Shown: piece by piece, positions 1 through 64,000 of the stretch
How positions within the stretch are numbered: the stretch's first letter is position 1
Layout: each line of letters starts with the position of its first letter
DNA from: Antitrichia curtipendula
Taxonomy: Eukaryota; Streptophyta; Bryopsida; Hypnales; Leucodontaceae
DNA: 64,000 nucleotides
Assembly (NCBI GenBank): GCA_951230915.1
Contig: OX579635.1
Span: 28,458,001-28,522,000 of the forward strand
Reading direction: 5' to 3'
Translations under genes and position numbers: made by a program
The notes under the pieces: model-generated
What the model saw: the letters and a program-made list of their open reading frames with translations, nothing else
What the model was told of the DNA's origin: nothing
Database searches by the model: none

Positions 1-659
1 ACTAAATCTAACTATGATTAGGAATTATGGTATGCATATCCCACTCCTGGGCTCTACTCTGTATTGACCATTTGGATGGATCCATTCAAATTTTGGAACA
101 TTTCTAGCTATTCAAATATTTATTGTCATAATACATTAAATGCATGTGAGCTCCAAGCTCAAGTTGAAAAATATTATATAAGTTGCCTACATTGAATTAT
201 GCATACTTGGGCAGGAGTGAACATGGCCCTAGGAATTTGATACGTGTCAACTTTCTCAAAAGTTGCTTCTGAGATGCTAAAGTCCATCTAATGCACACTT
301 GAATCTGTAACTCCTTTTAATCTATATTGCTTCTAGCCCTCTCTTTCATTCACTTTTATTTACTCATTGGATTTTTCTATTCTCCGTCTTTCTCCCTCAA
401 CTTCTCCCTCTCTTCCTTGAGCTCTCCGTCTCTCATCTTCCATATTTTTATTTTTCCCTCACTCTCACTCTTCTTCTCCCTTGCCCTTTTTATTCGTTTA
501 AATTCTCCCTCTCACTCTTTGTTCCTCCCCTTCTCCAGCTTCTTGTTTTTTCCATTTTTTTTTCCATAGTTTTCAAATTCTCTGTCTTTCTTTTTGTTCC
601 TCGTATTGTCTCTTTTTCCAACAAAATTTTTAGTTCTCCCTCTTTCTCACACGTACTTT
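1..659. other. AT-rich spacer with pyrimidine-rich tract
   Basis: No gene is seen. About 310-660 is a C/T-rich low-complexity tract (runs of CTCTC, TTTCTC, CTCCC). It creates an open frame of Ser/Phe/Leu composition that I do not regard as coding. Confidence 0.6.
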
Positions 660-868
660 CTTCAATTTTTGATGGTAGTAGGCTCTTTTGAATCCACAGT
701 CATAGGTCCCAATTTCACTAAATTTAGATTTTTGAAAATTTAAATCACGAAAAAATTCTATTTTGGATTAAAATTATTTATTTTTTGATCTTTTACAACA
801 ATCCCTGCTCCCCGCTCTCTTTTTCCCTACTCCCCGCTCTCCGCTCCAGGCTCACGTACTAGCCACAT
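660..868 (-). mobile_element. Remnant right-type end of a Mutator-like element
   Basis: Read on the minus strand this segment begins GTGGCTAGTACGTGAGCC, continues with repeated GAGCGGGGAG-type boxes, and about 160 bp further in contains GGGACCTATGACTGTGGATT. The left end of the 12-kb transposon at 13.69 kb has the same order: GCTAGTATGTGAGC, then GAGC boxes, then GGGACCCATGACCGTGGATT. Its right end shares the GCTAGT, TGTGAGC and ATGACCGTGGA parts. No partner end was found in the window, so this is a solo end or a truncated relative. Confidence 0.5.
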
Positions 869-3800
869 CCATATCATCCTTAGTAAGGCATTTTACAAAG
901 TACATCACAAAGCACTATAAACTTTAGATATACATCTTGCATATCAAAACTTCAAGGATAGAAGTACCTTCAATGATAGAAACTATGTTCAATTTTTGGG
1001 CATCAGCAAGAAAAGGCTCTTTGAGTCCCAAAATTACCATTAGGTTTCATAAATTGAGCAACTTCTTTAAGAAAGTTTTACGAGTGACAACCTGTTGTAT
1101 ACATCAAAGAGAATATAATATTAGAAGTTGAAAATATAGATTCAAGCCTGATCCCTGAATTGACACACAATGATTTCATAATTATATCAATCCAAAATAA
1201 ATTTAGTCTAAAACTACCACATCATACAATGTCATCAATGATAGAGAACATTACATTTATGCTTTATACCATTTGCTTGAAAGTTAGTTGAGATTTGCAC
1301 TTTGGTCTCCACATAAGTCTAGTTCAATTACTATTTTGCTGATTTTGGAAGAAATCAATGGTCGCATCAGTCATCAACAAATTTGCAGCATTTGTGATTA
1401 TGACTTGCAGTTTCAGAGCCTGGTGACCTCTACCTTGGGCAGTTGAATTTGAAATGAAAACTAAGGGAGGTCACTCTCACTACATTTGGAGTACCCATGT
1501 GTGCAGAGTGATTTTTTGACCCCCTATTTATTTTTTAATAAACTATAATTTCATCCTAAAATTTTGAGCTTTATTTAACTATGACTAAAGGTTTTTTATT
1601 GACAAAAATTTCAATTCCAAATAACATAAGATATATTGTCTAGAAAGGGTTGAAAAATGAACTAAAATGGCATGTTTTCCAACTAAAATATTGATACAGC
1701 TCACATGAAGATGACTATTGCATCAATATTCAACCAAAATAAAGTTTCAATAGAAAGCGATTCTATAGATTTTTTTTTCATTATTCAAATTTTTTTTCTT
1801 ATATACTATAGAGGTGTGAAAGTTATTTTCAACTTTACAGTGTATTTTTTTTCTTAAAAAATCTATAATTAATTACTATTAGCATAAAAAAATACCAATA
1901 ATTCAAAATATAAACTTTTAAAGTAGTAAAATCTATCCATAAAAAAAAATTTGGAAAAAAAATTAAATTTTAAGATGTATTACATATATTACTTTTTCCG
2001 CTGCACGTGGGTTGCTAAAATGCGGGGAGTGTCTTGGATTCCAAGAATGAAAATTTGTAGAAATGAAAGTAAGGCAAGTCAAGTACTACAAAATTGAGTA
2101 GCAACAAACATGTTTCAAGTTACATATTGATAGCCAAGAAGGGGTCATAAGAATACTAGAAGTGTAATACAAATCTATGACCATCAAGGGCCATCCACCA
2201 TGAATGCCTACCACAAAGGTCACCGACAATCATGCAAGTATGTGCTTTAGAAATAAATCAAATGATACAAAAGTTCTTACTATATCTCTGCAAATCTTCC
2301 TAAATCAAATTTAGAATGATTCAGAAGCAAGAAGAAAACCATCATAGACATAGAAGTCCAAACGCATTTTGCCAAGGTTTACAATAAGTCATCATCATTG
2401 TTCTCCATACATGGCTCTAGATTTGGAATGTCAATTCCAGCTTGTTCTACGCAACATGCACACTGGAATAGACATTATAAATAATATGATGTCACAAAAT
2501 GCATGTTAAGGAAAAGCGGAAGAAATTGTTCAAAAGAAGGCCATGGAGAGGAAAGTGAAGCAACATGTAGCAAGTGAAGATGGTCTCTAATGCAAATCAC
2601 AATGGTGCGGCACAGTGGTATATACATGAGCATTGACTAAACCCTCATGCCAAATTTGGATCCATTCAACAAAGTACAAGGATGATGGCACCAAACTTGC
2701 CCATGCAGTCCCAAATTGTCATGTGGTACAAGAACCATTAGATTGTCAGATTTTGACTCTGAATCTTCCAAAATGGTATTAGAAATACTTATGATTTGTT
2801 TAAAAGTCATAAGGGCCACAATGCGTAGGTTAGGTGGGTGAAATGGGACGACTTGTTTATTATGGGCCTCAATTCAAAGTAAGAATTAGTTAAACTTGGG
2901 GGCATTAGGCATTGTTCTATTTTTCATTGGATACCAATGTCAATGATATTAAGAAGGTCCAATGGTTGTAGTAGGATAGTGTTTGATGCTTTTGGCTCCA
3001 CCTACTGGCAATATTGAGTGGATACCAGTTAGCTATTTGTAAAATTATTTCAAATTTCTAGCCAATGTAAAATTTTCAATTTCACTTGTTGTCTCTTTGA
3101 GTTAAGCTCATCTATCTTAAAGAAATGTTGCTAGAATTTACAAATCCCTATGATATGGTACATTGACAATTCAGACCACAATAGTTTGTTTTACCTTAAT
3201 GTGACACCATACAAAAAACAAGTGGCACCATTTTTATGTGCCTAATTTGAAATACATGTCAGGACAATTTCTAGCCAAGTGTGGTCAACCACTATTGTTG
3301 AAGTTTTGTGAAATATTAAAGCTAAATCTAGGTGCATGTAAGTAAGATTACATCTTCCATATATGGATGGATTTGAGTTGTGAGTTGTATTGTTTTGTGT
3401 TGTAAAAGTTCTACAATAGGGTTGCATTATGGACTTTTTTGTGCTCCTTTGGTCCCTATTAGTCATTCCTACAACACAACAATAGTTTTCAATGTATTTT
3501 TACTTTAAAATGTTGTATCTCTTGTTTATTTGTACAAAAAAAATTCGAAATTGAAGGTATCCTTATCATTTCCAATTGTTTACAAACGAAAAATTTCAAT
3601 CCATCAATTGTTTAAGTTTTCAATGACATTTCTATGAGCAATGGCTTAAATAAAGAAATAGACATTACAACCTTTAATTAAGGGCTTAACCCCTAAAATA
3701 ATCAAATTTCAAACAATTGTTGATTGCAAATAAATCCCAAGTACACAAAAATGCATTTCTTTAGTTCACCAATTTTTTAAATATTCTTATATTAGTTCTT

Positions 3801-6033
3801 TAACATTTGTGTAGGATATATTATGAAGATTTTTGCTTTCAAAATAATCTATAATTCAAAGGATATTGGTAGTTTTGGCTTCAAAAGGAACTTTTTCAAT
3901 TTAAAAAATGATTCTCCTATAAATGATTTGAATAAAAAAAGTAAAATTACTACAATTAGAAGTTAACATTTTGAACTTTGAAGAATTATTTTTTCTAAAA
4001 ACCACAATTATTCAATCTACAATTGATTTTAGAAGGAATTTTTAATTTTGAGATTCACATATTATTGAAAAATATTGGTTTTTGTATTAGTTGATTTAGT
4101 TGTATGGATGTGATCTATGGATCATATTTTAGAACTATTTTTTTTAAATCATTGGAAAATCATTATATTGAGTTACTTATCATACATCTTGACAATTTTG
4201 GAAGTTTGGATTATCCTTTGGTCCTTTAGGGGTTAGGTATTCCTTCATGTTCAAATTGTGAAACAATCTCAGAAACCAAAACTAATGAACTACTATATGT
4301 GTGGTCTTAGACTACTACCCTTGTTGCAAGCCCTAGTAGGTTAGGCATTAATTGCAGTAAGAAATGGGACATCTACAAAACTACAAGATAGCCCATAACT
4401 TCATCATTGTGCCAATTAATCTGAAGCACTTCTAAAGCATTGTTTATAAATATTTTTGGCATTACCAACTATTTCCTTCCAATTCCTAATTTCTTACAAT
4501 CAACCAATTTTCAAGCATTCATTCCAATTATTTTCTTCGTTTTTCTACTTTATTTAAAAAATTCTAGATTTTTTCACCATTCTTTTTGTTTTGCATTTAA
4601 ATAACAACCAACTATTTTCTCATTTTTATGTCTCACTTTGCACTAAATTGCTAGTTGTTTCCAAGCAATATTACGTTAACAACTAGGAGTCTCTAGATTC
4701 CTCATATAAATCTCTCTCTAATTATAGTCAAATTTAGGATTTAGATTTTAAGACAAATTATTATAAATTTTTGCCACTATCTCTATGTCTTTGTGGGCAT
4801 CATCCAATCAAAACCTCGAGTTTCATCATTGTGGCATTTTTAATTGGTTAAAGAGAGGTAGATTAAGAATGATAATGCCTAGTACTTGCCTTGTGCAAAT
4901 TTTCAATTGTATGTTTAAGAAGTAAAAATCTCATTATTGATCTAGCAGGGAGAGAAATTTGAGAGCAATCTTTACTACTACCAACTAGTATTCAATTAGT
5001 GAGGGCAGATGGACCTAACATAATCTAAACTCAAGAGAGTTTTGTTGTTGTGGCATGTTTTGATTAATTAAGCAATTAAAGAAGTCAAAAGTTCAACTCT
5101 CCTACATTGAGATTATGTCTAGTAATTGCAGTGTAGGCCAAGTCATAAAAAAACAATGGTAGATCTACGCCAACTTTGCTACCCACGAATCGGTAGGCCC
5201 CCGACTGGCCATTATTTTTGATAATTTGGCTTTCTTTGCAATTACCTAGTCCGTACTAAGGTAGTTTGCTCTTGAAGCGACCATTTAAGCATACCTAACT
5301 CATCATTGACAATAATAGATATTTCAAGCAACATGTCACTCATTCCTAGATATGGATCACATTTAGAACATGATCACTTTTACAGTACACTACCTTAACC
5401 TTTGGACACCGAGCCGATGATTGTGAAAATCATCCGTTTTGGCATCAGATGACATCATCTTCTTTGAAAAAAATAAAAGTGCTTGCTAGACGTCAAACTA
5501 CTATGCATGATCTTCCCTTTTCACACAAACTTTGGAGGATGAATAATTGCACTTCCGTCTTACACAGGAGATTCTCTTGTCATTCATCGGCTGCAAAACG
5601 TCCGCTTAGACGTTTAAGGGTTAAGCATCACGCGTTGTCAAGTTTCTCTTCTTCTTCTCCTTAAGTAGCGACACTGGTCAAGACACGCACTGGTCATTCA
5701 AGACACGACTTTGGTCACTTGGCACGAGGCTGCGGCCGCTAATTAATGGGGTCTCAACATTCGCCGGCAGCTTGGACACATGAAAATGCTCCATGAGGTG
5801 ATTGACGCCGATTTGGGGATAAAATGGTTCCGAACGGTGTCAGAGTATTGCAATTGGGCTCATGCCTGCTGTTTATCTGCTTCCATCAATTCTCTGCCTG
5901 CTCGTTTTATTACACTGAAGGCTAGGACTCCAACCCTAGTAGGGAACTGAACATTGAAGCTGGAGTGCACTTGAGATAGTTGACGAGTTTTCCATTGCCC
6001 GTTTCCTCAGCTAAAGCGCTAATCAATCTCACA
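869..6033. other. AT-rich intergenic spacer
   Basis: No convincing coding region. Contents are poly(A/T) runs, a recurring TTTGGTCCTTTAGGGGTTA motif at about 4215-4235, its complement near 3683, and one copy (about 5287-5372) of a dispersed repeat also present at about 53567-53660. Composition becomes more GC-rich after about 5,400, which probably marks the promoter and 5' UTR of the GST gene. An open frame at 5449-5664 has no recognisable domain and was not called. Confidence 0.5.
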
Positions 6034-8606
6034 ATGGCGGATCATGAAGCTGGTAGCCAGTTGAAGCTGTATGTGCATCTAGGATCGCAGCCGGCTCGAG
6101 CAGTGGTCATTTTCTGCAGGCAAGCTTCTGATCTTACTTTTTCGTTCTAACATCCGCCTTGGTTATGGAGAGCTTAACTGGCTGCAGCGGCGTGAATTTC
6201 AGTACCTACCTGAAGTTGATATCTTAGCAGATTATTGTCGAGATTAAACAGCGTTGTTTGCCTAAGTTTTGAGTGAAGGGTAGTTGTTAATAAGAGGTTA
6301 CTGAGTTAGGGTTGGTTTCGTGGTGCGTTTTGCAGGGCGAATAACATCGAAGCCCAGGAGATCAAAGTCGATCTTTTGCAAAAAGAGACCAGGACGCCGG
6401 AGTTTAAGAGTACGCATAATCAGCCACGGTTCAGCAATTCGTTCTCATGTTGGAAAGGAACTACCTTGTGATGATGCAGGCTTGAGGAGCAGGAAACCTT
6501 CTTGCTTCATTTCTGATAGCACTGAAAAAGTAGTTCATGAATTCAATCAGTTCATGGCTTCAGTGTTGACAGCGATTGATAAGATTCGGTTAAATGTGCA
6601 GAAATCAACCCCATGGGCACCGTACCCTGCATTAACGACGACGGATTCCAGCTTTACGAGAGGTAGTTGATCTTAAATCGTCAAGCTTGCATCTCTCCTG
6701 TTTTGAACGAGGAGTTGGTTTTAAAATTAGATTGTTTTGGATCACATGAATAAAAGCATGCATTTGCAAAACCTGAAATGACAACCCATCATGATTCTTT
6801 AACGAGGAAACATCATACCACTCTCTGATCATCACGCAATTCCGTTCCATTACAACTGCCAGAATTTCATAATCTCCGTGCTGGTTGTGCAGCCATGCAA
6901 TTTTGCGCTACTTGGCCACGACACGTAATGTGGCCGATCATTGGTGAGCATGACTGATCATGGGTGACCAACTATGTTATTGAGATTCTTTGCATCTACC
7001 TATGTGAGTTCACGGGTGGAATCATTCACCAAGACATGAATTCTTCTGACTCGAGAAGTCCGTTTTCAGGTACCCTAAAGATGCGAAGAAACGTGCTCTT
7101 GTGGATGCTGCCCTTGACTGGCATCATCTGAATCTGCGCAAATTTGCAAGTGAGTTATCCCTAACGTTTAATGTCTTTATGATTTCGTAATTTCATGTCT
7201 TGATTCATCCTCTTCACAGTTACATCCTTGAAACGGCATTCCGCCCACTTTGGGCCCATCTCCTAATGCAAGGAAGAATCAGGGTATCCCAAATATGTTA
7301 GTCCTCTCACATCGCCTTTCTCTGACACACATCCAATTTGCATCTGGAGTTGAAGAATCTTGAAGAAGGAAGGACCTGACATCAATGACATCAATAGCTC
7401 CCTAACCTTAGCTTTCTGTTCCACACTTAAGTAAGCAAAAGTGGCATGCTGTTGCATGCCATTTCCCAGCATAGTGGTCGAATCCCTTTCATCCCGCGTC
7501 TGTTGTATATGTTGTTAGATAGATGAACATTACTATGGGTGCCCTGAACCCTAAACAATTTAAGAATGTTGTGTTCTTGGATCGTGCAGATCAACTGTTC
7601 CAAAACCGTACATTGGCGAAGCTGCCTCAACACGCTGGTTTTTTCCCAGTTGGGGATGACACCCTTGCCGCAGATGCTGAAAAGAGGCTGCCCCGGGTTT
7701 TTGATGAGCTAGAGTTCATGCTACAAGATGGAAAATATCTGCAGGGTGCAGATGAAGTGTCGATCGCTGATTTGAGCCTTGTCTGTGAGATGATCCAGCT
7801 ACAGGTATGTATTTCCCATTCAGTATCACAAATCTCAGAGTCTGCATCTCTTAGCGTATGGTAGTAAGAGGTATTCTTTCCATCACGTACTTTGAGCATT
7901 CTGACCAACATGTAGGACTCGTGTGCTTTCATCGGGAGATCACTGTAGAGCTGCTGTAAAGAGATCACTTTGGGTACAATTCCCAAACTTTCTTGCGCTC
8001 AAAAGGTTAATACTGCTGGCTTGAATTTCATATGCAATCATTCGAAGTGGGTGGTTGTAGACTACGTACTATGGAATGGATACCAAAGACAAAAACCATT
8101 AGTTTCACCTTTTAAAGGAGCTGTACTGATCATGGACATTTAGCCAAATCGTGCTTACACTGGCACATACTAATAATTTAATATAATAATTTAACATAGT
8201 CCAACCAAGTGTATATATGAATAGATGAGTTGCTGTTGGTAACAGAGAGCCAGAATCAGATCCTCAACGATTTTTGTGTCCTCCACCTTTACGTGCTGAG
8301 ACACGGAGCTAGTGACAACCTTTAGGAGTCCCTCTGTTATGCATTATGTAGGATCCTGTCCGATCCATGTGGACCTGTGTCTGCACTGGAAGTTAAGCGT
8401 GCTCAATGGGAATATATCAACTGTGCTTGCAGGTGCTTTGCAGTGTCGGGGACCAGAAGAAGCTGCTTGGATCTCGTGACAGGATTAGGATGTGGGTGAC
8501 GGATGTGGAGGAGGCTTTGAACCCCTATTTCGATGATGTGCACCAGGAGATCCGTGCTTATGGCAAGCATATCGAAGAGCTCCGTGCAAACGGAGCTGAT
8601 CTCTAA
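6034..8606 (+). CDS. Theta-class glutathione S-transferase
   Basis: Conjugates glutathione to electrophiles or reduces peroxides; theta GSTs are soluble enzymes. My spliced model has exons 6034-6119, 6336-6409, 6602-6662, 6894-6944, 7070-7153, 7220-7283, 7523-7804 and 8433-8606, giving 291 residues. The thioredoxin-fold half reads KLYVHLGSQPARAVVIFCR (theta-type catalytic Ser18), then INPMGTVPCINDDGF and ESHAILRYL. The helical half shows HWYP, LDWHHLNLR and SIADLSLVCEMIQLQ, and ends in MWVTDVEEALNPYFDDVH. Intron 1 uses a GC donor (AG|GCAAGC). The exon 5 donor is uncertain: a better GT lies 4 bases upstream but breaks the frame. About 40 residues between the exon 6 and 7 regions exceed the usual length of about 250. 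The class is secure; the middle exons are less so. Confidence 0.88.
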
Positions 8607-9507
8607 GCTAGTCAAGATTAGGGCACGAAAAAACATATAAATGGCTGCAGGATCATCAAGTCAAACCATCTTGACGACGGATACTTCCAGCTTGATCGAT
8701 GTCATTTTACTGGCCGGATATCATTCGAATATATTGAGAAATATGTGAGCGTGATATTAGGGAGTTAGATAGTTGTGAAATGGATTGTAGGCCTTGTGAT
8801 CCCATGGCTTCCTCTAATGCCACTTTTATATGGATTCATATGATCACATGCATTTGGGTTTTGTTTTTTCATTTTTAATAAAGAGTCAAAATGGTGATAT
8901 TGAATGTTATAGTGGTGCTCCAAATTTCAACATTCATCCACATATTGGATATATGTGGATAAAATATCATATTAGTACATATCACATATTCATAATTCAA
9001 TTTTCAGCCATAATTTAGTGATTTCATCCAATATTTTATTTTTATTTTAAGTTTTTTGGCGATTTTTCACCTTTTTAGTACCATTTTTTCCTATATGCGT
9101 GGTGCTAGGCTATAAAATTTGGTGCAATTTTGCCCCAAATCGCTAGAAAAAAATCTATTGTTCCTAAAGGCTTGTTTACACCCAAAAAACTTGGATTTTA
9201 ACTCATGAACGCAAGTGGTCCCTTGTTCAAGAGATGAGATCATTGTAAGTGGAGTACCATACTTGAAACAAGGGACTTATAAATAGATAGTGGCCCAAAC
9301 ATTTGGTGTAAACCAAAAGAATAGAGTGATGACTCATGACCCTTTGTGCACTTGAGCTGAATTTTCTAAGTAGAGGTATCCATAGAAGCCTTTTTTAGAT
9401 TTATCCCATAGTCATAGAACCTCTTGTAGTCAACACTGTGTCACATGTTTGTGTGTTGTTATGTTCTATAGTAGAAGCACCCATTGTCGACCACTTAAGT
9501 TATCTGT

Positions 9508-9905
9508 GCATGTTTTGGAACAGTATAAAGCATGTAAATTTTCTGCCATGTAGGAAGATAGAAATCAAGGGGATTGCAATTTTTCCGTAATTTTATGCCT
9601 TGAATTGAAATTACTATGAATTTTGGAAGCCGTTAGCTAGTTCAAATCTATAGCTGACATGTAGAGTCTTCCAATGCCAATCATTCAAAAACTATTTTCT
9701 GCTCATTGCTTTGGGACATGTGTCATAACTTGATTAGTCTTAACTTTGAAAAGGAGAAAAAACACATTCAAAGCTTTGGTTGAAAATTTATTGCAACCTT
9801 GGTTGGACATAGTACATCCTACAAGTTGGGGATGGTTCCCTGGTCGACAATGGGTGGTTCTACCATACCTCTCTCAAATTTTGGCCGTTTTTGATGATTT
9901 TTGGC
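9508..9905 (+). repeat. Dispersed repeat, copy 1 (see 60370-60725)
   Basis: Shares ordered blocks with the reverse complement of about 60370-60725, including ACTATGAATTTTGGAAGCC, AGAGTCTTCCAAT-like, and the ACCTTGGTTGGA block followed by GGGTATG/GGGGATGG text. It is probably an old transposon of unknown class. Confidence 0.6.
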
Positions 9906-12472
9906 CAAATCAGGTCCAAAATGGTCTAGAAACAAATAATAAACAAACATAAATAGTTGACTAAAAAAGGTCTCTTCCAATTTCTTCTGGGCCTTTAGGG
10001 TTGGGTACCTCTAAGACCTTTCCAAGAAATACTTCCCTTAGGTCTAGAAAGTCACTATCCACTTTGGCCATGGAGGATTCCAACAAGGATTTTCATCCAT
10101 TGAAAAAATGATGGACTACAATCCATGTTTTAATCGGTGTAAACCCAAAAGCTAGGTACCTTAGCTATCTTCCAATCAAAACACTCCATTTCTTTGGACT
10201 CCAATCTAAAAGAATTAAGTGTAAACATGCCCTAAATTTGTGAAATATTACAAGAATTGTATTGGCATTACAGATCTTGGTTTAAATTGAAATTTCATTA
10301 TAATTCATGCTTTTGACAACCTTCCAAGAATCCATGATAAAGCTTTCTTTTAGAAACTTGTTCTCTTGGTCCTCACTCATTTTTTGATAGTTTGACTATA
10401 AAATCCTAAGCTTGTCAAAACATCAAGCCACTCTCAAAAATTAGAGTTTGACCAACTAGATAATTTTTGTATTATAATACAACTATAAAATCAAAGTGCC
10501 CCAAGAATGTAGCATGAACTCTAGGAATGAAGAGCATTGGGATTGTATGAATTATTTGGGTACATAGAATTGACTATAGTATCCCTTGAAAATACTAGCT
10601 AGACCTACATTTAGGTTATTTTGATATTAAAAATTATAAAATAAAATTGTTGAATGTATTCAGAAACCATACCTTTTGCTTGTTTGAAAGCTTAGCCAAA
10701 ACTAAAATAGACCTACTAATCAAGATGGATAAAGAACTGTTCAAATGGTTGAAATTTTATTTCAAAATAATGAATAAATAATAGTTTAAATGGATGGAAA
10801 ATCATTTTAAGTGGATGAAATTTTTGAAATTCCAAAAATTGAACTAAGTATGTATTAGAAACCAGGGTAGGATAGTAGCTTCATTCCTAGATTTGAATAG
10901 CCTTTAGTATTGCATGCAAATCTCTTTAGGATCCCATGTTTGAATTTTCCTAGCTACATGAATAAAATGAATCAACTATTTTTCCCTTGTGTTGCTACCA
11001 CAATTGTAGACTATTTGCATAACTTTGAGTAGCTTTTAGTAGTTTAGTATATCTTATTTCTTAGTTCAAACAATTGAGTGCATTTAGCAAACTATTTTTT
11101 TTTGCCTATTGCTAAAGAATAAAACTCTCACAAAACTTTCATCTATACAAATTTGTAACTATCCTAATTTGAATGCATGGATTTGACTACTTTAAAAAAT
11201 TGATGAGATTTGCAATTTTGATTAAATTGGATGAGTGCCTTGAACTAATTGGCACGTACCTATAGGAATGATTTCATTGTACTAAATTTTTCCTATACTA
11301 GGAAGACTTGTCTTTGTAGACTTTTTTCTAACTTTTTAGACTTGACTTCTTCTTTGGCTTTGTAGGCTAGCCAAATAACCATATGAATGACCCAGCAATG
11401 GTTTACAAACCAAAGTCTTAGTTTAGTCAAGTTAATCACTTGTCAAAATTAATTATAAAGTTCAATTTTTTTACCTACTCTTATTTTTTTTTAAACACAA
11501 AGCAACATCACATTTTCATACTAGCAAGATGAATCCAATTTGTTGGCGCATGTAGGCACATTGTCACACATGACATGCATGTGAATAGAAGATCCATCCC
11601 TAAACATAAAGAGTTGGGTGCACTAGAAGGGTTTGAACCCACACAACTTACAAAATAGTGAATCACATTTGGAATAGGCCATCTAAGGCACTAGGAAACT
11701 AAAGTCCTTACTATTCCTACATACACAAGACCATAAAAAAATTGTATTACTATATGCTCAATGTTGTAAGAAAATTTTCTATTTTTTAGATGTTGGAAGT
11801 TTAGATTGTCATAAATGCCAATAGTAACTACCAAAGTTTCATCTAATCTTAATTATATAACGCTTATTTTTTAGCATGCAATAAATCAGCTCATGATGAT
11901 GTTTATATGTAATATTCAATTTTATGTATACTAACTAATGAACTTTTTTGATAGGACTAAAAAGACTATATATTTTATCCAACCAATGTTGTTTAGGCAA
12001 GCAATCAATGAGTCCCCTTGTAATCCGCACAGGAACTACAATACCAAGCAATTCATTTGGTAAACATTCTTTCAAATATTCCTAGAGTCAAAGTACACAA
12101 GGTTGTTAAGGTGTGCAATGGTTTCATCTGTCCATCCATCTAATTGGACCAAAACATGTCCAACATAGTCAACATCATGTTGACCAAAGGTACGATAAAT
12201 CTTAAATATGTAGACCTATCTTTTGTGTCATACAATTTGCTATTTGATTTAGGATTTGAATCCCATAAGATTAGGGCAATGATGCAACACAAGTAGGGTG
12301 CAAACTTTAGATGGGTACTCAAGGGGTTAAAAAAATAGAGTAGGAATTCAAGGCGAAGGCGGGAAGAATGGATAGATACTTAATGGATTAGGTGGGGCGC
12401 ATCATCCGTAAAGTCCATTGTTCCTTCCTTGGGAAAGTGTTGTTTTTAAATATCAAAGAAAAAAATAAAATA

Positions 12473-12545
12473 TCCATTTGTAGTGACCTACCTAAAATCT
12501 CTATGTTGCCAAAAAACGTACTTTGGTCCTTTCGGGGTTCAATTT
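12473..12545 (+). repeat. Dispersed repeat ending in TTTGGTCCTTTCGGGGTT
   Basis: Matches 28676-28750: CATTTGTAGTGACCTACC versus CATTTGTAATGAGCTACC, then GTTGCCAAAAAACGTACTTTGGTCC versus ATTGCCAAAAAATGCAATTTGGTCC (written here with small differences). Both copies end at the recurring GGTCCTTTMGG motif. Confidence 0.55.
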
Positions 12546-12739
12546 TTTTGAAGATAGTAAAATGCATCAAGTTTTTAGGAACATAATTTTAATTTCACTT
12601 GGTGCTTGATAGCAGATGTTATGCCATTGTAAGCCCAAAACACAATTCGTTAGGGAGTACTAAAAAAATATAAAATTTGAAAATAAAATTTTCAAAATTT
12701 TGTTTCTCATAGAAAGTACTTTGTCTATATAGAAAGATT

Positions 12740-12826
12740 TGATTCATTCTATTTGGACTAGTGATGAGAAAGTTATGGACAATTTTGTTTTTTGAGCAAT
12801 ATAAGCATCTTCTTGAAAAAATAAAT
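12740..12826 (+). repeat. Dispersed repeat shared with 61020-61110
   Basis: Same-order match with 61020-61110: TGATTCATTCTATTTGGACT, then GATGAGAAAGTTATGGACAA, then AAGCATCTTCTTGAAAAAA. Identity is high, so the two copies are probably parts of one element family. Confidence 0.65.
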
Positions 12827-13674
12827 TATAGGATTCATTTTTGAATATAATCATTAAAAAATTTCAAAAATAATTGTGATAGGATTTAGTTTGTTTGCTC
12901 AAACAATTTCACCGTTGGAATTATTGTATTTCAATTTAAGAGCTATTAACAATTCATTTTTTCCTTCAATCTTGCACTTATTTCTATTTAACAATTTTTT
13001 TAAGTATGGAAATGTTTTTTTTTTAACTTTTTAAATTTTCAACTCAATTCTTAATGTAATTTTTTATTTATTCAATATTATTAGTGCAAATATTTTAAGC
13101 TAAGAAGATTTGAAGCCTTAAAAAACTAGGTAGGCATGCAAGGGGCAAAAAACCCGGTTTTCTTCATTTCAAATACAAATTTCTTGCAATCTATGAGGTC
13201 AAAGTTTTTGAATTTTCTACAACTCATTTTTGTACAAGTCTAATGCAAGATTTATGATTAGATATGCCAAAAGAACAATTTCTAAATTTTTTTGCACTTT
13301 GTAATAGAAATGGTAGTTGCAAGTGGAATTTGATGAAAAAAGACCTTAGGACTTAGGGATTAAGGTACAAGTGGGCATGCAATGTTTGAAGGTAGATAAA
13401 GAGTTAGGGGGATATTTTAGAATATGTAAAACCTTGAATTAACCTTTGAAAGGCCCTTAGGTTCCCTCTATACAATCCATATTTAGCATTATAACTCTTC
13501 AATTATGGTTTACTATATAAATTGTAATACATTGTTATTTATATACTACCATGATCATTAATTTACTTTGGACTAAATAGTATTTGATCAATGTTTTTTG
13601 GTCAAATATCACCATATTCATAATAAACTATACAGCCGCAAAGGGCTTTTAGGCCCTTCTAGGATTAAGGGAAG

Positions 13675-13687
13675 GGTATTCAAACCA
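13675..13687. repeat. 13-bp direct repeat at left edge of the 12-kb transposon (contains TSD)
   Basis: GGTATTCAAACCA occurs here and again at 25865-25877, overlapping the two inverted ends. Mutator-like elements normally duplicate about 9 bp, so the true target duplication is probably a 9-bp part such as TATTCAAAC. The extra matches would then belong to element ends that start CAAC or CCGG. Confidence 0.7.
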
Positions 13688-13745
13688 ACGACGCTAGTAT
13701 GTGAGCATGTGAGCATGAGCCTATGAGCGGTGAGCAGGAATTGCG
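13686..13745 (+). repeat. Left terminal inverted repeat with TGAGC boxes
   Basis: Several TGAGC units in direct orientation follow GCTAGT. These repeated boxes are candidate transposase binding sites, by analogy with subterminal repeats of other plant DNA transposons. Confidence 0.7.
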
Positions 13746-14231
13746 TGAGCCTGAAGTCTACAAATTTGAATTTTGGAGAAATTTCTAATTTTTTGTAATT
13801 AAAAAGGAAAAAAATTTGAGGTTTTGTTAGCAAAGTTTTTTTTTGAAAATATGTCCTATTGCCATGGGACCCATGACCGTGGATTTAAAAGCCTAAAAAG
13901 TTGGTGCTATTGCAGACTCAAATTTTATATCCAAGTTTAATGGTTTAAATCACATCTTCAGAGTCTGTCTTAGAATAGGCTTATAAAGTGAAAGTACAAA
14001 TAGTTAATCCAAAAGGAATTCTAAAATTGACAAAAAGACAAATACAATGAAAATATCAAAAAGAATTCAACATCCTACAGATAATAAAATATTTTGTCAT
14101 TGCAAAAAAGAATAGATATTGAAATATGAGTATAATAATCTGCATATATAAAAATTTTGAAGATAAAATATTGGTACTATAGATGTATTTCATATCATGC
14201 TAATACTAGTCAACTAACTTGTTCATTAACT

Positions 14232-17200
14232 TCACTCGCATGTCTTGATGATTCCGGCAGCAACGAACACTTGTTTAACTTCATTCGAACTCAAGGTAGG
14301 AGCGTGGATGAATGTGTCTGTCTTGTAATTCAATTTGCAAAAGTAACAAAAGATGTAATAAAGATGCTTGCAGTTTATGTACATACCACGCTTTCCAATG
14401 GAAGTTCCATTCATACCTCCATAATGAGGACATGTACAAGATGGAAAATTTGAAAGCGTGATATTATAAACCTTTTGATTAGGTTCAGTACCAGACAGAA
14501 GTGTAATAATGGCACCAAGTCCAGGGTAAGGAAGGAAGTTTACTCCAGTGATACTTGCTGTAACATTCCTTGCACTCTCCCACTGATTGCGGTGATTTTT
14601 GGTGGGGGCCTTACTGCTCCGACGAACTTGCTTGCCATTCCGAATAGAAGGAATTCTTTCAGCATGTGCTGGTCGAGGATGAGTCCACAACATGGGCTCA
14701 AATATTCTAGATGAGGTAAATAGCCGTCGAGGTGACATCGGAATGCTAGATTGCAAGCGAAACCCAACTTCTTCAAACTCTATAATTTCGGTACGACTAA
14801 GATTTGTACCAATAAGAACAGGCCAAATCTCAGGGATCTCAGGTCGAGTAAGAACATGGGAACGCTTAGATCCCATGACGCATCGTGCAATTTGGTCTGC
14901 ACAAAACCAGAAATCCTCAGTTTGAACTGCTGTGCCCTTATACTCACGCTTTTGTCCTCTATAAGTAGGGGCAGCAGTGGATATTCCATGCCTAACAATC
15001 AATAGCTTGCATTTGGCTTGTGTATACTTTTGAATGGCATGACACTGTTTCCTTGACTTGTGAGAAAGTCTCGCTATATGCCATTCTGATGTATCGCAAT
15101 CAGTTTCCATGACAGATTGGATATGGGATAAAACCGTATTAGTTTCTACAACTGCAGACCCAAGTTGCACTCTACCAGTAGCTGATCTAATTTAAACCCG
15201 AGGATGAGAGAAGTTTACTTTGTCAGGGCGATGAGAATCACCCTCAAAACCAATTGGAAGATCTAATTTCCTTTTGCTAGACCCAAATACTTCTTCACCC
15301 TCCAAATGCGGAATTCGAGTGCAAACGTCTTCAGCTCCAGGCATCTCACTAAGTGCGTCTGCGATTTTTTTCCCATCTCCAGATGCCATAGCCCTCTTCA
15401 ATTTCAAATCTTCTTTAGAGGGGCCTTTTCCGGAAGGGCCCCCACAAAGATAAGCTCTGTAGTTGGTCATTTGCATGAAGGCTTGAACCCAGTCATCACA
15501 TGTGGCAATGAACAAATCAGATCCACGCTTTCCTGAAGCTTGCATCCATTTGTTGTGCATAGTTTCTGCAAGATTGCATGTTGGAATATCTGCTAATTTT
15601 TCTGTTGTCAATTTCTGCAAATATATTGAATGAAGTCATTATTTAAAACATTGAAGATGTAGAATAAAAACTAGAAAACCAAATTATGAAAGTAGAGATC
15701 ATACCGTATCCATGAATGCGCCCCATTGACGATATCGAAAGTGCCAAAATGCTAGCCAGTCCTCAAGTTCACGGATAGCTGGTTCTGATGCAGCTCCAGA
15801 AGAATACCACCAAGCTTTAATTTCTAAATACATCTTCTTTGCCTCAGCCATTGACGTTGCATCCTTATACTGCCTGCAGAGTCGGATATGCTGTTTTTGG
15901 AACTCTTTGGAGATTAGTTTCTCTGTGTGCTTGTGCATGCTTGTCGCCCAATGGAACAAACAAGTCCTTTCACGATCCACCATTTGAACAGATGGATCCC
16001 CTGACCCATACACAATGCGAATAGCATTGAAGTTGGCTTGAGCGCTATCACACATAAATCCCTTGAAGTTAGGATTTGACACTCCATTTTTGACCATGAC
16101 CCTATTCAAACAATGCCAAAAAATGATCTGGCCTTCGGTGCCCTCAGTCTGCATATCACATACAGCTATGGTCATGACTTTACAATAAGTGGCATCATAG
16201 ACGTGACAAGCAATAATCGTCCATAATTTCACTCTCTTGACATGATCGAACATGATAAAACAGTTTTCAAGGTTGCCGCCTGGTTGCATCCGTTGCACGA
16301 GATCCACTCCACTTCCAGGTCCATTCACAAGCATCTTGAATAAATAGACCTTATCTTGTCCTTGTCCTGGAAATACACTATCGTGGATGTACTCCATTTT
16401 GGCACGTCCCTTCATGTCAAGAATTCGATCAATCTCGCCTGCACCTTTATTGTTGTTCCGAAAGGAGGAAACAATGTTGCGCACATTGGGTGAGCTAAGG
16501 AGCTTGAACTTATCCATGACATTCTCTAACGCATCACCATGAAGCATCTCCTTTGGTCGAGGCCCATCGTGAATAAGAAACGTGTCAAGGAATTCCTTGC
16601 TTGCTGCCAAGGTAATGGCAGAAGTTTTGACTGTTGGAGTCTTAGCTACCTCGTTAGCAATTAGACTAGTTATTGCTTCAAGAGACTCTCTACATTGACC
16701 ATCAGAAACAGGATGTGAATGAACACCCAAATGGATGCATGCACGTGACAATTCTCCAGTTCTAAGTACATAATAAATTCTCGAGTTACATAGACTGAGA
16801 CAAACAGGAGGTTGTCTACAAACTTTACAGAGCACGATAAAGTCAGGAGGAGGAATCTGACCTACGTTAAAAGGATGTTTGGTGGTCCCAATCCACTGAG
16901 ATTCATTGCTTTTCAGAGCTCGTGTGCGGTAGTCACAGTTTGTATTTTCACAGATCAAGTGCCCAACACAATGCGATTTTTTAAACTTCAAACCTAAGTC
17001 ATTATGGATGTTTGATGTCATGGTGCGACACCATGTATGACCATCATATCGCTTGTCCATACCTTCCATGCCTCTAGCCCCACATGTGGAACCACGAGAA
17101 GGTGGTAGCACAAAAAGAACATTACCATCAAATCTAGTCGGGAGAAACTGAACTTTGTGGTAGTCCATGGCATCAAAATCAATTTGGGCAAGTTCGTTTC

Positions 17201-17846
17201 GTGAACCAGGCACTGAAGACAATTTGCGAAGGCATTCTAATACGGTTAAAGAATCGCGATGATTGGGGGGGAGAGGAGGACGAGAAAATCCAGACGATGC
17301 TGGACTACTAAGTGTACTATGGAAGATAGTAGGAATGGATGAATCTACCATACGTGGGAAATGAACATTCAAAGAAGAAGGTTGGCAAACTTTAATCGGC
17401 ATTTGACCTTCAGAATCGCTAGACAACTCAATGACAGGTTCTATAGACTCACGCTTGATATTGAACACAATTGTGTTCTCGGAGCATCCACTGCCTAGGG
17501 ACTCCACTTTTACAAGATGTGGTAATGGGTGTTGTCCCTTTGACTTATCAGAAGTAAGTGTCAATCCTTCAGTTGAAGGTGGTAAGAGCCCCGACAGGAG
17601 ACCATAAACTCTATAGCGTCCAGCAGGAAGAAGCCAGTAGAATCCTTCATGATCAGTACACCTTGATTGTAAGATAGACCCCGTAACAACACCGTCATCT
17701 CCTTGGAGTTCTTCCTCCACAATAATAGAAGAAGGGGTGAATCCAAACCGGACATGAAGAAGATGGGCAAGCACACGAACAATACCTTGACTGTCCAGTG
17801 GTAGAAAAAATGGGACATCATGACCTTTAGCAACAATACTAGCCAT
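14232..17846 (-). CDS. MULE-type transposase, GCM-like finger + DDE + SWIM (one in-frame stop)
   Basis: Exon 1 is 17846-15705 and exon 2 is 15614-14232 (donor ACG|GTATGA, acceptor TTTGCAG, phase 0), giving about 1,174 codons. Residues about 270-383 form a Cys/His finger resembling WRKY-GCM1: a Cys pair at 293/299, C304, then CKVC, and a final HSHP. The catalytic core follows: FDHVKR with D534, GFMCDSAQANFNAIR with D600, and CLFHW at 629-633, the C2H signature of MULE transposases. Exon 2 has CNLAETMHNKW and a SWIM finger, CTC then NCKH (about 14357-14445). A TAA at 15192-15194 interrupts exon 2 at codon 855, yet the same frame continues for 320 codons and includes the SWIM finger. MULE transposases cut and join element ends in the nucleus. 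It is divergent from the methyltransferase gene. The superfamily is confident; the exact family is not. Confidence 0.8.
15192..15194 (-). other. In-frame stop (TAA) inside transposase exon 2
   Basis: On the minus strand the reading is CCTCGGGTTTAAATTAGATC. Without the TAA, the open frame runs from 15614 to 14232. No intron of plausible length could remove it. Confidence 0.75.
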
Positions 17847-18497
17847 AGCGAAGCATTAAAAAAATGGGAAGAGAGACGAAGAATGAAGAAGTAAGCAATG
17901 ATGTTTACGAGTGTAAAGGGCGTGAATTTAAAAGGAACAATAATAGAGTTGTTCAAACTGAATGAAATTTTTTTCATGGATGTACTAAATTTGAAATTGG
18001 ATTGATAATTTGAATGGTCATGAATAAATACCGTATCAAGATTTGATATAGAAGAGGTAGGTGAAATGGAGTTGGGTAAGACGGCGTATTGTATGGTATC
18101 AATTAGCACATCACCAGTAATAAATGGATTACAATATGAAAGATATCAATATGAATTAAATCAAGTTGGCAATGTTAAAATTGTCACTGACAATAGACGT
18201 CAAGACGTCAAGCAGTAGAGTTGATGGCGACGTAGGACACGTTTACAATTATAATAATATATTTAGTGGCCGGTCGAGAATATTGTAATCGATGATGATG
18301 AGTAGCAAATAGAAGTAGCCGTTATGTAGTCATGAAATGAACTTATATCCTTGTAGGAAGAAGTTGTTGAAGTCTCATCGAATATAAAAGTTTGTAGGAC
18401 ATGAGGAAGTAGTAGATAGAAATGTAAGTTCAGAAGAGGGTGTGATGTAGTATGGTAGATGTTGATATTGTAATGCCTTGATAGTTGATTATTTCAG
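17847..18497. promoter_or_regulatory. Divergent promoter region between the two transposon genes
   Basis: These 651 bases separate the start codons of the transposase (-) and ParB-methyltransferase (+) genes, so both promoters must lie here or start within it. TTATTTCAG immediately precedes the + strand ATG at 18498, so a 5' UTR intron could end there. No defined box is claimed. Confidence 0.5.
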
Positions 18498-21400
18498 ATG
18501 CAGGAGGAATTGCTTCCTCCATTGTTAGTGTTGGACAGTGAAGTTCCACAGAGGAAGAAGAAGAGGAGAAGTAGCTTTCGTTATTCGAGTAAGAAGCAAT
18601 TGTTAAGGGCTAGAATGATTAGACGATTGTCCCGAATTAGTACAGCTGATTTGTCAAGCTCAACGAGGAATTTGACTTATGGAGATATAAGTCCATGTGA
18701 AGCAATAGGAGAGGATATTGTAGAAGTTGGGTGTACATCTTGTGAAGCTCAACCAGAGATTGTATGTAGCTATAGTGATTGTGATGAACACATTGATGAA
18801 GAAGAAGAAAATGAAGACAGGGGAGAAGGACATCAACAACAACAGCATGAGCACTTTTTACTTCCAACGCTAGAGTTGGAGATGGAGCTTGAAGTTACAA
18901 ACAGAATGGTACGTAAATAATTTTTCCAAGCAATGCTAAATGAGAAAGTATGTGAAAATTTTAGCGAGCCAGATTTCTAGGAACTTGACATGATTTTGTA
19001 CGCGTCGGAATCCCAATTCCAACGGTGTATAGCACGGAAAAAACGGATGCATATTGAGTATTTTACGGCCTAAAAACTAAAATGGCATCTTGGAATCTGG
19101 CTTGAAATCTTCAAAATCCGTTGATTTTGAGGCCAAATCCAGCCTTTTGATTTTCAGCAGTTATTGGCGAATTTTGTAAAATCGCTCGAGTGTCCAAAAA
19201 ATTTGAAAAAAATCAGAGTAATTCTGACCTGAAGAATCTACAAGTACAAAAAAATTTGGCTTAAAATTTTGAAAATTGAAAAAATTCTTTGCATGATTCC
19301 TTTGAGATACATCTACCAATTTTATACTTGTTTTGTTTTTTGTTTTTTTTGGACACTTGCTTTCACCTAAACCTTGTGGTTTCTTCGCACATTGTCTTTG
19401 AACTTTGAAGGTACCGGAGGAAGAAACTTTCACGATGGAGGAAGGGGAGGCTGCAGGAGAGGCTGCTGCGGGAGATGCGGCGGTTTTGGAGCGTGGACAT
19501 GAGCATGGAGAAATGACGATCCAGGAAGAAAAGAGGACAGCAAGTACGCCGAATGAAGCCAATCCAGGTGCGTGGCTAATTTTTTTGCCCTCTCTAAACC
19601 CCAACCGTTGACGGCTGCACTTTTTCAGATCCTATTTTGCGTTCAATATCGCCTCTCTAATGGACAGCCGTTGACGGCTACGCTTTTCTGCATTCCAGTT
19701 TAGAACTTTGTGAGCCTTCCTAGACCCCAGCCGTTAACGGCTGCGCTTTTTTCGGCTCTTTTCTTCCTCTCTAATGAACAGCCTTGAACGGACACAATTT
19801 TCGGAATTCTAATTTCAGAATCAAGGTGCTACAATTTCGTGAGCCTTCCTAGACCCCAGCCGTTGACGGCTACACTTTTGAGACATACATTTCCTTCTAC
19901 GAAACATTAGGGATTTAGGCTAATGCTGAATTCTTTTGGCTCTATACAACATTAGGGATTTGATCAAATGCTGAAATCTTTGTGACCTTGGGCCGTAGCC
20001 GTTAATGGCCATGCTTCTAGAGACATAAATTGCTTGTCAAAATATACTACATTGCTATGTTTGTCTAAAGCTAAATTTTTTAGACACTTCTTAGACCCCA
20101 GCCGTTGACGGCCACACTTTTTGAGACATATATTCTTTTATGAATGTATGCTATGTTCCTCAATGCTTATCAAAATCTGAAATTTTCTAGGAAACCTTAG
20201 ACCTCAGCCGTTGACGGCTACACTTTTTGAGACACACATTTGCTTATGAATGTATGCTATGTTCCTCAATGCTTATCAAAATCTGAAATTTTCTAGGAAA
20301 CCTTAGACCCCAGCCGTTGACGGCCACACTTTTTGAGACACACATTTGCTTATGAATGTATGCTATCTATGTCATTTTATGCTGAAAATTCTTGGGCCTC
20401 CACCAAAACTTCTTCTAATCTTTATGTATACATTGTTTTGGGGATGCCGGCAGAAGGAGATCCACAAGCACCAAGAGTCAATGCTATACTTGAGCCTCTT
20501 TCTCAAAATCAACTTGAGTTAGAGTTGCATGGATTTTTGAAGAAGGAGACTGTGAATACTTCTTCTCGTCTTGAGCGCTTGAGGTATCAACCACGAGCTA
20601 AATCAAAGATCAACATTCTTTTATGCCGTATGATATCTCTACCAGTGGTGAGGCCTTTCTTGAAGAATGATGTCATGAATTTAGCTGCACACTTTGTTAC
20701 TTGTGGTTATATGGAAGGAAATGGCGTTTTCTATGTTGCCTTGGAGAACAATGAAGGGAAGACAGTGGATGTCACGGATGACATTATCAAAACCTGAAGT
20801 CCAAATTGGCTGAGAGCAAATGCTGTATTTGAGAGAGAATTGCAAAACGATGAAGATCTCAAAGTTTTCTCTGGCAAGATGTTCATGGTATGGGATGGAA
20901 ACCATCGTTTGCAAGCATGGTTACCTCTTATCAACCGAGATCATACGGACGACTTTCAATTGCATTATGCGGTTGAAAGTATCATTTTGGAAGTCAAAGG
21001 GGATGTTGCAACTACATTGACAGCATTACATGAAGTCAATTGGTATTTCCTTATCATCCTTGATGAATTTCCATTTTTTTCAAGTCTTCCGTTTTCAATG
21101 TTTGTTCACTTTGAATCATTATGTCCTACCTTCTTTTAATTGAATGTTTAATTTATATGATTTAATATAGTAAATTTTGTTTTGGCAGGCGAAACCAGAA
21201 GTCCCATGTTTCCATAAATCTTGTTCACAAGCTCTATCGCATTCATAATATTGCCGGGCAGCCACTGTCGTATTTTGAGAAACTTGTTTCTAAGGAGGAT
21301 CTTGCTGCAGCTGAAGCCAAGCAAAAATCAAACCACAAGACTTGGTTCACTCTAACTATTGAGGCTCTAAATGGAGTCTTGTACCAGGTTTACTTCTTTA

Positions 21401-24400
21401 TTTCCTTTTCTACTTTTCATATTTTCTTGAATGTTTAGGCTTCTTGACATTAGTTCTTCTTTTTAATTTGATTTCATATCCCTTGTTCTCCTATGCAAAA
21501 CATTTGTTCTCATGAACATTTATGTTTATTTTTAAATTTTCTTTACGTTGTGGAGTAAGAGTTGGGGGATGCTGCTGCTGCTGCTCAAAGAAAATTCTAT
21601 GAAAAGTATCCCGATTCCGCGGATTGGACTTCAACTGCAGTTTCTGAGTGGGTCTCCAAAGCTATTGATAAGGTCAAGGTGGCTTCTCATTCCGAATTGA
21701 AGAAGCAGCTTCCCATTGCAGATCCAAAACATACGATTGCATTTTTGGAGCAAGTCAAGCTTCACTATGAAACTCATGACAACAATCCGGAGATGACCCA
21801 AGAGAAACTTTGGATGTTGGCAACTTCAGCAATGGATACTTCCATGAAGATCAAGTGGCTTGAGAGATGGAACAAGTCTCCTTCTCTTCGTGAGGCTCTC
21901 AAGTTCCCTAAACTAAAATTCAGTGACCTTGAATTTCCAGAGTGGCTTCATAAAGCTACATGGTGGGCTCAAGTAAGTACTTATCTTTCTTTCCTATAGT
22001 TTTAGTATTAATTCTAACACCATATTCATTACATATTTGTTATTTCCAATCTCTGATTTCAAATACTGTTCAGGTCCAGTCCACCTGATCTGCACCAGAG
22101 TTTGAGAAACTGGAATGTTGAAGTGATGATAACTTACTCAGATTTTGTCCAAACTGGGCATATAAATTGTTTTTTGACATCTACCGAATCTGTAGATGTC
22201 AAAAAACACCTTATATGCCCAGTTTGGACAAAATCTGAGTAAGTTATCATCACTTCAACATTCCAGTTTCTCAAACTCTGGTGCAGATCAGGTGGACTGG
22301 ACCTTAACAGTATTTTCTCAAATTCACTAAAGTCTTTCATTACAATGAATATGGTGTATTCTTTGAACCTTGTGGATCAATCAAAACATTCTTCTAATTT
22401 ACAATTTATGTGCATGGCAGTTGGCTATTGAGACCGAAAAACTCTTCAATGCTACAGTGGCTGATTTGGACGTATCTATTAACTATCTTCCTGATGGTAT
22501 GGATCCTTTGCCTACCATTTTTGATTATGTGGAGACTATGCGCATATTGTTGTGGGATACTGCATTTTTCCGTGAGTTTGCTGTGGATAAGGGGGTTCAC
22601 AAGAATAATAAGATAGAGAAGCAACTCAACTTCAAGTCAGCCATGCAAAGGGTGCTTTATAGATACTTCAAGTATGTCCTCTTCCCTGCCAAAGCCATTT
22701 CCAAGACTCCCACTTTCTTTGCCAATTATTTGGACAAAGAAAGTGAAGAGTATATGTTCACAGAGGGGATCATGGCATCTTGGGATCCCATACATTGGGA
22801 AAAATGTAGGTGGTATTTGGATTGTCCCCTCAAAAGACCACCAACTTTTGATATTGTCCTTCGAGATTCTATTGAGCCCGCCTTCAAGGGTACAGCTATA
22901 GATGTTCCTAAGAAAGCAGATAAGGAGGCAACCAAGAAGACCAGGAAGACTAGGTTAAAGAAGTTGGTGGTTGAACTTGATGATTCCAGTGAAGATGTAC
23001 TAGTTCAAGACACTATCAAGAGCCTTGTGGTTACTGGACCTTCATCTTCGAATGTTGAAGCTACACTCCCTGCTTTAAAGCGCCAGAAGACGTCTTCTAC
23101 TCCCGTGGTTTTAGTACCAACCTCCTCTCCTATTTTTGAGCTACCTCCCAAGCTTAAAGGTATGAGGAGTACATTGGCTCCTTTGTCTATCAATCATACA
23201 TCTTCTGATCTAATCTTGAACGATTCTTTTGTTAGAATCATTGAAGAAAAAAAGAAGAATGGTACATTTGGAGTACCATATGAGAACATTGTGGCTTTTC
23301 TCTCAAAGGTTAGTTTATTTGTTTTATTTCCATCTCATTTTGATTGTTATGTAATCTTACATATTCTACATCATTTACATCTTTTCATTTTTGTTCTTCT
23401 TTGACATTGACATCTTCTATTATGAATTAACATTTTTGAAATTTATCTTTACAGGTTGGTGAAGGTAGAGAGTTCTTTTTTGATGGCAAAATCCAAAAGA
23501 GACCAGCTGTAGACCTCATCATTGCAGAATATCCAGATGGTCTTCCAATTCCAGGGGTTTCAAATCCATCATCTGAAATTCCTCATTGGAATGCTAGCAT
23601 TCCAAGTTTCCTCCAAGTAATGATGGCATTCTCTCTTACCTATCTTCATGATGATGGAGCATTTCTTCTATTTTATCCTGACAGTTCCACAGTGAAGAGA
23701 GAAGTGGCTGGATTCTTCAAGAACTACAAGTTGAAGATCAAGGATGAGTGGACTATCATAAATTGCTTACATTTGGCCAATCCTATGAATCCATCCAAAT
23801 TTGTAAGTACTACTTTCAATCTTTTGTTTTTAGCTTTGATTCACTTGTAGATGTCATTTATTTTGATTTCAAGTAACACCATATTCGTTATTTCCAATCT
23901 CTGATTTCAAATACTGTTCAGGTCCAGTCCACCTGATCTGCACCAGAGACTGGAAAAATGGAATGTTGAAGTGACGATAACTTACTCAGATTTTGTCCAA
24001 ACTGGGCATATGAGGTGTTTTTTGACATCTACAGATTCTGTAGATGTCAAAAAACACCTCATATGCCTAGTTTGGACAAAATCTGAGTAAGTTATCGTCA
24101 CTTCAACATTCCAATTTTCCAATCTCTGGTGCAGATCAGGTGGACTGGACTTGAACAGTATTTTCTCAAATTCACTGAAGTCTTTTATTATAATGAATTT
24201 TGCGTTTAAATGTACAATCTAACTTGGTTTTAATTTTGATTTGCAGACTTTGAAGTTCAAGGCTTTGTTGTTGGTTCGATCATTTGCCTCTCCCATTGCT
24301 AGGCAACCTCAAGAGCTTCAGATTTCTATTGATCCCTCAATTCCTGAGGTTGATTTAACTACAGATGACGTCCTCTTCAACACTATTACGACGACAACTC

Positions 24401-25175
24401 AATCACGTAGAAAGGAAGATGGCAAGCCATGGAGGGGTGCTAAGGAGAAGTCAAAGGTTTTCATGAAGCTTTTTGTTCATGGCTTGACCCCTACAAGTGG
24501 TATTGTGGCAGACATGACTGCCTCTACAGGTATTGTAATCTATATCATTGAATCATTGTTTTTTGTATTTTCTAATTTGATTTTTCTATCTACCCTTAAA
24601 TTCTAATGTATTTGTAATGTCAATTTATTGTCTTATACAGGTTCTTCCATCAAAGCAGCTCATTCATCTAATCGTCATATTTTAGCATTAGAAAGTGATG
24701 CCAAGCTCTTTGATGAGGTACTGAAGCCATTACAAACACCTACAATCATCTCCAAGGCTCTTGATTCTACTACCTCGGATGATGATATGGAGATTGATGA
24801 TGACTCTCCAATTGAAGATGTCGAACTACTTGACTTATGTGAGTAAGTTTTATTTTTATTTTTCAATAATTTCGATTCAAAGTTTTGTATTTTGAATTTT
24901 AATTTGTTACTATATACTCAAACATATGATTTGTTGTTTGCAGTTGGATGAGTCCATCACCAAGACGCACTTTGCCTTTTTATCAACATCCTGGATTTCT
25001 TAGAAGTCTTTCTTTGAGTCCTTGTGGCCTACCTATTTATGTCGAACATTTAGCATTAGCTTATGTTGATGCTTCATCTGATTCATCTTCAATCTCTTTA
25101 TCACCTCATAGATCTTATGATCCCAGAGTATGTTCTTATTTTGAACTCAGTGCATCTGAGTCAGACGATATTTGA
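18498..25175 (+). CDS. ParB-like domain + N4/N6-type DNA methyltransferase protein (one in-frame stop)
   Basis: Ten exons join in frame: 18498-18908, 19411-19567, 20454-21042, 21189-21387, 21562-21972, 22421-23308, 23455-23802, 24247-24529, 24641-24842 and 24944-25175 (1,239 residues). The N-terminus is basic (QRKKKRR), then acidic. Residues 241-350 look ParB/sulfiredoxin-like: SLPVVRPF, LAAHFVTCGY, then MVWDGNHRLQAW with DGNHR at 337-341. A helical, Lys-rich region follows. The C-terminus resembles permuted beta-class DNA methyltransferases: VDLIIAEYPDG (about 904) where DPPY/SPPY is expected, LHDDGAFLLFYP, then GIVADMTASTGSSIKAA (about 1086) as the SAM-binding motif and NRHILALESD as motif II. 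TGA at 20795-20797 (codon 304) interrupts an open exon, possibly from a TGG Trp codon. ParB-methylase fusions are known in phages and plasmids. Activity is unproven because motif IV is altered. Confidence 0.7.
19600..20340 (+). repeat. Intronic minisatellite of AGCCGTTGACGGCT boxes
   Basis: About nine copies of CAGCCGTTGACGGCTACACTT, some degenerate, start near 19605, 19668, 19728, 19782, 19858, 19995, 20100, 20207 and 20313. The last three repeat with a period near 107 bp, including TGAGACACACATTTGCTTATG. Each core is a near palindrome: AGCCG, TTGA, CGGCT. It lies in intron 2 of the ParB-methyltransferase gene. Confidence 0.85.
20795..20797 (+). other. In-frame stop (TGA) inside ParB-like exon
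   Basis: The exon reads AAA ACC TGA AGT CCA AAT TGG. The same frame is open before and after it, and the DGNHR motif lies 33 codons downstream. A TGG-to-TGA change would explain it. Confidence 0.7.
22072..22304. repeat. 233-bp near-perfect hairpin, copy A
   Basis: Arms of about 113 bases differ at only two or three positions and enclose a loop of about 6 bases at the paired GACATCTAC/GTAGATGTC. It lies in the intron between exons 5 and 6 of the ParB-methyltransferase gene. The flanking intron sequence (TTTCAAATACTGTTC on the left, AACAGTATTTTCTC on the right) is also shared with copy B. Confidence 0.9.
23920..24152. repeat. 233-bp near-perfect hairpin, copy B
   Basis: Second copy of the same hairpin, in the intron between exons 7 and 8. 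It begins AGGTCCAGTCCACCTGATCT and folds at GACATCTACA/TGTAGATGTC. Its flanks match those of copy A for roughly 45 bases on each side, so about 330 bp of intron was duplicated or both introns received the same sequence. Confidence 0.9.
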
Positions 25176-25804
25176 GTTCAATTTCATGCTTTTATATTTG
25201 ATTTCTATTTACTTTTTGTTTAACTAAATCTAACTATGCATGATGTGGCAAATGGCAACAATTCCATTTGATGGCCTTCAACTTCACTTCATGTCCACAT
25301 TGCCTTTGAGCTTGTCTATGCCCAAATTGTCTTGAGCTTATGATTCATTCATTAAATTTACATGAAGGTCAACAATTAAGACTACATTTATCACTTAGTT
25401 ATAAGCTCAAGACCATTGTTCATGCTCTAATGCTTATAAAATTTTGCCTATCATTCAATTTATATTCAATCTCTACAACCCATATTTATTGTCCCTTCTA
25501 TTTTTAAATTGATAAATGTTCCCTTAAAATTTTGGTATTATGTTGCATTGTATTATTTTAATATATATCTTGTACTGAGATATTCTAAACCACTATATAC
25601 ACCTATTTTCATTATGTGTTACATTCAAAAACCTCCTATTTTATAATATTTCATTTTTAAAAAATAGAATGGTTCAATTCTGGGGGGCAAAATCTCATAG
25701 GAATATATTCATTTGTTATTCATTTGGACTATAGATCCTTACATTTATTTCCACGGTCATAGGACTTGAACAAATTTAGGAATACTAAATGGATAAAAAA
25801 ATGG

Positions 25805-25866
25805 AGGCTCACAGGCTCACAAGCTCACAGGCTCACGCTCACAAGCTCACAAACTAGCATCCCCGG
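25805..25866 (-). repeat. Right terminal inverted repeat with TGAGC boxes
   Basis: On the plus strand GCTCAC recurs about seven times and ends ACTAGCATCCCCGG. It is the inverted counterpart of the left end at 13686-13745. Confidence 0.75.
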
Positions 25867-25877
25867 TATTCAAACCA
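25865..25877. repeat. 13-bp direct repeat at right edge of the 12-kb transposon
   Basis: GGTATTCAAACCA, identical to 13675-13687, overlapping the right inverted end. Confidence 0.7.
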
Positions 25878-28270
25878 CCCCATCTCTTGAGTTGTAGACC
25901 CGTTTCTTTGAGGTGCTGCCTCATTGCCATGAGTTAACGCCTTATTTCTATGGAACACCTTGCAATCCCACCCAAATCCCTTGAGTAGAAGTCCACTTCC
26001 TGCCTATCCACCCTATTTATTAAGTCATCATTCTTCCTCTTGTGTCATTTATCCATTGCATCAATGTCTAAACTTCTAGTATAGTGGTTCATATTATGGA
26101 GCCCCTTACCATGTCACATTGTAAAAGTAAAATACTTGCAATCAATAAATTTTTTTTGAAATGTATGCCTAAATCCTAAAAAATTAGGTATGTTTATTTG
26201 AATTATTTGGAAGGTCTATCCATCTTTGTTCAACAAACATCTCTTTGAGTGAACCCAATGTCACCCAATGTAACAACCTTGAGAGTACAATCTTTGTGTT
26301 AAAGAAAAAAGTGGAACTAAACTTTTTATTTGCACCAACTGTGAGAAAGAAAAAAAAAAAAAAAATGCTTTCTACTAGTACTATGCAAATCAAATTTTGT
26401 ATATCAATTTTTGCTAAGACAATAAATACAATACATGGTTCTCATAATTTAAGGCTTGTTCCTATTAACCTCAAAGACCCACATGTTAGACAATGAAAGC
26501 TTTTACCACGCAACCTTAATATATTCTAGACATAAACATGCACAAGACTTGTCACAAATAATCTTCAAAGTTCTGGGGTGAAATACAAAGCTCACATTTT
26601 ATTCAAGTTAAATAAAAGTTTTAGACAAAGTTTGTATGTGCATACAAATTTAAGGAAGTTGAACATTTAACAAACTTTGTAGCACTATAGAACAAAACTG
26701 AGGCAATTTGGTGACTATGCTTGTAGAGATTGTTGGGCTATGATGAAGTTTGGTCAATTTACAAAGCAATATGTGAAAAATTGAGAAGTCATGGTTTTCA
26801 CCTAGGAAAAAATTGAGATATTTGACAACAGCACAAGGCATATCAATCTATATTGATAAAAAAAAATACATATAGTTTGTTTGTTTAGTTTTGTGATGTA
26901 TATCAAGATCTTTTAAACTATTGGGTCAACGGAGGTGCGCTTGATAACGATAGAAAGCCCTTAGATAGAATATGTGCATAAAGCAAGTTTTGCTTTGTTT
27001 CAATCAAGAAGGTGAGAGATAATTATTGAATTTTTAAGTTTTTATTACACTGAAAATTTGAAAATTTAATGAAAATTATGAAAATTGATTGCAGAGAACC
27101 ATCGGGCCATTGAGTCATTGGACCCTCAGATTGATGAGTTATAGAATACTTTGGTCACAACAATGGCACATGTATACTTTTATTTCTACTTTTATATTGA
27201 AAATTTGTTTGACATATTGTTTTTGTATGTCAAACTAAAAATAAAATAAATATAGAATATAAAAAATTATTACCATATATGATACTAAACATTAGTGTTC
27301 TACTTTAAGAATTAAAAACTGTTTATGAAAGGAGATTTAAAAAGCAATTGTCTAATATTTTGTGGCACTTACAAATGACATATTAATTGTAATTATGGAA
27401 ATAGTACATGACATTATCTAGTAGTATATTAAAGTAACATCTCCTCAAGAGAAAACATCCAAAACCATCCATGTACCCATTATTGATAAGTAGACTTCTT
27501 TTGAAAGTATCCCCTTAACGTGCAATTAAATCGTTCCCATATTTAATTGTAATCAAATGATTTTTGATTTCGTAGATTTTAATTTATGACCAAGTTAAGG
27601 AATATGATGTGTTTCCAACCACGTTAACCATTACTAATTTTTGACTATGTTTTCACCAAAAACGCTCCAAAACTGCCATTTTTAATACGAGTATCAAATT
27701 CTAGAAATATATCATTTTGGACACATGTAACCATAGGATCTTGTAGTATGTTAGTTTGAAAAGATGTGGAAAAATTTCAAAAATTTCCACAGAGTAGATT
27801 GCAAGATATTACCATTTGAAGTGGCAAAAACATTTTTTTAGGCCCTATAAAAAGCAGGGTAGTTGCACTTTTCAAGGTCGCATTTGTATGGAAAAATGTC
27901 CATGTTGGTGTTTCTTCTTTGCATTCATTCTTTAGGCAAGGTGACTACATGCTTGAAAATTTTCAAATCATTTGAAATTGTACAACATATCTAGAAAAAA
28001 ATAATAAGAAAAAACAAACAGAGAATGATTCAAAATATTAAATTGATAAGAATTTAGTTATGGATTTGAAAAATATTAATTTCAACGATTGTAATGTTGT
28101 AATAAACAATCTACATCCTATGATTTTATTTTTTTCAAAGAATATTAAAAATTGAGTTAAATGAAGGATTTCAAAGTTAGAGTAGAGATTCCATAATTAT
28201 ACACAAGCTAAAACTCTTCATAAATTTCATCTCATTAATAAAAATGAAATGATTCAAAGCTTTCCAAGCA
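25878..28270. other. AT-rich spacer
   Basis: No gene seen. A poly(A) run lies at about 26342-26366. Small open frames show no family signature. Confidence 0.55.
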
Positions 28271-28279
28271 TATATAAAT

Positions 28280-28475
28280 TGAGGGTTGCTATTATATGAG
28301 CATAGGAGTGTGAGCCCATGAGCCTAAAAGTGTTTATGATTATAAGGTATATATGTTACAAATACCCATATTATAAGTGTTTATGATACATACACCTTCT
28401 ATAGTATGGGGTATCTATATTATAGGCTCAATGCTCATAAGCTTGCATTCTTGGGCTCACATGCTAGCACCATTG
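28280..28475. mobile_element. 196-bp Mutator-like MITE with 9-bp target duplication
   Basis: TATATAAAT is duplicated exactly at 28271-28279 and 28476-28484. The left end reads TGAGGGTTGCTATTATATGAGC and the right end, reverse complemented, reads CAATGGTGCTAGCATGTGAGC. Both continue with TGAGCCCA/TGAGCCTA boxes. The GCTAG then TGTGAGC order matches the 12-kb transposon, so its transposase could have mobilised this element. Confidence 0.85.
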
Positions 28476-28484
28476 TATATAAAT

Positions 28485-31400
28485 CTAAAAAAATAGTTAA
28501 AAAAGAAAGTGATTTTTTAAGAATTTTTAAAAATTGCCCAGACTTCGTAATTCAAAAAAATTACATATCATATAATAACTTTTTAACCATGTAATTGAAA
28601 GTTATGAAAATTGTTGGGCTTTATAGCTATTCCTTAGGCACATATTATGTAAAATTTAAAATTTAAAAAAAAAAATTCCATTTGTAATGAGCTACCCAAA
28701 TTGCTATATTGCCAAAAAATGCAATTTGGTCCTTTAGGAATTAAACATTTTAGCATATGTCCAATTGAGTGATGGTGGGGGTGAGATAATTCCTCCGGTC
28801 ATGGAATAGATATAGTGAAGATTTGCACTATTTTTTACTAATTTTTCATCAAATTTGGATTAGTAGAAATTAAGAAAGTGTAGATTATAGTTTGACTTGT
28901 TCTTGATGTATAGATGAACGTATTTCCGATTGAAGCGCAAAACTAAAAATTGGTCTTAATAACTTCATTATATGTCAATGCCAGTGTCATTTGTCGCACA
29001 ATAATGGAGTTGCTAAGACCACATCATATTCCCTTCGTTCATGAAAATAGATCATCTTATCTTGCGCAAATGGAGTCTTGGTTGAAAACATGTTGTATAT
29101 CTTATGTGATGGTTTCAATGGCTAATGGAGATTCCACTTTGAAAATTCATAGTAATGACATATCTTATCCAAAAATTCTAATTTAAAAAAATCCATTCTT
29201 TTCAATTGCTTATATTACAAAAATATTTTCTTTTAAACATGTGCCTTAAATATGTTGAATTGCTTATTTTGATGTTTTGGGGTGTTTTCACTTTAAATGT
29301 GACTTGTTTGTAAAATTATCCCATTAATATTCTTGTTTGAAATGCATAGTCTTCATACATGAGAGCTTAAGGTCAATTTTAGATACAGTTGTTTTTGATA
29401 TTTTAAAAAATTCATAATTTTCAATGTAGATTCCAAAAAATGCACTTTAAGAGTGGCTAAAATTCCATTTCAATTGTCAACAAGATCCAAAGAAAGCTTT
29501 TACAATTCAATAATATTATTTGGTTGCATTTAGATGTTATTGCCTTAGTCCAAATGACATTTCATTGAGGCTTGCATACCTTGGGAGACGGGTCTTTATC
29601 CTCCACCTGTGTCTTTGTCATTTAGTCCAATACCAATATTATACACATGCCAATGAATATTATTGACACCTCCAATAACCGGACAATTCACTATTCTTGT
29701 CTAGTTGTCTAACAAATAAGTGAAAATATAAGATATACAATTTGGTGTCAAAGGGCAATGACATTTACATATAATAGCTATAAACCTATGTGAATTCAAA
29801 TCAAGAAAAGGCACAGTTTTTTCATATATATTATACTTAAAAGCGAACTCCATTAGTATTCAATATTTCCAAAATAGTATGATTTCAACACTACCCACAT
29901 GCTACGAAACTAGTGCTAAGTTGTATGTCATTGGCATGTGTAGGATACCTCTGCCGAACATCATGGCTTGACCTCTAAGGGAAAGTGAGTGATAAATTAA
30001 ATTAACCTTTGAAAGACAGTGAGGCTAAAAAGCGTCCAATGAATGACTTCATTATTCATTATAGAAACAAAAAATGCACCTATGGGTTCAATAATTAAGA
30101 GAATTTTGGTGATTACCTTGGTCATGGGGGCCGAGTCTTTCAAGGGTTAAATCTTTTGAATAATAGGGTCAATTTGGACAAAAGCATTCTTCATTGGGTC
30201 TTCAATGTGAACCTAAAAATTAACTTTAGTTGATTTCACCAATGCATAGAAGCAAAAAGACATAAAATGACAAATAGATGATTTTCATCCATCTATTGGA
30301 ACTCCCCCTTTGTGGGGTTTCTCTCTTGGATAGGTCAAAGTAGGACAATATCCTTAAAGTGATGAAGTTTGGTAGATGACATGTTGAATGGGGTCCTCTG
30401 TGAGTTCGCAATCGTTCTACTTCTCTAGAGAATATCTTATTTGATTATCATTTTAAAAAAACTTGTGTAATACAAGTGTGTAGACTCAACACAATTGATA
30501 TGCAATTGGTCTATTCATAGTTATTTTTTTTTTTTATGGTTAAAATTTGATGAAAAAAATTTATGAGTATATTAAAGAAATACAATGGATGGCAATGGAA
30601 ACCTCTACATACTTTACAAGTTATAGGTGTTGCTATTCATAGCATGGGTTAGTTTAATTTTTTTTATTATTGTTCAATGCATCCAATTTCTATCTAGTAT
30701 GTGAAGTTGTGAAGGCAACTCTTATCATTCTACCAACGCTTAGAATTTGAATGTATTTTATTTAATATATAGATTTATCATGCATGTAAAATTGTGATGA
30801 TTTAGAGAATTTAGTTGTCATTTTTTTGCTTATTAGAAATATTGATTTTCATTTATGTATATTCCTATTTGAACACATGTTTTCTTTTGTAGAAATAAAA
30901 TAATTTTTTTTATTGCAATCATTTTATATTTCCTTCACTTCACCATATGGTTTCATTTATTTTCATTCATTTTAGATAATTTCATTCATTACATAGAATT
31001 TATAATCAATTTATCATTATAATTTTTTCCTTCAATAATGCTAAATGATTTAAAATCTTATTTTAATTTATGATTATTCCAATAAAAAAATATTAATAAA
31101 AAAACCATTTATTATTAATTTAAAAAAAAATTGCATTGTATGTATTAAATTAATTAATTTTTAATATTTTTAAATTATGATAAATTTTATATTTAATTAT
31201 TTATAGAATATTAAACAAATTTGTGAATTGGATTTAAAACTTTTTTTCCTTAAATACAAAGATTTTTTTTGTTATTATTTTTTTTTTAAATTTAAGATTA
31301 ATGTAATTTTTAAAAGTTTGACTTATAACAATTTGTGTGGCATTATGCACTTGTCCAAGTGTATTCCGTGATTAACCTATGTATTATTTTAATTTTTAAT

Positions 31401-31950
31401 TTTTAGAATAGTTTATTTATAATTAAATTAAATTTTTGGAAAAAAATTCAATTGAAAATCCATAACTTTCACACTTAAGAACCCAAAGTGCAAAACAACT
31501 CTGGTATATTTCTATTCATTGATAGCTTTTTGGTGATGCCAAAATGACATCAAAAACTCCTATACTCTATTTTTAAATTTAATTCAATTTATGGTCTTAA
31601 AAATTGTTCACAAATCCATCATACATCTAGAAGCAATTATACAACTTTAGTACAACCCTTGTCAAGTCAAGTTCTCCAATGGTATAAAGAGAATGACCGG
31701 TAAGCGCACAACCGGAGATTTTTCAACGTTACACAAACTAAAATAATTATTACCAGTGTATTTTTATTTTTATTCAACAATTACTTTGCATACATAAGTA
31801 AATATAAAGGATGCAAAACCTCTACACTCTTGAATCAAGAGGTCAAAGATATTGATGTTCAGGTTTTGATTTTAATTGATTTTAAAGCTCAATTCTTTTT
31901 TTCCCTCTCTATTTTTTTCCTTTTTTTTTTCTTTTTTCCCTCCCCCTCGA
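28485..31950. other. AT-rich spacer
   Basis: No gene recognised. It holds a copy (28676-28750) of the repeat at 12473-12545. Much of 30.5-31.5 kb is very AT-rich with long A and T runs. The small frames at 28950-29186 and 30226-30411 are not supported. Confidence 0.55.
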
Positions 31951-32399
31951 GTAGGTCCCGGCGGCCCCCCCGCAAAGAGACGAAGGGTCCTCAGAATTAG
32001 GGTTTGAAGCTCCGAACTTGGGAGTCCGTCTGTTGAGCTCAATCACGCTGCAGGTTTGCGTTCAATCTCGTTGCGGGAAATATCGAGGTATTTCTTCGGA
32101 TTCTCAGATTTCGATTTCGTTTGGTTCTACTGAATTTGAGCTTTTTTCAATATTCGAATTGATTTTGGTGGTTTAGAATTCCGTCGGAGTCATAAAAGGC
32201 GGGAGGTTTTGAGCTTTTGATGCCGTACATGGGTAATTGTGAGGATGGTATAGGTGTATTTTTTGGTTGATTCACAGCTTTTGGTTTCAGTGTAAAGAGA
32301 ATCGAATTTAATTTTGGTGCTGTTCTGATTTGTCGCAGTTTGAGGGTGGCGCGTTGAATTGGGGCGGATTTAGGGTTTATAGTTGGCAGTGCATTAGCA
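31951..32399 (+). promoter_or_regulatory. eIF4A-III promoter and 5' UTR region
   Basis: A C/T-rich stretch and a GC-rich patch end near 31975. Two telo-box-like motifs follow, TTAGGGTTT near 31998 and TTTAGGGTTTA at 32369-32379. Such boxes are common upstream of plant genes for translation and RNA-processing proteins. The transcription start is not defined. Confidence 0.5.
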
Positions 32400-35317
32400 A
32401 TGGCAGAGACCGGGGTTGTTCCCAGGAATCGCAATGCGCGAGAGGGGAACATGGCGGATGACGAGCATCTTGTCTTTGAGACAAGCGCGGGCGTGGAGGT
32501 GATTTCGAGTTTCGATCAAATGGGCATTCGAGAAGACTTGTTACGAGGAATCTACGCGTACGGGTTCGAAAAGCCCTCTGCTATCCAGCAACGGGCCGTG
32601 ATGCCCATCATCAGTGGTCGTGATGCGATTGCGCAAGCTCAGTCTGGAACGGGGAAAACCTCCATGATCGCTCTGGCAGTCTGCCAGATGATCGACACGG
32701 CCACGCGCGAGTAAGTGCTTTTATTTTTTCTGTCTGCTCCTAGTCCCTTCACACAATTGACTGTTTACATTTTTACCCCGTGGCAAGGTCCCTTCTCTTC
32801 CTCTTGTCCGAGAATTGAGGGATGGTTCAGGAGTCCAGTGCAGCAAGGTCACATTATTCTGAAATTACTTGGTCATCTATTGGCATTATAGCGAGGGACT
32901 GATAATTAGACAACTGCGGAGTGGTGGTCATGGAATGCTAAGATACCTGCAAAGCGTGCTTTCTTGTTTCAAGAGTGGTAATCGTTTGTGGTTGGGGACA
33001 TTGCTGTAAGATTATAGTTCCGTCTTCTGTTTCTGCTATAGATGTGGATGAGTACGCCCAAATGATGTCAAATGGTGACAGGGTGCAGGCCCTCATTTTA
33101 TCTCCTACTCGTGAGCTCGCCGCACAAACAGAGAAGGTGATCCTTGCAATTGGCGATTTTATGAGTATTCAAGCTCATGCGTGTGTTGGTGGTAAAAGCA
33201 TTGGGGAAGACATTCGGAAGCTTGAATATGGAGTTCATGTTGTGTCTGGAACACCTGGGCGTGTTTATGACATGATCAAAAGAAGGACATTGCGGACCAG
33301 AGCGATAAAACTCCTCATCCTGGTAGGTTTCGGTGTCGTCACATGACACTGCACTTTCGATATGGTTTTCTGGCCGGTATGGCAATGGATGCTTGGACTT
33401 CCGAAAAACTCTTATTTTGCAGAAAGAATCGACTGCTGATATTACCGGATGCTTTTCAATTTCTTAATACATATATTATGAATTTGTGAATTTGTGAATT
33501 TCAAAATCTTAAATTTCCGTGCTGTTCTCCACATCTTATTCATTCAGCCTATATATAGTTTGTTTTGAGTGTTGCTTACAAAGCTTTCTATTTCAGTGAA
33601 TCTTGCCTCATCATGTTTCGCTGATACTTAGATTTATTGTGGGGCTTCAGGATGAATCTGATGAAATGCTTAGCAGAGGATTCAAGGATCAGATTTACGA
33701 TGTGTACCGTTATCTTCCTCCCGACTTGCAGGTGGGTCTCAGGTTGTCAAATTTATTGGTTAAATCATTTTTTGCCTCTTTTTTTATTATTCACGGTTCT
33801 TCTTGTTTGGCAGAATTATATAATTCTGATAGACTATGAAGTCTTTATTTATATGATGACTAAGCCAAACCTAGTGTTGACTTAATGATTTCCTGCAGCA
33901 ACTTTGTTCATATTTTAGTAATGCATCTGAACTGAATTTTCTCTTCTATGAATCTTTATTTCAGGTTGTGTTGGTATCTGCAACTTTGCCTCACGAAATT
34001 CTGGAGATGACAAATAAATTCATGACCGACCCTGTTCGAATTCTGGTCAAACGTGATGAGTTGACCCTGGAGGTGAACGAACCATCACTTACCAATCTCA
34101 CTGTTTTCCTATTATTCCCGTTTAATCTGGTGGTCTCATTCCAACCATGTGTATGGTGATCAAATTTCCTATGAATATTCTTACCTTCTTAGTCCCACAG
34201 CAATATTTATTGCATACCCTGCATTAGTGATGCATCTTGCATCTTTTGGGATTTTTGTTCTGAATGTTTACATCGGCCATTTACAGGGTATCAAGCAATT
34301 TTTTGTGGCTGTTGAACGAGAGGAATGGAAGTTTGATACATTGTGTGATCTATACGATACTCTTACGATCACACAGGCTGTCATCTTCTGTAATACAAAG
34401 AGAAAGGTATTTTGTGATTGTTATGACTGCTTCGATCTCTATTTTGCTGAATAGGACTGTATAATTTAGTTTGCTTGACGTGTGTTCCTTTCTGTGTGCC
34501 AGATGATTGAATACCACTGCAGATATACCGTTACTCGTTGTACCGGATATGTGGAAGGGGAGAAGTGTTTAGGATTAGAATCTGTTTAAATTACTGAAGA
34601 GTGTGATACTGTACACAGGTTGATTGGTTGACGGAGAAGATGAGGAGTAACAACTTCACTGTTTCTGCCATGCATGGTGATATGCCTCAGAAAGAGCGGG
34701 ATGCAATCATGGCAGAGTTTCGGTCAGGCACTACCCGTGTCTTGATCACAACTGATGTCTGGGCTCGTGGTCTTGATGTGCAACAAGTAAGTTCAATCTG
34801 TTAATTCTTGTTGCCAGCTTTTGAGAAAACAGAACATAGATGTGGTCCTTCCTTTCAACATTTAGACTGTGCCACGCGCTGTCTTTGTGGTGAAACGCCG
34901 TTCAAAGCGTTAAACTTGCTTCTTTGATCTTGTCAGGTATCATTGGTGATAAATTACGATCTTCCCAACAACCGTGAGCTCTACATTCATCGCATTGGTC
35001 GTTCTGGTCGATTTGGGCGAAAGGTGCGTGCAGTGAAGCTATTTATGGAGAATTTTCGGTGTCGCTGACGTTACAAACTTGCTATTTAGTTGAAGTTCAA
35101 TTTTGCTTCTATCATTTATACACTTTTTAGCTGTCCTTTAAGAATGTTTGCGAGAGGCCCTTATATGTCTTACAAGTTCTAATCACTTGTGCTTTGAATG
35201 TAGGGTGTGGCCATCAATTTTGTAAGGAGCGATGATATTCGAATATTGCGGGATATAGAGCAGTACTACAGTACACAAATTGATGAAATGCCAATGAACG
35301 TTGCTGACTTAATTTAG
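32400..35317 (+). CDS. EIF4A3: eIF4A-III, DEAD-box RNA helicase of the exon junction complex
   Basis: ATP-dependent RNA clamp that anchors the exon junction complex on spliced mRNA in the nucleus. Eight exons join in frame: 32400-32710, 33082-33322, 33651-33731, 33965-34072, 34287-34406, 34619-34786, 34937-35023 and 35204-35317, giving 409 residues, the usual length. Visible motifs are [10 protein letters not shown] (Walker A), [23 protein letters not shown] (the DEAD box reads DESD, as in plant eIF4A-III), [33 protein letters not shown] and [13 protein letters not shown]. It ends in the eIF4A-III hallmark [17 protein letters not shown]. The first intron is bounded by CGA|GTAAGT and GACAG|GGTGC. 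No damage is seen. General eIF4A is excluded by the C-terminus. Confidence 0.97.
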
Positions 35318-36977
35318 TTGCGTTCCATAAGCAAGGTTAGCAGGTTGTTTTCAAGTTTTGTTTAGATCTACGTGTGTGTCTATTGTAAAGTAGATGATTA
35401 AGTCTTTTTTAGTTCTAAGGCATGTTAATCACTTGCTGTTTGTGGTGTTTTGTACTGAACTTATGAAGTACTGTAGAGTGGCAAACTTGTACTACCCAAA
35501 CATTTTCTATGGTCATGGCTGTTTTATAATGGTTTATTGCTCGTTGGTTGTACATTTCATTCTATCATATATCATATGTCTCTTCTTGCCAGGATTCTAT
35601 TAGTACTCAATTGAACATCCTTGATGTATCAGATCAGAGTTATTCTCGATTGATTTGTAGGAGAGGATGTGGAATTGAACAGAATGACCGCAAGTTCCAC
35701 TGGATTAAATATCTCCTACGATCAAGTTTCTTGACGTGGTAGTGATAAGAAGCTGTTCACTAGGATCACAAATTTTTCTGGATTGCTGCATTCTCATCTT
35801 GAACTGGGAAGTCTATTTCTTCTCTGTGATGGTAGAAAGCCCATTGTCATCCCCTTATTTGTTGCACATCTTTTGGGGTGGTTTTACACAGACCAGAGCA
35901 GTGACCTCTCGAAATCACCGGTACCCGATTTTGTAGGATGTGATGATGGGGCCCAAATCAAAAAATGAAATGCCGTTACTTTGTATGTTCTTGGTGTAAT
36001 TAGGCCTGATAGAGTGAATCCCGAGATCAATTGAACAGGGAAAATCTATTATTCTGGGTGTCCCTCAGAATTTTTATAGGCCTACTTCAAAGAGGTGGGA
36101 ATGAAAGATGTTCCTAGAAACTTGGACAACATTATCTACCTCGATCATATAGGATTCCAAGTGAACTTGTCATCCATAGAGAAAAGCATGGGTGTTGTCC
36201 CAAGTGTAAACTTATCTTGGAGGATCTTCAATGTTGCATGGATAATCCAAATATGTCACTTACAATTGTGGGAAAAAGAGCAAATCCTTTGTTATGTGTG
36301 AAGCTTCATGGCTTGGTTCATTTAATTCTCGAAATTGTCTGTTTTCAGTCCAATCACGACCCTCTCCACCCTTATTCAAATTGAGACTGTCTATATTTGA
36401 AACAGAGAAATTTTCATTACTTAGGATGACAAAGAGAGAATTGGATGCAGTTTTAAATCGCGATTGGGCTGAGGTCTCTTTCGAAATATTCTAACTTCTA
36501 TGGTGTTGAAGATTAGTTCTGAAACTCAGGTATTCAGCAATAAGAGGTTCAAGAATCTCAGCACACAATTTGCAATCAATAGAAAGCAGGAATTCCTCTC
36601 TTGCATTGCCAAGTATGAAAATGGACTCTCCATGTAAATTTCTCCTTTCGTTCTTCTGCTCTTCGTCTCCAATGCTCCACGCATTGGATCGTACAAAAGG
36701 CCGGACTCATGTCCCCTATTCATTGAGATGGGGAAAAGGGAGCATACAACTGTTACACCTAATAACTAACTCACAATGTTATCGGACATCATGCCGATTC
36801 CTTTCATGGCACCCTAAATTCGGATCTGCACTCTTTGGTTGGACGCAGGGCATTGAGCAAAAGGGTTATCAGTAATAACCTTCTTCAGACAAGTCGATGA
36901 GAGATTGACACAGTTGCCGCAGAACTTGAACGTGGCAGTAAATGATTTGCTTACAGAGTAATAAATCTTAAAACCTC
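35318..36977. other. 3' UTR of eIF4A-III and spacer
   Basis: No further gene is supported between the two convergent genes. The 3' UTRs must lie here. Small frames in this stretch have no domain. Confidence 0.5.
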
Positions 36978-39257
36978 CTACAAAGAATAAAACAACTCCA
37001 AGCTCTCCTGGAGGTGTTTGTCGGACCCCAAACGCGGCGATTTCAAATCTTTCCAGATGAGAGGAGCGCGCGCAGCCAGCAGCCGACTCATGGACACAAT
37101 CTCCTCAGTAAGCGGGTGCTTGGCCTGAGGGCGATACACTTGCACTCGGTCCAACTCGTTGCCCTTCATCAAATAATGCTTGGCAGGGACGACGTTGCCC
37201 CACCAGTACTCACTCATCACTCTAAAAATGAGTCCCCAGTATCTCTCATCTCTGTAGATTCGGTAGATGGAGCTCCCGTTCACGCACCACACGTAGAAAT
37301 CCATCCACTCTCTGTCAAAAATCTCCAGCAGCCCTTGCGCTTGCGGCATGTAGTAATGTGGTACAGACGTCCAGGGAGCTCCGGTTTCTGGTCTGCCCTT
37401 GAAATGTGGGCACTTGACTTCTAGAATCCCCCCTTGGCTGTATGCTCTGGAGAGGTTGGCATCAATGAGGCCGTCCGGAGATGCGCCCAGCCACCCGTGC
37501 AAGTCATCCCCTTCCTTGTAAATCTTGAAGGCCATATGATCCACAAGGTTGCCTGTTAGTTGCTTGTATCGTTCAATGGCGCCGGCTTCCTGGTTTGTAC
37601 CCCAGACTGTGGCCTGGTTCCCTGCAAAGGGTGTTCGAAGGCCCAGCTTCTCCTCCCACAGCTCCGCCCTGCCCGTTTTCCAAAACCCGAGGGCGTTGCC
37701 GAACGCGCTCGCTGTGATGCGTCCTTTGCGCAGGCTGTGCCAGTGCTCAGTCCTTTGTTGCAGGTCTTCCTGGAAAACAACGATCTTGTGACAACTGTGA
37801 TCTACCCTTCTCAGTGAATTTCATGGGACTCAAGGTGGGGACACCAGAAATCGTCACCGAGCAGAGTTCTTACTACAGAGAATTAGGTTGGTCAAATTAT
37901 TATTGATGCTCAAATTAGCAAATGGAAGACGGTTCGGATGCACCAAAGAACGCGCGCTTTGGACATCATAGTCAAAAGTTATAGAGGATCAAAGTAGATG
38001 ACCTAAAACCAACATTGGAACAAATGTTCCTCCTTGTCAATATATACCAATTGTCTACGATTTCAGGGTGGCAATTATAGGTGCCCCTACCTTGACATTC
38101 TTGTAGACCCATGTTCTGTCCCTTGGCTTCTGTTCATCTCAGACCATTTGATTTCTGCAACATAATGAAGATAGAAGAATGTGCCTGTGGGATTTCAGGA
38201 ACCACCTCGAACTCAAAGCTTGCGAATGGTGAAAGTGGGGGCCAGAGTCCTCAAATCCCTAATGCAAAGGGACCCTCCCAAGACTCTTCAAGAATGTAAG
38301 GATCAAACATTGATTTAACAAACGTGCCACTGTACATTGGTCGTCAATAACACTTACTGGGAGGGCAAGCGCAGATTCACCTCCAACAGACTGAAGATCC
38401 AGCCCAGTTTTGACAGCGTCCGCAGCAAAGCCTGTCACATCACTGCTCAAGCAAGAATATGCCATTTGTAAGGGCACTTTTTCGTCCTTTTCCCTAGGCT
38501 GTTGATTCCAACAAAAAGAGTAAAAACAGAAATTGCCATCATGTCAAAAAGAACATTAGAGCACATACCCCAAACCACTTGGTAGACTCGAAACAACACC
38601 GGAACAATGAGTGACCACAAGAGTACTGCAATGCCTTTTCATGGATCTTCCCTTCCTCCACAGCCCCTTCGAAAAACATCCTGTATGAAGATCCACGTAC
38701 AGGGGAGCCATGAAACAATGAGCTTCGAATCTCAGGCACTTCAAAAATCCAATTCACGTACAAGTAAAATCAACACCATAACCTCAACATAGCGTGTCCT
38801 TGCAAATCATCCTGCCTACAATCACGAAAGCATACTCAGCTGCAAAGGCGAGGTACCTTGAGAAAACAAAGAGCAATGCCTGGGATTCGAAACAGCTGCA
38901 AACGCCGCATCCCTTTGTACCAGGCTTCCTGCGCATGCTTCCACTGGACCATTAGCAGAACTCACAACCCTAATTTTTCCACCGGATGCATCACGTGCAA
39001 CTAGCTCAACACAGCAAGCTCTCGCACTTGAAAAAGTTCGCCAGCAACGTCAAGCCCTTTCGGAACGACGGCACCAGGATGCGAATGCAGAATTTGGTTC
39101 AATTTTCGCCAATTTCCAGGAAACATAACCACAAGATTCGACTCGGCTATGAAATGGTGAAGGGGACTTACTGGTGAGAAAACACGGCGGTCTCGAGAGC
39201 TGGCCACAGAGAGGCGGCATCAGGGGAAGACGCAGTGCCCGAAAAACACAAAACCAT
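36978..39257 (-). CDS. YqaJ/lambda-exonuclease-like nuclease-fold protein
   Basis: Members of this plant family carry the restriction-endonuclease-like fold of phage YqaJ/lambda exonucleases; their cellular role is not established. My minus-strand model has exons 39257-39172, 39026-38857, 38738-38569, 38498-38358 and 37769-36978 (452 residues), with matching phases at every junction. The nuclease domain is in the last exon: WHSLRKGRITASAFGNALG near its start, then LHGWLGASPDGLID, GILEVKCPHFKGRP (acidic and E-x-K catalytic positions) and YYMPQAQGLLEI. The first four exons have no domain I recognise and rest on splice phase and open frame only. It is divergent from the PHD protein gene, with about 1.4 kb between start codons. 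Organelle targeting is possible but no clear signal is seen. Confidence 0.8.
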
Positions 39258-40644
39258 CCACGCCGCAAATTCCAAAGGTATAAGAATCCCAGATGGACTC
39301 CGCTTTACGAATTCAAAATTGCCAAAACATTATTGAAAACCCACAATCCGAAAACGGATTCGCATTTGAAATTGGATGCGAAATCGTAAGAATCGGGTGT
39401 TCCCCAAAACGTTCCCAGACGTTCTAGTAACGTCTTCTGCTGTTCCCGAGCGAGTTCTCCTCTGCTTGGGTGAGCGGGTGAAGAAATCATGAGTGCCGAC
39501 TTCCGACCTTGCCGAATCGTAATTTAGGGCTTCTGGTTTGCTTTTCCGATGGTGGCGACTCGAAGGTGCGGCACTGTAGCGATTGATTCTTTTAGTGAGG
39601 ATGATGCGCTTTGAAGGAAATATCGACAGGCCAGGTGTGGCTTGTGATGTCGACGGTTCGTTAGTTGTCGCTGTGATTGTGAAAACAGGGGACGGCGCAG
39701 GAATTGGTTCGGAGATGACGGATCACGCGGTCGTCTGAAGACGACGACGACCTTGAGAGAAATTATCTGTGGCAGGTACGTTGTGAAGTAGCTTCTTGAA
39801 GGTTTGCTGCCGTCTTTGTGTGTTTGATGAATTCTGGTGGCGGTTAGGATTATCTAATTGCACTCGTTGCGGTGTTATTTTTTTTTAATCAGAAGACCGC
39901 GATCGGCAGCTCGTTGCGCTTGAGAAGGAAACAATGCTGGTAGCTTAGTGCACATTACATGCAAAGGAACGATAGTGGCAAGAAGTCTGAGAAGTTTTCG
40001 ATGCGAGTGTTTTAGAAGCCGAAAACATCTGCATGTCGTGGAAATCGTGCAGACGGGAACGAGAATTTGATTTCGTCTCGTTCGGTTCTCGTCCTTGTGG
40101 GTCGATAGCTGCCGTCTTCAGTAGCCGTAGAACCACGGGGTAAACTATACAAGAGAGAAAGATTGCACACGCTGCCATACAGAATGGCTACGAAAATGGC
40201 GCGGTACTACGCTCGACGTGGAATGCGTGGTGCTGTCTGTCGATCTTGCTGGCTTGGCTACTGGGAGCAGTAACGACTTTGAAATTCGCGTCCGTGAACT
40301 GTAGCCTCTGCTGCCCTTTTGTGAGCGAAAAAAAATGTTCAAGAGGATCATGAATCAAGTCTTAGTGTTTCGCGAGATGAATTTTACTTCTGCTCTTCAT
40401 TTTCGGCACGGGTTTATGGTATTTACAAGGATACTAACGCACGGTTGCTCTCGATTGTGACAGGTATAATATTGGTGAATGTGAAGTTAGTGATGGTAAA
40501 GAACTTAAGGCAACAACGAGACCCATCTGGTGGTGAAGCCTGAGTAGGGCAGGAATGGCAAACGGTCATACTTTGCTGATCATCGTGGCTGCTGAGCTGT
40601 GAGCGCAAGGACCCATGGTTTAGTTTAGTGATACAGGAGGAGGG
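39258..40644. promoter_or_regulatory. Divergent promoter and 5' leader region
   Basis: Lies between the start codons of the YqaJ-like gene (-) and the EPL1-PHD gene (+). It is less AT-rich than the spacers and probably holds both promoters and 5' UTR exons. Its short open frames are not supported. Confidence 0.5.
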
Positions 40645-43600
40645 ATGCCTCCCACAGTTTCCATCCCTCCACAGCCCGTGGAAATCATACTGGAGTTATT
40701 AAAGCAACCGTTGGAGAGTATGGGTACTCCCGGTTATCAGGATTTGCACTCGAAATGCGTTCCGAATGGTGTTTTACAAGGTGGCAATTTGAAGTCGAGC
40801 TCTACGCTTCAGGGAAAAGCAGAGACGCGGTTCGTGAAGAACTCCATGAGCGGCTCTCGGCAAAATATCTCCGGAGCTACTGAAGGTTCCCTTGCAGAAT
40901 ACACTTCCGCCTCAGTTATGGAGTTGGATAAACATGGGCCTCCATCTGTTCTTACACCTAAGAGTGCTGGCGCAGGTCTCATGCGAGGAAGAACTTCGGG
41001 GGACGAGGATTTGAAGATCGATGAATTTCCTCGATCGCTCTTAAAATCCAGAGGGATGGGCACCAAATCTCGTAGTGTTGCTCGATCCCCGATGTTGTCG
41101 TTCAGCAGTCTGTTAGAAGTTGCCATTAATGCTTCTGGAGTTCAACCTCGAACCTCTGTACACAAGATTGTAGAGTCAGGCACGCGAGCTGAGCTATCGT
41201 TACGTGGAGACACCGTTGGTGGCAGAGTACCGCCTGTGTCATACTATTCGCTTTTGCAAGCTCAACTGGGTGATGATCCTGTCGAAGTAAGAGCATCTTC
41301 TTCTTGCAAGACAGCGGAAACCTTGCATTTGAATGAGGAGGCTCATTCTCCACCCATTAAGTTTCAGTTACGGTCTGCTGAAGTAGAGGGTGGGTTTTTG
41401 GCTCTACTGAACCAGACCACTGGATCGCTTGCTCCTGTTGCTCAATGGTCAAGTTCACCACGGGCTGATACGGGTGGTCGCTTTTCTGATAAGCTTTTGC
41501 AAGCTGTGGCCCAAGATGCATCAGAGTTTGCAGACATTGTGTCCGAGAGGGATGATAGTGTCGCCCTGAGAGCTACTGCGGTCCCTATATCAGCTGCGCT
41601 GGCAAGATCCGAAGGTGATGTTCCACGGATGAAGGCTGTGGTGGAACACAGAATTTCAGAACTGGCTGACTCGATGTGTTCTGATGAGGATGTGTCGGGC
41701 ACTCCGCATCCGGAAGATCTCGGCGGCCCCTTAGCTGTAAATGATACACGGTCCGCAGACATTCTCTCAGATAGGCTTGCCTTTGACTTCTCTGATACGG
41801 CTATGGTCCCAGCATCACCAGTCCTCACAAGAAGAGGAGAGGATGTGTTACGGGCAGATGCTGTGGTGTCTGATGCTGCGTCAATTGAGGACGAGATGTC
41901 GGATGCTCAGCTTTTCGAAGAGTTAGAGCGAGGTCTTGCTATGCAGGATTCAAGGCTTGCAGAGAATGCATCGAATATGAGTGTCGTAAACTCGCCAGAA
42001 GCTGCTGTGGCCTTGACATCGGCTGTACCTACAAGAATTCAAAAGAGTTTTCCACGGGAAGAAGTCGTGGTGGAACGAACAACTGTTGCGGTGGCCGATT
42101 CAGTGTCTTCCAACGAGAAGGCATTGGATGTTGAACTTTCTGAGGAACCCTCTGGTCCCCTAGGTGTAGATAAATCATGGTTTGCCTGCAATGTCTCAAA
42201 TAGAGTTGTCACAGACTCCTCGAATGCTGTTCCAGAAGTTCCTGTTTTGACAAGACTAGAAGAGGCTGATCTTCCTACAGGGATCGAACGAGCAAGTTGT
42301 GCGGTGGCTGATACGATATCTGATATTCAGCTTCCGGAAGAAGTCCCACGGGCCCTTGTTTTAGATGAATCTCGGCGTCCTGAGTTTGTCACAGAGAGAG
42401 ATCCCATTGACTCGTTAGGATCTGCAACAGTATCAGCACCGGCTGTGCTTGTAAGAAGGGAAGTGGTTGTTCCACGGGTCGAGGTTGTGGTGGCTGGTTC
42501 GATGGGTATGGACGAGGAGATGTCTGACTTATTTGTTTGGGACGAACTATCACAAGCCTTGGCTTTGGATGGATTACGAAACAGAGGCATTGTGATAGGG
42601 GAGGGTCCAGCTAAGTTGCCAGGAGCTGCTGCGGAGCCAGAGCCACTTTTGGACACACGAACAAGAGAGGATGTGCCTGTGTCGGAGGCTTTGGTCGAAA
42701 TGGAGCTAGGGCTTTGTGGAGATGCAGTGGAGCACTCTGAACAGAGCAAAGATCACCTTCTATCATTCAATCGTTCTGATGAAGAATTGTCGGACGAGAG
42801 GATACAGTCTACGTCACAACGTCTGGAGACGGAGAAACGTTGTGCTGACGGCTGTGATGGTCTTATAGATGGTGGGACTGCCTTGGCGTCATCCTGTGAG
42901 GCGGGTTTGAAACAAATGGGCGACGCAGACGCTGATTCTGTGGATGCAGAGACGATCTTGGAATGGTCCTGCAAAGCTAGCTTGAAGAAAATGGACGTCG
43001 ATAGAGATGTTGTAGAGCAACGAGGGGACTGTTTATGCGAAGGTGTATCTGCAGGAACAACTGATGAATGTCCCCGTCAAGCAGTTTCGAGGCGAACAGA
43101 AAATCCGAATGCAGTCCGAGCATCACATGTACCCACACGCATAGAAGAGGATGTGTCACTGGCAAAGGTTTTGGTGAATCCCGTAAGTGTTCTGGTAGCT
43201 GATTCTGTGTCTACCGATGAGCAGATGTTGGATGTTCAACTTTTGGAGGAACTAACTGGAGCCCTTGAGAAAAGTGTATCACTATGTACTGAGGGCATCT
43301 CTGAACCTGTTGATGAAGGGGCATTTGTGAGATCTTCCTGGCAAGCAGGTCCTAAGCATATTGAAGTCAGAAATGGTATCATTGGATGGGATCAAAAGGA
43401 TAGCAACTGTCCTATTGAAATGCGAGAAAATCTGATGGTTCAGAACGCTGGAGCTATGGTGGAGCACTTGATTGGAAGTGATTGTGGAAGTGATAAAGAG
43501 AAGAATTGTAGTGGATCCGTGGGAATGACATCAACCACTGCATCCCCACATGCGAACGGAAATCTTCTAGTTGCAAAACCTACTCATACAGATGGAAGTG

Positions 43601-46600
43601 ACCAGATGGTGATTCTTGCGGAGGAGAAAGTAGGAGACGTACGCATGTTGGAAGGCCTTGAGGATTCAAATGAGGTTGTTTCGCCGCTGGAGGGAGAGCA
43701 CCACAAATTTTATGATTTTGCAGATGTGGCGTCCGGGGTGAAGAGGGCGATTTTATCTTATTCAGAAAGCCGAACAGGTTTCGTTGCTAGTGAAACGGGA
43801 TATGAGTCGGAGCTAGTATCTCCACCAGATTTAGTTGTAATCGAGCAAGATGTACGAAACGAAGAGGAAAGAGTGCCCGAAGGTCATATTGAAGAGATTG
43901 TTGCGACAGATTCTGGTAATTCTGGGATTCCAGCAGACCAGGCCTTGAGTGCAGATCCTGACGCAATATCCGAGGGGTTAAGGCAAGTGATTCTACGGAA
44001 TAGTGACGCCGCGGTTTCAGAGTCGCTGGAATCTGTGCAGGTTTCTGGAGCAGAAATTGGTGTTGCTCAAGAGGCAGGAAAACAGGTGCAGTCACCCCTG
44101 GGAACGAAGGCCAAAGTCGGGCACAGTCAACATGTTGACGATTTTGAAGACAGGCATACTGATGATCTCACAGTCCAACGTACCAGACATCTTGACGAGC
44201 TCGAGGATAATGGAGATCAGCCATACGTTTCACCATTAAACGTGACCGTTGATGATCAGTTGGTGAGCGCTGTGGTAATTCTTATAAATGTTTATCTGCT
44301 GTGGTTTTCTGGCATATATTTAATGCTTGATTTTTCTGTCAGTATCATATGAGAACTCATACTCTTTATGTCAATCGACTGTACTTCAGGTTCATCCTCT
44401 CAAAAAGAGGGGCAGACCACGCGCCTACTATCACGACAAAGCTCCACATGAAACAGGGAGGCCCCATCCTCATCCTTCTGGATTAAAAAGAAGAAGCCAA
44501 TTACAAAACACCAGTAATCGATCCAGGCGAAATCGACATATTAATCCAGACCAGCCAGTCCTCGTCCTTGTTGAAGGTCGCGATGAGGTATCAACAAGGG
44601 AATCAACAGCTTCATGTGGACTATTTATCCTCACAAGTTCGGATATTGAATATGTTGTGAAAGCAGTAGAAATTAGGTAATGAGGTAATCTGGTAATCTG
44701 GTATATAGTCTGTTGTACGCCCTGTACGTTTTTGTTGCAAATAATTGTAATGTTTAAATGAAGTAAGATTGCACTGTTGGGATGGTACCCAGATTGTCAT
44801 AGAACCCTGCTTAATTCGTTTCATTTTAATTTACTAGGATTTTGAGGACGCGGATTGCGGTCCATTTTGCCGATGGTTGACACATCAAGATAAAGGGTAT
44901 GCTGCACCATCCCCAACTGTTAGGAAAAGAGTTCGCAAGCATGACCAAGAAATGGTCAAATCCAGAATAGCAACTCCATCATTCCGGGTTGTGTCCGACT
45001 ATGAAGATACACAGCAAAATGTTGAGAAGAGGAGGAAGGTTGTGATGGAGCAGCATCGTGGTACTTGCGAGGTAATTTCGTTAAACTTGGAGTTTTTCAG
45101 CTGCTTTGCATGGAAAGTCTGGAGTTTTCGGAGAGCTTGTCATCACGTTGGTTTGTCCTGCCTGAGAGTGCGTCCAGTATCTTTGTTTATCACCCGTCTT
45201 ACTTGGCATCGTTGTTCATGGTCGTAGATGCAAACCTTAATGAGCTCGAGGACAGTGCGAGACTATGATATGGACGATGAAGATGAGAGATGGCTGCACG
45301 CTTGGAATAAGCGGCTCGCACGAGGGGTCTTAAAGCAGCCCATATCTGAAGACAAGTTCGAAGAGATCATTGAATATTTTGAGAGAATGCATGCTCAGAT
45401 GGAAGTTGCTCCAGCTGAGGATTTTCCAGGATTCCCGGTCTGTCAACAGTCTTCGGCACATTCCGTACCTGGTAGTTCTTTACCAAGCACCTCCCCATCA
45501 GGTCTGGGCTGTTTAAGTATCAGTCCAGCTGGTACAGGTGTTCCAGTTCCGGAAAATGCGCTTGCGTCAAATCCCCCTAGAATTAGATCTCGACATCCTC
45601 CTTGGACTGGTGGTTTGAAAGATGTGCCGATCTCGGGAAAAAAGGCTTTAGCATCCTCAGCCATCCGGGTTAAGATTGTTGGTGGGGAATCTGTTTCGCC
45701 AGCCAGCACAGTCATATTCCGCACGTTGACCTCGGAAAATGAAAGAAACATTTGCAAATCTGTGATTGATACTGTGACTGAAAAACCAAGCGGAGGCTCA
45801 TTACTGAAATCCTTCAGGACTCCAACACAACAGAACCCCTCTGACGGTTGTTGCATATGTAATGGAGGCGAAGATGATGATGATAACCCAGTACGTGTGC
45901 TTCTATATCCAGTGTGTTGTAATGCTTGAAGGAACTCTAGGTGCAGCGATCTCCAAGTCGTGCAAGCAGTGTGCTTCGTCTCTCTTTGCATTAGATTCTT
46001 TTAACGGGGGTTTCGTCCCGTGATTTCTGCCTAACTTGACCTTGAAACATTCCTACAGAATAATAAGGTGCATTACTCTTCAAGAATGATAACTGGTCCT
46101 GATGCATATGATGTGCTTTGCAGGTGTACACTTGCAAACAATGCTTGATACACGTGCATCAATCGTGCTATGGAATTCGTGAAAAGTTCTGTGATGCTCT
46201 AGGTCACGTTGTTGGGCCTTCAAGCTGGTGTTGCCGCAAGTGTGAGGCGGTGGCTGTTGGCAGGGCACAGCCTAAAGTCAGGTATGCGCTTTGTTGTGAA
46301 GTGGTGTTGTGATTTCATGTTTTGAACTGAGTTTTGTGGGAATTCATTCAATTTACCTGGGAGTATCTTTAGTCTCTGAGCGTGGGTTGACATTATTTTC
46401 CTAGAATTATGCCAATTAACTGGTTGTTGATACTGTAGGAAACTATCGTTTCGAATTGCAAACTTGTAAGTAAGAGAAGAGAGATGTTCATGATTTGTGC
46501 ATCTTCTTTGTTGTTTTTCGTTTAACTTGTTTATAATTTGGGGTCAGCTAGACAGCCTGTCGGTACATATTGCTTTTGATTAGCATCTGAGCATCTTGAA

Positions 46601-49600
46601 GCTGGTTTTGCTCACATCTGCTACTGAGAATTTCCATTGGATATTATGGTGCAGCTGTGCCCTTTGTCGAAAAAGAGGAGGTGCTTTGAAACCAACGGTA
46701 GCTCCTCGAAAGTGGGCCCATGTCGCTTGTGCTCTCTATAACAAGGAAACCTTTTTTGTTGACCCTGATGCGATGGAACCAATCGATGGTATTGCAGCAG
46801 TGGCGGCAAGGATCCAGGACCGACAGGATCGACAGGATCGTTGTGGGTTATGTGGAGTGAAGAGGGGTGTATGTTCTCTCTGTTCAGTAAAGGACTGCAG
46901 AGCTCTATTCCACATCTCTTGTGGTGTAAGCCATGGAGCTTCATTCGAGGCAAGTTTACTAACTTCCTGGATTGTTTGTGAATTACACTCAATTTAGATC
47001 TTTACAAGATTTCTTTATTCCTGTTTCTTGTAGTTTCCGAATTTTAAATGATAAGTGAACTCGTTGTTAAATGGGGATTGAGTATTGTTCAGTAGGATTG
47101 TGTTCTCATGTCTGAAATCTGGGGTATGTTCTTGTCGCCCATTGTGTTCAGTTGCGGCAATCTAAGCAAAAAGCGGTAAGTGTCCGTTCCTTGTGCCCTC
47201 GCCATGCGCATACGACTCCAACCTCTGCCCCCTCGACTGGATTGAATGAAGGGCACCTGTTGAGCAGTACCATGAGCGGGGCCACAGTTTCCGCGACAGC
47301 CAGCAGCAGCATTTCAACAGCTTCGTCCATTGATTACAGGGAGGAATGGCGTTCGCCGCTAAACACCTCATGTAAGGACGGAAGTTTCGTAGAACCGGCT
47401 AGGCAAGCTACGACTGCGGATACATACGTTGGTAATTTGGCGGATAATGTTACGAGCATGACTGGGAAGGGTTTTGAGGATGCGGGTAGAGGGAGGCCCA
47501 ATGGTTTGCGTTTCACTTTAAAACGAAGAAGGGCCGAGTCTTGCAAGGAAGTATGCGAAGATGGAGTCTCCAGTGACCTACAGAAGAAATCTGGTGACGG
47601 AAGAGAAGTTACTGGAGACAAGATCAAATCTCCAGGATGTAAATCTACGTGGCATGTGGTGGAGCTTGGGCAAAAGCTGAAGAAGAGCAAATTCAAATTG
47701 GGAAGGCTTGCTCAGAATGAGGATCCAGAGTCCTCTCCCACCCTTGTCCAGCAGGGGAGGATTGGTAGCGAGGACCCGGAGGCAGAGAAGAGTAAGGAGG
47801 TCATGCCTGTAGTCGGTGAAGTCTCTGGTGATGCCACTGGAAATGGCAGGGACATTGTGTTTTTCAATGGTTTCTCAGAAGACAGGTTCGCGAAAGAAGT
47901 GAAAGAACTTACCATCTTAGAACAGGCGATGAAGTCGGATGTTGCGCCGATACATATCATGCGAGAAGCATTTGTCTATTGGCGTGCCAAGCGAGCTGAG
48001 CACAAGGGTTCACTACTTTACGAGCTAAAGCATGTAAATTTTCTAGTGAATGTTTTCATGCTTGCAGTTGCTTCATGTTGGCTAGTTAGTGTTTTGACCA
48101 ATGCCATCTGAATTTGAGGGCAAAAGTGTATGCCTTGCGATGATGGAAACTTGACATTTTTGGAATGTCGGTAGGATTGGCAGACTTATTATGCCTGAAT
48201 GTCCTGTCTCGCATAAATCAGTACACAGAGTTGTTTGAAGAGTGATTGACATCATTCGTGATGCAGAAGGAATGGTCGAAATCCCACGGCATCTTTAATG
48301 TCCCCGGGGATGTGGGAAACCTTGCTACTGGAAAGATGGCTTCACCAATGCGTGTTTCACTGGCACAGCAGCTGTCCTCTGAATCTACTGAGAAGGTATA
48401 TCTCCTTTGATAAGGTTACATCGTACACGTCTTGACTGAATGTTTTGATGCTCACTGCTTGGAGGTTCTGAGATGCAAAAGTTTTGGCGAACTCGTTTAG
48501 GATGTTTCCTTCTGGTAATCAGTCAGTAGGACTTGACATTATAGCGTGAAGCACCGGCGTTGTAGGAATATTTGCGAGGTCACCACACCTGGAAATCTTC
48601 TTGTTTATGGCATTTGGACACGTGTATCTCGTCTTTCAACTTGAGAGTTCGATGATTTTCCTTTGAAGAGACTAATGCTTGTTGAATGCTGTAGAGGGAC
48701 CTAAGGATCGTAGGGTTAATTGCCGAATCCATGCTCGAGTGTCAGTGATAGGGAAGGATCTTGCACATGAACTGCTACGGTTCGTTTCAAAGTAAATGGT
48801 GGAGTTTTTACAGTGGCAGCCTTGGCATGCTATAAGCGAATCAGTATGTAGTTTTCATCTTCGACAAGTAGTGAAGGTGAATGTTTTCGGGTTAGAATGT
48901 AGTATGCCCCTCGCTGACCCCTTCAGTATACAGGCACCCCTAGATGTCTCCTGTTCAAGATGTCTCTACTAGGGTCATCTTGCCGCTTAAATGAACGATT
49001 CTACGTCTGTGCCTTGGATCGCCATGGGTTGTATGGTTGATTGTTTCTAGTGTTATCCTTTTATGTGTGGCAGATGTTGGAGAAAACAAAGGAACTTCGG
49101 GTGCAGCTGGCTCGAGTGCGGTCCATGGCTCAAATGGTGGTACGACGAGAGAAACTTAAATACAATCATCAGCTTGTGCTAATGACCATAGCCTCTGCGG
49201 AACTGAACAGGATTGAAAGTATATCAGAGGAGCGGCGTTGTGTTTGGTGTCCTTCAACAAAGACACTGTTGAAGTGTGGAACTTGTCCGCGCAGCTTTTG
49301 CTTCAACTGTTTCAAGAATCGGAAGGGATTTGGAGTGAAAGGGTGGATGGCTGCGATGAAACACCCTGGGTACAGCTGTAAATATTGCCGAGAGCTCTTG
49401 TGTAAAGTAGCAGATTTGTCTAATAATTTGGAACCATGTCCGAAGAAAATTGCGAATGCTGGGTTGGTTAGCAACCAAGTGATTCCGAGTGAACCTACTG
49501 ATGGGATGTTTATCACATCATTGCTTACGAGTGATCCTACAGGTGGGGGTAGAAGGCAGGGAATAGGTAAAGGACGTGGTAAAAGGTGGGGTTTTCAAGG

Positions 49601-50165
49601 GTTTGACTACCCCGATTCTGCACCATTTAGACGAGCTGAAGGTGGGGTAGTTGCTTCAGCGAACAAGACTGTGGATGTAAATGAAGTTCGGAGTAAGGGA
49701 CTGGGTATAGGACGTGGTAAAGGAAATCGTTGGAAAGTAAGTGACAACGCACGGCCTGGTCCTGCTAGACGTGGTTCTGGGAACGGAGCGAACAATCAGA
49801 GTAAGACCAGCCACCTTGAGGCTGGTTTGAGCACGCTCTTGAGCATCACCAATGGCCAGATGGAACACTCTAGCTTTGAAACAACGCTTCGAAGACTGAA
49901 AATACTCCGGTGTTCAAACACAGATATCAACCAAGAGCTGACGATTTCTGCTGACATCCCATCTGAGGGGATAGCAGAAGAGAGTGCAGATGTGAGAGTT
50001 TCGGGACCTGTCATTAATGGATTGGAAGCTCTTAAGCGGGACGCAATCAATGGTGGCAATGTGCCTGTTCCCGTGTCTCCTGATCCTGGTCCTGCATTGC
50101 TGGTGTTCAAGAAGAATAGAAGGTTGAAATTGGGTCCGAGCTCCGAAACTCCACTATCAGCGTAA
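40645..50165 (+). CDS. EPL1-PHD-ePHD chromatin protein (BRPF/Jade-like)
   Basis: Likely a histone-reading scaffold in the nucleus; BRPF and Jade relatives organise MYST acetyltransferase complexes. Exons: 40645-44262, 44390-44587, 44838-45071, 45228-45890, 46124-46281, 46655-46949, 47152-48033, 48267-48395 and 49074-50165 (2,422 residues, phases consistent). Exon 1 encodes about 1,200 acidic low-complexity residues with a degenerate 70-residue repeat. Then come an AT-hook-like KKRGRPRAYY (1211), an EPL1-like DYDMDDEDERWLHAWNK (about 1361), PHD CCICNGGE to CKQC to WCCRKC, and an extended PHD beginning CALCRKRGG and ending LCPRH. A C-terminal Cys-rich finger (C2115-C2164) precedes Gly/Arg-rich repeats. 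The intron after 46949 uses a GC donor (GAG|GCAAGT). The first-exon ATG is the first in a long open frame; a short upstream exon cannot be excluded. Confidence 0.9.
41590..42700 (+). repeat. Degenerate 70-residue protein repeats in exon 1
   Basis: Units recur about every 207-215 bases with the pattern (P/A)VLTR.E.DV.R..AVV, then ADS.S.DE..SD..L.EEL...LA. Starts are near 41605, 41818, 42028, 42238, 42445 and 42649, with a further unit near 43130. Confidence 0.75.
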
Positions 50166-51540
50166 GATTTTACAGATTACGCTCCCTCTTCTCCCGTCAG
50201 GATGGAGAATGGGGCATTAGATAGCCGTGTGGGGTTATTGTCTAGTGGTTAGTGAACTGGGAATTGGGAAGGCTTAAGGATTGTGCCTTCTGTCCTGGAA
50301 ATCGAGTGTCCATGTGGCTGCATAGCATTCTCTAGTTTCATATTTCAGTAGGGATTGGTAGCAGCTATCCTGCTCCGTTGGCATATCCATGTTCCTCTAT
50401 TGAAATGGAATTAGTGGAATTTGGTAACGTTTCCGAGTAGTTATTATTTGGCTCTTGATCGTGGACTTCGTTTCTTTTCTGATCTCAATAATCGTTCTTT
50501 TTGAGCGATCTGCTTGGTTTGCTATGAAGCTCTCAGGTGCAAGTCACTGATTGAGTGACTTCTCCGGTAGGATGCAATATTTTAGAGGATTTTCGACAAA
50601 ACCTTCGTAGCAATTTGGAGAAGTCTGGAAGACTGCGTCTCATTTCTATTCTGAGGGATCGTCTACAGTAAGGTCTACTTCATTTACGAATTTTTCAGAA
50701 AGCTCAGCAACTTTACGAAGCTCTAGCATGCTCAAAAATGAACCGATTTTGAAACTGCAAATGAATCACAATGATGTGAACTTCACCTTCATGACAAGTG
50801 AAAAATAAATAATTTAAAATTATAAAACAACTTAGATTCCTTTTATACATTATCTATCATGTCATAGAGAACCTTTGGAGGATAGTCAAAGATTTCTTGC
50901 ATTTGGGTGAAAAATAAGTAAGAAATCTTAGAAGCAGTACAGGAGTAAGTATCTCTAAAGCAATTGTGAAGGTTCATTTTTTATATGTACCATTGAATAC
51001 AAGTTGTAATTTTCACAAATGTTGTCAACACTAGATAGTATATAGTGTATAGAAAACATCAAACTCTTTGTATGATTTTCAAATACATATGTGTGTTTGT
51101 AATGATGATAAAGTAGACTTCAATGTGATTCAAAATTCAAAATTCAAAATTCTTTTCATTTTTGAGTATATACAAGCCTCCAAAATTCTCCTAATTTCAA
51201 CATGATCTAATAATTTGTAAATGAAATTGACCTTACTATATATGGGAGCATTTTATTGGTATAGACTTGTGCATGTATGTGGAAGCCTGAAGCAATGTTT
51301 GAAGCAAAAAGGCAATATAGTAATTTGGTATAAAAGCGCCCATCTTTTTTAAATCAATCCTGTAATTAAGTATAAAAAGGACATGAAGTGATCCTAAAAT
51401 GGATATGTAACAGACTATCTCATGTGATGATGCATCCAAGTTCAGGTTGCAATTAATGCCCCCTTCCTCTTTGTAAACATTGAGAGCCGTTGATCTCGTA
51501 AACAAAAATCCCTCCCCCCTCCAACGTCATTAATCTTGAA

Positions 51541-51715
51541 AAATAAATAATATAGTTATGGATACTCTGGGATACAAATATGGATACAGATATATAAGAC
51601 AGATATGGAATACAAAATATGTACAAGATGTGAAATATATAAGGAATACATATGGGATACAAACACATATTGTCATATAGATACAATATACATATGGACA
51701 TATAGATATGGCCAT
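51541..51715. repeat. Degenerate ATACA/ATATGG simple-sequence array
   Basis: Variants of GGATACAAATATGGATAC and AAGATGTGAAATATATAAGG repeat irregularly through this stretch. Confidence 0.65.
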
Positions 51716-52334
51716 ACATTGTCCCATATTTTTTGCAGGTGAAGCACATGTCACAAAAATACAAGTAGGAGGGGAGGGGCTTGTCACAAGCACCCATGTC
51801 AATTTTTCAATTTTTAGCCAATGGCAAAGTGACAAGTACCCCTTTTCACATTTTCTAGAAAAGTTCAATGGCCAATGGTTGAATGCCACTTGTATCCCTT
51901 TGAAAATGATTTGTACCCTATTCAATGTTTTTCTCTGAAATTCCCATTCTCTCAATATCCACTCAAAAGACAAACATTGAATGGGTTGAGGATAAAATAA
52001 GGACGTAGTAAGGTCTGTTAGATATTGCTTTAAGGTTTAAACATAGATGGTTAAAGCACATACTTGGATCCATTTTCAAATGTAGTGATTTGTGGACATT
52101 GTATTCTTATTGGAAATTGATAAGCCAACTATTTTATTATGGAGAATGCAAAACTACTAAATTGATTTGACACAAGTATAGTGGCATTTAGGACCCTTGC
52201 TTGTTATTTATTGCAAATTCCCATGCTTCTTCTTTGGTTTCTTGTCTCTCTTTATAGGCTATGTATGTATACATTTTGCTAGACCTACTGTCAAGAATAG
52301 GTGCCTAGGACAAAAATCATAGAAAATTCATAAA

Positions 52335-52707
52335 ATGAACCTCAAATACACTAGATCTTGGAGAGAAAAATCAAATTATAAATTCATTTAAAAAAAAATG
52401 GAGAGTAGATTTTGAAAAGCCATAAATTTAATGGAGTTATGCATGCTAGGCCCTTTATCCTCATATTTTTTTGGTGACCAACATTTTAGATTTGACATGT
52501 GAAAAGAGGATTACATTTGCAATTTGAATAGTCTTGATCAAGCGTTATAATCTTTCAATCCATGAGTGATATTGTTGTGTTTTCTTTTCCTATGTGATCT
52601 CTAACATATCTACTTTGAATTTGTACGGTTATAATTCCAAAAAAATTCATACAACTTATTAAAAAGTTGGCTTTTTGTTCAATTTAGAGCAAATTCCTAG
52701 AAGTTCA
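52335..52707 (+). repeat. Direct duplication, copy 1
   Basis: Aligns along its length with 53153-53540. Shared blocks include CCTCAAATACACTAGATCTT, TTTAGATTTGACATGTGAAA and ATATTGTTGTGTTTTCTTTT. Confidence 0.85.
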
Positions 52708-53152
52708 AAAAAGGCCTTGGGCACTGAGGAGTTAATAATACTTGAAAAAATACAAAACGTCTTGTGTTACATACCGCATCTATTTCTCTTTGTTTAAAAT
52801 ATGAACTAAAAATCTTCCAGTCCACAAAAGCCTATGAAAAAGACAAAAGAGACCTTTAATGGTTGCTTTTAGAGCAAACTACCTTAGGAGGTAGGAGGTC
52901 AATAAACCATTCCTTTAATCCCAAAAGGACCCTAAGGACAGAATGTGTCCTTGACCAATTTTTGAAGTTAAATAAAACCTTACCAAACTACTATTTTTTG
53001 TAATTTATATTTTTGATAAATTATTTTGGAAGTTTAATTTTAGCTTCAAAAATCTGATTTTGAAAATGATTGATTATGATTTTTCTATTCAAGATTTTGT
53101 GCACGGGTGTCCATTGCAATCTTGACTTTTGTAGTGTTGAGGGCTTTTGAGA

Positions 53153-53540
53153 ATGAGCCTCAAATACACTAGATCTTTGAGAAAAAATCACATTAAAAAT
53201 TCATCCAAAAAAATTGTAGAGTAGATTTTGAGAAGTCATAAATTGATTGGGGTTATGTATGTTAGGCCCTTCAACCTCATATTTTTTTGATGACCAACTT
53301 TTTAGATTTGACATGTGAAAAGAGGATTGAAAGACTTCGAATCACTTTCATAGTTTTAACACCCTCATGATCAAACATTATAATCTTTCAATCCGTAAGA
53401 GATATTGTTGTGTTTTCTTTTCTAATGTGATGTCTAACATGTCTAGTTTGTTTTTATACGGTTACAATTCAAAAAAAATTGATACAACTTATCAAAATCT
53501 CGGCTTTTAATTCAATTTAAAACAATTTCTTAGAAGCTCA
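53153..53540 (+). repeat. Direct duplication, copy 2
   Basis: Second copy of 52335-52707, about 820 bp downstream, with a short insertion after GAGGATTG. The divergence suggests an old duplication or two insertions of one element family. Confidence 0.85.
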
Positions 53541-55239
53541 GGAATTTCCAAGGTCATTTTGGGGTTAAGCCTACCTACCTCATCATTGACAATGATACTA
53601 ATAGATTTTTCAAGAAACATGTCACTTATTTCTAGATAGGGGATGCATTTAGAGCCTTAATAGTTTATGAATCTCCTACCTTAGTGGCCAAGTAGAAGGT
53701 AGAAAGGAATTGAGAAAGTTGGAACTACCAAAAAATGAAGTCATTATACCATAACCTCAATGGAGCCCTTTTTTAGACAGATGGGAGCCCCTCATTGTAC
53801 AAAAAGAGGCATTTTCTATAACATGGGGGAGCTTTACCATCAAGATGCCTTTCTCTCTAGACCCTCGATTGAGTAGGTTGATCAAAATCCAACAATTCAA
53901 CATTGAGGTTATATTTAGTAATGCAAAAATAGAACCTCATTATAAAAAAATATAATCCCTTACTTCTCTTGAGGTTCATTGCATTATTCTTATTATGAGG
54001 CTCTATTTTGCATTATTCAGTCCATTCAATCTTTAAATTGGTGCAATTTGAAGCAATTTTCTTGCTATGTAGACATTTCCATCATTGATGGACAAATTGA
54101 GGTGCTTTAAGGCTTAGAATTGGGCTCTATTTAAAAGCCTTTGAGCCTAATCTCAACATTCAAGTTGGCCCCCACTAAGTGATTTATGAATGTTTTCAAG
54201 AGTTTATTGTGGGAACTACAAGAAATGGATGAAGTACATCCTAGTATCTTAAAAAAGCAAATTTTGTCTATTCTTCTTCTATACAACTGTCATAGTTATT
54301 TGATGTTTTTTGATTATTGTACAATGTTTTAAATGAGTACATATAGGGATGAGAAGAAGAAAGAAAGTCTTGCAAAAATATAGATTTGATGAATAGATTC
54401 TATTTATGCCATAATTTATTTTGCTAAAAAAGCTTTAAACCTACATTCCACCTTCCCTACTAGGAACTCTAGGAATTAAGGATCATTCAACATTGAGTGA
54501 ATCCCCAATACATTTAGATAATAAGTAGCTAGACATTCATCGTCCGAAGTCAACAATAAATCTGGATAATAAGTAGATGCTCATTGCACAATGTTCAACA
54601 CAACACAAGAACATTCAAATGAGGATATGTTTTTTAAAAAAAAAACTATTAATTCAATTTTGACCATTGATAACTCTTGAAAACAATATTCGAGTGTCAT
54701 TCTTAGATTGCACATAACTTTGACAGTCATTATTTTGTTAATAATTTATCATCTCTCAATCGCGGTTGTTAGAATTTTTTGATTGGGTTCGAGCAATCCT
54801 ACCTTGAACTTGATGAATTCGCCATGAATCTGTATCAACTTCCGTGCTCTGTGGTCTCTTGCCCAAGATCGACCTAATGTCTTCGCAGCTTGCAATTCTG
54901 GCCATGGAGCTGGATGGGTGGGTGGGTTCGATATGAGCAGACTTCCAGTGTTAAGTTTACTGGCGAAATTTCAACATTACCAGTTTGCCAACTTGGAGGT
55001 GCGCTTGCCACGGTATGCTTATTTTTCACTTCATTGTGGAGCAACAGCTGGTCTTTACTGAAAATCCATGAGCACAGTGAATTGACGTTCTCGCAATACA
55101 CTGATTTACATGCTTTTCTTCTTTGCCACGTTTTTGCTAGCAATTAATCATTAGGTTAGGGCTTAGGGTTTAGGATGCAACACCAAAAGTCTTGTGGAGT
55201 TCGACTAGGAAGAACGTTCAGCTGTTTTCAGGAAACGCA

Positions 55240-56650
55240 TTCATGAGCTACCTTGCACTAAATCGCTGCTCATCGGAAATTGATCTCCTTTCGACCCTCT
55301 GCTTCCTGTGAAGAGTTTGACATCGTGTCGAAGATTGCACTGGGTATGAAGTTCTTGCACACCCGAGGGATCACACACGGATGTCTGAGTTCTGGGATTA
55401 TATTGATGAATGTGCATCCTCAGAGCAAGTTTGATGTTAAGATTGGTGGCTTCCCTTTCTCTCATTATACGGACAAACCATCATATATATGATCGTTTTG
55501 AGTTCAAACTTGGTCACCAGGGGCAGAGATTGAGAAATGCTGCGGATGTGTATCATTTCGGGAGAATTTGCCAGCAAATACTGTCAGGTCGACAGTCTTT
55601 TATGAAGCCAGAACTTCCTCCTACGGACTTGGAAGAGCTCATTTGTAAATGTTTGGATAAGAATTCAGGAAATAGGTCTGATTTTGTGGAAATATGCAAC
55701 CTTGTGAGCAATCCTGTGACAGAAGATCATGGTTTTCGACGGACCTCCCGTACGGAAGGTGACGAGGAGACATGTTGCGTGGAAAAGGCAACGATATTTG
55801 AATCCTTGCCGAAGTATCTGTCAATAAACCCCGCTGATGTGGAGTGAAGGCGACTCATTGGAACAGGGGGATGCAACAAAGTATACCAAATGAATTGGCT
55901 CGGGTGCACGTTTGCGGTGAAAAGGTTCAAAGCGTCGTCTGTGGGTTTAAAAGTGTAATTGGACTTTCTTGTAAAGCTCCATCATTTCCACATTGCACGA
56001 CTGATAGGCTTTCTCTGGACGACCACGAGGGGTGGATCATGATGGAGCTCATGGATATGGATCTATGAAAACTGATCGATTCTCGCATAAGAAAGAAGAA
56101 AAGATCTGCATGGACATCATCAGCTCCTTTCGGTGACGGTAATGTTCGGCAACTCTGCTACCAAATAGCTCTGAATGAATTTTCTGCATTCAAAACAGAC
56201 TGTTCGATCACAGAGACATCAAAGCAGCGAATGTGTTGTGCATGATCATCAAGGGTAATTTGATGCCAAAATTGCCCATTTCGGTGTGTCTCATCGCATT
56301 GGGAACCCCAATTAATGTCGCTGGATGTGCAGGGACAGGTCTGTGGTGAGCACCTGAGATTCTCAAGGGATATCACCTCACAGAGGAGAAGCTCAAGAAA
56401 TCGGATGTTTATAGTTATGCTATGACATGCTGGAAATTTTCCCTTTGAAGGGGACGTGGTTGATTCCCTCAATAGACCTTTTCGTGGCCATGTGCGTTGG
56501 GAGGATGTCCTTCTAGGGTGCAGGCCCAAGCTAGCTCCCTGCTGACCTGAATCCGGACTTGTTGCAGCTCATCTCCGACTGTTGGCACGCTGACCCTGTA
56601 GAGAGGCCTAACTTCGCCGCAATGTGCGCGCTACTTGCAAGCACGCCCCT
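55240..56650 (+). pseudogene. Decayed protein kinase gene with two kinase-domain remnants
   Basis: The first remnant (55280-55700) reads ALGMKFLHTRGITHGCLSS, where HGCLSS replaces the HRDL catalytic loop, then IGGFPFSHYT where DFG is expected. A dinucleotide slip in ATATATA near 55484-55493 breaks the frame, and ELICKCLDKNSGNRSDF closes the C-lobe. The second remnant starts near 55850 with RLIGTGGCNKVYQMNWLGC and FAVKRF (ATP-binding Lys), then HFHIARLIGF. Several stops and frameshifts follow, and it ends LISDCWHADPVERPNF (subdomain XI). The motif style is that of plant tyrosine-kinase-like enzymes. The upstream N-lobe of the first domain was not found. Multiple breaks make a functional product unlikely. 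Confidence 0.75.
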
Positions 56651-57284
56651 TTGCAATGTAGTTGTGCCGCTGTTGCATTGTTTGAGTTTTTGTAGGGAGC
56701 TTTCCTCTACCTCGTGCGATGGTTGTGATCCACAGAAGTTTGGAGGATATGCATTTTTTGGTGAGATTTTAGAGGCATATAACTTCGACAATATTGAGTT
56801 GGAGTTGATTAATGAGGTATGTGGGGTGGCATGGAGCCCTATTTGAAATCTTGAATAATTGTGTGTGGATTCGAATGCTGTGTTTGGGTGTCCATAAATG
56901 AATTTCCCTCATCACTACCTAGACGCAAATCATTACAACGTTAGAATGCGTTCAAAACGATGGTGTGTCAAATTCACGTGAAGTTGGACATCAATGCAAT
57001 CATTGTAACCTTACTTGACATGTGTAGCTTATGCAATAAAATGGCGTCATTCCCAATGTGACGTTAACCATCCATCATTTTGACGTCATTCTAACTTCAA
57101 GATTTCCTGCCTCTAGCTTTAAAATGCTTGCACAGATTTTGCTAGTGCTGACTAGGTTTCATTTCAGACAATCATGTGACTCTTTTCACAGTGTCAGGCC
57201 TGCTGTACCTTTCACTTCGTGATGCTTATCTTCATGCAAGTAAGGTAGGCATCCCCAAAATGGCACCTGACCGTAAAGTGCCAT

Positions 57285-57539
57285 CTACACTGAATAGTGA
57301 AATTAGGTTGCCCCTCACTAATTTCTCGACATTCCACACTATTTAAATATTTATTGTTTCTATACAAGAAAATACTACTTTTGAGTTAGTTTTTTAATGT
57401 AGTTGAAACTCATGAACCTCCATGTATATAAATGGAAGTACTTGTAGAGATATTTTTGACTTTGATGGCTTACACAATAACTTTTGGGGGGTAAGGCAAC
57501 CTAATTGTAAAGGCAACCTAATTTCACTATTTAGTGTAG
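57285..57539. mobile_element. 255-bp TIR element (MITE)
   Basis: Inverted ends of 28 bases (57285-57312 and 57512-57539) differ at one position. They begin CTACACTRAATAGTG and end in AATTAGGTTGCC. A second partial copy of the inner end (GGCAACCTAATT) lies at 57495-57506. No target duplication was identified. Confidence 0.8.
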
Positions 57540-58024
57540 TTATGTACCTATTTGGATGGAGAACTTTTAGAAACAAACTTTGACCCTTAATAACTTTTAC
57601 TTTTGTGTACGGTGTCCAAATGTCACGTTCTCTGGTGCGCTGGAACAAGAACATATGAAAATTTGACCAGTCTAATAGTAGTAACTAGGCTCAGTAGCAA
57701 AAAGTGGCGGTTTTGGGTGTACCCACCTTAGCAGCCAAGGCAGCCAGCCACTAAGTTAACTCAGCATCCACGACACACTGAATGGTAGTTAGAACGAGCA
57801 GTTTAGTCATTCAAGGCATCAGTGACTGGTTAGCAGGATGACCGATTAACTCAGTGTATTTTCCTTGTGGCGAATTTTCGCCACTCTGACAGCCGTTTGA
57901 GCCTGTCAAACTCCTTCCCTCCAGGATAGCGCCAGCTGTGAAGGCTTTTGGCAGTTTACTATTAGCCAGTTACCGAATCTGGTCACGTGTGAGTGTCAGT
58001 GTTCTGGAGAGTCTTACTACAGTA

Positions 58025-58485
58025 AAACTACACAAAAGATGATATTTAGTGTCTTGTACACTAAATACGAAGGCATACACTAAAAGCCAATTACCCTATG
58101 AAAGTAAGTGACATTAAATGTCAATTCAAACACTAAATGTGAACCAGAGTTGTCATATCAGACGGAATATCACTGTTCACGGACAGAATCGGACCGATTA
58201 GGGCTAGGCGGCTGCAAACTTCAGAGCCTTGTAACTTTTGCAAAAATTCTTCAAATCAGGAAAATGAGATGTTTTTCGGCATCTACAAAAATTGTAGATG
58301 CCGAAAAACATCTCATTTTCCTGATTTGAAGAATTTTTGCAAAAGTTACAAGGCTCTGAAGTTTGCAGCCGGCACATTCAAGTCTAACACTAATTGTGGA
58401 CAAGTTCAGATTTAGTGTTGTAGCTAATAGGGGGGTAAAAACACTAAATGTCACTCAACACTAAATATCATCTTTGGTGTAGTTT
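58025..58485. mobile_element. 461-bp TIR element with nested palindrome
   Basis: Inverted ends of 27 bases (58025-58051, 58459-58485) differ at one position: they begin AAACTACAC and end GATGATATTTAGTG. ACACTAAAT or its complement recurs several times inside, as subterminal repeats. The 163-bp palindrome sits in the middle. Start and end resemble the 57285-57539 element (CTACAC, TTTAGTG), so they may be related. Confidence 0.75.
58209..58371. repeat. Perfect 163-bp palindrome (79-bp arms, 5-base loop)
   Basis: Both arms match exactly from CGGCTGCAAACTTCAGAGCC to GGCATCTACA, around the loop AAAAT. The inner 24 bases match the inner arms of the two intronic hairpins at 22.1 and 23.9 kb at about 21 of 24 positions, so all three belong to one family. 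Confidence 0.92.
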
Positions 58486-60369
58486 GTGGGATTTAGTGCA
58501 ATATGCTACCTTCAAGACAAACAAGCATCAACTTTGGCTACCTTGAGCGTGAGTGGTATTAAAATAAAAAAATAAAATAAAATGATTTTACAAGTTATAA
58601 AGGATTATTATTGGGAGTACTATAATACAAAACTGACTAAATAGATGCTAATTCCATTGTGGAGGAAGTTGCAAATTGACTATCAAATTCTATTGTTTGT
58701 TGTAGTTTTGGCTAAAATCTAATTTTTTCAAGGATTTTCCCCCATATACATTTTAGCTACTGAAAAATATAAGTAGTAATGGAGCAAATTTTAGCCAGTT
58801 TTGTAAGCATTGGTTTTGACTGTTGAAGCCATTCATTTTTGTTTTAAATTTAGATGGGAATTCCTTCTTCTACATTATATCTTCTCAAGTGTTAGAGCAA
58901 TTTGATGATTTACTCTAATTGAAATCAACCCCTATTTCGGTCTGAATCCTTGATAGCATATAGTGGAGCCACGTATAACTAATAAAATAAGCAATTGTGG
59001 ACATGATTTGAAGTAGTGTAAGGCGAAGCAAATATTTGTGGAGGTGCAAAGATAGAAATGATGAAATGATGAAGATTGTCAAAACTTTGGTAATTTAATC
59101 ATTTGAACTAAAATTACTATGAATTTTGGAAGCCAATAGTTACTCTAGACCCATGTCCAATATATAGAGTCTTCCAATTTTGATCATCATTAGAGCCAAA
59201 TTCGGGTCTCTAGATGCCTGGTACTTTTGCCGTAGAAATGAATTGTTTGATATTTGCAAAAGCCTTAATTCCAAACATTTAGTCATTTTCACAAGTTGCC
59301 ATCAATTATGTAGGCCAATGGGAACAAGGCGGCATAGGCCAAGTTGGCAATAGAGAGGTAGAGTACTGCCAAGTTGGTAACGGCTGTGTGTACCTCAACA
59401 CTGGCCGTAGTGAACCTGTCTAATTGAATAGTGTATTTTAGCAACTATTTTATTATAACCTACAAGTACCAAATGACTTGGGATGTAAGTGTAGACATGG
59501 ATTTAGGAGTTGGGATTTAGAATCCACCACCTAAAATTATTGTACTCGTACTGTACACATTAGTTGTGGTCAACGTCAAGATGCTCGCAAGGAACACATT
59601 GTACAGTTTGCAAATATTTGCAAATGTGGATCCTTGTTTGAGTGGAGACAAAATATATGCAACTGGATAATTTGAACTCCAATTGTACCTTCCCGCCAAA
59701 GGTACTTCCACCCATCACCCCTCATGGTGTGGCGGCTCCACTACTTGCTGTAAGCACGGTACATATGAGATGTCCTAAGCATGGTACAGACGTTGTCAAC
59801 AACGATTTTTTTATAAAACTCCAAGGACCGTTTTCATAATGCCACCTTTAATTAATGGTTTCCATTCATTTGCAATTATTGGTTGAAACACCTTCACAAT
59901 TTGATGTCACTACCTGAGGTTCCAGCATGGACAACGCCATGTTGGAATTAAAATGGATTTTCCATTGTACCTTTCTAGAAATTAGGCCATTTTCTATTTG
60001 GGCAGTTCCACACCCCAATTCTCCTCTAATGCCAATAACTATTTTCCTACTTACTACTTCCATTTTCTTGCTCATGACTTCAGGACATACGTCATGACCT
60101 TACTAGTTCCAACCTTGAAAAGAAAAACAAACAAACATTCCAAACTTTGTTTAGAAATTTGTTCTACCCTTGGTTGGAAATTAGTGCATCCTAAAGTTGG
60201 ATATGGGACTCTAGTTGGGAATGGGTGGTCCTACCTTAATTTAGAATGCTACTATCTAGTCTTGTTGGTACTTGTACCTTGTGTATTACAACATTTGATT
60301 GGAAGATAAGCCATCAAGCAAAAAATTATCACATGAATCACTAGGGAATAGCATAAGACAGACGATCCA

Positions 60370-60725
60370 TTCTCAACCAAAGCCTCATACCCAATTTGTA
60401 GAGTGTAATAATTTCCAACCAAGGTTGAAATAGATTTCCAATTGAAGCTTGGAGTGTGTTTCTTTCTCCTTTTCAAGATTGGGACTATTAAGGTAATAAG
60501 CAAGAAAGTAGGAAGTAGTGAGCGGAAAAGTTATTCTTGAATGATCCAAATTGAAAGAGTCTATACATTGGGTATGGGTTCAAGCCAAATTTTGGCTTCC
60601 AAAACTCATAGTAATTTGAAATGAAGGAAAAAAATCACAAAAAATTGGGCAATGCCCATCATTTCTATCTTTCTATAAGGCAAAAAATTTACATTGCCTT
60701 CTACTACTCCCAAACATGCATGGAA
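60370..60725 (-). repeat. Dispersed repeat, inverted copy (see 9508-9905)
   Basis: Reverse complement follows 9508-9905 in order: CATGTTT, GTAAATTTTTTGCC, AGATAGAAAT, AATTACTATGAGTTTTGG, then the ACCTTGGTTGGAAAT block. It lies tail to tail with the partial direct copy at about 60060-60250. Confidence 0.6.
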
Positions 60726-60742
60726 TCGCTTAACCCCTAAAG

Positions 60743-60773
60743 CCCAAATTGTCCCCTCGGGGGACAATTTGGG
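60743..60773. repeat. 31-bp perfect hairpin
   Basis: CCCAAATTGTCCCC, loop TCG, then its exact complement GGGGACAATTTGGG. It sits directly after AACCCCTAAAG, the complement of the recurring CTTTAGGGGTT motif. Confidence 0.85.
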
Positions 60774-61019
60774 TCCGGGTAGGTTCCTATTGTCTCAATT
60801 TGAAGTGAATTTTTTTGAGATTTTTTGAGGTTGTGAAGATTTGCAAGAGCTTTGTAGATATATCATTTTTGTTTCAATCGGATGCTGGATGAAAAAGTTA
60901 TGGCACAATGAGCAAGAAATGGAGATTGGCGGGCAGCCCAAAAAAATTTACAAAAAGTCAAAATAATTTCTTTTGAATTTTTTTCCTAAAATTTTATGTT
61001 TTTACCTGTACGTGAACCT

Positions 61020-61110
61020 TTGATTCATTCTATTTGGACTAGGGATGAGAAAGTTATGGACAATCTTAGTTTTTTGGGCAATTTAAGCATCTTCTTGAAA
61101 AAAAACTTTT
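61020..61110 (+). repeat. Dispersed repeat shared with 12740-12826
   Basis: Second copy; see the entry at 12740 for the shared blocks. Confidence 0.65.
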
Positions 61111-61377
61111 TGTTCAACTTTGAATGCTAATATCTTCCAATCCGTACGGTGAAATTTGATGAAATTTTTACTACATGATCTCAAACAAGTTAAGTACAAG
61201 ATCTTATGGTTAAATTCCCCCCAAAATAAAAAATTTGGTTTCCCTAAGTGAATGCAACAGAAGTGGTAGTTTTGAGTGGTTTTTGGCAGAAAACACCCTC
61301 GGGACTTTCGGGGTTAAATAAGTGGGTTGACTATGGGTGGTTCTACCATATCTCTGCACTTCCGGAAATATTTGCTT

Positions 61378-61527
61378 CGCCTTGCACTACTAACTCCAGA
61401 TCATGTCCACAATTGCTTTGCACTACTAACTCCAGATCATGTCCACAATTGCTTTGCACTACTAACTCCAGATCATGTCCACAATTGCTTTGCACTACTA
61501 ACTCCAGATCATGTCCACAATTGCTTT
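61378..61527 (+). repeat. 36-bp tandem repeat, four copies
   Basis: The unit contains CACTACTAACTCCAGATCAT followed by GTCCACAATTGCTTTG. The copies appear identical. As 36 is divisible by 3, frames stay open across it, which explains the repetitive open frames here. Confidence 0.92.
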
Positions 61528-63539
61528 GCTTATTGGATCGGTTGTGTGTGGTTCCACTGAAACTTCATTGCCAGTTCAGTTTCCTAGCAAATTTGTGAAT
61601 CTACTACAGTACGAATATCTGACTGTTGCGACGAAACTGGCAATAGTTACCATACCAATGCGCCTGGACTGTCAATAGAGTTCCTCCAATGAGAAAAACG
61701 TGCGGCAGTATGACGTTGATAGCTCGTGCTGGCAGCAGGAGTCACTTCGGGTAAGCTTGCTCAGCGTTGACTTCTCCTCAAGAGCATGGATTGGAGCGCG
61801 TTGGAGCATGGATTTCTGCCAAAAGAAACTGGCTGGATGCGCTACAACCTGTACCTGCATTATGTTATGACCTCACCGGATTTTTTTGAAGATTTCCTAA
61901 TGGCATAGAAATGTTTAGGATGAGGTTCCAAATGAAAAGAAGATTTTCAGAAATGGATCGGGTAGGAAAATTAAATCTCGGCATTTTGGTAGGTTGCCCT
62001 TGGAGTGTGTGGGAAAATTACCAATTTGAATTTTGAAGGCCTTTTCTTTGGTGGGCAATTGACCGGGCACATACTTTCTAGGAAATTTTTGTTACAATGT
62101 GCATAGTAGAATATTGTACAAGATATCCTTCATTTTATTGGCATTTGATGTGATTGGCTCACTGGCATTCAATTTTTTGTTTACCTATTTGGTTTTATCA
62201 TTCTTCTTTTCTATTCAGCCTTTTTGTTTTGTTTTCACCAAGTCATTGGTGGCCGTCGATGGGCTCCACTGAGCAATTTTGGTTGTAGATGCATTCAAGG
62301 TTTACGAGCCAATAGTTTGGGAGGTGGGAGCTCTAGGAGCTTGAGTCATAGAGTGTTGCATTCTTGGATTTCTCTCACATCCACTTTGTTGGCGCTCAGA
62401 ATCTCGTGTTTAATCTTTGAAGTTTCAATTTTGAAATTCTTCTCCCTTTTTCATTGTGCATTGTACAAGTTTGCTTAGAAATATTTGTATGCGACTCATG
62501 TGCCTCTATAATCGACTTTGTGTTGAGTTGCGGTGGCAATTTGGTATCAGATTCATTCTAAACTTGCTTGTTGTTGCTTCCCGCATGTGATTGATGTGTG
62601 ATTCTACAACTTGCAGACTTGCCATGGCTTCTTGGTGCGCAATTCACTTGCAAGCTTGCAGTGGATTGTGTGACTTGCAGACTTGCAAATTTTATTCTCA
62701 AGGCAATCATTTTGCCCATCTGATCCTATTGAAAGTACATGATCTATTAATTCAAGGCCTTTTGCGTTTCTAAGAGCCACTCTCTATTGGACTACCAGAC
62801 GTTCCAAACTGGTATGCTTTGCACAATATCCGTCTCAAGTTAATTGGGCTATAAGTTTAAAAATCTTTGAATTTTGATTTTAGTAGCTCAGTTTACCCCT
62901 CCAGGCCAAGGTCTAGACCCTCTAGCTTTGCATTCCAAAACTTCATGAACTGGAACGTGGACCTCCAACCGGAACTCCAAGTGCTCACCAATTTGTAAAG
63001 GAGCCCCCTCGCTTGTCCATAATTGGACATCCATGTCTCTTATAGAGACCAGCTTTAACTAGGTTGTATGCCTAAATCTTGCACCCTATTTTTTTCTCCC
63101 CTTTTCTCTTTCCTGTTTCCCCCCTACTTCCCTTTCCCATTTTTTTTTCAAACTACAAATTGTAAGTTGTCCATGCTCATTGGTTGTAATGGAAGACTTA
63201 CTACTTCTACCTTCTAATTTCCAAGTTGCTCATTGTAGCAAGTTCCGGCCATGGCTAAGAGGCAAAATTCCATCCATGATCACTACTTCACAAAGTCCCG
63301 TCAAATGGATTAGGTGGAGTTGGCCTTACTTTATATGTAAGAGCTCCAAATCAACAACTAGTCTACAATCTAGTACGGATCAACCTCCCCTTATCAAGCA
63401 AGAATTCCATAAGGTTTGTAGAAAGAACAGTGGTTTATACAATTTGAGTGGTTGGAAATTTCTACCAAGGTGGGCAATTTTTTTTGCAAAGTCTATCTAG
63501 AGAAAGGGGTCCGCTTAGTCTATGCAAAAGAAGGGTCCA
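61528..63539. other. Spacer
   Basis: No gene is supported. CTTGCAGACTTGC occurs twice at about 62608 and 62670. A C/T-rich run lies at about 63085-63150. The 63180-63500 frame could be a worn part of the hAT transposase that follows, but no motif is convincing. Confidence 0.45.
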
Positions 63540-63559
63540 AAAATTTCAATAGTAATTCA

Positions 63560-63788
63560 GAAGAAAAATAATTTGTAGAATCCACAATTCCCTATTTTTT
63601 GACATTATGATTGATGAGTCTATTGACATCAAAAGTCAATGGACATTTTGTATTTTTTGCAATGATTGTTGAGGAGGGTTTGTCCATAATTGTCTTCTTA
63701 GGCCTTCTACAAATAGAAAGTAGCAAGAAGGATGCTACTGTCATTTTCGACACTCTCATTACAAAAAATTTGAATTCTGAAGAATGTT
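63560..63788 (+). pseudogene. hAT-type transposase fragment
   Basis: FFDIMIDESIDIKSQ, then after a frameshift near 63635-63660, HFVFFAMIVEEGLSIIVFLG and LLQIESSKKDATVIFDTLI. This order resembles the catalytic region of hAT/zinc-finger-type transposases found in plants. It ends at 63788, where a different transposon begins. Confidence 0.55.
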
Positions 63789-64000
63789 CACTACAACAAA
63801 ACCAGTGTTTTATGACTGCAACGTGGCTGACATGAGTCATTACCGACGAGTCGCTTCGGACATCAGTCATATTGGTAGTCATATTTTTTGGGGGGTATAA
63901 TTATCCATAATTAGCCGTATTTTTTGCCAACAAGGCGTATACTTTGACTATCTTTGAGGGCTTGACTTTTTTTTTAGTTGCCCGGGCAAACAAAAATAAA
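63789..64000 (+). mobile_element. End of a CACTA (En/Spm-like) transposon, continuing past the window
   Basis: CACTACAACAAAACCAGTG at 63789 has the canonical CACTA start and closely resembles plant En/Spm termini (CACTACAAGAAAA type). AGTCAT units (GAGTCAT, CAGTCATATT, TAGTCATATT) follow as likely subterminal repeats. The preceding GTT would be the 3-bp target duplication; the other end is outside the window. Confidence 0.65.

Follow-up and report, generated by a model that had tools for sequence, protein, structure and literature searches.

A recently mobile 12-kb moss transposon with a ParB- and methyltransferase-like accessory gene and a largely family-confined palindromic array: a candidate anti-silencing system

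A transposon of the moss Antitrichia curtipendula, probably of the Mutator type, was found to carry beside its transposase gene a divergent accessory gene, the second intron of which holds an array of palindromic sites. By analogy with known systems, we infer that the element and its accessory protein could constitute an array-directed, sequence-specific anti-silencing system, a reading to which we assign a probability of about 0.42. The evidence comprises the structure and copies of the element, the distribution of the array, the two halves of the accessory protein and the selection acting on its gene, and each is presented below together with the alternative explanations on which it bears.

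Results

The element is a real, recently mobile 12-kb transposon. It was analyzed in a 64,000-nt stretch of the genome (C3:28458001-28522000, hereafter the window) and compared with the 400 Mb of genome searched, which comprise 303 contigs, at least ten of them 25-56 Mb long. Within the window it occupies positions 13686-25865 (12,180 bp) between imperfect inverted ends, and is flanked by a 10-bp target duplication, GTATTCAAAC, present identically at 13676..13685 and 25866..25875. The left terminal inverted repeat (13686..13730, plus strand) begins with CAACGACGCTAGTATGTGAGC followed by TGAGC-rich subrepeats, and the right one (25821..25865, minus strand) ends in ...ACTAGCATCCCCG (reverse complement, CGGGGATGCTAGTTTGTGAGC); when the two ends were aligned, a score of 88 was obtained against a maximum of 51 among 500 letter shuffles. 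An earlier note, written from the sequence of this region, had claimed inverted ends with a direct repeat at both edges and had placed them right to one base. Both ends were common to all ten close copies fetched from the same genome (11/11 with the window copy), and each of the 11 copies has its own perfect target duplication of 9-10 bp. The copies range from 11,536 to 12,407 bp in length and share pairwise identities of 98.8-99.3%, a level of similarity as after a burst of transposition. More widely, a search of the genome with the accessory protein returned 101 exon matches, which fell into groups of ~91-100% and ~70-85% identity, with one short piece at 56%. For subfamily B, the second subfamily compared here, the two short stretches retrieved did not reveal the element ends.

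Two divergent spliced genes take up much of the interior, in agreement with the earlier note. The transposase gene lies on the minus strand in two exons (17846-15705 and 15614-14232) and would encode 1174 aa, and the accessory gene lies on the plus strand in ten exons, from 18498 to 25175, and would encode 1239 aa. These two-exon and ten-exon models are supported because they are open in several other copies: both are fully open in three of the 11, and a fourth is open with 12 bp less, in frame, while stops or frameshifts occur in one or both genes of the remaining seven, the window copy included. The window copy has one in-frame stop per gene, a TGA at 20795-20797 (plus strand) in the accessory gene and a TAA at 15192-15194 (minus strand) in the transposase gene, and is therefore not intact as it stands. 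Intact copies with both genes between the same ends, on whose existence the earlier note had staked its interpretation, do occur, both genes being open in other copies.

The transposase and the accessory gene form a fixed gene pair. Among the matches listed in a genome search with transposase exon 1, 28 places had 96-100% identity, one had 78% and ten had 60-62%. A ParB-like exon 3 was found beside all 28 of the close transposases listed as well as beside the 78% one, at a near-constant divergent distance (a less complete pairing of the two genes gave 22/28). None of the ten transposases at 60-62% lay within 20 kb of a ParB-like exon, as judged from the 150 such exons scored of 1235 candidates.

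In the search with the transposase, 5830 candidates yielded 51 relatives at E<=1 (best, 9.6e-257), and an open independent homologue, L009, lies on a stray contig in a cyanobacterial MAG. Exon 1 (15705..17846, minus strand) would, by eye, encode a zinc-cluster region and a DDE-type core, and exon 2 (14232..15614, minus strand) a SWIM-like CxC...CxH; the place of the TAA in exon 2 is open in L009. In the alignment of the relatives, in P0001 and in L009, the conserved motifs MFDHVKR, GFMxDSAQAN, RERTCLFHW and the C-terminal CxC...CxH look, by eye, like a MULE DDE core plus SWIM. MULE transposases have a DDE core with a C..H after the second D and a C-terminal SWIM CxC...CxH, and their target-site duplications measure 9-11 bp, a range into which the perfect 9-10 bp duplications of all 11 copies fall. 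The MULE domain PF10551 matched none of 30 transposase family members at E<=1, a profile-profile comparison (hhalign) against eight loci in the genome that carry PF10551 gave E 0.23, and sequence searches against Pfam, NCBIfam, PHROGs and the PDB returned neither a MULE nor a ParB match; the transposase alignment had no relatives in viral contigs. Of the MULE transposase named in the earlier note, the target duplication fits, the motifs read by eye resemble those of such an enzyme, and the domain profile does not match. The Mutator-like label rests on the length of the target duplication and on architecture, and by these the family is best explained as a cut-and-paste transposon with two genes, of the Mutator type.

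Intron 2 of the accessory gene (19568-20453) contains the palindrome array (19603..20325), which pattern counts resolved into eight loose copies of A(A/G)CCGTTRAYGGCY and six strict ones (AGCCGTNNACGGCY). Each site is a 14-bp palindrome or near-palindrome and lies within repeats of 63 and 106 bp. The core had 19 matches on both strands of the window against 1.8 expected, and strict palindrome sites numbered 3-8 per copy in 11/11 copies. The same core was found in intron 2 of a subfamily-B copy (C3:28.40-28.41 Mb), at an overall dS of 0.69, with five exact sites, of which three are spaced at 97 bp. The core profile of this array comparison was built from sites picked by pattern, and a pattern-free search of the subfamily-B intron returned CAGCCGTTAACG as its most repeated 12-mer. 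Outside the core, too, the repeat unit is partly common to both subfamilies, and the two arrays may therefore descend from one array.

Genome-wide, CAGCCGTTRACGGCY had 120 + 172 = 292 matches over the two strands, a perfectly palindromic site being counted on each. The reversed control had 0, and about 0.5 matches are expected at an assumed 37% GC. Among 100 places listed of the 292, 86 were no more than 8 kb from a known copy, and the remaining 14 formed five clusters, possibly decayed copies, each more than 15 kb from any scored ParB exon. The palindrome was absent from three loci of other ParB-exon subfamilies, two of which have other repeat cores and one no array at all, and from the diverged loci L031-L038, in stretches that seem to stop short of intron 2. 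The array is thus largely confined to the family and has been kept between two subfamilies.

This distribution lends indirect support to an idea of the earlier note, namely that the accessory protein may help the element to escape host silencing; the array itself goes unmentioned in that note. Alternatively, it may be the transposase or some host factor that uses the array. If it were a transposase site or a transcriptional enhancer, the accessory protein would be a transposition cofactor, in the manner of MURB, rather than an anti-silencing factor. Such a role would be compatible with the position of the array in an intron inside the element, with a palindromic site that suits any dimer and with the pairing of the two genes in 28/28 close copies listed. 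Transposase binding is, however, usually expected at the terminal repeats, whereas the array is internal and its core, allowing up to two mismatches, had no match in the window's terminal repeats; we therefore regard the cofactor role as rather unlikely.

The first half of the accessory protein is encoded by exons 1 (18498..18908), 2 (19411..19567), 3 (20454..21042), 4 (21189..21387) and 5 (21562..21972), all on the plus strand. Exon 1 was placed by splice sites and frame and is open in several copies, exons 2, 4 and 5 follow from the gene model and the frames of copies, and exon 3, which contains the TGA of the window copy, is supported by relatives, by a conserved DGNHR and by its dN/dS. The exon-3/4 alignment had at least 333 relatives at E<=1 (8000 candidates scored), and Ceratodon purpureus (P0116) was the sole organism named in the records of the 120 listed. 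With a distant relative as query, at least 150 matches to ParB-like exons, the element's copies among them, were obtained in the genome (150 scored of 1235 candidates), which suggests that ParB-like proteins make up a large part of its mobile DNA. The whole accessory protein as query gave no match at E<=0.001, perhaps because predicted genes are cut off at introns.

A DGxHR-type signature marks ParB/sulfiredoxin-like (PF02195) proteins, and in 35 relatives each residue of DGNHR (D148, G149, N150, H151, R152) was at least 90% conserved. No named ParB family matched these 35 relatives at E<=1 in Pfam, PHROGs or NCBIfam, among which many PHROGs are nameless and uninformative. The best profile matches, all near chance, were MC2 (0.0029, two members), DndB (0.0059, one member), a DGQHR family, and DUF5531 (0.011, seven members); the ParB-like alignment had no relatives in viral contigs. 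The ParB/sulfiredoxin-like domain reported earlier is accordingly suggested by its conserved signature and not by a named profile, and the ParB-like identity is best treated as a motif-level lead.

The second half is encoded, likewise on the plus strand, by exon 6 (22421..23308), a linker, exon 7 (23455..23802), methyltransferase-like by a motif reading across loci, exon 8 (24247..24529), which holds the putative SAM motif I region, exon 9 (24641..24842) and exon 10 (24944..25175), which runs through the stop codon; exons 6, 9 and 10 follow from the gene model and the frames of copies. Concordant matches to amino-methyltransferase profiles weakly suggest a methyltransferase fold. The phrog_3008 profile matched at E 7.4e-5, in exon 8, and the PADLOC type II MTase model (MTase_II) at 5e-4 with a 76-aa query and 0.0058 with one of 262 aa. 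PF01555 (N6_N4_Mtase) gave E 0.037 and 0.13 with the letters of the window and 0.0067 at best with relatives (two of four members), the latter again in exon 8, and stayed below its cut-off of 26.7, the first member scoring 16.6 bits. On the same region, an NCBIfam model for an unrelated lyase reached 0.005, a PDB search with the methyltransferase-like profile returned no chain at E<=10, and the corresponding alignment had no relatives in viral contigs.

In the permuted order of N6_N4_Mtase proteins, the motif IV region comes before SAM motif I. Here VDLIIAEYP precedes VADMTASTG, the end of the PF01555 profile aligns there and motif IV was assigned by eye, and the motif order looks like the permuted one. 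VADMTASTG is kept in 8/11 copies; in the remaining three, frameshifts or deletions affect this site or the sequence before it. The catalytic motif of N6_N4_Mtase is (D/N/S)PP(Y/F/W). The canonical DPPY is absent, AEYP or AKYP standing in its place in nine of ten loci and AKYL in the tenth, with AEYP in 9/9 readable element copies; catalysis is therefore doubtful. The N4/N6-type methyltransferase fold proposed in the earlier note accordingly keeps its concordant, weak profile matches and lacks both a PF01555 match above cut-off and a canonical DPPY. The note had also named, as a ground for its own refutation, profile searches that would place the protein outside both families; this ground applies by half, as no ParB family was found and the N6_N4_Mtase matches were sub-threshold.

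These results bear on the possibility that the accessory protein is an active N4-cytosine/N6-adenine DNA methyltransferase, which would mark element DNA to time transposition or as an anti-silencing mark. The profile matches are concordant although sub-threshold, VADMTASTG is retained, exons 7-9 are under purifying selection, and the authors of a study in Ectocarpus propose that proteins of this kind bind the transposon encoding them and modify it (PMC12477816). Given the altered catalytic motif across loci and copies, the lack of a PDB match and the lyase model that scores on the same region, we consider an active enzyme unlikely.

The accessory gene also contains a near-perfect 255-bp hairpin with 127-nt arms in intron 5 (22061..22315), with an RNA fold of -217 kcal/mol (z -34.8), and a second hairpin in intron 7 (23909..24163), recognized by repeat comparison. 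The 40 same-strand places scored of 144 candidates all lay, by eye, at copies of the element family, and a general MITE family as the source of the hairpins was thus not supported. In subfamily-B copy L031, the corresponding intron could accommodate no more than about 125 bp. That these hairpins are a regulatory device, giving rise to small RNAs which silence the element or mislead silencing, would agree with the strength of the fold, with their restriction to family copies among the places scored and with the limited room in L031. The hairpins may, however, be nested elements, and a role for them leaves the accessory protein unexplained, which makes this reading improbable.

Selection on the accessory gene was estimated from eight of ten loci, stop codons and gaps being skipped. 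Against four subfamily-B copies (L031, L032, L033 and L035), dN/dS was 0.05-0.06 in exons 3-4, 0.09-0.12 in exon 5, 0.17-0.19 in exon 6 and 0.18-0.20 in exons 7-9. The more decayed L037 and L038 had overall values of 0.26 and 0.28 (for L038, 0.53 in exons 7-9). The near-identical L034 and L029 reached 0.74 and 1.04, values that rest on few changes and would be expected of young copies no longer functional. These ratios demonstrate purifying selection on the accessory gene, which therefore remained functional as the subfamilies diverged. That the gene is a captured host gene carried passively in Pack-MULE style, as MULEs often carry extra ORFs of host origin (PMC6446971), is hardly credible in view of this selection, of a divergent linkage nearly fixed in 28/28 listed copies and of the very large accessory family in the genome (at least 150 matches).

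As a separate observation, dS was uneven between exons in the comparison with the four subfamily-B copies, at 1.04-1.11 in exons 3-4 and 0.43-0.47 in exons 7-9.

Traces that may reflect host silencing were found in the copies themselves. Among the 623 substitutions that distinguish the 11 copies from the copy majority, 480 were C>T/G>A, affecting per copy 1.5% of CG, 1.8% of CHG and 0.7% of CHH sites, a bias that fits host silencing through decay of 5-methylcytosine. Methylation-type decay is thus still seen in the copies, and any escape from silencing would therefore not be permanent.

Discussion

In the array-directed anti-silencing system that we favor, the accessory protein would bind, as a dimer, the palindrome array in intron 2 of its own gene, and recognition would be mediated by its DGNHR (ParB/DGQHR-like) region. 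The methyltransferase-like half would act at the array, either catalytically or as a binding module, and silent chromatin would thereby be removed or blocked on copies of this family only. Such a mode of action would be like that of VANC of the Arabidopsis VANDAL MULEs, built from unrelated parts; VANC is not known to contain a ParB- or MTase-like part.

VANC21 counteracts silencing via YAGTATTAY arrays that lie within introns of the element encoding it (PMC5735166; PMC10398659), and VANC target motifs are short and tandemly repeated, the introns of VANC21 and VANB21 included (PMC5735166). Like VANDAL21 and VANDAL6, the moss element is of the Mutator type by the criteria above and combines an accessory protein with family-specific arrays of a short motif in introns or other non-coding parts, and in VANDALs as well the motif differs between families (PMC5735166; PMC10398659). 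By the 100 of 292 places listed, a family-specific motif array is indeed found in non-coding DNA of the moss element. The two systems differ in that binding and loss of methylation have been demonstrated for VANC (PMC5735166; PMC10398659), whereas for the moss protein both are predictions, and in that VANDALs have no inverted repeats or short degenerate ones (PMC6446971), whereas those of the moss element are clear.

ParB-methyltransferase accessory genes have already been reported in algal transposons (PMC12477816). In Sola1-1_Ec32 of Ectocarpus, the strand opposite the transposase encodes a ParB-like plus N4/N6-MTase protein of 1104 aa. The same paper cites further cases from green and red algae (Iyer 2011; Petroll 2025), and its authors propose that such accessory proteins form a class, each binding and modifying the element that encodes it (PMC12477816). 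Both elements are large DNA transposons with the transposase on the other strand and a ParB-like plus N4/N6 MTase-like protein of 1100-1240 aa, a likeness seen at the level of motifs, weak profiles and the published description. Sola1-1_Ec32 is a Sola1 element of an alga, whereas here the host is a moss and the transposase has a SWIM-like end and comes with target duplications of 9-10 bp; a candidate binding-site array is present here, whereas the parts of PMC12477816 consulted describe none for Sola1-1_Ec32. Beyond this paper, no ParB-methyltransferase in a eukaryotic transposon was found among the papers listed in a literature search, the other hits being in bacterial contexts as judged by title. 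A bacterial-type amino-methyltransferase in a eukaryote is also known from bdelloid rotifers, animals in which N4CMT is a bacterial-type N4-cytosine methyltransferase; N4CMT is a host gene with 4mC reported (PMC8885841), whereas the moss gene is element-borne and has a non-canonical catalytic motif.

The moss element thus differs from the algal cases in its transposase type and its land-plant host, and what is newly described here is the palindromic array, largely confined to the family, together with evidence of selection on the accessory protein. On a broader scale, and more tentatively than for the single element, land-plant transposons may have independently evolved VANC-like anti-silencing from ParB-plus-methyltransferase parts of phage or plasmid type, with the protein and its palindromic array co-diversifying across subfamilies; we hold this to be possible but doubtful. 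If the proposed function is true, the moss family would represent a second, unrelated solution to the problem solved by VANC, in which host silencing is turned off only on the element itself. The palindrome, together with the copies in which both genes are open, makes the role of ParB-methyltransferase-like proteins of eukaryotic transposons directly testable.

Intronic hairpins and substitution pattern of the element copies

Two near-perfect hairpins of 255 bp, each with 127-nt arms that are 97% complementary, were found within the accessory gene of the transposon, one in intron 5 (window 22061-22315) and the other in intron 7 (23909-24163). They are 93% alike, both were also found in the fetched copies of the element family, and RNA folding of the intron 5 hairpin gave a z of −34.8. 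The hairpins are a possible source of small RNA. Across eleven element copies (the window copy and ten close copies, L040-L059), C>T/G>A changes accounted for 77% of substitutions (480/623), with CG and CHG in excess over CHH, a pattern that looks like host 5-methylcytosine decay dating from after the burst.

Related ends, transposases and repeats

Elsewhere in the window, a small MITE-like element (28284-28472) has ends related to the transposon's (GCTA...TGAGC) and is flanked on both sides by TATATAAAT, and a further end-like motif, GCTAGTACGTGAGC (836-864, minus strand), adjoins a CTCCCCGCTC-rich stretch. A third transposase subfamily occurs at ten places in the host genome (60-62%), with an accessory exon detected within 20 kb at none of the ten (150 ParB exons scored, 1235 candidates). 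An open, intron-containing transposase of the element's family also lies on CADCWO010000080.1, assigned to a Synechococcales cyanobacterium MAG; this contig is most likely eukaryotic contamination.

Upstream of other ParB-like exons, repeats whose cores differ from the element's palindrome were found, with GTGCAAGCTTGT present seven times in L064 (1-750) and CAGCTCCCCCTT four times in L065 (1035-1241). These repeats may be target arrays specific to each subfamily.
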